A stretch of 38,733 nucleotides of DNA from a virus. Shown in pieces: positions 1 through 38,733 of this stretch. The notes under the pieces were generated by a model. That model was not told where the DNA came from and did no database searches. It saw nothing but the letters and a program-made list of their open reading frames with translations. The translations under genes and the position numbers were made by a program. The DNA is taken from positions 1 through 38,733 of IMG/VR virus record IMGVR_UViG_3300046167_000475. One strand, 5' to 3'. Position 1 is the first letter of the stretch; every line of letters starts with the position of its first letter.

Positions 1-51
1 ACATTCCTTAGTAGTGTATGTGTTTTTTGATTTACAGTATGTCGCCCTCAT
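1..51 (-). CDS. Cys-rich 76-aa protein, N-terminal part (gene crosses the ends of the window)
   Basis: This is the first 17 codons of a gene that continues at 38733..38554. The ATG at 51..49 overlaps the end of the protease gene in another frame. Reading across base 1 into base 38733 stays open and gives 77 codons including the stop. Residues 6-20 hold four cysteines (Cys6, Cys17, Cys20, Cys22), a spacing that could bind a metal. The rest is polar and rich in Thr and Asn. I do not recognise the family. It lies between the protease and a fibre gene in the structural operon, so a minor structural or assembly role is possible. Confidence 0.6.
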   Translation of the reverse strand, partial: MRATYCKSKNTYTTKEC

Positions 52-637
52 TCTCTAAGTATTTTTTGATTTCTTGTAATGCCATAATAGCTTCCTCTTC
101 GGTCATATTTTCTATGTCGCTACTAAGGTCTTCTTTATCACTAAAAATCCCTTCAATACTTAATCCTAAATACCTTCCCTCTTTTACATCATTCCATACA
201 GCATCATTATCTATCTTCATTGTAACTGCCCAAGCACCTTCTACAGCATTTAAACCGTATAAAGCAGTTTTATCTTTACTAGGGTCTTCTACTATCCAAG
301 ATTCTATTACAGATACTCCAGAAGTTAATTCTTGATGCTCTAATGTTGTATTGTTGTTTTTAAGGCGTTTTAAGTATAGCTCAGACGCTTTTCTAACAGT
401 TTCCTTAGAGAATGTTATATTGTACTCGTAATCTCCTTTACGACGATATATGAGCTTATCTGGAACTAAAGCTAGTCCTACTATAATTCTTTTCTCTTCG
501 TTAAGTGTTTTAAACTCAACTTTATGTTTGCTTAGAGCTACAAAGTTTTCTTCTATAGCTGGAAACTCTACTAAGGATATAGCGTTTATACCCTCTTCAG
601 ACATTTGTTCGTCTATTATTAATTCTATCGTGTCCAT
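32..637 (-). CDS. Prohead maturation protease, XkdF-like
   Basis: This 201-aa protein resembles the XkdF-type putative serine peptidase family that cleaves scaffold and capsid proteins inside the prohead. Recognisable blocks are LVEFPAIEENFVAL (residues 23-36), the strand KRIIVGLALVPDK (about 49-61), TLEHQ with a candidate catalytic histidine (about 98-102), VIESWIVEDPSKD, and the GRYLGLSIEGIF block near 152-163, whose serine is the candidate nucleophile. The C-terminus is acidic. It follows the tape measure gene rather than the portal, an unusual place for a protease. A weak copy of the late motif lies just upstream (651-666). Confidence 0.78.
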   Translation of the reverse strand: MDTIELIIDEQMSEEGINAISLVEFPAIEENFVALSKHKVEFKTLNEEKRIIVGLALVPDKLIYRRKGDYEYNITFSKETVRKASELYLKRLKNNNTTLEHQELTSGVSVIESWIVEDPSKDKTALYGLNAVEGAWAVTMKIDNDAVWNDVKEGRYLGLSIEGIFSDKEDLSSDIENMTEEEAIMALQEIKKYLENEGDIL

Positions 638-650
638 AATATTAATTTAA

Positions 651-666
651 TAAGTTAACTATTATT
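651..666 (-). promoter_or_regulatory. Late-type motif, degenerate copy
   Basis: On the minus strand this reads AATAATAGTTAACTTA, two mismatches from the AAAAATAGTTATCTTA motif found before terS, the first structural gene and the gene upstream of portal. It sits 14 bases before the protease start codon, in the only sizeable gap between tape measure and protease. Confidence 0.4.
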
Positions 667-684
667 ATTTTTATTGTTTTGTTT

Positions 685-2643
685 TTATCCGAAGGTAGCG
701 TTACCTAATATCTCTTCGTCTAGTTGCTGTTGGTTTGTTATATCTCTACCTACAACGTATGCTTGCAATGGTTGATTAAACCTACCTTGTAATGTTTGTG
801 CTAGTTGGTTTTCTTGAGAAGTTCCAGCTAAGTTAAAGTTGAAATCTCTGTCGTTACCTCCTCCAGCTCCACCACCTCCTAGAGAACCAGCAGTAGATGT
901 TGCGCCAGCACTAGATTGGAATTGTTGTCTAGCTAATGTAGCTACGTTTGCTAAACCAGCAGCTAGTGTAGCAGCCATAGATATACCTTTAGTTACTGGG
1001 TTAAGGTCTAATGGATTTGCTTGAACTTGAGCTACAGCTAAGTAAGTAGATATTAATGCTTGAGATATATTAGCTGCTTTCTGCATCTTAAATCTCTTTT
1101 TCTCTACAATCTCTTGCTTCTTTCTTAATTCCTCATCATTCCTAGCTATTTCCAACTGAATACTCTTTCTTTCTGATTTAGATAAGTTTTCGTTATTCAA
1201 TCTCTCTTTAAGCTCATTATTTAAAGCATTAGTCTTGTTTTGTTCAAGAGTCATCTCTCTTTGGAACTCTCCATCTAAGAAACCACTTAACGCTTGACTA
1301 GATTCCATTAAAGCTTCTAATTTAACCTCAGTAAGTAATCTTTGTCTTTCTTTTATAGCTTCAGCATCAGCGTTAAGGTCTCTAGGAGCGAATGGGTCTA
1401 TTTTTAACTTACTCATCTCAGACTCTTCCTCTAGACTTATTAGCTTAGCGTAATACTGCTTATACTTTTCAATCAATTCAGAGTTAGCTCCATCTACAGC
1501 CATTATCCTTCTTAAATGAAAGTCTCTCTGTATTATAAGTCTACTCTTCTTGTCTTTAGCAGATAACAAAGCTATCTTCTCATCAGTCTTCATTATTTCA
1601 GCTAGAATCTTGCCTCTACCTTCTGATATTCCTTTAATGTCGAAATATTCTACCTTATCTCTCTTACCGTTTTTCTTACCTCCAGTAATAGCGTCTATTC
1701 TGTCTTGAACACTCTGAATAGCTGCTTCATATGTCTTCCATATTGCTGGAGAGTCTGCTACTTCTTTTTGTAGGTTTTTTAATGCAGTTTTCTCTAGCTC
1801 TAATGCTTTTACAGTTCCAGCTTGAGCTTCAGTTATCTCTTCTTTAGAGTTATTGTAGTCATCTAATATTGATTGACCTTCAGCGTATAATTCGTTAATC
1901 TTTGATTGCTCAGATTGTACTAACTTATCTAATTCTATTACTTTCTTCTGAAGGAATACATTATCCTCATCAGCAGCTAGTTTTTCTTTAAATGTAGCTA
2001 ACGCTTTTTTAAGGTTCTCAACACCTTCTTCTAAAGGTTCTTGCTTGTCAGCTAGTTTGCTAAGTTGCTCCTCTACGCTTCTTCTTTTTATTAGTAACTG
2101 CAAGTACTCTTCTATACTTTCTGACACTAGCTTAGTATGGTCTGATTGCTTAAGAAGTGTTGTATTTAATTCCTCAACTTCTTTCCTAAAATCTTTAGTA
2201 CCTTCTTCAGCTTTTTTGTTAGCTCCATAAAAGAAATCAAGAGCTGATACCGCAGCAGTAATAGCAAAAACGATTCCTAGAGGACCCATAAGTTGCTTAA
2301 GCATTAGCTTTAACGCAGCTCCAAATCCACCAGCTTTGGTAGATGCAGTACCTAACTGAGATACTAATTGAGTAATGTTATTCGCCATACCTCTAATACC
2401 GTAAGGTGCATCAGATATAACTCTAGAAAGTTCCATTGTTGCAGATGTAGCACTACCAGTAGCATCGCCTAACCCTTTTAAACTCTTTACTCCTTGTGTT
2501 GAGGACTTTGCTAAATCTTTCTGTAATTTAAGCACAGCCTTGTCAGCTTGTACAAATCCTTTAGTAAGACCGTCTATATTTACTTGACCAGTCTTGGTGT
2601 TTACTTGTACGTTATATATTATGTTATTTGTACTATCCGCCAT
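685..2643 (-). CDS. Tail tape measure protein
   Basis: The 652-residue protein has the tape-measure architecture: an N-terminal domain, a hydrophobic segment near residues 112-140 (MLKQLMGPLGIVFAITAA), a long charged helical middle with heptad-like Leu/Lys/Glu content (about 150-540), a second hydrophobic stretch (about 540-585) and a Gly/Ala-rich C-terminal tail. It sets tail length and helps deliver DNA. At the usual 1.5 angstrom per residue the tail would be about 100 nm, at the short end for siphoviruses. Its ATG overlaps the stop of the upstream 49-aa gene as TAATG. Confidence 0.85.
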   Translation of the reverse strand: MADSTNNIIYNVQVNTKTGQVNIDGLTKGFVQADKAVLKLQKDLAKSSTQGVKSLKGLGDATGSATSATMELSRVISDAPYGIRGMANNITQLVSQLGTASTKAGGFGAALKLMLKQLMGPLGIVFAITAAVSALDFFYGANKKAEEGTKDFRKEVEELNTTLLKQSDHTKLVSESIEEYLQLLIKRRSVEEQLSKLADKQEPLEEGVENLKKALATFKEKLAADEDNVFLQKKVIELDKLVQSEQSKINELYAEGQSILDDYNNSKEEITEAQAGTVKALELEKTALKNLQKEVADSPAIWKTYEAAIQSVQDRIDAITGGKKNGKRDKVEYFDIKGISEGRGKILAEIMKTDEKIALLSAKDKKSRLIIQRDFHLRRIMAVDGANSELIEKYKQYYAKLISLEEESEMSKLKIDPFAPRDLNADAEAIKERQRLLTEVKLEALMESSQALSGFLDGEFQREMTLEQNKTNALNNELKERLNNENLSKSERKSIQLEIARNDEELRKKQEIVEKKRFKMQKAANISQALISTYLAVAQVQANPLDLNPVTKGISMAATLAAGLANVATLARQQFQSSAGATSTAGSLGGGGAGGGNDRDFNFNLAGTSQENQLAQTLQGRFNQPLQAYVVGRDITNQQQLDEEILGNATFG

Positions 2644-2792
2644 TATTTCAATAGTTTTTTACGTTTATTACTCATTCTTAATTCCTTAAAGTTTGTAGGC
2701 AATTCGTACAATCCTTTAGCTATCTGTATGTCTTTGTCGGCTACTAGCCAGTCCTCGCTAGCTAGTAAATCTAATGTTTGTCTTATTATCAT
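2643..2792 (-). CDS. Small protein between tail-tip and tape measure genes
   Basis: A 49-aa gene. I chose the ATG at 2792 because it falls just after the stop of the tail-tip gene (2797). A longer version from 2867 would overlap that gene by about 70 bases. It ends as TAATG with the tape measure start. The protein is helical and basic at its C-terminus (SNKRKKLLK). Position suggests a small tail assembly factor, but no family is recognised. Confidence 0.55.
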   Translation of the reverse strand: MIIRQTLDLLASEDWLVADKDIQIAKGLYELPTNFKELRMSNKRKKLLK

Positions 2793-2796
2793 ATTA

Positions 2797-5700
2797 TTAT
2801 ATTGTACAACTTGTAAAATTAGGTCTTGATAGTACCCAAGCAGTAGCTCCAGTATCAAAATCAGCACAGTTTGTTACGTTAGGATTTACCGCCCAAGAAC
2901 TTAAATCTTGATTGAATACAATACATCCTTGAAACATATTTCTCATATCTGATACTCCGCTAACACTCCATCCAGAAATATCTTGATTAAAAGCTATTGC
3001 GCTAGTAAACATACTCTGTGTGTTAGTTAAACCAGTAGTAGTCCATCCAGAAATGTTTCCGTTAAAGGCAGATGCTCCGAAAAACATACCAATCATATTA
3101 CCAGTACTACTAACATCCCAGCTATTAAGGTTTTGATTGAAAACTATTGCGTTTTTAAACATATTACCCATACTGCTAACTAATCCAGTATTCCAACTTC
3201 CCACATTTCCATTAAAAGCAGATGCTCCGTTAAACGTACTAGACATAATAGTAACACTGCTTGTATCCCATCCTCCAATATCTTTATTGAAAGCTGTAGC
3301 ATCTTTAAACATAGCGCCCATATTAGTAACGCTATCTGTACTCCATCCAGTAATATCTCCGTTGAATGAAGTTGCTTCTTCAAACATAGAATTTAAATCA
3401 ATAGCGCTAGTTAAATCCCAAGAATTAAGGTCTTGATTAAATGAAGTCGCTTGACTAAACATAAAAGAAAAGTCAGTAACACTACCTACATCCCATCCAG
3501 AAATATCTTGATTAAAAGCAGAAGCTCTAGAGAACATAGTACTCATATCTGTTACATTGCTAACATCCCATCCGCTAATATCTCCGTTAAACGTAGATTT
3601 AAAGAAAAACGCACCATTCATATCTGTTACCCCACTTGTATTCCAGTCTTTCATCTTACCGTAAGGAGCTACAAAATAATCTCCAGTTACTGGCTCTTGA
3701 GCTAAACAGTCATCTACTGCTTGCTGGAAAGTTGCATTAGTTAATGTTGGGAAAGGAGATGAGCTAGCTGCTTTAAATATTATAGTATTACTAGGGTCTG
3801 AATAGTTACCAGCAGCATCTTTAGCTACAACGTAAACCTCGCAGTATTGAGCGTATGTTAATCCACTAATAAATGCGTTAGTATCTGTAACTGTAGAGAT
3901 TAATTGGTCGTTTAAGTAAACATCATATCCAACAACTCCTACGTTATCAGTACTAGGCAGCCAAGAAACTTGTACTAACTCAGAGTTTTCAATAAGAGTT
4001 AAGCTTAATGGTGCTGTAGGTCTTTCTTTATCTGTATCTAGTGTAACTACTGTTAGAACGTCTGATAAAGGAGATGTGTTTCCTTGAGCATCAAGAGCTT
4101 GTATAGTTATATCGTAACTTGTGTTAGCGTCTAATCCGTTTAATGTATAGCTAGTTCTGTAGTACTCATCCTCATCTGTACTTACTCTAACTCCGTCAAC
4201 GTACACTCTGTATTTCTTAACTAGCTCTTCTGCTGGATTAGCAGTCCAGTTAAACACTATTGAGTCTCTATTTCTAAATACTAAAGCCAAATCTTGTGGT
4301 TTTGTTAATGTAGCTCCAATAGTATCATCTACTGGGTCTATAAAGAATCTAAGTATCAACTCTAAGTCTGTAAGACCATTAGTTAAGTTAGTTCTTATGT
4401 TATTTATTAAGAATTCATCCCCAGCAATAACTAAGGTATCATTCAATTTGTAATTAAGTAGGAATCTTAATGTAGATTTCATCTTTAAATCAAATACTCT
4501 TGTTCTTTTGTCGAATACTGATTTTATGTAGTTCTGGTAGTATAGTCTAAATAGTCCATTACTAGCTAGTTGATTTGTAAACTCGTCAAATTCAGCATTA
4601 AAGTTTATACTCTTAGTTGCTGGAGTAGTAATCCAATTAGAAGCTACAGTACTGTAATATTCTTGAGCATTAGTATTGCTAGGTCTATTATACTGACTTA
4701 TTTGATTAGCTTTACCTACGAATCCTATCTTGTATCTTGTAGGCTCTACTGGTTGTACATTATTGTAGAATAATAGAGGTTTTGTTAATACTGGAGACTG
4801 CTCATCACTAACTAACCATCCCCATCCCATTTCTGTTCTGTCTAATAAGTTAGATTCATCACTTAATCTCTCGTAATATACCTTTTCAAATGGTAATTTT
4901 ATATCGTATGCTTTTCCATCAAAAGCTAAGTCATACGCTTGACCATCTTCGTTTGTATTGTATTCTAAGTCTCCGTATTCTGAGTTTGTCTGCTCGTTTT
5001 TACTCTGCAATCCAAAGGTGCTAGGCTCACTATACTTAAAACTTATGTTTTTGTATAATGGCATCCTCTTAACGCTTAATTCACTCTTATCTACGCTACC
5101 AGTTATATCTATACTAGAACCGCTTCTGTAATACTCCGTTAGAGGTAGTACTACTGTCTTTCCTTCGCTATTTATGTATGCTGTTAAGTTAAATGCATTG
5201 AATAGTCCTTTTAAGAAGTCTATTACTGATATCTTAGGCATATTTCTAGTTACCTCTATGTTTGATACCATATTCTGAACACCAACTACAGCAGTACTGT
5301 ATGTGCTAGAGCTTGTTACTGGAGTTCCAGCAAAGTTAGTTATATCACAAACAAATTCAGATGTATTTCCGAATAGTTTATACCTTCTTTTAGTTAATGT
5401 TAAGTCTAATTCATATTGAGTAAGCTCTGTGCTTGCAGATGATATCTCTATTTTTAAATCATCCCAATTAGTTAACTCTTGAGTACATAATACTTGTTGA
5501 ACAGTTTGCGCTCCTTGAACATCTATAAATTGATTAATAAGAGTTCCTCCGTTAAATACCTTAACATTGTAAACTGGGTCAGAACCTCCTCCAGCTTTAA
5601 CTGTGTTGGATATATGGATATCTAAAGCATATTGAAATACTCTATACTCTGTATTACCTCCTCCAGTTGTGTATGTTAACTCCCAATAAGTATTTAAAGG

Positions 5701-6621
5701 TCTTAAATCTCCGTTAGTAGACGCATCCTCAACAAAATCTGAGTTAAGGTCGCTCGTACCTAGTCTGTAAGATACTGAGTTGTCTGTATCTGTAGAAGAG
5801 GTAGGAGATAGAACTCCTTTATTGTTACTCATTAGCATATACAAATCACTAAACTCAAGAGTTCCGAAGAAATCTCCAGAAAAGTTAATACTAGCGTATT
5901 TCTCTGATATAGCGTCTATTATGTTACTAACCTTTATAGCTGGCTTTAAGTCAATATAGCTAATACCGTAAGTACTAGTACCTAAAGAGTTGTATATGTT
6001 TCTAGATAACCCTTGATTAAATGTAACTGGAGCTGTTTCGCCAGTTGAATCATAATACCATTGAGCATCAGAAGATATAGAAGGATAGATAATATCTCTA
6101 TTGCTTGAAACTATCATATCAGTACCTTGTAAGCCTAGTCCAGTAGTAAACCCATCATATACAGTATCTACATTGTATTCGTGATTGTATTTATCTAAAG
6201 CTGATAGGTCTGATAACTTATCCTTACCTAATACGTTAGATAGAGTAGATAAAGCACCAAAGAATACTAATCTGTATGAATGAGGTTTTCCGTTTTTAAG
6301 TAAAGACTCACTAAGTCTTAAATATCCAATCTTAAACAACATACCATTTAAGTGTATCTCAGCTCTTTGCTTTATCCTAGCATCAAAACCATTGTTTATA
6401 AGGGTATTGTAGTAGTGTTTGAATATCTTATTGTTCTTTTTAGATGCTGGAACAGAGAATGTTTGAGAATAGTCTGTGAATATCTTAGAGATATCTCTAA
6501 CGTCTTGTACAGATGAACTAAGCTCTATTGATTCAAAATCAAAGAACTCAATCCTCTCAAAAGTAGCATCCCCAGTAGGGTCTCCACTTGTATCTACATA
6601 TAATTGTGGCTGTAATTTCAT
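2797..6621 (-). CDS. Tail-tip / receptor-binding protein with FnIII and BspA-like repeats
   Basis: At 1274 residues this is the largest gene. Roughly the first 770 residues look like a tail-tip or baseplate-hub protein of flavobacterial phages (strand-rich, with several aromatic-rich segments). Two fibronectin type III domains follow (about 780-870 and 880-975, with typical SYTLNGLDANTSYDITI and LTYAQYCEVYVVA strands). The C-terminal part (about 990-1261) is eleven 25-residue units of the form FNxDIsgWdvssVTdMxxMF, matching the BspA-like / DUF285 surface-protein repeats. Such repeats are used by bacteria for surface adhesion, so here they probably contact the host receptor. Its ATG overlaps the stop of the upstream gene (TAATG). 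Confidence 0.75.
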   Translation of the reverse strand: MKLQPQLYVDTSGDPTGDATFERIEFFDFESIELSSSVQDVRDISKIFTDYSQTFSVPASKKNNKIFKHYYNTLINNGFDARIKQRAEIHLNGMLFKIGYLRLSESLLKNGKPHSYRLVFFGALSTLSNVLGKDKLSDLSALDKYNHEYNVDTVYDGFTTGLGLQGTDMIVSSNRDIIYPSISSDAQWYYDSTGETAPVTFNQGLSRNIYNSLGTSTYGISYIDLKPAIKVSNIIDAISEKYASINFSGDFFGTLEFSDLYMLMSNNKGVLSPTSSTDTDNSVSYRLGTSDLNSDFVEDASTNGDLRPLNTYWELTYTTGGGNTEYRVFQYALDIHISNTVKAGGGSDPVYNVKVFNGGTLINQFIDVQGAQTVQQVLCTQELTNWDDLKIEISSASTELTQYELDLTLTKRRYKLFGNTSEFVCDITNFAGTPVTSSSTYSTAVVGVQNMVSNIEVTRNMPKISVIDFLKGLFNAFNLTAYINSEGKTVVLPLTEYYRSGSSIDITGSVDKSELSVKRMPLYKNISFKYSEPSTFGLQSKNEQTNSEYGDLEYNTNEDGQAYDLAFDGKAYDIKLPFEKVYYERLSDESNLLDRTEMGWGWLVSDEQSPVLTKPLLFYNNVQPVEPTRYKIGFVGKANQISQYNRPSNTNAQEYYSTVASNWITTPATKSINFNAEFDEFTNQLASNGLFRLYYQNYIKSVFDKRTRVFDLKMKSTLRFLLNYKLNDTLVIAGDEFLINNIRTNLTNGLTDLELILRFFIDPVDDTIGATLTKPQDLALVFRNRDSIVFNWTANPAEELVKKYRVYVDGVRVSTDEDEYYRTSYTLNGLDANTSYDITIQALDAQGNTSPLSDVLTVVTLDTDKERPTAPLSLTLIENSELVQVSWLPSTDNVGVVGYDVYLNDQLISTVTDTNAFISGLTYAQYCEVYVVAKDAAGNYSDPSNTIIFKAASSSPFPTLTNATFQQAVDDCLAQEPVTGDYFVAPYGKMKDWNTSGVTDMNGAFFFKSTFNGDISGWDVSNVTDMSTMFSRASAFNQDISGWDVGSVTDFSFMFSQATSFNQDLNSWDLTSAIDLNSMFEEATSFNGDITGWSTDSVTNMGAMFKDATAFNKDIGGWDTSSVTIMSSTFNGASAFNGNVGSWNTGLVSSMGNMFKNAIVFNQNLNSWDVSSTGNMIGMFFGASAFNGNISGWTTTGLTNTQSMFTSAIAFNQDISGWSVSGVSDMRNMFQGCIVFNQDLSSWAVNPNVTNCADFDTGATAWVLSRPNFTSCTI
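2839..3654 (-). repeat. 75-bp coding tandem repeat (25-aa BspA/DUF285 units)
   Basis: Nine complete units of exactly 25 codons (about 2917-3591) are flanked by one degenerate unit on each side. Each unit starts Phe-Asn and keeps a central Trp and a Val-Thr-x-Met-x-x-Met-Phe core. No indels change the 75-bp period, while the variable positions differ freely, so this is an old and selected array rather than a recent slippage product. Confidence 0.85.
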
Positions 6622-7844
6622 TAAACTATATTATCTATTATGTTATTACTCATTTCTAAATTAATAGTGTAGTTTATTAGCTTGTCGTTTATAGATGTTT
6701 TGTATTTAAGCTCAGAATCAGTTACATTAACAGCTTGTAAGACACCTTTATTGTAATCGAATAGTGTTACCTCCTCAGATAGCATAAGTTGCTTAAAAGA
6801 CTCGTTAAGAGCTTCTACAACGAAGCCAGAGTTTAATATTACAGACTCAGTTCCGTTTTTATTGTATTGTTGCATTGTTCTAACAGTATTATCTACTGCT
6901 GGTTCAAATCCAGCTATTCTCTGCTCTATTTGATTAGCTCTAAAGTTCTCAGAGGTAACGCTTAGTGATTCTTGTGATTTCTTAAAGAACCATAAGCTCT
7001 CTTTTACTCCAAATCTATTCTTAAATATAAGTTTATAAGGGTTGTATTTGCATTCAGTTACTGTTTTAACAGTTAATACCTTTGAAGAGTATTTATTGCT
7101 AATAATAACCTTATCTACGTCTAATAACTTGTATTCTTCTAGGAAATCTTCTATACACTTGTTTCTTTCGTAGATACCATTCTGAACTTCAATTCTTTGT
7201 TGGAATGATAAGAAAGTATAAGGCGCATTATAATCGCTAGAGAATCCAGCAGCAGCATTTGTAGAATTTACATCGCTACTAAAAGTCTCTAGCACTTCTC
7301 CATTCTTGTATAAAGCAATATCTATATTGTTATCTGTTAAATCAGCATAAGGAGTATTAAAGTCTACTAAAAGTATAGTAGGAATCTCTAAAGGAGCATC
7401 ATCTAGCTTGTATATTACATCAGAACTACCAGCGTAAGAGCCATTATTATGCAATGTGTTTGTAAAGTCATAACTATGAGGGTCTGTGTTGTATAGATAT
7501 CCGTCTAAAGCATAATGAGTTTCTATATGAGTAGGTTGAACTACATCATTAATACGACCATCAAAACTAAACTCTACTAACAGCGGTCTATTCTGAAAGT
7601 TCTTATTATATTGATTAACGTAATTACCATTTCCATCTATAGTATAGGTTTCTGGGAACTCAGACGCTATAAGGTTAGATACATCTATAAAATAGTTATT
7701 TCTAAAAGAAAGTTGGTATGTTTGGTAGATAGTACTAATACCTCCAGAACTAGATGCTTTACCTATAGTTATCTGTAATGAAGCACCAGCGTCTAAACCT
7801 CTTCTGCTTACGTTATATGGACTTCTTGTTAATATTAATCCCAT
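6621..7844 (-). CDS. Putative distal tail / tail-tip associated protein
   Basis: A 407-aa protein between the neck genes and the large tail-tip gene. It is rich in beta strands and has a mid-protein block, NPYKLIFKNRFGVKESLWFF (about residues 267-286), that recurs in flavobacterial phage tail proteins as I remember them. The position matches a Dit-like or hub-associated protein linking tail tube and tip. It ends as TAATG with the next gene. Function is inferred from order only. Confidence 0.5.
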   Translation of the reverse strand: MGLILTRSPYNVSRRGLDAGASLQITIGKASSSGGISTIYQTYQLSFRNNYFIDVSNLIASEFPETYTIDGNGNYVNQYNKNFQNRPLLVEFSFDGRINDVVQPTHIETHYALDGYLYNTDPHSYDFTNTLHNNGSYAGSSDVIYKLDDAPLEIPTILLVDFNTPYADLTDNNIDIALYKNGEVLETFSSDVNSTNAAAGFSSDYNAPYTFLSFQQRIEVQNGIYERNKCIEDFLEEYKLLDVDKVIISNKYSSKVLTVKTVTECKYNPYKLIFKNRFGVKESLWFFKKSQESLSVTSENFRANQIEQRIAGFEPAVDNTVRTMQQYNKNGTESVILNSGFVVEALNESFKQLMLSEEVTLFDYNKGVLQAVNVTDSELKYKTSINDKLINYTINLEMSNNIIDNIV

Positions 7845-7847
7845 TGC

Positions 7848-8354
7848 TTATTTTTTATTTAATTGTTCTTGTAAGTCTTTCTTGTAACCTTCTAATATTA
7901 ATTCTTCTATCTTAGTTCTTGTCTGATTTATTGCTGCTTGCATAAAACCACTACCTTTATAAGAAAACCTCTTAGAAATACCTTTGGTTCTTATACTTCT
8001 AGCCAAAACATAACCTAAAGATTTCCAAGAATGCTGATTAACTTTCTTGAATCTACCTTTACTGTCTCTTATTAACGGTCTGATACCTTTTATCTTTGCC
8101 CATTTAATTATATTAGACTGTAATTGCTTAAATCCTTCTTTATCTCCGCTTCCACTAGTTGATATACCTTCTGATAATGCTTTTGCGTACCTTTCTCCAA
8201 ATACTTTTAACTCATCAGCAGCACTAGTATAGGTAAAAGAGTTTTCAAGCTTTCCAGTAGCCTTAAATCCATCTTTCTGTGATTCTACCTTTAGTTTTTC
8301 ACTAATAAGCTTACCAACCTCATTTAGAGCTTTATTTAAGTTAATATTCTCCAT
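7848..8354 (-). CDS. Neck / head-tail joining protein, HK97 gp10-like
   Basis: A 168-aa basic protein with an N-terminal helical part (LNKALNEVGKLISEKLK), a central KATGKLENSFTYT segment and a long basic helix-rich C-terminus. The ATGKLxxSF pattern is typical of HK97 gp10 / minor tail completion proteins, which sit at the head-tail junction. The ATG overlaps the stop of the 152-aa gene (TAATG). Assigned from motif and gene order. Confidence 0.55.
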   Translation of the reverse strand: MENINLNKALNEVGKLISEKLKVESQKDGFKATGKLENSFTYTSAADELKVFGERYAKALSEGISTSGSGDKEGFKQLQSNIIKWAKIKGIRPLIRDSKGRFKKVNQHSWKSLGYVLARSIRTKGISKRFSYKGSGFMQAAINQTRTKIEELILEGYKKDLQEQLNKK

Positions 8355-8812
8355 TAACAGACACTAGTTCCATTAGGTACTTCAATATCTATATCAACAC
8401 TCCATCCAGCTAGAACATTATTAAATCTTTCTTTAAATGGTTCTGCTACTGGTGTTGTGCTTACTTGATAATTAGCCTTAAACAAATCTCCTCTCATTAA
8501 CTTCATTATTAAGGTATTTATAACCTCAAATTGAGTATTCATAACATCGTGTAAGTTGTCATTACCATAGAAATCATCAAATTCACTAGCTTTAGGGTTT
8601 TGGTCTACTATGTCTGCACATAATAATCTTATTCTAAAGCTAACAGTTCTTGCATTATAAGACACATTCTCTATTAATAAGTGTGATAATGGGAACATTG
8701 TTGTCTTATCTAAATCAAGGTCAGAAATCTCTCCATAAGTTACTGTATTTACAGAAGGACTGCTTCTAAGCTCTTCTTTAAGTACCTCTAATATGTCGTA
8801 AACGTGCGTCAT
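8354..8812 (-). CDS. Putative tail terminator / tail completion protein
   Basis: A 152-aa acidic protein just upstream of the gp10-like gene. The size, the opening helix (VYDILEVLKEELRSSPSVNTVT), the strands around FPLSHLLIENVSY and the closing DIDIEVPNGTSVC strand fit tail terminator-type proteins, which cap the tail tube and bind the head connector. This is a fold-level guess without sequence certainty. Start and stop are coupled to neighbours by TAATG overlaps. Confidence 0.45.
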   Translation of the reverse strand: MTHVYDILEVLKEELRSSPSVNTVTYGEISDLDLDKTTMFPLSHLLIENVSYNARTVSFRIRLLCADIVDQNPKASEFDDFYGNDNLHDVMNTQFEVINTLIMKLMRGDLFKANYQVSTTPVAEPFKERFNNVLAGWSVDIDIEVPNGTSVC

Positions 8813-8880
8813 TATCTTGAATGTTGTTTTATTAATTTATTCTCTAATTCGTTCTTCTCTTTAGCAAACTCTAAATACAT
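8812..8880 (-). CDS. Very small coupled gene (22 aa)
   Basis: A 22-codon helical, charged peptide starting MYLEFAKEKNELE. Its ATG overlaps the stop of the 236-aa gene as TAATG and its own stop overlaps the next ATG as TAATG, so it is tied into the operon on both sides. That double coupling is the main reason to believe in it. It might instead be a frameshift-added tail of the upstream chaperone-like protein. Confidence 0.45.
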   Translation of the reverse strand: MYLEFAKEKNELENKLIKQHSR

Positions 8881-9590
8881 TAAGCATTGATGAACTGGTA
8901 ATGCTGTAACTTCATTAATTCTTCTGACATCTCCTTGCGAGAGCTCAAGTATTGCTTGATAAGTTCCCCACTTTTTGCCAAATCCTCTTGTGAGCTGGTT
9001 TCCTTTTCCTTCTGATATTGTTTCAGTATAGAGTCCATCGTATAATCCCCTAATTTTTTGACTAAACGATAAAAAAAAACCCTAGCAGCTAAAGCTATAT
9101 CTATAGGCATATCCCTCATCATCTCTGCGTACTCATCAGTACCTTGATATTCGTGTATCCTATACTTACCTCCTATTTGGTATATTAAGGGTCTGTAAAG
9201 AACTGCCATAGCTCTGTGGATATTCTTATTATCCCAGATATAGTTCTCTAAATCTTCCCATTCTCCATAACTCATCTTGTCTAGGTTAGGTATAAGACCA
9301 AACTCTACCTCTACACCATCAGTACCTACCATTTTAAAGGTATTTGTTAATTCACTCTCAGTATTTAATACTCTATACAGATGATTAACTACACCATCAA
9401 AGCTAGATACTGGTATTTTATATAATTCTTTAAGATTAACACCACAAAATATCTCTATCATCTTCTTATTTAAGAACTCACTAGACTCATTGTCTTTATT
9501 CTTCTCGTAAATGTCAATAAACTTAACCCATTCCCTTATTTTAATACCTCTAAGGTTCTTAGGTACATTTAATTCAAAATTGTAATTCAT
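8880..9590 (-). CDS. First structural-operon gene, possible tail assembly chaperone
   Basis: A 236-aa protein, alpha-helical and charged, without a recognised motif. It opens the minus-strand structural operon and lies just before the neck and tail genes, where tail assembly chaperones often lie. A run of nine T on the coding strand (about 9070-9078, codons for Val-Phe-Phe-Tyr) is intact in frame. The late-type motif lies 14 bases plus a spacer upstream (9608-9623). Function is a weak inference from position. Confidence 0.4.
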   Translation of the reverse strand: MNYNFELNVPKNLRGIKIREWVKFIDIYEKNKDNESSEFLNKKMIEIFCGVNLKELYKIPVSSFDGVVNHLYRVLNTESELTNTFKMVGTDGVEVEFGLIPNLDKMSYGEWEDLENYIWDNKNIHRAMAVLYRPLIYQIGGKYRIHEYQGTDEYAEMMRDMPIDIALAARVFFYRLVKKLGDYTMDSILKQYQKEKETSSQEDLAKSGELIKQYLSSRKEMSEELMKLQHYQFINA

Positions 9591-9607
9591 ATATAAATTT
9601 TGTATAT

Positions 9608-9623
9608 TAAGATAACTATTTTT
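9608..9623 (-). promoter_or_regulatory. Late-type motif before the structural operon
   Basis: The minus strand reads AAAAATAGTTATCTTA followed by ATAT, identical over 16 bases to the copies before terS and before the gene upstream of portal. The start codon of the 236-aa gene follows about 18 bases later. It lies back to back with an early plus-strand promoter. Candidate binding site for the phage sigma factor. Confidence 0.6.
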
Positions 9624-9643
9624 AGAATTAGTGTATTAAAAAC

Positions 9644-9674
9644 TTGTGTATGTCAATAATTAATTGTATGTTTG
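9644..9674 (+). promoter_or_regulatory. Class I promoter, copy 1
   Basis: TTG at 9644-9646 and TATGTTTG at 9667-9674 are separated by exactly 20 bases. This matches the Bacteroidota -33/-7 promoter. The first spacer bases read TGTATGTCA, shared with six other copies in this genome. It drives the early plus-strand block. The ATG at 9679 lies so close to the -7 box that the message may be leaderless. Confidence 0.8.
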
Positions 9675-9678
9675 CTGT

Positions 9679-10215
9679 ATGGAACTAATAGATGAAAATG
9701 ACAGTATCAGATGCTCTAAGTTTAAATGCTTGACAACCAACAGTATATACGAAATAGTAAATACTAAGTCAGTTGGAAGGTATGTGCTAGAATCTATAGA
9801 CACTATATTAAAAGATGGAGAGCTAAGAAGAGACTTTTCAAGAGCAGAACTAAGACGTAGATTTGACAACATTCAAGAGATTAAACCAAAAGATTATACA
9901 TTAACTAAAAAAAAGAAGAAAATGACACAACTAGAAATTATTGAAGCAGTAAAAGGTATTCATCCGTCTATTGATGAGGATGGTGTAGATATTGTCTACA
10001 CAGACAACTATTATGAGTATGATATAAGGTTTAACTCTTGGGATTACTTATTTGAGGTAGAAATCTTTAGTTTAGGAGGAGAAGTTCCTTTAGAAGTTAC
10101 AAACAAGACTATATCTGTATTATTTGACTATGTATCAGACTTACATAGAGAATGGATGATAGGACTTAAGGATTTAAGAGATACACAAGATTATTTAGAC
10201 GTTTACGAAAGATAA
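9679..10215 (+). CDS. Early protein of unknown function
   Basis: A 178-aa acidic protein starting at the ATG at 9679. An upstream TTG start would overlap the promoter. Residues about 1-80 are basic and helical. Residues from Met86 (codon at 9931) look like a separate acidic domain rich in aromatic strands (YTDNYYEYDIRFNSWDYLF). The two halves are joined by an A-rich run encoding LTKKKKKMTQ, so two original genes fused by a frameshift, or an internal start, are possible. No family is recognised. Confidence 0.6.
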   Translation: MELIDENDSIRCSKFKCLTTNSIYEIVNTKSVGRYVLESIDTILKDGELRRDFSRAELRRRFDNIQEIKPKDYTLTKKKKKMTQLEIIEAVKGIHPSIDEDGVDIVYTDNYYEYDIRFNSWDYLFEVEIFSLGGEVPLEVTNKTISVLFDYVSDLHREWMIGLKDLRDTQDYLDVYER

Positions 10216-10227
10216 TTAACAAAAAGC

Positions 10228-10258
10228 TTGCATATGTCAATAATTATTCATATGTTTG
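10228..10258 (+). promoter_or_regulatory. Class I promoter, copy 2
   Basis: TTG at 10228-10230, 20-base spacer beginning CATATGTCA, TATGTTTG at 10251-10258. The spacer is nearly identical to copy 1 (CAATAATTA shared). It starts transcription of the gene at 10284 and those after it. Confidence 0.8.
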
Positions 10259-10283
10259 CATCACAATTAAAAACTAATATAGT

Positions 10284-10544
10284 ATGAGAGCAGAAGACGT
10301 AACCAGTTACGAGAACGAAAAAAGTAAAATCACTATTTTTATGGAGAAAGACTTACAAGATGGTAGCTATCATTTCCTTAAACACATACAAGAGAAGGAT
10401 TCAGATAACGAGCAACTTTTAAGATACTCACTAGAGATGTTTATGGCAGAACACTATAAGACATTAGATTTTATAAAAAACAATCTAGTAAAGGATAAAG
10501 ACTTTTTCAAAAGCGTAATGAAACTTAAAACCCAATTAAAATGA
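10284..10544 (+). CDS. Small early protein, unknown
   Basis: 86 aa, charged and helical, with its own class I promoter 25 bases upstream. Its stop overlaps the next ATG by four bases. No motif recognised. Such promoter-proximal small genes in phages often interfere with host functions, but nothing in the sequence shows which. Confidence 0.6.
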   Translation: MRAEDVTSYENEKSKITIFMEKDLQDGSYHFLKHIQEKDSDNEQLLRYSLEMFMAEHYKTLDFIKNNLVKDKDFFKSVMKLKTQLK

Positions 10545-10849
10545 AAGAACCATTAAAAGAATTAAAAACAGAAGCAGATGTTATTAGTCTGATAGGTTAC
10601 AATACACCTATGAAATTCAATTTCACATCAGAAGGGATTTTCACATTCAATACCATAATTCCAGATGAGTCAAAAGAAGGTATAATATATTACGAGGTAG
10701 AGTTTTTTACTGAAGAAGGAAGGCAACCAGACTTCTTTGCCTATGACTCTTTTTCTAACTTCTTACTCAAGTATAGAGTACTCACAGTAACAGCATTAGA
10801 CGAATCAACATTAAAAAGAACACAATTATATTTTAGAACTTATGAATAA
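10541..10849 (+). CDS. Small early protein, unknown
   Basis: 102 aa, acidic, with alternating strands (GIFTFNTIIPDES, GIIYYEVEFFTEEG). It overlaps the genes on both sides by a few bases and so is translated with them. No family recognised. Confidence 0.55.
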   Translation: MKEPLKELKTEADVISLIGYNTPMKFNFTSEGIFTFNTIIPDESKEGIIYYEVEFFTEEGRQPDFFAYDSFSNFLLKYRVLTVTALDESTLKRTQLYFRTYE

Positions 10850-10988
10850 CATAGAATTAAGACCAACAGACAAGAAAGACCACTTTAGATTACTCCTAAA
10901 TGGAGTAGATGTAACTGGAGAACAAGAGAAAAGTGTATTTAGACACATAGTACAAGTAATTGATAACGGAATAAACACTGGATTATAA
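10842..10988 (+). CDS. Small early protein, 48 aa
   Basis: Starts MNNIELRPTDKKDHFRLLLN. The ATG overlaps the previous stop by eight bases and the stop shares its A with the next ATG (TAATG). The continuous coupling of reading frames supports it as real. Function unknown. Confidence 0.5.
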   Translation: MNNIELRPTDKKDHFRLLLNGVDVTGEQEKSVFRHIVQVIDNGINTGL

Positions 10989-11344
10989 TGGAAGTAAGCA
11001 ATGAAACAATTAGTTATTTAAAGTCAGTATTAACCTCTCAGCTGCTTTTAGAAGCCAACGAAGAGCTAGTATTAACAAATCGCTACAGAGGTAGCTTAAA
11101 ACAGCAGATAAATAGGGTAAACGGTATGTTAGAGCCTATAGTAAGAGAAGAATTTGATTCAGTGTATCAAGCAGACCCAGAGATGACTACTAATATACTT
11201 AATAAGATAGATTCTATTCTAAGTAAAGTATCTTCACTAGATATAGATGAGTTAGTAATAATAGATTCAGTAATCAATAAGTACCTAGAGAATAAAGAAT
11301 GGTTCTTAGAACACGCTGAAGCTGAATTCTTAAAGATAGACTAA
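10988..11344 (+). CDS. Early helical protein, unknown
   Basis: 118 aa, strongly helical and acidic (LTSQLLLEANEELVLTN near the start, EWFLEHAEAEFLKID at the end). It is probably a coiled-coil or all-alpha protein. It is followed by a 70-base gap holding a GC-rich hairpin before the DnaA-like gene. Confidence 0.55.
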   Translation: MEVSNETISYLKSVLTSQLLLEANEELVLTNRYRGSLKQQINRVNGMLEPIVREEFDSVYQADPEMTTNILNKIDSILSKVSSLDIDELVIIDSVINKYLENKEWFLEHAEAEFLKID

Positions 11345-11361
11345 TATGCAAACTAGGATAT

Positions 11362-11394
11362 GCAGTTGCCGACTTAGGCTTGGTAGCTGCTTTT
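11362..11394 (+). terminator. Hairpin with short T run before the DnaA-like gene
   Basis: GCAGTTGCC (11362-11370) pairs with GGTAGCTGC (11382-11390) over nine base pairs including two G-U pairs, around an 11-base loop, and is followed by TTTT. It is clearly richer in GC than its surroundings. It could be a partial terminator or attenuator that sets the level of the downstream DnaA-like gene. Confidence 0.45.
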
Positions 11395-11415
11395 GCCCAC
11401 TAGAAACTAAAGACA

Positions 11416-11832
11416 ATGACAAAGGAACAATACGAAATAGCAAAAGAAACGATAAGTCAAGTAAACAATTACTTCGAGACTGATTGCAGAGTAAAAAGTA
11501 GAAAGACTACTGTAGTAAGACCTAGAATGTATGCTTGTAAGATAATAAGAGAGCTTACTGGGATGAATTTAGAAGATATAGGAGATATGTTCGGATTAAC
11601 TCACGGTTCTGTTATACACGCTATAAATACTGTTGATAACGACTTAGAGCTAAATAGTAAGTTTAAAAAGTACTATATTGAGCTTAGAGGAGCTGTAGAA
11701 GCTACTAGAACCTATAAATACTCAAGAATAGGTAGAAGTAATATAACAAATGATATTAGGATGGAAGTCTATAATGCTCTTATGAGTAAAGACGCAAAAC
11801 ATCTTCGTAAAATACTAAACATAATTAAATAA
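11416..11832 (+). CDS. Stand-alone DnaA domain IV-like DNA-binding protein
   Basis: 138 aa. Residues about 35-75 match the DnaA C-terminal DNA-binding domain: an arginine (PRMYACKIIRELTGMNLEDIGD) followed by FGLTHGSVIHAINTV, where the DnaA signature is DHTTVLHAI. The first Asp-His pair is replaced by Thr-His and Thr-Thr-Val by Gly-Ser-Val. The ATPase domains of DnaA are absent. It probably binds DnaA-box-like sites to direct or block replication initiation. It sits in the early operon after a hairpin. Confidence 0.7.
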   Translation: MTKEQYEIAKETISQVNNYFETDCRVKSRKTTVVRPRMYACKIIRELTGMNLEDIGDMFGLTHGSVIHAINTVDNDLELNSKFKKYYIELRGAVEATRTYKYSRIGRSNITNDIRMEVYNALMSKDAKHLRKILNIIK

Positions 11833-11835
11833 GAT

Positions 11836-12300
11836 ATGAACACAAGAGAGAAACAACTAGAAATGCTAGAATCAGAAGAACACGAAAGAAGAATGAAAGC
11901 TATAGCTCAAAACGGTAATAGTGGAGAGCATTACACTACAACTATGACTTATGAGCAAGAGTCTATTAGTATGTTTGACGTTGTAGAACCTAAAGTGATT
12001 AAAGAGCCTACTAAGGCAGAACTAAGAAAAGGTATGCCAGTATTTAGTGGAGTATTAAAATACTTTCCTAATGCTTTAAAAGAGGTTGCTAAGTGTAGTA
12101 AAGCTGGTAATGACCAACACCATCCAGACAAACCTCTACATTGGGATATGGATAAGTCTAAAGATGAGTATGATGCTTTAACTAGACACCTAATAGACCA
12201 TACCATTAACCCTATAGATGATGACGGAACATTACACCTAGCAAAAGTAGCTTGGAGAGCTTTAGCTGGATTAGAAAGACATTTAACTAATAAATTATAA
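11836..12300 (+). CDS. DUF5664-type (putative dATP/dGTP diphosphohydrolase-like) protein
   Basis: 154 aa. The segment from about residue 64 (RKGMPVFSGVLKYFPNALKE, then GNDQHHPDKPLHWD, KDEYDALTRHLIDH, LAKVAWRALAGLE) is the hallmark of the DUF5664 family, found in many phages and related to dNTP diphosphohydrolases. The His and Asp residues of those blocks would bind metal. The likely role is to adjust deoxynucleotide pools early in infection, but activity is not shown. The first 60 residues are a charged, non-conserved extension. Confidence 0.65.
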   Translation: MNTREKQLEMLESEEHERRMKAIAQNGNSGEHYTTTMTYEQESISMFDVVEPKVIKEPTKAELRKGMPVFSGVLKYFPNALKEVAKCSKAGNDQHHPDKPLHWDMDKSKDEYDALTRHLIDHTINPIDDDGTLHLAKVAWRALAGLERHLTNKL

Positions 12301-12303
12301 GAT

Positions 12304-12417
12304 ATGGAAGAATTTATAGTTTTTTTTGGAATTAGTGTTAGTGTTTATCTATTGTTAGTAGCTTGGAGATTAGATGGCATAATAGAAGAGTTAAAGAAGA
12401 TTAATAAAAACAAATAG
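12304..12417 (+). CDS. Tiny single-span membrane protein
   Basis: 37 aa with one hydrophobic span (about FIVFFGISVSVYLLLVAW) and a basic C-terminus. It starts four bases after the previous stop in the same operon. Role unknown. Confidence 0.45.
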   Translation: MEEFIVFFGISVSVYLLLVAWRLDGIIEELKKINKNK

Positions 12418-12419
12418 AT

Positions 12420-12533
12420 ATGAGATATAAAGCAGCATTCGTATTAGCATACATAGTAATATCATTACTATACACAACAGTAGCAGTAATAGAAACCATA
12501 GCATTATCATTATTTAATTACATATATTATTAA
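12420..12533 (+). CDS. Tiny single-span membrane protein
   Basis: 37 aa. After MRYKAAF the peptide is almost wholly hydrophobic (VLAYIVISLLY) and ends with aromatic residues. Two bases separate it from the previous small membrane gene. Role unknown. Confidence 0.45.
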   Translation: MRYKAAFVLAYIVISLLYTTVAVIETIALSLFNYIYY

Positions 12534-12534
12534 T

Positions 12535-12924
12535 ATGACACAATCAGAAACTGTAGAGTTTATAAATAGCAGAGTAGGGACTGGATTAGTAGAACACAAA
12601 TATGTATTCAATCCTTACGATGCTTCTGATAACAACTACATAGTAGAAATCAAAAATAGAAGATTTAACCATAAAGACCCTTTCCTAGAAGTAAATAAAA
12701 CTCTAGTAAACCTTAAACTAGCTAAACAGCTTAATAAACACTACCTATACGTACAACAAGATGATACTGGAGTCTATGTATTTAACATTAGTAAACTAGA
12801 CTTAAACAACATCTATAAACGATTCTATAACGTACCAGCTACAACAGACTTTAGTAACAATGAAAGAGTAGATAAAGAGTTTTGGGTACTAAAGAAATCA
12901 TTAGCAACTAAATTAACTATATGA
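12535..12924 (+). CDS. PD-(D/E)XK nuclease-like protein
   Basis: 129 aa. The segment NPYDASDNNYIVEIKNR (residues 26-42) has the layout of a PD-(D/E)XK active site: Asp29 or Asp32, then Glu38-Ile-Lys40 on a hydrophobic strand. It is followed by a helix carrying Glu52 and Lys55, and by an LYVQQDDTGVYVF strand pair. The length equals a minimal fold of this class. It could be a nuclease acting on host or phage DNA, or an inactive relative. It overlaps the next gene by four bases. Confidence 0.5.
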   Translation: MTQSETVEFINSRVGTGLVEHKYVFNPYDASDNNYIVEIKNRRFNHKDPFLEVNKTLVNLKLAKQLNKHYLYVQQDDTGVYVFNISKLDLNNIYKRFYNVPATTDFSNNERVDKEFWVLKKSLATKLTI

Positions 12925-13322
12925 CAAACTGGACTACAGAACAATTAAAGAACCTTAAGGAAGTAACTAACCATAAAGTAATATACGATGGCTATGAGTT
13001 TGTGTGGATGAGTAAACCAGAAGACGTATGGATTAGACACTACATAAGAAACTTTGAAGACTACAATAAACCTATGAGTTGGATACATCATCATACATAC
13101 AACTGGAGTAAAGAATATAAACAAAGACAAGAGAAGTATCTATCAGATATGAGAAGAAGCCTAGATATAGATGTTAAGATAAGAGAGATAAGTAGAGAAG
13201 CTAAAGTAAAGACTAAAGAGAAGGTTAGAGAGATAGTAAATCTAAAACCAAATATAACCAGTAAAGAGATAGCTGAGATATTAGATATAACTCCAAGAGC
13301 AGTAAATAAGCATAGAATATAA
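12921..13322 (+). CDS. Protein with C-terminal helix-turn-helix
   Basis: 133 aa, last gene of the plus-strand block. The C-terminus (about residues 103-133, REIVNLKPNITSKEIAEILD then ITPRAVNKHRI) is a clear helix-turn-helix. The N-terminal half is Trp- and His-rich (WMSKPEDVWIRHYIRN, WIHHHTYNW). It is a likely regulator or DNA-targeting factor, and no named family is recognised. Confidence 0.55.
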   Translation: MTNWTTEQLKNLKEVTNHKVIYDGYEFVWMSKPEDVWIRHYIRNFEDYNKPMSWIHHHTYNWSKEYKQRQEKYLSDMRRSLDIDVKIREISREAKVKTKEKVREIVNLKPNITSKEIAEILDITPRAVNKHRI

Positions 13323-13424
13323 AAAGGTTCCTCGATTTGTAAAAGTTGGGGAACTAAATTATTTACTAAACACTAATAACCAGTAAGTTACAAAACAGTA
13401 AAAACACCCCTATAGAACCTTTTT
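13321..13424 (+). terminator. Long inverted repeat at the end of the plus-strand operon
   Basis: AAAAAGGTTC (13321-13330, starting in the stop codon of the previous gene) is the perfect complement of GAACCTTTTT (13415-13424). The 84 bases between could fold further (GTTCC near 13327 can also pair with GGAAC near 13350). It ends in T5, so it may be a terminator with a large structured loop, or a stable 3' RNA. Confidence 0.4.
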
Positions 13425-13740
13425 AGTATTTGTTTGAATTCATTGAATATTTATTGAAATCATTGAATCGGCTTACTACACATAACCAACATTCATTTTA
13501 CGTTGAATTCATTTAATTGGCTTACTACACATATACACTATTCATTTTACGTTAATACAGCCTTTCTAAGCTACTTAAATATTTATCTGGTATGTTAGTA
13601 TTGATGAGTTTATTTATAGTGTTTAAAACCAAACCCTATATCTACATATTATTTACTACACTCCTTAATATATTTGTATAGTATTTCTCTATTATATTTT
13701 AGTCTATTATAGGTATTATTTATAGTTAATTATAGGGTAT
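13425..13740. other. Convergent intergenic region without genes
   Basis: I see no credible gene between the ends of the plus-strand operon and the minus-strand small-gene cluster. The stretch holds two 35-base direct repeats (listed separately), a cluster of CATTGAAT-like words at 13438-13468 and a further TTACTACAC at 13653-13661. It is very AT-rich. Confidence 0.5.
13470..13553. repeat. Two direct repeats, 49-base period
   Basis: Copies at 13470-13504 and 13519-13553. Each is GGCTTACTACACATA, six variable bases, then ATTCATTTTACGTT. Both halves are perfectly conserved (29 of 35 bases), with the middle diverged. The preserved ends around a free centre suggest two protein-contact points rather than a recent duplication. 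Confidence 0.7.
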
Positions 13741-13774
13741 AAAAAAAGCCTATACTAAAGTTAATTAATATAGG
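13741..13774 (-). terminator. Intrinsic terminator of the minus-strand small-gene operon
   Basis: On the minus strand CCTATA, a 14-base loop and TATAGG are followed by C and seven T. It lies 26 bases beyond the stop of the last gene (13800). Confidence 0.6.
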
Positions 13775-13799
13775 TTTATTTAATAGGTGTTTTATATTA

Positions 13800-13961
13800 C
13801 TAATCTAATATGCCATATTCATCTACAATAATTATTGTATCGTGTATCTTTGCAATTCCTTTGCTTTTTAAATTATCTATCTTACAAAGTTTATCGGTAT
13901 TATCTAAATTACTTTGTCTTACAAATGTAATTGCGTCTAGTGTATTTGTGTATACTATCAT
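13800..13961 (-). CDS. Small protein, 53 aa
   Basis: Starts MIVYTNTLDAITFVRQSNLD and ends in the strand IIIVDEYGILD. Last gene of the small-gene cluster, directly before a terminator. No family recognised. Confidence 0.5.
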   Translation of the reverse strand: MIVYTNTLDAITFVRQSNLDNTDKLCKIDNLKSKGIAKIHDTIIIVDEYGILD

Positions 13962-13972
13962 ATCTATATTAT

Positions 13973-14140
13973 TTATTTAATTGTTTCTAATGTTTTAATG
14001 ACGTTTTTAATATCCATCACACAAGCCCTTATGTTTTCCCTATCTAAAGAAAACCATCCTAAGCCCTCACTACCTAGCTTATTATATTGTTTGCTTAATT
14101 CTTCTATCTGTTTATTTAGATTGTTTATTATTGTTTCCAT
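13973..14140 (-). CDS. Small helical protein, 55 aa
   Basis: Starts METIINNLNKQIEELSKQYN, a likely coiled coil, followed by GLGWFSLDRENI. Part of the minus-strand small-gene cluster, a few bases from its neighbours. Function unknown. Confidence 0.5.
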   Translation of the reverse strand: METIINNLNKQIEELSKQYNKLGSEGLGWFSLDRENIRACVMDIKNVIKTLETIK

Positions 14141-14144
14141 ATTC

Positions 14145-14345
14145 TTATTTATTTAGTTCGTTAATGTATTTTTTAGCTTCTTTCTTCATATGGTTTATAT
14201 CTAACCATTCAAGTAAATCAATAGTATTAAATACTAGTGTTACATCTTCTCTATTTGAATTGATACCTCTTAAATAGGTTTCGTTTTGTACTGTTTGATA
14301 GGTGTTAATATTATGAAATCCTATATATTTTGTTTCTTTGCTCAT
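14145..14345 (-). CDS. Small protein, 66 aa
   Basis: A mixed alpha/beta small protein ending in a basic helix (HMKKEAKKYINELNK). It is spaced by four bases from the downstream gene in the same operon. No family recognised. Confidence 0.55.
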   Translation of the reverse strand: MSKETKYIGFHNINTYQTVQNETYLRGINSNREDVTLVFNTIDLLEWLDINHMKKEAKKYINELNK

Positions 14346-14348
14346 ATC

Positions 14349-14447
14349 TTATTTATTAAAATTGTTAGTAAAGTCATTGTAGAAATCAAAATCGTTAATT
14401 TCTAATTCGTTGTAGTGTGCGTCTATTAGGTTATTTATATTATTCAT
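14349..14447 (-). CDS. Very small acidic protein, 32 aa
   Basis: Asn- and Asp-rich peptide starting MNNINNLIDAHYNELEIN. It fills the gap between two clustered genes with short spacings on both sides. Support is positional only. Confidence 0.35.
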   Translation of the reverse strand: MNNINNLIDAHYNELEINDFDFYNDFTNNFNK

Positions 14448-14458
14448 ATTATTGGTTT

Positions 14459-14596
14459 TTAAAGCATTCTAGCTCCGTTAATTATTATATCTATTACTAA
14501 TGTTACTACTAATGGAGTTAGTACGAATATACCAAATAAAACTCCGAATTTATCTGTGTTATCTAATGTTTTGAACTTGTTTAAAATTGTTTTCAT
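14459..14596 (-). CDS. Small membrane protein, 45 aa
   Basis: An N-terminal charged part (MKTILNKFKTLDNTDK) is followed by one membrane span (about FGVLFGIFVLTPLVVTLVI). It follows a TAnnTTTG promoter at 14633-14663. Function unknown. Confidence 0.5.
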   Translation of the reverse strand: MKTILNKFKTLDNTDKFGVLFGIFVLTPLVVTLVIDIIINGARML

Positions 14597-14632
14597 AATG
14601 TTTATATTTTAGTTATTATTTATTTGCTTACT

Positions 14633-14663
14633 CAAAGATAATACTTTTATTTGATATCTACAA
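14633..14663 (-). promoter_or_regulatory. Bacteroidota-type promoter for the small-gene cluster
   Basis: On the minus strand TTG, a 20-base spacer and TATCTTTG. It lacks the TATGTC extension of the class I promoters. It lies 37 bases upstream of the gene starting at 14596. Confidence 0.6.
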
Positions 14664-14867
14664 ATTTATTTTAAGATTTGTTTTTATTTGCTTTTTGATA
14701 TCTGATACTATTTTAAATTGATTATTGTATCTAGCTCTAAATCTACTAATATCATTAGTCTAGAGTAAAGTCAATTAATCTTTGATTTTCTACCCTTTGT
14801 AAAATATAAAATCTTTGTTGCTATTCAATATTTTAACTGCTGTTGTTATACTTATTTTTGTCGTCAT
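14658..14867 (-). pseudogene. Probable broken small gene
   Basis: The ATG at 14867 overlaps the restored stop of the upstream gene (ATGA). The frame MTTKISITTAVKILN runs 25 codons to a stop at 14790. Coding-like sequence continues in a second frame (VENQRLIDFTLD) and then back in the first (NDISRFRARYNNQF) to 14658. One missing and one extra base would join all three into about 69 codons. It is either decayed or affected by sequence errors. Confidence 0.35.
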
Positions 14868-15209
14868 ATCTTAGTTATTGAAAAAGCTCCTTGTACTTGT
14901 TCCTCAATTTCGTACCATTGCTCAGTTAACCTTTGTTGATATAATAACGTAGCCTAATAATTCAGAATTTAATTGCTCTGTTGTATATCCGTATTCGCTT
15001 GCAATATCCAAACTATCACCTAAGGAATCATCTTCACGCATTAAGTACTTAATAGCTTCAGAATAGTAAATTATTTCTTCACTCATTATTGCGTCATTAA
15101 CTTTGTCGCAAAAATCACTAAAAGTATCTTCATTATGGTACACGCTTGACAAATCTATATCGAATTGATTGTCTTCAGTTATTTGTTGTAGTTTTGTTGA
15201 AATGTTCAT
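14864..15209 (-). CDS. Early phage protein, 114 aa after removing one extra base
   Basis: As written the frame stops after 95 codons (14922). Dropping one base near 14940-14945 extends it with YQQRLTEQWYEIEEQVQGAF to a stop at 14864 that overlaps the next ATG as ATGA. That coupling makes the longer form convincing. The protein is acidic and helical, with EYGYTTEQLNSELLGYV recalling a small family common in phages (function unknown). It is listed with the restored extent. Confidence 0.5.
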
Positions 15210-15221
15210 AGTGTTTATTAT

Positions 15222-15413
15222 TTATTTGTTATTATTTATTTTTTTGTATACTGATGCTTTAGCCTTATTTATTTCAATTTTAATTTCTACTTCGATTAAG
15301 TCCAGTTGAGTATTTATATACCAATCATCGTTTAAATTTGCGTAATCTCTTAATTTTTGGATTGTAGAGTGAAAGGTCTGATTTTCTAGCTCTAAAAGTT
15401 TATAATCATTCAT
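15222..15413 (-). CDS. Small helical protein, 63 aa
   Basis: First gene of the minus-strand small-gene cluster. It has charged helices (LLELENQTFHSTIQKLRDYA, LIEVEIKIEINKAKASVYKK). A TAnnTTTG promoter lies about 40 bases upstream. Function unknown. Confidence 0.5.
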   Translation of the reverse strand: MNDYKLLELENQTFHSTIQKLRDYANLNDDWYINTQLDLIEVEIKIEINKAKASVYKKINNNK

Positions 15414-15451
15414 ATTATTTAGTTTTAAATTATTGTTTTTGTTCTACTCTA

Positions 15452-15483
15452 CAAATATAGTACTTTTTTATTATACCAAACAA
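15452..15483 (-). promoter_or_regulatory. Bacteroidota-type promoter
   Basis: On the minus strand TTG, 21 bases, TATATTTG (15452-15459). It precedes the small gene at 15413. It does not carry the TATGTC extension. Confidence 0.5.
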
Positions 15484-15503
15484 ATATATTTAATATTATT
15501 TTT

Positions 15504-15703
15504 TATTTATATTCATTCTAAATAACAAGGGTACAAAACACTAATATAATGAACGCGTGCACGAATACAACAATTTTTTTAATATACAAAACTTTTACAA
15601 GACTTTTTTTGTTTATCGTATCAGATAAATATCTGTATGTTTGCCTTATGAAAAATAAACCATATAACCAAATAAAATTACTATTTATATTCATTCTAGA
15701 TAA
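15504..15703. repeat. Direct repeat pair next to the iteron region
   Basis: TATTTATATTCATTCTA at 15504-15520 recurs at 15682-15698. With one mismatch the match extends through ATAA (15525 and 15703). The second copy also forms an inverted repeat with TAGAATG just downstream (CATTCTA / TAGAATG). Confidence 0.6.
15622..15643 (+). promoter_or_regulatory. Palindrome overlapping a -7-like box
   Basis: CAGATA-AA-TATCTG (15622-15635) is immediately followed by TATGTTTG (15636-15643). The -33 TTG is absent at the right distance. A regulator bound to the palindrome could activate or block this weak promoter, which would serve the 33-aa gene at 15648. Confidence 0.45.
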
Positions 15704-15749
15704 GCTATTTAGAATGAGTCTAGATAACAAAATTACCCCATCATATTAA
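15648..15749 (+). CDS. Possible 33-aa protein
   Basis: Starts MKNKPYNQIKLLFIFILDKL, basic with a short hydrophobic stretch, just after a TATGTTTG box. The frame also opens upstream from 15549, but the promoter position favours 15648. It overlaps the first iteron at its 3' end. Low certainty. Confidence 0.3.
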   Translation: MKNKPYNQIKLLFIFILDKLFRMSLDNKITPSY

Positions 15750-16019
15750 ACATAGGGGGGTTCATATTAAACGTCTTACCCTCCATATTAAACAGAAATA
15801 TTTTACCCATCATATTAAACAGAAAATCAAAATGGAAACACTATTTATTCAAACTAAAACAGAATTAAAGACCTTCATATTAAACACAAAAACCTCATCA
15901 AAATTAATTGACAAGGTTGTTAATGACTTACTAGACTTATATCCTAGTTGTGATTGGTGGATTGAGGATGGCTGGAGGTAGACCCCTCCATATTAAACGT
16001 CTTACCCTCTATGTTAAAC
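15742..16019. repeat. Iteron cluster, seven copies of CATATTAAAC
   Basis: Copies at 15742, 15763, 15784, 15811, 15876, 15989 and 16010 (the last with TATGTTAAAC). All face the same way. Steps of exactly 21 bases join copies 1-2-3 and 6-7, about two helical turns. Copies 2, 6 and 7 continue with GTCTTA. The cluster ends at the terL stop codon. Such phased repeats are typical of replication origin iterons or operator arrays. Confidence 0.75.
15832..15981 (+). CDS. Small protein inside the iteron region, 49 aa
   Basis: Starts METLFIQTKTELKTFILN and ends CDWWIEDGWR. One iteron is embedded in codons 15-19 (Phe-Ile-Leu-Asn). It could be a regulator that sits on its own operators, but no motif shows this and the frame could be chance. 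Confidence 0.35.
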   Translation: METLFIQTKTELKTFILNTKTSSKLIDKVVNDLLDLYPSCDWWIEDGWR

Positions 16020-16022
16020 GTC

Positions 16023-17237
16023 TTATCTAATTGTGTAGACTCCAGAGTTTATTCCTTGTATTAAGTACATCATAGCGTACCTAATAGCATCTATGTAGTG
16101 ATTAAACTTATCTACTGGAACTTCTCCTTTATCTTTCCAAACGTAGTTGTTAATCTCTCTTATAATACCGTGAGAGTTTCTATCTACTATTATCTCGTAA
16201 TCTTGCATAAGTGCTATACCAGATAATATACTCCCTTTCTTCTTTATAGTAGGTTTTATGTTAAGACCCAATACTTTTAACTCATTTATTAGTCTGGGTT
16301 CTGAATTATCACAGATTATCAAGTCTAAACCACATTCAGCTTTATTCTTACCGTATATCTGTGAAGTATTTAATCCTTTCTGACCAAATATCTCTTTTAC
16401 CCATACCTTTCTTGAATTTTTATCTACTGAAATTTTTACAAGCGTACTTAAATCTTCAGCGAATCCGAAATCTTGACCATAGCAAGTAAGTTCTGTAGGG
16501 ATATAGTCCCCTACCCTCCATTTTCTAATAATAGTACCTTCAGCTTTATTAAGCCAACCTCCTAGTATTTGATGTTGATACTTGTCTGGTCTTTTCTTTT
16601 TCATCTGATATATCTGTTGCAAGAATGAATCAGATAGATTCTCTTTGTTATCTCTATAATCAGTATGTATGTAAGTTGTATTGTTTCGCTCCATATTAGA
16701 CCCTTCCTTGACGTTTTCAGTTAGAAAGTATCTTTTGTATATCCAATGCTCTTTAGTTGTCGGATTCAGTATTAAAATGACTCTATTCTGCTTTAATTGA
16801 GAACGTATAGAGAAGTCAATCTTATCAAATGTACCTTCATCAACTAATTCCTCTGCTTCATCAACTACAAATGTAGTAATACCGTTAAGAGATTTAAGTG
16901 CAGCTGTTTGGTTACCAGATGATGTTCTAATACCTTTAAATATTATAGAGCTACCAGTCTTTAAGTTCATTATCTCATCTTTAGTTATCCTAAAGTCTTC
17001 GTGAACTCCCATTAGATTAATCTTTTCTATAAATTCTGGTATAATAGAAGTGTGTGCTGATATCATTGTATAACGAGAAAACAAAACCTTATGACCTTTC
17101 TCATAGGTTAAGTTAAGTAGGAATACGTTGATACTAAATGACTTACCAGAACCACGACCTCCAGTTACAACGAAGTATCTTGAAGGGTCTTTAAATAATG
17201 GTATGTACTTCTTGTGAATGCTTATCTTACTGTTCAT
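16023..17237 (-). CDS. terL: Terminase large subunit (PBSX / Terminase_3 type)
   Basis: 404 aa, the packaging motor and nuclease. Walker A is GGRGSGKS (residues 26-33), Walker B is VVDEAEE (124-130). The RNase H-like nuclease domain shows its acidic residues in GQDFGF (Asp256), IICDNSEP (Asp310) and HYIDAIRYAM (Asp383). Its ATG lies inside the end of terS (11-base overlap). The gene ends against the iteron cluster. Confidence 0.93.
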   Translation of the reverse strand: MNSKISIHKKYIPLFKDPSRYFVVTGGRGSGKSFSINVFLLNLTYEKGHKVLFSRYTMISAHTSIIPEFIEKINLMGVHEDFRITKDEIMNLKTGSSIIFKGIRTSSGNQTAALKSLNGITTFVVDEAEELVDEGTFDKIDFSIRSQLKQNRVILILNPTTKEHWIYKRYFLTENVKEGSNMERNNTTYIHTDYRDNKENLSDSFLQQIYQMKKKRPDKYQHQILGGWLNKAEGTIIRKWRVGDYIPTELTCYGQDFGFAEDLSTLVKISVDKNSRKVWVKEIFGQKGLNTSQIYGKNKAECGLDLIICDNSEPRLINELKVLGLNIKPTIKKKGSILSGIALMQDYEIIVDRNSHGIIREINNYVWKDKGEVPVDKFNHYIDAIRYAMMYLIQGINSGVYTIR

Positions 17238-17613
17238 CGTCTGGAGTTACGTCTATAATCTTACCTTTAACTTTCTTACTTACCTCACTATCCCCAAAGA
17301 AGTTTATAATAGGTGCTTTAACAGTTGTTCCTACATTATCTTTTTCTTCCTCATACATCATATCAGTAAGCAATTTCATATGGTTATAGCTACCTTCTTT
17401 AGCTTTCTTAGCCATAGACTCAAACATAGCTACTTCGCTACCAAATACATTCTTAATAGCTTTCTTAGCGTACTGTTTCTTTCTGCTCTTCTTAGCTTGA
17501 TTCATTGCTGGCTTATTAGACCTCTCAAGTTGAGGTACTGGTAACTTAGGTATAGATTTCTTCCTAGAGTTTCCCTTCCTACCGTCAGTAGGTTTAATTT
17601 CTTTACTATTCAT
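17227..17613 (-). CDS. Terminase small subunit (putative)
   Basis: 128 aa, a very basic N-terminal half followed by a helical part (VFGSEVAMFESMAKKAKEGS) and an acidic end. It lies directly upstream of terL with an 11-base overlap and is preceded by the late-type motif (17616-17631) two bases before its ATG. Identity rests on position, size and the DNA-binding-like charge; small subunits are poorly conserved. Confidence 0.65.
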   Translation of the reverse strand: MNSKEIKPTDGRKGNSRKKSIPKLPVPQLERSNKPAMNQAKKSRKKQYAKKAIKNVFGSEVAMFESMAKKAKEGSYNHMKLLTDMMYEEEKDNVGTTVKAPIINFFGDSEVSKKVKGKIIDVTPDDEQ

Positions 17614-17615
17614 AA

Positions 17616-17631
17616 TAAGATAACTATTTTT
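17616..17631 (-). promoter_or_regulatory. Late-type motif before terS
   Basis: Minus strand AAAAATAGTTATCTTA, then TTATG with the terS start codon. It fills the short gap after the stop of the 84-aa gene, so it separates packaging genes from the replication operon. Confidence 0.6.
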
Positions 17632-17885
17632 TACAGTACTGTATTATCAAGACCCTCTTCTTCCCCAGCTGTAGTGAATAAATCGCTTAATCTTTCAATC
17701 TCATACTCATCTATAGCTTTTTTAATACCAGCGCAGTAAAAGTAATCCTCTAAGTCTTCAAAGTATTGTAAAGCTGCGTAGGCTTCTTCTAAATTCCATA
17801 CGTTATTCTCAAAGCAAGCTAAAGAACCTTCAAATGCTTCTTCAATTCTACCTCTATTATGCTCTCTGTATTCTAATTCCGTCAT
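17631..17885 (-). CDS. Small acidic protein, 84 aa
   Basis: A helical, strongly acidic protein (WNLEEAYAALQYFEDLEDYF). It overlaps the flap endonuclease gene by 29 bases. Found between replication and packaging genes; no family recognised. Confidence 0.55.
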   Translation of the reverse strand: MTELEYREHNRGRIEEAFEGSLACFENNVWNLEEAYAALQYFEDLEDYFYCAGIKKAIDEYEIERLSDLFTTAGEEEGLDNTVL

Positions 17886-18585
17886 CGCAATCTGTTTTTA
17901 ATGTTAATAATGATTTGCATTCGTTATATTTCTCTCTAGCTTCATCTCCATAGACATCCTTAAACAACTTATAGACTCTTCTTGTAGCTGAGAATGGTGT
18001 TTTAACGTCATCTAAGAGCTTTTTAGCGTAAACCTTTCCATAACCCTTACAGTACTTAATATTGTCTGCTGAATCGCCTACAATCATCTGAGTATAAAAG
18101 TTAATAGTAGCTTCTTCTTCTGATATCTTAGTAAGTGTTTTACGTTTCCAATGATAATCATAAAACCAGCAAGGGAATTGCTTATAGTCTTTATCTAATG
18201 ATGCTATAATTACAGAGTCAATACCTCTCTCATCAGATACTCTTTTCCACAAGGTAGCTACTACATCATCTGTTTCAATACCTATACCGTAATGTGATTT
18301 ATACTTTCTCTTAACTAAGTTGTGTAACTTACCTAATGTCGGAGGTCTTTCTCCAGTTCTATTAGCTTTATACTCTTTAGATATATCGTTTCTAAAATTA
18401 CCTTTAGAACCATTACATACTATAAACTTCTCTACCTCTACTTGCTCTTCTAACTCAGCAAATATCTTATCAAGTCCTTCTTGAAATTTCTCGTAAGCCT
18501 TATCTATTGTTAACCACTTCTCATCTGATTTAGAATCAAAGCAAGATGCATAGATAAGACTGTCTGCGTCAAATAATACTACCAA
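17857..18585 (-). CDS. 5'-3' exonuclease / flap endonuclease
   Basis: 242 aa with PIN-like FEN motifs: LFDADSLIYA (Asp6, Asp8), SKEYKANRTGERPPTLGKL with the arch lysine/arginines, ETDDVVATL, SLDKDYKQFP, and the helix-hairpin-helix region MIVGDSADNIKYCKGYGKV. It removes RNA primers and flaps during phage replication, like T5 D15 or T4 RNase H. No ATG is available; TTG at 18585, overlapping the previous stop, is the likely start. Confidence 0.85.
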   Translation of the reverse strand: MVVLFDADSLIYASCFDSKSDEKWLTIDKAYEKFQEGLDKIFAELEEQVEVEKFIVCNGSKGNFRNDISKEYKANRTGERPPTLGKLHNLVKRKYKSHYGIGIETDDVVATLWKRVSDERGIDSVIIASLDKDYKQFPCWFYDYHWKRKTLTKISEEEATINFYTQMIVGDSADNIKYCKGYGKVYAKKLLDDVKTPFSATRRVYKLFKDVYGDEAREKYNECKSLLTLKTDCDDGIRIQRA

Positions 18586-18770
18586 AACTTTCCTACTCTT
18601 TTAACTCTTAACTTAGCTCTAGCTCTTTCTTTAGATGCTTGAACCTTTTCATCTTTTGCTTGAATATCTGCTTCAGATAAAGAAGGTGCTTTATAATCTT
18701 CCTCTGGTCTTTTCATTGTAATTGGGTTAAGACCTTGCTCCCAGAACTTGTGGCATTTTGCTTCTTTCAT
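18579..18770 (-). CDS. Small basic protein, 63 aa
   Basis: Starts MKEAKCHKFWEQGLNPITMK; the C-terminal half is a charged Ala/Lys/Arg helix. It has its own class I promoter directly upstream, so the FEN-terminase part of the operon can be read separately. Function unknown. Confidence 0.55.
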   Translation of the reverse strand: MKEAKCHKFWEQGLNPITMKRPEEDYKAPSLSEADIQAKDEKVQASKERARAKLRVKRVGKFW

Positions 18771-18796
18771 AATTTAGTTGTTTAGTTATTAAAGTA

Positions 18797-18827
18797 CAAA
18801 CCTACAAAATATAAACGACATACGCAA
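18797..18827 (-). promoter_or_regulatory. Class I promoter, copy 3
   Basis: Minus strand TTG, 20 bases beginning CGTATGTCG, TAGGTTTG (18797-18804). Internal promoter of the replication operon, upstream of the gene at 18770. Confidence 0.8.
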
Positions 18828-18863
18828 ATAAAATGTAGGTTAAATACAAAATAAATAGTTAAT

Positions 18864-19355
18864 TTATTGATAAGCAGAGATATATCTTTCTAAGTTCTTA
18901 ACAATCCTTGCGATGCAAGAACCACAACTCGTTCTCCTATTCTCTCTAGCACTAAACACATAGTTATAGATATCCACTAATCTAACTTTGTCGTTATAGT
19001 CAACTAAAGACCTCTTCCTCTTTAAAAAGTCTGTTAGGAATACATAATCTTCCTCTTTAAGACACTTAACAGTCTTATACCTAAACTCTTTATTCCACTT
19101 ATCCTTTCTCTCATCACATCCACAATCATCTCCAGCTATAAACTTAACGACCTTATCTATACCAGTTGCTTTTGTTATCTTAGCTACAGTATCTCCAAGT
19201 CCTTTGGATTGACTCTCTACGTTCTTTTTAAGAGACTCAAATCCTTCTTTGGATGCTTTCCATTGCTTATACTCTCTATAATCTTTAGACCTCTTGTCTA
19301 TGGTGTTATAGAAACCTCTTTCTTCTAAATCTAAATAATACTTATCTTGTTTCAT
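18864..19355 (-). CDS. Cys-rich protein next to the sigma factor
   Basis: 163 aa. The centre has ATGIDKVVKFIAGDDCGCDE (about residues 62-81) and the end has TSCGSCIARIVKNLERY, giving two closely spaced Cys pairs, likely a zinc site. It recurs in Bacteroidota phages as far as I recall, without known function. It starts three bases after the sigma factor stop, so the two are probably made together and might interact. Confidence 0.55.
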   Translation of the reverse strand: MKQDKYYLDLEERGFYNTIDKRSKDYREYKQWKASKEGFESLKKNVESQSKGLGDTVAKITKATGIDKVVKFIAGDDCGCDERKDKWNKEFRYKTVKCLKEEDYVFLTDFLKRKRSLVDYNDKVRLVDIYNYVFSARENRRTSCGSCIARIVKNLERYISAYQ

Positions 19356-19358
19356 AAT

Positions 19359-19901
19359 TTATAGTATTTTATCGTAATCTTCGTTAAAGTAATCTATTAA
19401 GTCTTCTGATAATTCTTCTCTCATTATTTCTCTATAGCTTTTTACTGAGTTATGTATAGAATTCAAACCTATATTAGCTCCGTTAGCTATCTGTCTTAAT
19501 GATTGACCGTGTAAGAAGTATAATTCAAATAACTTCCTATCGTAAGGCTTCCATTTAGATGTTATAGATTTAACTCTGCTAGTAAGTAATTCAAAAGCAT
19601 TGTCTTCTTCTTCGCTATAGTCTGAATAGTCGGTGTTAATTTCATTTCCTAACAATTCACAAATCTCTAGCTTCTTGTATACTTTTGTTCTTCTACTAGT
19701 CTTATACATATTAACTAAAACAGTCCATACAAAGTATCTATTAACAGTATCTTTGTAAGAAACATCCTCTTTAGTCTTACCTAGTCTATGCAATCTGATA
19801 TACATATCTTGAACTAAATCATTAGCTCTATCCATATCATTTGTCATACTGTAAGCTATTCTAATCCAATCTTCGTGCTTTGTTGCAAGTAATTCTAACA
19901 T
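19359..19901 (-). CDS. RNA polymerase sigma factor (sigma-70 family, ECF-like)
   Basis: 180 aa with only regions 2 and 4. Region 2 is RIAYSMTNDMDRANDLVQDM (about 14-33). Region 4 is near 119-163, with YDRKLFELYFLHGQSLRQIA and a recognition helix around NIGLNSIHNSVKSY. It most likely redirects host RNA polymerase to phage genes. The late-type motif found before structural and packaging genes is a candidate target. The ATG overlaps the RusA-like stop (TAATG). Confidence 0.75.
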   Translation of the reverse strand: MLELLATKHEDWIRIAYSMTNDMDRANDLVQDMYIRLHRLGKTKEDVSYKDTVNRYFVWTVLVNMYKTSRRTKVYKKLEICELLGNEINTDYSDYSEEEDNAFELLTSRVKSITSKWKPYDRKLFELYFLHGQSLRQIANGANIGLNSIHNSVKSYREIMREELSEDLIDYFNEDYDKIL

Positions 19902-20296
19902 TATATCTCTTTAATTATTATTTCTACTCTTGGTCTTTCTCTATCTAATTCTGTAGGTAAGATGGTTTCTTTCTTTACATAATTATCATTATCATCTTCC
20001 CAACAACCATACTCTGTAATAGAGTCTAATAAGTATTTACTAACCACAGATACAACATTCATCTTATCCATCTTTCTGTTAGATGCTTTAAACACTTGAT
20101 AGGTAATCTCTACTGGAGTTTTAATCTTTAAACCCTCTAAGTTATACCTCATTAACTTGTGATAAGTCTTCTTAGCATCATTGTTTGTTCTGTGATGTAA
20201 GTTTCGGTATGTATTCATATTCAACGCTACCCTTTTGTCCTTTACAGACTTTCTAGGTAGCGTTACGAATAATGGAGATTCTATCTTATGAATCAT
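19901..20296 (-). CDS. RusA-like Holliday junction resolvase
   Basis: 131 aa. The segment NRKMDKMNVVSVVSKYLLDS (about 73-92) followed by ITEYGCWEDDNDNYV matches the RusA layout, in which conserved Asp residues bind metal, and the C-terminal strand RPRVEIIIKEI closes the fold. It would resolve branched DNA from ERF-mediated recombination before packaging. Both ends are coupled by TAATG overlaps. Confidence 0.7.
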   Translation of the reverse strand: MIHKIESPLFVTLPRKSVKDKRVALNMNTYRNLHHRTNNDAKKTYHKLMRYNLEGLKIKTPVEITYQVFKASNRKMDKMNVVSVVSKYLLDSITEYGCWEDDNDNYVKKETILPTELDRERPRVEIIIKEI

Positions 20297-21018
20297 TATA
20301 GGTGCATTGGCTCATTAATAGCGTGCTTCCCTCCAAAGATAACAGCACAACCAATAGCTGGTTTCTTAAAGTTCTTACCGTAAGCCATAGCATAAGATTT
20401 ACTATCTATCCCACATCCTACTGCACATCCAAAAACCTTATAGTTAGCTCCTACAACAAATTCAGTAAACATCTCTGTGTGTCTATGACCTTGAACAGTA
20501 CTCATCATATCGTCTTTTGCTTTCTTGGTCGCTCTTCCAGACTCTCCGTGAATATATTGAACACCGTCATAAACGAATCTAGTATCGTAATTCCAATTAG
20601 GAGTTTCCAATACCTCTGCCATACCCTTAATCCATCTCTTAGGTACACCAGAACTAAATGCTTTACGAGATATAATTCTATCGTGGTTACCGATACATAC
20701 GTCTGCATTAGGGAATGCTTTATACCATTTACTTAATTTCTTAATAGCTAATTCTAATTCATCTCCTCCTCCTAGACCATCTGGGTCTGGTTCGTGATAA
20801 GAACTGTAATGGTTATCAATTACATCTCCAATGAATACAACTCTATTACAATTATGCTTTGCGTAAACCTCTTTACAATGGTCTAAGTAACCATCTAAAC
20901 AGAAAGGCTCGTGTAAGTCTCCTATTACTAATACTTTATCTTCTTTTCCAACTAAATAGTTGTATGCTTTTAGGATATTTCCTTTAAGTCTTGGTCTAAA
21001 ATCTTTTGCTTTTTTCAT
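20296..21018 (-). CDS. Calcineurin-like metallophosphatase
   Basis: 240 aa. The full two-metal motif set is present: GDLHEP (33-38), GDVIDNH (64-70), GNHD (110-113), HGES near 157, and GHRH (177-180). It could be a phosphodiesterase or nuclease in DNA metabolism; its place between the ATPase and the resolvase suggests a DNA repair or recombination role, though the substrate is unknown. Confidence 0.8.
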   Translation of the reverse strand: MKKAKDFRPRLKGNILKAYNYLVGKEDKVLVIGDLHEPFCLDGYLDHCKEVYAKHNCNRVVFIGDVIDNHYSSYHEPDPDGLGGGDELELAIKKLSKWYKAFPNADVCIGNHDRIISRKAFSSGVPKRWIKGMAEVLETPNWNYDTRFVYDGVQYIHGESGRATKKAKDDMMSTVQGHRHTEMFTEFVVGANYKVFGCAVGCGIDSKSYAMAYGKNFKKPAIGCAVIFGGKHAINEPMHL

Positions 21019-21063
21019 CTGTATAAATATAGTTATTATTTGTTATATTGTTGCTTATAATTG

Positions 21064-21921
21064 TTAGAAACTATAAACATCGTCTGGGTTAATTACTGTT
21101 GGCAATCCACTTTCGTCTAATTTAAAATCAAACTGCTCAAAAGGTGTATTTCTACTTCTCTTACAAGATACAGTTACAGCTCCTAACTTATTAGGGTCTC
21201 TCTCTAATTGTATTTGAGTTTCTGCTTTCTTCTCTAAGAAACTACCTAAATGACCAGTAGGCTTATCTGAACCAAAGTTAGAGTGTATTACTGTAATGAT
21301 ATGACAATCATAGATAGTAGTCCAAGCCATAATCTTCTGTACTACGAGATTTGACTCTTCAAGATTGTTTGCATCAGATACTAAATCTGCCACACCATCA
21401 ATAACTACAACTCCTATCTTCTTACCAGCATCTGTTAATGATTGTAAATAATATTCTATGAAGTTTATTCTATCTCTAAAACCTACTTTTCTTAATGCAA
21501 ATGTATGGTAAAAGTCTAAGTTAGATGTTTTATTCATCCATTGAATACGTTTAAATACTCTTTGTGAATGCCAGTCTCCTTGCTCTGTATCGAAATGGAT
21601 ATACTCTCTATCCTCTCTAAAGGATTTTAAACCAGATGTATGAGTTCCATTTGGGTTACAGTAAGCAGAACCTAATAAACTAACAAAGAATGTCTTCATA
21701 GACTTAGGAGGTGCTTGTATAAAGCTAAAGTTACCATAAGTACCTATTGGTATAGGAAACTCTTTAATCTCTCCGTCTCTTGTTACTACTTCTTTAGTTT
21801 TATAGCTAATTGCTACTGGAGGATGTTCTATCTTTTCATTAATGTTGATAGCACATTCTTCTTGTATCATTTGCATAGATAAGATATGCTCGTGCTTTTC
21901 TGCTTTTTGTTCTTCGCTCAT
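21064..21921 (-). CDS. RepA/RecA-like ATPase (AAA_25 type), putative replicative helicase
   Basis: 285 aa. The Walker A is APPKSMKT (70-77), Walker B is GVVVIDGVADLV (about 170-181), and a HSNFGSDKPTGHLGS loop follows. The arrangement fits hexameric RepA-like / RecA-fold ATPases that phages use as replicative helicases or recombinases. The N-terminal 55 residues are an extension. It lies in the replication operon after SSB and an 88-aa gene. Confidence 0.75.
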   Translation of the reverse strand: MSEEQKAEKHEHILSMQMIQEECAININEKIEHPPVAISYKTKEVVTRDGEIKEFPIPIGTYGNFSFIQAPPKSMKTFFVSLLGSAYCNPNGTHTSGLKSFREDREYIHFDTEQGDWHSQRVFKRIQWMNKTSNLDFYHTFALRKVGFRDRINFIEYYLQSLTDAGKKIGVVVIDGVADLVSDANNLEESNLVVQKIMAWTTIYDCHIITVIHSNFGSDKPTGHLGSFLEKKAETQIQLERDPNKLGAVTVSCKRSRNTPFEQFDFKLDESGLPTVINPDDVYSF

Positions 21922-21926
21922 TTTGT

Positions 21927-22193
21927 TTAATATTTAATTTGTGTGTAAGCTCCTACGCATTCATTGTACCAAAAGTCTATTTCCTTCTTTATTTCATCTT
22001 CTTTTTTCTGACCAAAAACACTTTTCATTATGTGTTCATTAGTTAACCCTTTATAATAGTTGTCATACCTAAAGAAGTAAGCTGGAATCCACTTATTTAA
22101 CTTAGCTTGATTTTCCCAATCCCAATCTAAACTACCCCATTCTGTATAACTAACTTTTCTGTACTCAGAAGGATGTTGAACTTTTTGAACCAT
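21927..22193 (-). CDS. Small protein, 88 aa
   Basis: Trp- and Tyr-rich (WGSLDWDWENQAKLNKWIPA, FFRYDNYYKG). It lies between the SSB and the RepA-like ATPase, five bases before the latter, so a helicase partner is conceivable. No family recognised. Confidence 0.5.
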   Translation of the reverse strand: MVQKVQHPSEYRKVSYTEWGSLDWDWENQAKLNKWIPAYFFRYDNYYKGLTNEHIMKSVFGQKKEDEIKKEIDFWYNECVGAYTQIKY

Positions 22194-22220
22194 TTGTTTT
22201 TAGTTTATAGGTTAATAGTT

Positions 22221-22250
22221 AAATAATAAAGGGAGGCTTTTACACCTCCC
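22221..22250 (-). terminator. Intrinsic terminator after SSB
   Basis: Minus strand GGGAGG, 8-base loop, CCTCCC, then TTTATTATT. Located just past the SSB stop (22258). It probably lowers expression of the genes beyond SSB. Confidence 0.7.
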
Positions 22251-22257
22251 AATAAAT

Positions 22258-22593
22258 TTAAAATGGTAAGTCGTCTGATATCTCTTCTGAAGGTACTCCT
22301 ATATCAGTTGCTGGTGCAGCTGCTTGAGATTTAAATACTTTCCAAGCTGTTAAGCTAACATAGTACTTCTCTTTGTACTCATTACCTCTAACATTAAAGT
22401 CTACGTCTACTACAGACCCTACCTTGTTGTACTTTAAGAAGTCATCTACTTTGTCTTGTACTATTTCAAACTTAACATCTTGAGGATATTTCTCATCGTT
22501 AGTTGTTAATACAAATTCTACTTTTTGGAATCCAGAGTCAAATACTTGTTTCTCTCCGATTAATTTAATTGTTCCAGTTAATTGTAAGCTCAT
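22258..22593 (-). CDS. Single-stranded DNA-binding protein, DUF3127 type
   Basis: 111 aa OB-fold-like protein with strands QLTGTIKLIGEKQVF, KVEFVLTTND, VGSVVDVDFNVRGNEY and YYVSLTAWKVF. The acidic tail ends EISDDLPF, as SSB proteins do to recruit partners. The family replaces classical SSB in many Bacteroidota phages. It is followed by a strong terminator, consistent with high dosage of SSB. Confidence 0.75.
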   Translation of the reverse strand: MSLQLTGTIKLIGEKQVFDSGFQKVEFVLTTNDEKYPQDVKFEIVQDKVDDFLKYNKVGSVVDVDFNVRGNEYKEKYYVSLTAWKVFKSQAAAPATDIGVPSEEISDDLPF

Positions 22594-22613
22594 AATTTAT
22601 TTATTTTAATTGT

Positions 22614-23156
22614 TTATACTAATGATTTTTCTATTTCTGCTGATACTACATACTTAGTCTTTACTTGTGCTATAGTAAATTTACCTCCAGCTAAGGCTTC
22701 TTTTACTTTCTTATACTCTGGACTACCTAGCTTTAATGATGGCTTAGATTTACCGTGAGTATTACTAGCGTCAGCATCTTTAGTATCGTCTAATAATAAT
22801 AGGTTTCCAAGACTATACTTCTTACTGTATGAGCTAGCTGCTCCAGTTCGTTGTGGCATTTGCATTCCTTTAGCATCAAAGTCTATAATAGCTTGTGCAG
22901 TAGATGAGATTGAACTTTCTCTGTCTGTAGTGTCTAAGTCTATTACTTTAGCTTCTGAATGTACGAATACTTTACCAGCAACCTCTCTTAATTCATCACT
23001 AATTTTAAATAGTACTGAATACTTTTGTTCAAATGGTTTGATAGCTTCCAAGATATCTTCTGCTGAACGATACTTGTACTTTCCAAACGAATTGTACTGA
23101 TTCTTAGGTGCTTTAAGCTCTAATTGAATCTTTTGTAGTTTTTCTAAAATTGTCAT
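22614..23156 (-). CDS. ERF family single-strand annealing protein
   Basis: 180 aa. The ERF signature is clear: NSFGKYKYRSAEDILEAIKP (22-41), and later MPQRTGAASSYSKKYSL (about 100-116) then LLLDDTKDAD. It anneals single-stranded DNA in phage recombination and works with SSB, the next gene. The C-terminal part is a short helical domain (VKEALAGGKFTIAQVKTKY). Confidence 0.88.
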   Translation of the reverse strand: MTILEKLQKIQLELKAPKNQYNSFGKYKYRSAEDILEAIKPFEQKYSVLFKISDELREVAGKVFVHSEAKVIDLDTTDRESSISSTAQAIIDFDAKGMQMPQRTGAASSYSKKYSLGNLLLLDDTKDADASNTHGKSKPSLKLGSPEYKKVKEALAGGKFTIAQVKTKYVVSAEIEKSLV

Positions 23157-23158
23157 TC

Positions 23159-23332
23159 TTAATTGGTTTTTAATAATTCTGTTCTTATTACTTGTTTATA
23201 ATCTCTCGGACACTTATCATCCGTAAGCTCGAATATCCACGTTTCTAATATAGCTATTCTTGCTTCTTTCTGTGCATTACTGTCTTGTAGTGCCTTAATC
23301 TGTGCATTCTTAAAATCTACTAAATCTGTCAT
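23159..23332 (-). CDS. Small helical protein at the head of the replication operon
   Basis: 57 aa from the ATG at 23332. An upstream TTG (23353) would overlap the -7 box. One coiled-coil-like helix (LVDFKNAQIKALQDSNAQKE). It is the first gene after a class I promoter and sits two bases before the ERF gene. Confidence 0.5.
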   Translation of the reverse strand: MTDLVDFKNAQIKALQDSNAQKEARIAILETWIFELTDDKCPRDYKQVIRTELLKTN

Positions 23333-23350
23333 AGTTTCTGTTTTGAGATA

Positions 23351-23381
23351 CAAACCTACGAAATATAAATGACATACGCAA
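23351..23381 (-). promoter_or_regulatory. Class I promoter, copy 4 (replication operon)
   Basis: Minus strand TTG (23381-23379), 20 bases beginning CGTATGTCA, TAGGTTTG (23358-23351). It gives a leader of about 12 bases before the ATG at 23332. Main promoter for ERF, SSB and the downstream genes. Confidence 0.85.
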
Positions 23382-23398
23382 GTTTTATTTGATTTATT

Positions 23399-24214
23399 TT
23401 ATTCTTCTACCCAAGTTTGCCAAGTGAAAGATAGATTGGTTGATGATGATAGAATCTCATCAACACCTACTCTGTATGTATTAGACTTAGATACTGACGC
23501 AGAAACCACTTCATCTATAACATAAGTTTTAAGGATTTCAGAACTGTTAGGTCTACTAATTGTTACGATATGTTGCCTAGATAATCCGTCTACTGCGTCA
23601 TCATTAGATAGGTATGCAGTTAACACCTCGTTGTTAGAAATTGTTGTAGTACTGGTTAATACACCATCTGTAGATGTTTTAACTGTAATCTGATAACCAT
23701 TTCTAGTTAATTCAAAATTAGATATAAGCCTACCGTTTTGTGTAGTCATATCTAAAGTTACTTCATTAGAGGTTTCTAGAGATACAAATAAGGACTCGTA
23801 ACCAGAACTATACAATGCAAATGGATTCTTGTCTACATAAACACTTATATCATCATTTATTGCATTTACATAGTGAGAATTTATAGATTCTCCATTTGTA
23901 GTTGTGGTAGCGTTAAATACATTAGTTCCAACTGGTATGTCTTGAATGACAAAATCAGAGGTATCTTCAATATCATCCGTTAAGGTAAAAGTTTCGCTTA
24001 CAACTACCCCAGTAGCTTCCTCTTCGACTGATACGTTTATATCCTTAACCCATACATAAATCTCTCCTCTATAGACATCTCTTGAAGATGTTGTAGATTT
24101 CGTTTTAGGGTTTAATAAAACATCTACTCTTTTATCATCTAAATAAATGTTTGTTTCTTGAGTACAACTTGTAAACAAGCCTACTAATAGCACTAATACT
24201 GATAATTTTCTCAT
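23399..24214 (-). CDS. Phage-encoded surface lipoprotein
   Basis: 271 aa. The start MRKLSVLVLLVGLFTSC is a lipoprotein signal peptide with the lipobox Phe-Thr-Ser-Cys (Cys17). After cleavage the sequence runs TQETNIYLDD and then becomes two or three beta-sandwich-like regions rich in Thr, Ser and Asp, with little Lys. It has no catalytic motif. As an envelope lipoprotein it could mask the receptor or block superinfection, as phage T5 Llp does. It follows a 38-aa basic gene in a two-gene unit with its own class I promoter. Confidence 0.75.
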   Translation of the reverse strand: MRKLSVLVLLVGLFTSCTQETNIYLDDKRVDVLLNPKTKSTTSSRDVYRGEIYVWVKDINVSVEEEATGVVVSETFTLTDDIEDTSDFVIQDIPVGTNVFNATTTTNGESINSHYVNAINDDISVYVDKNPFALYSSGYESLFVSLETSNEVTLDMTTQNGRLISNFELTRNGYQITVKTSTDGVLTSTTTISNNEVLTAYLSNDDAVDGLSRQHIVTISRPNSSEILKTYVIDEVVSASVSKSNTYRVGVDEILSSSTNLSFTWQTWVEE

Positions 24215-24235
24215 AATTTCTATTGTTTTTAATTG

Positions 24236-24352
24236 TTAAGTTGTTCTTCTGCGTCTCCAAGATTTACTGCGATTTAATACTGGCTTATCTTTACGATTGC
24301 TTTCTATCGCTTCTACTTGTTTAGCTCTTCTGTCTTCTGTTTTTGTAATCAT
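24236..24352 (-). CDS. Small basic protein, 38 aa
   Basis: Starts MITKTEDRRAKQVEAIESNR and ends in an Arg cluster (SKSWRRRRTT). It follows a class I promoter by 28 bases and precedes the lipoprotein by 21 bases. The high positive charge suggests nucleic-acid binding or attachment to a host protein, but this is a guess. Confidence 0.5.
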   Translation of the reverse strand: MITKTEDRRAKQVEAIESNRKDKPVLNRSKSWRRRRTT

Positions 24353-24379
24353 ATTGTTAATTTAATTGTTATTATGGTG

Positions 24380-24410
24380 CAAACATACAACTTGTTTTTG
24401 ACATACACAA
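24380..24410 (-). promoter_or_regulatory. Class I promoter, copy 5
   Basis: Minus strand TTG (24410-24408), 20 bases beginning TGTATGTCA, TATGTTTG (24387-24380). Drives the basic 38-aa gene and the lipoprotein. Confidence 0.85.
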
Positions 24411-24428
24411 GTTTTATTTGATTTATTT

Positions 24429-24689
24429 TTATATTAAGGATATAAATACCATAGTGTTTATGAATAAAGACGCTATTGTAGTTAGGTAAATATATCTAGG
24501 AGGTAATGCTCCAATGATTGAACTTAATACACTTAAGCTACCTAAACCTAATAAGATGTTAGGTATAAAGCTACCCATAGTAAACATAACAAGTAAGCTA
24601 GAGGTCATAATAGATAGTAACATACTAGCTAATCCCATAACGTAAGGAGAGCTGTAATACTGTTTGTAAATTTTCTGGTAAATTGTCAT
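24429..24689 (-). CDS. Membrane protein with three spans, 86 aa
   Basis: Hydrophobic spans lie at about 16-37 (VMGLASMLLSIMTSSLLVMF), 41-60 (FIPNILLGLGSLSVLSSIIG) and 65-86 (RYIYLTTIASLFINTMVFIS). It has its own class I promoter immediately upstream and stands away from the lysis cassette, so it is less likely a holin and more likely an early membrane modifier. No family recognised. Confidence 0.6.
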   Translation of the reverse strand: MTIYQKIYKQYYSSPYVMGLASMLLSIMTSSLLVMFTMGSFIPNILLGLGSLSVLSSIIGALPPRYIYLTTIASLFINTMVFISLI

Positions 24690-24717
24690 AATATTTTATT
24701 TAATAGTTAATACTCTG

Positions 24718-24748
24718 CAAACTTACAACAAATAATTGACATACGCAA
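24718..24748 (-). promoter_or_regulatory. Class I promoter, copy 6
   Basis: Minus strand TTG (24748-24746), 20 bases beginning CGTATGTCA, TAAGTTTG (24725-24718). It lies just downstream of a terminator, so the 86-aa membrane gene forms its own unit. Confidence 0.85.
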
Positions 24749-24757
24749 GTTTTATAG

Positions 24758-24795
24758 CAAAAAAAAGTAGGAAGGCTATGCAAGACCCTCCTACT
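24758..24795 (-). terminator. Strong intrinsic terminator
   Basis: Minus strand AGTAGGAGGG, loop, CCTTCCTACT, then eight T. It ends the transcript of the inactive M15 gene (stop at 24821). Confidence 0.75.
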
Positions 24796-24820
24796 ATAAA
24801 CAAAAAACTAATAAACAAAA

Positions 24821-25282
24821 CTAAAAATGTCGAAAACTAAGTTCTTCTTTGTGCAAATACCTTTCAGTATCAAAATATATGTATTCATCTGTTAATCTAA
24901 TTCTTTCAACCCCATATTGAATTAATCCTCTAACTAATCTGAATCTATGTGAAGGATTTATACATCTAAACTTTATCGCTTTGCCAACCCTATGTTCTGA
25001 ATTAATACCTAATCCTATTCTGTCTGCGTAAGCCTTCGATGTGTAGCCTAAATGTATGAAACCCTTTAATCTTTCTTTTCTAAATACTAAGTCTAGTATC
25101 TTTACTGGTTCACTCTCCATAAATCTTCTACCACTACCTAATGAATCTGGACTATCTAACATTGACCATTTAAGAACTTTTAAACCTTCTTCATCCATTT
25201 CCTTAGTATACTCATCTGTATATCTAGGTATGAAATCATTAAAGTTCTCTCTCTTCTTATATCCATTATCCTTCTTCTTCAT
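24821..25282 (-). CDS. Inactive paralogue of the M15 endolysin
   Basis: 153 aa from the ATG at 25282. It aligns along its length with the endolysin at 26336-26689: LDSPDSLGSGRRFME against FDSPDIQGSGQLMD, LGYTSKAYADRIG against SGYRTIRHNAEVG, and SEHRVGKAIKF against SSHLKGLAVDI. The first zinc ligand is kept (His97), but the Asp is replaced by Lys104 and the last His by Tyr136 (YFD for HVD). It cannot hold zinc in the usual way. It may bind peptidoglycan or regulate the active enzyme. An N-terminal extension of about 40 charged residues is unique to it. Confidence 0.65.
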   Translation of the reverse strand: MKKKDNGYKKRENFNDFIPRYTDEYTKEMDEEGLKVLKWSMLDSPDSLGSGRRFMESEPVKILDLVFRKERLKGFIHLGYTSKAYADRIGLGINSEHRVGKAIKFRCINPSHRFRLVRGLIQYGVERIRLTDEYIYFDTERYLHKEELSFRHF

Positions 25283-25361
25283 ACATCTAATATACAATAA
25301 ATATATTTAAAACATAATCATAGTTATTAACATTTATTTTCACTTTGTTAAAAACTTACTA

Positions 25362-25392
25362 TTGACTTTCTCACTTTTTTTTCGTACCTTTG
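25362..25392 (+). promoter_or_regulatory. Bacteroidota-type promoter for a candidate small RNA
   Basis: TTG (25362-25364), 20 bases, TACCTTTG (25385-25392). It lacks the TATGTC extension of the class I promoters, so it may be controlled differently. No good reading frame follows for more than 200 bases. Confidence 0.6.
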
Positions 25393-25398
25393 TTTTAT

Positions 25399-25523
25399 AT
25401 TTAAGGAAATAACAACCTTTGCTTCTCGCAAAGATATTAAATCATAAATATTTGCCCCTAAAGGCAAATAGTAATAAAAAAAGATATTGAAGAATTTGCG
25501 ATAGTTATGTTCAATTTTTTTTT
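25399..25523 (+). ncRNA. Candidate structured small RNA
   Basis: Downstream of the promoter at 25362-25392 lie a hairpin CTTTGC-TTCTC-GCAAAG (25417-25433), a stronger hairpin TATTTGCC-CCTAAA-GGCAAATA (25449-25470, eight pairs) and a terminator-like stem ATTGAA...TTCAAT (25486-25515) followed by nine T. The start is a guess at seven bases after the -7 box. No coding potential is visible. Both hairpins expose TTTGC/GCAAA words. Confidence 0.5.
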
Positions 25524-25555
25524 GAATAAATATTTAAAAATAAATGGTCTTTTAC

Positions 25556-25586
25556 TTGTGTATGTCATTTTAATTCTGTATATTTG
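25556..25586 (+). promoter_or_regulatory. Class I promoter, copy 7
   Basis: TTG (25556-25558), 20 bases beginning TGTATGTCA, TATATTTG (25579-25586). It drives the 45-aa gene on the plus strand, towards the lysis operon. Confidence 0.85.
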
Positions 25587-25612
25587 CATAACGAATTGTA
25601 ATATGAAAAGTT

Positions 25613-25750
25613 ATGGAATTTAAAGACAGAAACAATATAATAGAACAAAGCCTAAAAGCCTTTGAAAAAGAACATCCATTTTTAAGTAAGTGGATAAGTT
25701 TGAAAGTAAAGATTAAACTGTACTTACTTAATTTAAGAAACAGAGTTTAG
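25613..25750 (+). CDS. Small protein, 45 aa, convergent with the holin gene
   Basis: Starts MEFKDRNNIIEQSLKAFEKE and ends in a basic hydrophobic helix. It follows class I promoter copy 7. A six-codon frame (MKSYGI, ATG at 25602) overlaps its start and could limit translation. Its last four bases overlap the last four of the holin gene on the other strand, so readthrough would make antisense RNA to the lysis genes. Confidence 0.5.
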   Translation: MEFKDRNNIIEQSLKAFEKEHPFLSKWISLKVKIKLYLLNLRNRV

Positions 25751-26208
25751 TTTTTTCTAATCTTTTCCAATGTTCTAGCACCAAAGTAACCACCATAAGC
25801 TAACATAAGTAAGTTACCTAATAAAGATATCCATTGCTCGTCTATTTTAAAGCCTTCTAAGGAACTATCTAATATAATATAAGTAAACATACTAGCAGTT
25901 AAGAAAGCTAGGCTTAAAGGTCTTATATTTCTAGTTAAGTAAGAGTCTGTTTGATTATCGCTTTCCCATCTTTTAGTCACTTCTTGCATTTCAATAACAT
26001 CTTGCTCTAGTTCTTTAACTAACATTTCTTTTTCTACTTCAGTTAATTCTTTACTACCTCCTATAGCTTCTATTATATCAGAAACTTTACCTCCAGAGAT
26101 AGCGTCAATTAATTTAGGAGCTACTGCTTTACCAGTCTTAGCTATTCCTCTTAAGAGATTACCAAAGAAAGTTCCTTTACCGTTATTTTTTAATTTATTA
26201 TCACTCAT
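25747..26208 (-). CDS. Holin (3TM-type family)
   Basis: 153 aa. An N-terminal amphipathic part (LLRGIAKTGKAVAPKLIDAI), a charged helix (KEMLVKELEQDVIEMQEVTK), the RNIRPLSLAFLTASMFTYII span and a last span near LLGNLLMLAYGGYFGARTLE. The RxxRPLxL and GGYFGARTxEK patterns fit the phage holin family with three membrane segments. It is coupled by ATGA to the small membrane gene upstream and lies close to the endolysin. Confidence 0.7.
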   Translation of the reverse strand: MSDNKLKNNGKGTFFGNLLRGIAKTGKAVAPKLIDAISGGKVSDIIEAIGGSKELTEVEKEMLVKELEQDVIEMQEVTKRWESDNQTDSYLTRNIRPLSLAFLTASMFTYIILDSSLEGFKIDEQWISLLGNLLMLAYGGYFGARTLEKIRKN

Positions 26209-26348
26209 ATCATTAAGTATATTAAGAGCCCTATAAGAGCCACTCTATTAATTAGCATTAGTATTTTAGGGTATTTGACTGTGTTTAATGGAACGTATGC
26301 TCCAAATATCATCATAGTTGCGTGGAATATTAATTCTAGTAAACCCAT
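26205..26348 (-). CDS. Small membrane protein of the lysis cassette, 47 aa
   Basis: Two short hydrophobic spans (LELIFHATMMIFGAYVPL; VALIGLLIYLMI). The start lies inside the end of the endolysin gene and the stop overlaps the holin start as ATGA. It may act as a holin partner or antiholin. Confidence 0.55.
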   Translation of the reverse strand: MGLLELIFHATMMIFGAYVPLNTVKYPKILMLINRVALIGLLIYLMI

Positions 26349-26689
26349 ATTACATCACTTGACTTGTCAGAATCAATATCAACGTGAATAAATGTTTTAG
26401 CTATACCTATTCTGTTGAATCCAACTGATTTAAGAGCTTCTAAGAGATTATATCTATCTCTACTAGTACTACAAGCTATATCTACAGCAAGTCCTTTTAA
26501 ATGGCTTGATTTAGCCTTACCGCCTACTTCTGCATTATGTCTTATAGTTCTGTAACCAGAGTTTATTATTATTGGTTTACCATAAATCTCTCTAACTTCA
26601 TCTAGCATATCTAGAATCTTTCTATCCATTAACTGACCACTACCTTGTATGTCTGGGGAGTCAAACTCTTCGTAATTAAAGTATTTCAT
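26336..26689 (-). CDS. Endolysin, peptidase M15_3 type
   Basis: 117 aa, a complete minimal M15 domain. The zinc motif SSHLKGLAVD (His63, Asp70) and the closing HVD (His102, Asp104) are intact, as is the SGYRT core. It cleaves peptide cross-links of the cell wall to release progeny. There is no signal peptide, so it depends on a holin. It neighbours holin-like and membrane genes. Confidence 0.88.
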   Translation of the reverse strand: MKYFNYEEFDSPDIQGSGQLMDRKILDMLDEVREIYGKPIIINSGYRTIRHNAEVGGKAKSSHLKGLAVDIACSTSRDRYNLLEALKSVGFNRIGIAKTFIHVDIDSDKSSDVIWVY

Positions 26690-26692
26690 AAT

Positions 26693-27334
26693 TTATATTA
26701 ATAAGTTGCCTATTGCATTTACTTTTATCTTTAAACTCTGTATTACCGAGTCTCTATTTCTTTCAAATAACTCTGCATCTTTTTCAAGGCTAGGTTTTAA
26801 GTAATCTACACCGATTAAAGCAAACAAGTTTCCGTGTCTATAGTAAGGTAGTACTGCTATCCCTTTTATCTCTTGAGCTTTTAAAGTACTTCTAACATTA
26901 ATGTCTTCTATGGAATTAACGTCTGATACTATCATATTGTGATTTACAACATCCATTATCCAATCAGCATACAAAGCTGTAGGTATGTCTTGTAACATCT
27001 CTGCCTCTCTTGATACACCTCTAGCTACTACTTCATAATCACAACTCATTTTAGACTTATGAGAACCATTATAATAAGTTACACCATTATGAAACCTAAA
27101 AATATAAGCTCTATCTGAGTCAGTATTCTCCATAAACTCCTTTAGACTTCTGTTTATTAGTATATCATTCTTCAACGAACTAGATACCACGTCTTTATTA
27201 AACACGGTTAAGTCTATAGCTCTTATTATTGTGCTATTGAATATGTAAAGCAACGCTATAATAAACAATAGAGTTAATGTATAGCTCTTTAATCCTTTTA
27301 TTTCTTTTAGTAATTCTATTAGTTTTGTTATCAT
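26693..27334 (-). CDS. Membrane-anchored GAF-like protein
   Basis: 213 aa. One membrane span at about residues 17-35 (SYTLTLLFIIALLYIFNSTI) is followed by a soluble domain of about 150 residues with the GAF/PAS-like strand pattern RAYIFRFHNGVTYYNG ... IKGIAVLPYYRHGNLFALIG. It sits three bases before the endolysin gene in the lysis cassette. GAF domains sense small ligands or redox state, so a role in lysis timing is possible but unproven. Confidence 0.55.
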   Translation of the reverse strand: MITKLIELLKEIKGLKSYTLTLLFIIALLYIFNSTIIRAIDLTVFNKDVVSSSLKNDILINRSLKEFMENTDSDRAYIFRFHNGVTYYNGSHKSKMSCDYEVVARGVSREAEMLQDIPTALYADWIMDVVNHNMIVSDVNSIEDINVRSTLKAQEIKGIAVLPYYRHGNLFALIGVDYLKPSLEKDAELFERNRDSVIQSLKIKVNAIGNLLI

Positions 27335-27401
27335 AACTTACACACTTATATTTATTATATAGAATACGCAAGGTAATGAGCTGTAAACAAAATCTAAAGC
27401 T

Positions 27402-27590
27402 TCACAATTTCCCTCTCTTGAGTATTTTATCGTTCACTAATTCTTTGTAGATTGCTGTCAATAAAACTATTGATATAGCTAAAGCATCGCTAAAGATTAA
27501 TAATAATACAAATAGCAATAAACTAGCACTAAAGAAGTGTGCTAGCTTATCTCTACCTATATTCCCAAATAGATTAAATACTCTATCCAT
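27402..27590 (-). CDS. Small membrane protein, 62 aa
   Basis: The motif DKLAHFFSASLLLF (about 14-27) is followed by a second span (ALAISIVLLTAIYKE) and a basic end. The DKLxHF pattern recurs in small membrane proteins of unknown function, some of the YfiM/DUF2279 type. It is likely part of the lysis cassette, as a holin or spanin-related factor. Confidence 0.5.
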   Translation of the reverse strand: MDRVFNLFGNIGRDKLAHFFSASLLLFVLLLIFSDALAISIVLLTAIYKELVNDKILKRGKL

Positions 27591-27594
27591 ATTA

Positions 27595-27924
27595 TTACAT
27601 CTTATTGGCTACATAACTCACTCCGAAGAATGAATGAGAACCCTCGTTATCTAAATCTACTGCTCTTGTTGCCCAACCATAAGGATGTGCTTCTTCTTCT
27701 GCCCATAACACATCTATGTGCCATTTAGAAGACGTTACTGGAGCTTTAGTCTCATTACCATCAGAATCATATTCGCCTTGCTCTAAAACGATATTTCCTA
27801 GATGTACTATTGTGTTTTTGTGAGTTGGATATTCATTTCCATCCTCATCTGTTGCAGTTCCTAAAGCATCTATCTTACTTTGAGCTGCTTCTCTTGAATC
27901 AAATTCGTATTTACCTATTCTCAT
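27595..27924 (-). CDS. Conserved small phage protein, 109 aa
   Basis: A soluble acidic protein opening with RIGKYEFDSREAAQSKIDAL, then strands TIVHLGNIVLEQGEYD and SKWHIDVLWAE and an ending rich in Gly/Ser. It lies between the fibre genes and the lysis cassette, five bases from the next gene. Possibly a fibre assembly or minor virion protein. Not recognised beyond that. Confidence 0.5.
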   Translation of the reverse strand: MRIGKYEFDSREAAQSKIDALGTATDEDGNEYPTHKNTIVHLGNIVLEQGEYDSDGNETKAPVTSSKWHIDVLWAEEEAHPYGWATRAVDLDNEGSHSFFGVSYVANKM

Positions 27925-28064
27925 TACTTATTTATTTTAACTTTTGGTTATAACTATTAGTTATTATATTATCTGTATAGTTTTTTTAATTTTCTTATCT
28001 TATTTCTTTCCTTATGTAAAGATTTACTCTTTTTGTTATTATAGGTGTAATTGTTACACTTGTG

Positions 28065-29231
28065 TTAATTTTTTAATTCTTGGTCTGTTAATGCTGTGTT
28101 GTAAAGTTTTACATCTTTTAATGTAGATGTTTCACCTCTTGTGCCAGTATAACTCTCTAAATTCATCTTATTTACAGACGGAACTACAACACTTGTATCA
28201 GTACCTCCATATTGAACTCCATTTATAAAAACTTTTGCCTCATTAGATTTATAAGTGATAGCAATTTTCATATTACTACTTACAGTTACGTTTGTATTTA
28301 TTAAAGAAGATATACTTCCAGACGCTTTTATTTGATTTTTTATATAACCATTACTATCAGCATAAAATAAAATCCTATTATTACTCGTTCCATCTGACAA
28401 TTCAATAAAAACATCGTCAATCGCTTGGGAAGGTATGTTTCCTAATTCAGCATAAATAGTCCCCTCTGTTTGTCCTATAACACCATCTGGTACAGTTTGA
28501 CTACAACTTTCAGCCAACCTCGTTACTGCACTTCCAGATGTAGGAATATACGATGTAGCGTAACTTCCTTCTTCTAATTGATGTCCCCAGTAAGCAATAG
28601 ATGAATTACCTACACCTATTACATCCCCAAAATACATTCTTACAGTAGTTTCAGCAGAGCCATCAGTTATGTTTAAAACTGCTTCAAATCTATCGTAACC
28701 ATTTATGTTACTTTCTATCTGTTTCGTATCTCCAACATAAGAAAGGTTTACTCCAGATGGTCTTAAATCTCCTAAATAAGTATCAACCATAGGTGTGGAT
28801 ATTCTTTTTCTATACCAAGAATAGGTTAGTTTTGCGTTTGTTGAGTAAGTACCTCCAGATATAATATATTCATATCTATTTGCAATGGAATACACAATAG
28901 GAATTACTGCTAAATTACTATTATCTGGAACGAGTGTATTTATTAAAGATGGTGTTGGCAGTTTAAATTTACCAGTAGCACTATCAGTAACTATATTACT
29001 CCTCGTAGGTTCTAACAATAAAGCACCTTTACTATCATCCTTATAATCTATTCTTGGTTGTCCACTACCTACAGTCTCTATTAAACCATCTTTATTTATA
29101 ACAGTAGCAGAACTTTCTCTACTAAAATCAAATGGTAAAGGCTTAAAGTTTCTATTTTCATCATTATAGGCAAGGATAGTATCTTTCTTACCATACCATT
29201 CTCCATTACCAAACTTCAATGTATTGCTCAT
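28065..29231 (-). CDS. Fibre / LamG-like protein, paralogue 3
   Basis: 388 aa. The N-terminal part has the phage fibre block FGNGEWYGKKDTILAYNDEN, FDFSRESSATVINKDGLIET and LLLEPTRSNI. A central beta domain ends in SYATSYIPTSGSAVTR. The C-terminal LamG/concanavalin-like lectin domain ends LYNTALTDQELKN. It probably binds sugars at the host surface. It is the shortest of three tandem paralogues, ending soon after the lectin domain. Confidence 0.65.
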   Translation of the reverse strand: MSNTLKFGNGEWYGKKDTILAYNDENRNFKPLPFDFSRESSATVINKDGLIETVGSGQPRIDYKDDSKGALLLEPTRSNIVTDSATGKFKLPTPSLINTLVPDNSNLAVIPIVYSIANRYEYIISGGTYSTNAKLTYSWYRKRISTPMVDTYLGDLRPSGVNLSYVGDTKQIESNINGYDRFEAVLNITDGSAETTVRMYFGDVIGVGNSSIAYWGHQLEEGSYATSYIPTSGSAVTRLAESCSQTVPDGVIGQTEGTIYAELGNIPSQAIDDVFIELSDGTSNNRILFYADSNGYIKNQIKASGSISSLINTNVTVSSNMKIAITYKSNEAKVFINGVQYGGTDTSVVVPSVNKMNLESYTGTRGETSTLKDVKLYNTALTDQELKN

Positions 29232-29232
29232 C

Positions 29233-30495
29233 TTATAATTTGTTTAAATTTAATTCTTCTGCTAACTCTCTTAATGTACGGTAGCTTGTCATATATTCTA
29301 ATTCTTCGTCTGTTAATGCAGTGTTGTAATAGCCAAGTTCTTTTGTCTTGCCAAAATAGTCAGCAACACCACGACCATCATCAAAATTTAAAGTATTTAA
29401 ACCAGTTGGCAGTAATCCACCATCAGCATTTAAAACATAATTAAATCCATTTACAAATGCTTTGAAATTTCCAGATTTATATTGAAAAACATATTTATTA
29501 AAATTAGTAACATCAGAAACATTAGCTATTAAATATGAACTATCTCTTGAACTTAAAATAAATTCATTAGAATTCGCTCTAAACCCAAAATAAACCCTTT
29601 GTGATGTATTTCCATCAGATATTGATATTTGTCTATTTGTGCCATCATTAGATAAAGAAGCAGTATTAATATAGAACACTCCCTCACTATCATTAAACAC
29701 TTCGCTATTACCAGCACCACTTGCAGTATCAGCTACTCTTGTAACTGCTGAGCCATTGGTTGGGATGTAGGATGTTGGGTAACTGTTAGCTTCTACTTGA
29801 GCGCCCCAAGCATAAATCGCTCCACCAACCACTGAATTAGATATAGAATTGTTATAATCTACAACTGCAATCTGGATATATGAATCTGTTATAGTTGCAT
29901 TCATAGTTATTGAGCAACGATACCAACCGTTTCCATAATCCTTTATTTTAGCATCCACACCACTTTCCACAGTTCCTATTGTTCCGTTGCTTAAATTAAA
30001 CCAAGCAGCCATTGCAGAACCATCATTTTTAACTAAACCAACCCATTCTTGAGTTCCTTTTTTAAAAAATACTGAATTAGTGTAAGAAGAACCTATAGTT
30101 GATGTAAATCTCTTATTAAAACCAGAATAATTAGATATAGCAGCGTTTAAAGTGTCAGCATTTAATGTTCCGTTTGGAGATATTAAAGTATTTATTGATG
30201 ATGTAGCACTTCCGTTTGTGAACCAATTACTAAAATCTTCACTATAAGTAACTAAATTAGTAGAACTATTCTCTAACAACAAAGCACCATCTGCACTATC
30301 TGTATAATCTATTCTTGGTACATCATTACTAACTACTTCTATTAATCCTTCTTTGTTTACTCTTGTAGCACCAGTTGCTCTAGTAGTTGTAAAAGGTAGA
30401 GGTTTAAATCTATCGTTTTGGTCGTTATATGCTAAGGTAGAGCCTTTCTTTGTTGCCCAATTACCATCTGTTCCAAATTTTAAAGTTTGTGCCAT
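29233..30495 (-). CDS. Fibre / LamG-like protein, paralogue 2
   Basis: 420 aa with the same order as its neighbours: FGTDGNWATKKGSTLAYNDQ, ATGATRVNKEGLIEV, a middle carbohydrate-binding-like domain, SYPTSYIPTNGSAVTR, and a LamG-like end with YYNTALTDEELEYMTSY. The conserved N-terminus probably docks to the virion while the lectin end contacts the host. One base separates it from the next paralogue. Confidence 0.65.
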   Translation of the reverse strand: MAQTLKFGTDGNWATKKGSTLAYNDQNDRFKPLPFTTTRATGATRVNKEGLIEVVSNDVPRIDYTDSADGALLLENSSTNLVTYSEDFSNWFTNGSATSSINTLISPNGTLNADTLNAAISNYSGFNKRFTSTIGSSYTNSVFFKKGTQEWVGLVKNDGSAMAAWFNLSNGTIGTVESGVDAKIKDYGNGWYRCSITMNATITDSYIQIAVVDYNNSISNSVVGGAIYAWGAQVEANSYPTSYIPTNGSAVTRVADTASGAGNSEVFNDSEGVFYINTASLSNDGTNRQISISDGNTSQRVYFGFRANSNEFILSSRDSSYLIANVSDVTNFNKYVFQYKSGNFKAFVNGFNYVLNADGGLLPTGLNTLNFDDGRGVADYFGKTKELGYYNTALTDEELEYMTSYRTLRELAEELNLNKL

Positions 30496-30497
30496 AT

Positions 30498-32145
30498 CTA
30501 TTCTATATTATATAATTGTGCTATCGCCATTACTTTGAATGAATCCCAAGACGTTAATTCTTCTAGTTCGTTATCTGTTAATGCTGTTTGAAAGTATTGT
30601 ATTTGTTTAGTTTTTCCGTAGAATTTTGAAGTATTACCACCATCATCAAAAGCTAATTCTGATAAATTTATAGGCATTATTGCAATAGGGTTTTCTCCTA
30701 CCTTAATACCATTAAACCATAAAGCTATATCATTAAGTTTGTATTTTAAAGCTATTTTTGATGATATTGTTAAATCAAGTGAGGTGTATGTTATAAAATA
30801 ACTATTACCTCCAGAAATAATATTAAAAAATATTTTATTTGAAACTTCATCAAATTCAAGATAAATTCTATTGCTATAACTTCCATCTGATATTGCTATT
30901 CTTCTACTTGTTCCATCATTAGCCAACGCACTTATCTCTGCCATCAAAACACCCTCACTATCATTAAACGTAGAAGCATCTCCAGAGCTATTACAAACTT
31001 CTGCTAAACGAGTAACTGCACTTCCGTTAGTTGGGATGTAACTTGTTGGGTATGAGCCTTCTTCTAGTTGTGCTCCCCAAATATAAACACCGCTTGTTCC
31101 GTTTGCAGTTACGGAAGTTGAATTGTCTGCATCAGAAAATGATAAATATGAATATCCAGTTGTTGATGTAGATGTAGCTGTTACAGAACACCTAAACCAT
31201 CCGTTACCAAAATCTTTAATTGCTGCAGTGTTTGATGCTCCTATTGTACCAATTACCCCACTTTGAATATTAAACCAAGTAGAATTTCCATTTACACCAT
31301 CCACAAAAACCCAAGCAATCCCAGAATATTTTAAAAAAACTGTACTTGTGTATGTGTTTGCATTTAAAATAGTAACAGATTGTAAAATTCTTCTTAATGA
31401 ACCGCTTGAAGATGGATATACTAAATCTGCGTTTAGATTGCCACTTGGGGAAATTGAACTATTTGAAGATTTGATAACATTAGAAGTTGTCCAAACCGCA
31501 TTATCAAAATCTTCTGAATACTTTACTAAATTAGTCCTCTGTGGTTCTAATAACAAACTAGGACATCCACTTACTACACCATCAATCATTGGGTATTCTA
31601 GTCTAGGTGTATCAAAGCCAGATATGACTTCTTTTATAGATACGTTGTCTATTGAGAATGTAGCAGTTGATGAATTTGGAGTTATTCTAAAAAAGTTTAC
31701 CGTATCGCCAACACCAATAACGGTGTGAGAACCATTGGCATTTATGCTTGTATCTTGAAATGGGTATCTTATCTTTATGGATTCGCCACTTCCTAAATTA
31801 GAAACATCTAATGTAATTTTGTAGACTTTACCAATAGGTGCTACAATAGCTTGTTGAGCAAATTCTACGTTTGCTAGCGCATTTGTAAAATCTAACTTAC
31901 CTCCACTTATCGCTACGTTCGCTGTAAGAGTCCAATCGCTATCAGCAGCAAAACTTACCATTAGTAATTAATTCATCTCCCTAACTCCTCAGACATAGTC
32001 TCTATAAGACCATCCTTATTTATTCTTGTAGCTCCACTACCTCTTGTAAAGTCAAAAGTCCCCACTACCATTTGTAGGCATAACGCTTATAACCTTTCCG
32101 TCTGCATAGGCAGAAGGGTATTAATGCTAATTTAGGTTTTTTCAT
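30498..32145 (-). CDS. Fibre / LamG-like protein, paralogue 1 (four frameshifts as written)
   Basis: The uninterrupted frame covers only 30498-31961 (487 aa). Removing single bases near 31955, 31980, 32054 and 32115 restores a start at 32145 (MKKPKLALIPSAYADGKV), the block FDFTRGSGATRINKDGLIET and a join to the main frame, 547 aa in all. It carries an extra beta domain (about residues 60-160) before the part shared with its paralogues and ends in the same LamG-like domain. The precise fit to whole codons supports one original gene. Confidence 0.65.
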
Positions 32146-32257
32146 TGTATCTATCTTTTGCTTTTTTGTTTGAACCTACGAACTTATCATAGAATGCATT
32201 TAGCTTTATGATATTCTTCTTCTTTGTCTTGTATTTCCTAGTGTTTAAAGAACCCAT
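32132..32257 (-). CDS. Small basic protein, 41 aa
   Basis: Starts MGSLNTRKYKTKKKNIIKLN; very rich in Lys. Its ATG lies inside the last codons of the DUF6712 gene and its end overlaps the start of the first fibre gene, so it bridges two broken-looking genes without itself being broken. Function unknown. Confidence 0.45.
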   Translation of the reverse strand: MGSLNTRKYKTKKKNIIKLNAFYDKFVGSNKKAKDRYNEKT

Positions 32258-32760
32258 CCAGAAAAATTACTAGCATCCTTATCTGGATACATATCTCCCA
32301 TTACTATTATCGTTGTATTCTGGAAACTTCTGATTGTTAAAGCAAATATAGTCTATAAATCTTTTTGTATAAAACTCAGCTCCTATCTGTGACTTTACTC
32401 AACATTCTATCAATATCTCTAAAATCAACACTATCATCAGCTTCTGCTCTATGCTTAGAAACACCTCCATTATCTATTTTAAACATAGCTTCTGGCAAGT
32501 ACTCTATCTGAGTGAACCATATTAGCATCGGCTTAGATATAATCGTCTCTAAGAGTCTTATAATCGCTATTTGCTGGTAGGTCTATATCTCCAGATAATA
32601 TTAAATCTTGTAGCTTGTCATATAACTTACCACCTAAGTAGTTTTGTATATGCATATCTTGAGCTACCTCAATTAGATATAACAGCTTATCTGCGTCTGT
32701 GTTTCCGTCTACTATAGACTTAGCTTTTAAGTCTCCTACTGATATGAATAATGCTTTCAT
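32245..32760 (-). CDS. DUF6712-type head-tail connector (three frameshifts as written)
   Basis: The intact frame covers only the first 75 aa (32760-32533). Removing single bases near 32535, 32387 and 32298 restores 170 aa ending YPDKDASNFSGWVL, the typical end of DUF6712 proteins in Bacteroidota phages. These small helical proteins resemble head-tail connector gp6-type adaptors below the portal. Its ATG overlaps the restored portal stop as ATGA, which supports both reconstructions. Confidence 0.65.
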
Positions 32761-34503
32761 AGTCCTAATAAATTTGCTATTTTACTTAATGTACTTCTGT
32801 ATGCTCCGTTATCTCCTCTGTCAATCATTCTCTCTTCCATCTCAGAAGGGTTCTTAGGTTGTTTAAGACCGTTTTCATAAGCATCTTGAGCGTCAGTTTG
32901 CTTACCAGCCTTTCTTTTTATATACTCTTAACTCCCAGTAATGATGACAGTTCTTACCGCCTTTGTATTTTAATAGGCTGTAATTCTGCTTGTTATGACC
33001 TAACTCATTATTAACTCCTCTAAAAGACATCATATTAATATCCTCTTTTCTAAATACAATATTCTTTGAAGTAAATCCTTCCATACTTCTACAGAAGCTT
33101 CTACTATCTGGAGACTTTCTCTCTGGCATATAAGCATATCTAATTTTATAGATATCATTATCTTCTTTAGATGATTTATTGCTAGACTTAATTGTAGCCA
33201 ATCTAACAGCACTTAAGTCCTCTGAGTATACTTCACTATGGATTACTTCCCAATCATCGCTTAAAACCTCTCCTAGCTCCTCTAATTGGCTTTCTAGGTC
33301 TTCTCCTTCTTCGTCAGAAAAGTCTTCCTTTACTTGAGATGATAGTTTCTCTCCAGTTTCTTCTTCTTTTCTAATCTTAGTAGAGATGTTATCTAATTCA
33401 GTAAATTCTATAGGCTGTAATGTAACAAAATATAAATCTTGAGTAATACCATTAAATTCTAATATCTCTTCAAGACAGTACTTAATTTCATCTTGGAATG
33501 GTCTTATAATAACATTATCCATTAATACAGATGCAGTTCTTAATTCCTCTGCGTTATTACCAAATCCAGTATTATCTTTTATACCTAATAAGATAGGAGA
33601 TACAATACCGTGTCCTAACATAATCTTTTCTCTAGCTTCATCAGATAAGAACTGATATTGAGCGTGAGCATCTGGTAAGTGTAGAGCTTCTATATCTGCT
33701 TTAGTTTCAGCAGACTCATTAAATGCTATAATTGTTCTACCAGCATTAGAGCTACCAGAAAACTTATCATTAATCTTTCTCTCGATACCCATTTGAGTTT
33801 CCTCATTTGGAATACCATTATTAAAGTTTATAAATAAAGAAGGTGCTAAACCATTCTGTATGTTAGAGATATGGTAATTAGATACTTCACATTCCAATTC
33901 AGCATATTGTAAACACGCTTGATAATCTGGAGTAGAGTAGTAATAAAATCCACTTCTATAAGGTTTAATAATATAAAGCTCTTCAGTTTGTGATTTAGAA
34001 CCGTGTCCAAATGTAGGTATTCTTTTAGGCTTATCATTAGTCTTTATAGTAGACCATTTAGGATGATAGTAGTATGCTTGAATAACACCTTTCTTATCAG
34101 CTTTCTCAGCTCTTAAAGTTTCCATAGGGAAATGAGATATCTTTAGTATCTTACTCTTACCTCTATTGTAAGTAACCTTAATAGCTCCTTGACCTAATTT
34201 CTTTCTGTCTATTACAACCTTCTTGATTTCTCTAGGCTTTAATAGTTGTTTCATTCTAACGTAATGTTCTGGTAGTAATTCAGAATTAGTAGATTCAATA
34301 CCTCTACCAAATACCATATCAGCAATACCATTATTACATCTAGCGTTAGTTGGACTTGATGTGTCTAATTCTATTAGTTTTCCGAAGTAGTCATTATCAT
34401 CTCCCCAAGACACCCAATCTCTATTGTGTACCTCTTTAACCTCTGGTGCTGTGTAAGATGAAAGGTTTAATACCCTAACATTACTTTTGTTTTCTTTATC
34501 CAT
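32757..34503 (-). CDS. Portal protein with C-terminal Cys/His domain (one frameshift as written)
   Basis: The frame as written stops at 32902 after 533 aa. Removing one base near 32912 extends it to 581 aa (KKKAGKQTDAQDAYENGLKQ ... LSKIANLLGL) with the stop overlapping the next ATG. Residues up to about 400 are a portal (NARCNNGIADMVFGRG, the FGNNAEELRTASVLMDNVII stem helix). An acidic linker leads to a C-terminal domain with SRSFCRSM and YKGGKNCHHYWELRVY, possibly metal-binding. The ring of portals forms the DNA gate of the head. Confidence 0.78.
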
Positions 34504-34868
34504 TATATTATGTATCTATTATCGTCTGTATCGTAGCTTACATATCTATTGCTAGTTACTGTATGCTTTTTCTCAAAATCTAATTGAGATGTAATGTATA
34601 TTTTATCTCTGTATATTAACTCTACTTCAGAGTTGCTAGTTCCAAATATCTCTAAGAAATACATAGTTCCTTCTTTAAAGGTTGTAATTGCTGGTAAAGA
34701 TATATCTGTATATTCTCCATTACTAGAGAAACTAAGTCCAGAGTAACTATATTCAATACCAGTACCATCTTCTCTTAAGTCTACAGTAAAAGAACTGAGT
34801 CCACTTAACGGTTCTCTAGGTAGAATAGTTATAGTTTGAGCTGTGCTTATTGGTTCTAATATTATCAT
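34503..34868 (-). CDS. Structural protein of unknown role, 121 aa
   Basis: A beta-rich small protein (SAQ-free core with strands SSFTVDLREDGTGIEYSYSG, TMYFLEIFGTSNSEVELIYR). It directly precedes portal, sharing one base, and is preceded by the late-type motif two bases before its ATG. Similar small proteins occur near portals and capsid genes of flavobacterial phages. It might be a decoration or neck protein. Confidence 0.5.
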   Translation of the reverse strand: MIILEPISTAQTITILPREPLSGLSSFTVDLREDGTGIEYSYSGLSFSSNGEYTDISLPAITTFKEGTMYFLEIFGTSNSEVELIYRDKIYITSQLDFEKKHTVTSNRYVSYDTDDNRYII

Positions 34869-34870
34869 AG

Positions 34871-34886
34871 TAAGATAACTATTTTT
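34871..34886 (-). promoter_or_regulatory. Late-type motif before the portal unit
   Basis: Minus strand AAAAATAGTTATCTTA then CTATG with the start codon. It lies just downstream of a strong terminator, as expected if it begins a new transcript for portal and the genes after it. Confidence 0.6.
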
Positions 34887-34907
34887 AATTATTTTGTTTT
34901 ATAATAC

Positions 34908-34933
34908 AAAAAAAACCCCACGCTAGTGAGGTT
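34908..34933 (-). terminator. Intrinsic terminator after the tail tube gene
   Basis: Minus strand AACCTCAC, TAGC loop, GTGGGGTT, then a run of T (eight pairs with one G-U). Confidence 0.75.
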
Positions 34934-34959
34934 TAATTCAATATTTAATAAATAACTAA

Positions 34960-35496
34960 TTATGCACCAGCAGTAATTGTGAATCCAGCTCCAGTAATAT
35001 CTCCAGCATCTAAGAAATTAGCTGGCTCTCTTTCCATTCCAGAGAATGTTAAAGTGTATCCAGACATATCAGACATACTAGCTCCAGATACGATTGTACC
35101 TCCAGAAATATCACATCCGTGTTCCTTACCAGCTAAGAATACATTACCATTGTTATCCTCAACTAATATTGATGGACTTCCGTAAGCTAATAGCTTAATA
35201 GTTTTGTGGTCTTCTTTGGTTAATTTAGTTAATTGTAATTCTAATACTTGTTCAAAAGTAGTAGTTCCATTTTCTCTTGACGACTGAATATTCTCAGTAT
35301 AGGTAGATGCACCTCTAATATCGAACTTATAGGCAGCAATGGCAGTACCAGCAGATGTAATAACATCCGTATCGGTAACGTCGTATGTAATTCCAGCTAC
35401 GTCGATATCTCCCTTGTTTACAAAGTAAACAGCTTTAAGACCTCCTACGCCATCCTTACAAGGCTCTAATCGTCCTCTTGTAATATCACAACTCAT
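34960..35496 (-). CDS. Putative major tail tube protein
   Basis: 178 aa, beta-rich. The opening ITRGRLEPCKDGVGGLKAVY, the central TFEQVLELQLTKLTKEDHKT, the ILVEDNNGNVFLAGKEHG strands and the closing GYTLTFSGMEREPANFL are typical of tail tube proteins in Bacteroidota siphophages. Polymerised rings would form the tail around the tape measure. The gene is flanked by two terminators, which would make it a separately dosed, abundant product. Confidence 0.65.
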   Translation of the reverse strand: MSCDITRGRLEPCKDGVGGLKAVYFVNKGDIDVAGITYDVTDTDVITSAGTAIAAYKFDIRGASTYTENIQSSRENGTTTFEQVLELQLTKLTKEDHKTIKLLAYGSPSILVEDNNGNVFLAGKEHGCDISGGTIVSGASMSDMSGYTLTFSGMEREPANFLDAGDITGAGFTITAGA

Positions 35497-35518
35497 TTTA
35501 TATATGTTTTTAAGGTTA

Positions 35519-35551
35519 ATAAAAAAGGGTAAGCAGACTAACCACCTACCC
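35519..35551 (-). terminator. Intrinsic terminator after the major capsid gene
   Basis: Minus strand GGGTAGG, an 11-base loop, CTTACCC, then six T (seven pairs, one G-U). Located between capsid stop (35575) and tail tube start (35496). Confidence 0.65.
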
Positions 35552-35574
35552 TCTTTCTTTTATTTAATTATTAA

Positions 35575-36529
35575 TTATGCTGGGTTAGCAGCGTTTACGA
35601 TTCCGTAAGTTACGATATCTTCAACAACTCCATACTGTACTCCAGCAGTAAATCTCATAATTACTCTAACATTTTGAGAACCATCAAGGTCAGCCATATC
35701 TAAAACTTTAACTTCTTGAGCGTCTGACATTAATCCAGTTCCAAACCATAAGTTATCTTTAGTAGTAGCAATCATTGTGTTAGAAGATAATCCGTTAGCC
35801 ATAAAGATTTTAACACCATCAAAGTATTGGATGTTAATGTCTTGGTTATTACCTTGAGCCATAAATCCGTTAGCTCCTTGTCCTTGACTTTGGAATCCAC
35901 CTAAACTTCTCTTGTAAGCTCTAAATACGTTTTGAGCAACATAGATGTGTAAGTCTTCTCTTCCGTATAAAGAAGAAGGGATAGCATCTACTACTTTACC
36001 TAATTCTTCTACTACGTTAGCAGCAGTTACTGTAATACCAGTTACTTCTTGAGCAGTTGGTAAGGCAGCGTCAGTAGATAATAATGTAGCGTAACCGTCA
36101 AAAGAACCGTCAGCTAAAGAACCTCCCCAGATGTTTTGTTCGTTCTTCTGAGCAACTTTACCAGCCACATAAGTGATTAGGTAGTCTTGGAAAGAAGAAG
36201 GAAGACTGTCAAATGCAGAGTAACCCATTTGGATTGCATCCCAATCTGAACGGAAATCTTTTTTACATAATTCTAAGTTTACTTGTAATTCTTTCGGTTG
36301 AAGAATTCTTTCAGTAAGAGTTAAAGTTGAAGTGTCAGCGAAATCACAAGAACCGTCTTTTACGATACCGTCTAATTCCAATCTTTTCACAACTTCTTTA
36401 AACTTTACGTTTGGTCTAATAGTTAATCCACCATTAGCGATTGTGTTACCAGCTAATAAAGCCGCAGAAATATATTTTCCAGCAGACTCTCCAGCATAAG
36501 TGGTAGTGATGTCTTGTTGTTGTAGCCAT
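35575..36529 (-). CDS. Major capsid protein (one frameshift as written)
   Basis: The main frame 35575-36390 encodes 271 aa from an internal Met. Coding sequence continues upstream, and dropping one base near 36514 gives MATTTDITTTYAGESAG from the ATG at 36529, 317 aa in total. The sequence (LTERILQPKELQVNLELCKK, DYLITYVAGKVAQKNEQNIW, DLHIYVAQNVFRAYKRSLGG) fits the HK97-fold capsid family of Bacteroidota phages and prophages. It follows the scaffold gene, as usual, and is followed by a terminator. Confidence 0.8.
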
Positions 36530-36541
36530 TTTAATCTAAAT

Positions 36542-37066
36542 TTAATTGTTAATCATCCAAGCTACTCTTTCTGCGGTAGTCATTGGTTTATTGTTATTTA
36601 ATACACTCTTTTTTTGTTCTGTAACACTCTCTGGAGAATGTACTATTTCTTCTACTACTTCCTCAGAAAGCTCTACAGCTTCTGGTTCTTGAGCAGATAG
36701 TTGTGCTGGAACGTCAGCTTCGTTAACGCTAGATTTCTCCTCTATTAAGGTTTTAATCATAGCTAATAACTCTTGTTTTACTTGAGATAGTTCTTCTTGA
36801 GTAGCGAATCCTACAGCGATAGGAGCTGCTTCTTCTTTTGGCTCTTCCTTAGCTTCTTCAGCTAATTCTACAGCTTCTTCAGAAACCTCTTCCACAACCT
36901 CTTCAGTAGATAAAACTACCTCTTCGATTACTTCCTCAACTACTTTCTCAACAGTCTCTTCAGTAGATAAAACTACTTCTTCAACTACATCAACTTCTTT
37001 AGCAGATTCTTGTTTTGCAAGACCTACCAATTCTTTGATGTTTTTAAGAATTTCTTTGTGGTTCAT
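36542..37066 (-). CDS. Putative scaffolding protein
   Basis: 174 aa, extremely acidic and coiled-coil forming, with a tandem 19-residue repeat containing VEEVVLSTEE (two copies, 57-base period, near 36904 and 36961). The middle (EELSQVKQELLAMIKTLIEE) is a classic coiled coil, and the C-terminus TTAERVAWMINN likely docks to the capsid. It lies immediately before the capsid gene and would be removed by the XkdF-like protease. Confidence 0.65.
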   Translation of the reverse strand: MNHKEILKNIKELVGLAKQESAKEVDVVEEVVLSTEETVEKVVEEVIEEVVLSTEEVVEEVSEEAVELAEEAKEEPKEEAAPIAVGFATQEELSQVKQELLAMIKTLIEEKSSVNEADVPAQLSAQEPEAVELSEEVVEEIVHSPESVTEQKKSVLNNNKPMTTAERVAWMINN

Positions 37067-37087
37067 AATTGCTTGATTTTAATATAT

Positions 37088-37104
37088 TAATATAACGTAT
37101 TTTT
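37088..37104 (-). promoter_or_regulatory. Late-type motif before scaffold, degenerate copy
   Basis: Minus strand AAAAATACGTTATATTA: the late motif with one extra base and one mismatch. It lies 21 bases before the scaffold start codon in an 85-base gap. The extra base may be another instance of the insertions seen nearby. Confidence 0.4.
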
Positions 37105-37151
37105 AATTTTACTGTTTTATTTTAATTCAGAAACTACTGACATTCAGCTAA

Positions 37152-38545
37152 TTACCTCTCCTTAACGCTCCAAGCAGAATCTACCTCTAAAGTACAATCG
37201 GAAGTGTTACTAACATTAGCTACTTGCCAAAAAACAAAATCGTTTTGATTTAGTACTACGGAAGTTTGACCGTTGTAGTACGCTACGTCTCGACCACCTT
37301 GTAAATTGTTAATAACCCTCACTTGCGTATATTCAATGGTAGCAGTAGCAAAACTATCTATCTTTACCAAAGATAATTCGTACTCGTTATTCTGAACTCC
37401 GTCTAATATAAAATCAAAGTTTACAACATATTCTCTAGGATTAATACCTATATGTCTCAGTCTACCATTTGCGGGCGAATCAAAATGCTGTAAGTCAATA
37501 GTTGTAAAAGTACCGTTTAAATCTACAGCTACATCTTGTGTGGCTATAGTTGTCTGAGATTCAGCTGTATTGTTTATACTGCCACCAACAAATGTGTTAG
37601 GTATGCCTATATTATTATCCCAATCACAAGCTAAGTCTGAAGAGTTTAAGTTAGGGAATATGTTAGAGTCATTTGCATTAAATGAACCATCTCTAGACAT
37701 AATAGCTCCTTTTACTTGAACGGTTGATGGATTAGGGAAAGCTCCAGTAGTAAAATCGCAGAAAGGAGCTAATGTAGGCTAAGTCTATATTTATATCTGT
37801 TAAAAACCTACTATTCATAGTAAAAGCAGCTCCTTCTTTAAATAAAGGTAGTGTCATCGTTCCAGCTAAGCTACGAACTATAGACGTAGTTATCCTATAC
37901 CCTCCTCGCCATAATCCGTGAAGAGTTAACGAAGGAGAACCTCCAAATCTACCAGTTCCACCTTCAAGTCCTTGTCTGTAGTTGTAAATATCTCCTAAAG
38001 AGGTACAGTTTATGTAGTTTATTCTCTGAAACTCAAATGCGTTGAAATCCAGTATCATCGTATAGCTCGTAGACTTTACTTGCAGCTCCAGTAACTGATA
38101 TGTAGTAATCCATACCTAAAACATTACCAGAACCACTACCGTCTCCTCCAGTACTAGCAGATATAAACATACTGTAGTTGTCTTCGCTAGAAATCAATCC
38201 ACTTACGTCAAATGAGAATCCTTTTAAGGTTATACCAGTAGAAGGAACTGTTATCTGAGTAGTTCCTAAGTCAACAATACCATCTATAAAGTATTCTTTA
38301 GTAGAATCTATAGTGCCTCCTAAAGTAGTAGCTACGTTTAATTGATTTACTATTATTCTATTATCTAACACATCATCTATAGGGGTTGAACCTTCTGGAA
38401 ATATTTTCCATTCAACACCATTATAATATCTATTAACACCATTATCTGTGTCAAAAACAACAACACCATCTTCTGGATTTAATTGGTTTATTTCAGCAAG
38501 TGTGTGCTTGTCTGGTCTTACGTTGTAGCTTGTGTTTTTAATCAT
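37152..38545 (-). CDS. Putative head or tail fibre protein (two frameshifts as written)
   Basis: Three partial frames (38545-38033, 38058-37732, 37700-37152) become one of 463 aa when single bases near 38049 and 37779 are removed. The N-terminus (MIKNTSYNVRPDKHTLAEIN, VFDTDNGVNRYYNGVEWKIF) resembles attachment domains of phage fibres. The middle is beta-helix-like (DLGTTQITVPSTGITLKGFS) and the C-terminus a beta-rich domain (NGRLRHIGINPREYVVNFDF). It precedes scaffold and capsid, so it may decorate the head. Confidence 0.55.
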
Positions 38546-38553
38546 AATTTATG

Positions 38554-38733
38554 TTAATTGTTAATGGTTCTCGTTGTGTCTATATTTGTAACATTACCCT
38601 CTTGCGAGGTCTTTGCAGAGGTAGTATGTGTCTCTACTCTTTGAGTATCTGTATTTACGATGTTGGAATTATGGTTGTCATTATGTAGACTACCAATCCC
38701 TTGCTTCCAATATTCTGAACACTTACAGTTTCT
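38554..38733 (-). CDS. Cys-rich 76-aa protein, C-terminal part (continues from 51..1)
   Basis: The continuation of the gene that starts at 51 on the minus strand. The window edge falls within the codons for Cys17-Arg18; the frame continues RNCKCSEYWKQG and ends in a Thr/Asn-rich tail (DTQRVETHTT, NIDTTRTINN) with a TAA at 38556-38554. It lies nine bases before the fibre gene start. The exact 231-base total across the join supports both the gene and circularity. Confidence 0.6.
   Translation of the reverse strand, partial: RNCKCSEYWKQGIGSLHNDNHNSNIVNTDTQRVETHTTSAKTSQEGNVTNIDTTRTINN

What the first reader, a model, noticed from the sequence alone, without database searches (positions are those of the whole stretch)
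24821..25282. A dead copy of the endolysin kept beside the lysis cassette
The 153-aa protein aligns with the active M15 endolysin across the domain (shared DSPDxxGSG opening, GYxxxxxxA core, SxHxxGxA block), but two of three zinc ligands are changed (Asp to Lys104, His to Tyr136). The frame is intact and has its own terminator, so it is maintained. A wall-binding decoy, an endolysin inhibitor that times lysis, or a structural role are all possible. I know of no described phage system built on such a pair.
Basis: partly seen in the sequence, partly recalled or inferred. Interest (0 to 1): 0.75.

Follow-up and report, generated by a model that had tools for sequence, protein, structure and literature searches.

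The report
Retired phage endolysin with new job
Many uncultured phages, probably of marine flavobacteria, keep a second copy of their wall-cutting enzyme that has lost its zinc site, become positively charged and gained its own promoters, so a lysis gene seems to have been turned into a non-cutting protein that is inherited with the DNA-replication genes.

Summary
The 153-aa ORF is a real M15-fold protein (confident model; best match Zn DD-peptidase 1lbu, Z 12) whose zinc Asp and second His are Lys104 and Tyr136; the substrate Arg is also lost (Thr81). It is not a one-off: 88 unique fully dead domains occur in uncultured viral contigs (none in 84,980 genomes, none recognised in the cultured phages searched), in one clade with intact and partly decayed members lying directly upstream of the ERF recombinase. 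The zinc site was lost at least twice, probably three times. Where this gene is intact it is usually the only M15 gene of its record; where it is dead an intact M15 endolysin sits elsewhere, usually upstream of the holin. Dead copies turned from acidic to basic (pI 6.3 to 9.4), have their own Bacteroidetes-type promoters (53/81; endolysins 4/67), are under purifying selection, and co-vary with the early AAA gene but not with the endolysin (Spearman 0.70 vs 0.07). In a few relatives they lie far from the lysis genes. So 'dead endolysin copy' is right, but 'kept for the lysis cassette' is not: an endolysin-timing inhibitor is disfavoured. I propose an exapted, probably early, anion-binding (nucleic-acid?) pseudoenzyme. 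Its ligand is unknown.

The parts
24821..25282 (-). M15-fold pseudoenzyme (153 aa; H97 kept, Asp->K104, His->Y136, Arg->T81)
24766..24795 (-). intrinsic terminator directly after the pseudoenzyme gene
25415..25470 (-). two terminator-like hairpins (25470-25449, 25435-25415) between holin and pseudoenzyme
25429..25436 (-). TATCTTTG, candidate -7 element 154 nt upstream of the pseudoenzyme start; weak in this window because it overlaps a hairpin; relatives L006-L008 have TATATTTG at -40
25747..26208 (-). holin (153 aa)
   Evidence: phrog_3427
26336..26689 (-). M15_3 endolysin with complete zinc site (117 aa)
   Evidence: PF08291 1.4e-22; phrog_894 endolysin
22614..23156 (-). ERF ssDNA-annealing recombinase, early module that follows the pseudoenzyme in relatives
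   Evidence: PF04404 1.6e-29, phrog_155
22258..22593 (-). single-strand DNA-binding protein
   Evidence: phrog_4932, DUF3127
21064..21921 (-). AAA_25 ATPase, early module; the gene whose divergence best tracks the pseudoenzyme
23349..23381 (-). early-type promoter (TTGCGTATGTCA ... TAGGTTTG) of the 57-aa/ERF operon, downstream of the pseudoenzyme gene

Best explanation
The gene descends from an active M15_3 endolysin that lay just upstream of the ERF recombinase. In phages that have another M15 endolysin (usually upstream of the holin), this copy lost its zinc site at least twice (probably three times) and was kept as a non-catalytic binding protein. Shown by computation: the M15 fold; loss of zinc ligands and substrate Arg; replacement of the old cleft by an equally conserved basic set (H97, R98, K/R104, R113, R127, Y136, D138, T139); own Bacteroidetes-type promoters in most dead copies; purifying selection; co-inheritance with the early genes (AAA above all) rather than with the endolysin. 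Inferred: it is a cytoplasmic protein made early and apart from lysis, and it uses the remodelled basic cleft to bind an anionic partner, most simply nucleic acid during recombination or replication.
For: Model pLDDT 90.7, pTM 0.84; 1lbu Z 12.0 over 116 aa, LysECD7 8.4, LysB4 8.3. Among 88 unique dead domains His1 and Tyr are 100%, K/R at the Asp 89%, and alignment columns R67, K81, R82, R96, T108, D109 are 90-100%, while endolysin invariants (E10, R36, R50, D73, F103, H105) are gone. Tree: ERF-linked copies form one clade (100/97) with intact members; the dead state needs 3 changes, 2 forced by well-supported branches. pI 6.3 -> 7.8 -> 9.4 for intact, partial and dead. Long records: intact copy alone in 9/10; dead copy with an intact M15 elsewhere in 26/26. 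TAnnTTTG within 200 nt upstream: dead 53/81 (16/31 non-redundant), endolysins 4/67 (1/32), intact 1/21. Distances correlate with AAA 0.70, ERF 0.29, holin 0.28, endolysin 0.07 (Spearman); partial correlation with the endolysin given ERF 0.07. dN/dS about 0.1-0.25 against mostly 0.3-0.5 for the endolysin.
Against: No direct sign of nucleic-acid binding: positive charge alone is weak. No expression data; 'early' rests on promoter motifs, and the promoter in this window itself is doubtful. Dead copies lie upstream of the ERF-operon promoter (37/73 have one in the gap), so they are not in the ERF operon itself. The holin tracks the dead copy about as well as ERF does (0.28 vs 0.29), and in most phages the gene is still next to the holin. 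Co-variation can reflect shared inheritance of a DNA block rather than interaction. All relatives are uncultured contigs without proven completeness.
Confidence: 0.45

Rival explanations
1. Lysis timer: the dead copy binds the active endolysin (or holin) and delays lysis.
For: It derives from an endolysin; it lies next to the holin in most phages; it dies only where an active M15 endolysin exists elsewhere.
Against: No co-variation with the endolysin (Spearman 0.07; L010/L013 have 88% identical dead copies but 27% identical endolysins). In L046 the endolysin is 8 kb away, and in L030/L034/L082 replication genes are the upstream neighbours. Own promoters.
Confidence: 0.17
2. Wall-binding or precursor-binding decoy: the domain still binds peptidoglycan stem peptide or its cytoplasmic precursor without cutting it, protecting the wall, blocking host enzymes or excluding later phages.
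For: A common pseudoenzyme route; the M15 fold, His1 and the HxD aspartate are kept.
Against: Substrate Arg and the endolysin-invariant Ser/Asn positions around the cleft are lost, so the old substrate site is not conserved; no export signal is apparent by eye in the N-terminus (no signal-peptide program was run).
Confidence: 0.17
3. New enzyme: the conserved His/Lys/Tyr/Asp/Arg set forms a different, zinc-free active site.
For: Cleft residues are as conserved as core residues, unlike a merely decayed site.
Against: The Asp position is K, R or Q and the Arg position T, V or L, looser than usual catalytic residues; one group (L258-L261) has lost even the first His.
Confidence: 0.1
4. Neutral relic of a duplicated endolysin that happens to be intact.
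For: A few copies are truncated or split (L076, L078).
Against: dN/dS about 0.1-0.25; more than 50 invariant columns among 16 sequences that are 59-88% identical to the window copy; wide spread; own promoters.
Confidence: 0.03

Closest known systems
Peptidase_M15_3 (PF08291) phage endolysins, including the window's own
   Same: Fold, first zinc His, DSPDxxGSG opening, HxD aspartate, ancestry
   Different: Two zinc ligands and substrate Arg replaced; basic; own promoters; not recognised by the Pfam model
Hedgehog N-terminal domains (the M15 pseudopeptidase listed in review PMC11266112)
   Same: M15-like fold with non-catalytic use; the pseudo-active site can serve as a binding surface; structural matches at Z about 7
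   Different: Hedgehog keeps its zinc ligands (H140, D147, H182 in the review's table) and is a secreted animal protein; here zinc ligands are lost and the protein is a phage one
alpha-MPP / beta-MPP, a pair of inactive and active metallopeptidase paralogues (PMC11266112)
   Same: Inactive paralogue beside an active one
   Different: There the two form a heterodimer; here the pair does not co-vary, so a fixed complex is unlikely
Holin/endolysin lysis of flavobacterial phages (PMC8776804)
   Same: Holin plus a peptidase-type endolysin as the lysis pair
   Different: No dead endolysin paralogue in the passages I searched

Membership tests
Active Peptidase_M15_3 endolysin | M15 fold | tested here: met
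   Model pLDDT 90.7; 1lbu Z 12.0 over 116 residues
Active Peptidase_M15_3 endolysin | Zinc site His...Asp...His | tested here: not met
   H97 kept, K104, Y136; same loss in the window's close relatives that cover the site
Active Peptidase_M15_3 endolysin | Substrate arginine of GYR | tested here: not met
   T81; T/V/L in nearly all dead copies
Active Peptidase_M15_3 endolysin | Scores above the Pfam PF08291 cut-off | tested here: not met
   No PF08291 match at E 1 for it or 15 close relatives
M15 pseudopeptidase (inactive metallopeptidase homologue) | Homology to active peptidases with conserved loss of catalytic residues under purifying selection | tested here: met
   hhalign 98.8%, dN/dS about 0.1-0.25, 88 unique dead domains
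M15 pseudopeptidase (inactive metallopeptidase homologue) | No peptidase activity | not testable with these tools
   Inferred from lost ligands only
Endolysin inhibitor / lysis timer | Co-variation with its target endolysin | tested here: not met
   Spearman 0.07, partial correlation 0.07; endolysin swapped under a constant dead copy
Early recombination/replication module protein | Stays with ERF/SSB/AAA when other neighbours change | tested here: met
   Early genes still follow it in L022, L030, L034, L046, L082 where lysis genes are not adjacent; 0.70 correlation with AAA
Early recombination/replication module protein | Same transcription unit as ERF | tested here: inconclusive
   Intact copies abut ERF, but dead copies often have an ERF promoter after them (37/73)

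The most novel reading that the evidence does not exclude
A phage cell-wall hydrolase has been converted, with intermediates still surviving, into a nucleic-acid-binding or other early DNA-metabolism protein: a lysis gene that crossed into the recombination/replication module.
Probability: 0.3. Interest if true: 0.8.

Novelty: new variant of a known kind. Interest (0 to 1): 0.6.

Why it matters
Pseudoenzymes are common in animals, but I found no described phage lysis pseudoenzyme in the papers searched. Here a whole series, from an intact endolysin through D->H and D->I states to a fully remodelled basic protein, survives at one genomic site, so how a lysis enzyme acquires a new role can be followed step by step and tested by mutating single residues. 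It also warns that genes next to a lysis cassette need not act in lysis.

Tried and rejected
Direct family searches of the 153-aa protein (Pfam, PHROGs, PDB sequences) found nothing. Cultured phages: tblastn with several family members found only generic M15 enzymes or nothing. No relatives in genome contigs, so no prophage or host link. I first read L022 as a phage with a dead copy and no endolysin, but its record breaks off in the tail-fibre gene where the lysis genes would be expected to follow, so this absence is inconclusive. I first placed the gene inside the ERF operon; the promoter found between the two in half of the loci argues against that. Rfam gave only sub-threshold hits around the intergenic block. 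Paper searches for an inactive phage endolysin paralogue found none.

Full report
The observation. The ORF at 24821-25282 (-) encodes 153 aa. It has no recognisable family by itself, but aligns with the 117-aa endolysin at 26336-26689 (-), a clear Peptidase_M15_3 protein, over the whole domain. The homology is strong at profile level (98.8% probability, E 4.9e-17, 108 columns). A model built from 61 relatives has pLDDT 90.7 and pTM 0.84; its best solved match is the zinc DD-peptidase 1lbu (Z 12.0, 2.8 A, 116 residues), followed by M15 endopeptidases and endolysins (Z 7.7-8.4) and Hedgehog domains (Z about 7). Foldseek alone ranks 1lbu first too, but only at E 0.016.

Not a one-off. Close relatives occur in 67 loci of uncultured viral contigs (a first scan gave 21), and searches with ERF and with more distant members brought in many more; together 88 unique fully dead domains were found, with none in bacterial or archaeal genomes and none recognised in cultured phages. 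In the close relatives that cover the sites the Asp position is K or R and the second His is Y; the first His is kept. L077, the most divergent of the first set, lacks the N-terminal extension. The AAA protein's named relatives are mostly flavobacterial phages, which together with the TAnnTTTG promoters points to Flavobacteriia as hosts.

An evolutionary series. Loci fetched by the ERF recombinase showed M15 genes in the same position with an intact zinc site (L089, L092, L099, L173, L190 type), with D->H (L104, L120, L200), with D->I and H->Y (L085, L087, L093, L096), or with D->K and H->Y (L100). In a tree of 74 domains the dead copies and their intact ERF-adjacent relatives form one clade of 40 (100/97) apart from the endolysins; the dead state requires three changes, two of them forced by well-supported branches. 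The usual order is endolysin - holin - dead copy - ERF - (SSB) - AAA. In ten long records with an intact ERF-adjacent copy it is the only M15 gene in nine (holin - M15 - ERF where looked at) and one of two in L099. In 26 long records with a dead copy, the window included, another M15 gene that Pfam recognises lies elsewhere (Fisher p 1e-7, not corrected for relatedness). L046 is one of these, with its endolysin 8 kb away. So the copy died only where another endolysin covered for it. L022 is left out because its record ends where the lysis genes would be expected.

It was remodelled, not just broken. In the dead clade the old cleft has a new conserved set: His (100%), the Arg after it (93%), K/R at the Asp (89%), Arg at columns 82 and 96 (99-100%), Tyr at the second His (100%), then F-D-T-D; the residues invariant or nearly so in active enzymes (E10, R36, P42, R50, N55, D73, F103, H105) are gone. 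That these columns line the cleft is inferred from the ligand positions in the sequence; I could not measure it on the model. Domain net charge rises from -1.7 (intact) through +1.0 (partial) to +5.2 (dead), pI from 6.3 to 9.4; endolysins are 6.8 (the intact class there includes four endolysin-type sequences, L130, L135, L143 and L151). dN/dS against close relatives is about 0.1-0.25, mostly lower than for the endolysin.

It left the lysis cassette. In this window 464 nt with two terminator-like hairpins separate holin and dead copy, and a strong terminator follows it. A TAnnTTTG element (the Bacteroidetes -7 box; PMC6847099) lies within 200 nt upstream in 53 of 81 dead copies, 16 of 31 after thinning to 80% identity, against 4 of 67 endolysins (1 of 32) and 1 of 21 intact copies. 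In this window the only candidate (TATCTTTG, -154) overlaps a hairpin and is doubtful; close relatives have TATATTTG at -40. In L022, L030, L034, L046 and L082 the genes upstream are not holin and endolysin, yet early genes (AAA, with ERF and/or SSB) still follow. Across 37 genomes with both genes, divergence of the dead copy tracks AAA (Spearman 0.70), ERF (0.29) and holin (0.28) but not the endolysin (0.07); L010 and L013 share an 88% identical dead copy but endolysins of 27% identity.

Interpretation. Shown: a conserved M15 pseudoenzyme descended from an ERF-adjacent endolysin, remodelled, mostly with its own promoter, and co-inherited with early genes. Inferred: cytoplasmic, early, binding an anionic partner through the former active site. 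Nucleic acid is the simplest guess, from charge and neighbours, but nothing here shows it. An endolysin inhibitor is disfavoured because its supposed target is freely exchanged; an effect on the holin is less well excluded. A wall- or precursor-binding decoy remains open. Relatedness among contigs inflates the counts, and co-variation may reflect joint inheritance of a DNA block; the missing link to the physically close endolysin is the reason I still give it weight.

Relation to the known. It most resembles a pseudopeptidase. It is not a member of the active M15_3 endolysins (zinc site tested, not met). The review of inactive metallopeptidases (PMC11266112) lists only Sonic hedgehog for M15 and does not use the word phage. 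I found no description of a dead endolysin paralogue, within an open-access library only.

Noticed in passing
25340-25560: Noncoding block upstream of the gene, 89-91% identical in L003, L007, L008, L009 and L021 although the adjacent gene has dS 0.8-1.0; a + strand Bacteroidetes-type promoter (TTG 25362, TACCTTTG 25385-25392), a fold with z -3.4 and a U-rich end near 25530 suggest a divergent small RNA. Rfam gives only sub-threshold RAGATH-27 (23.5 bits, cut-off 76.1).
   Followed up: partly
9644, 10228, 18795, 23349, 24378, 24716, 25556: Repeated phage promoter TTGYGTATGTCA followed by TAnnTTTG in front of early-type genes on both strands; a useful marker for transcription units.
   Followed up: partly
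upstream of intact and partly decayed copies among L085-L200: A TAnnTTTG on the opposite strand within 60 nt upstream in 18/21 intact and 11/14 partial copies: perhaps a divergent transcript running antisense towards the lysis genes.
   Followed up: no
26693-27334: 213-aa protein with an N-terminal membrane-like segment (by eye) and a weak GAF match (E 0.04) directly upstream of the endolysin.
   Followed up: no
L006:7348-7839, L010:7330-7830, L036:5335-5829: A 163-166 aa gene of unknown function on the opposite strand between holin and dead copy in some relatives.
   Followed up: no
L040 and L043: Two different dead copies on one 58-kb contig (IMGVR_UViG_3300046167_000289), about 37 kb apart: two joined phages or a chimeric assembly.
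   Followed up: no
L258, L260, L261: Group in which even the first zinc His is lost (state T-Y-R-E).
   Followed up: no
L121, L129, L136, L149: Dead copies with a CKCGxC element in place of DSPDxxGSG; could be a new metal site.
   Followed up: no
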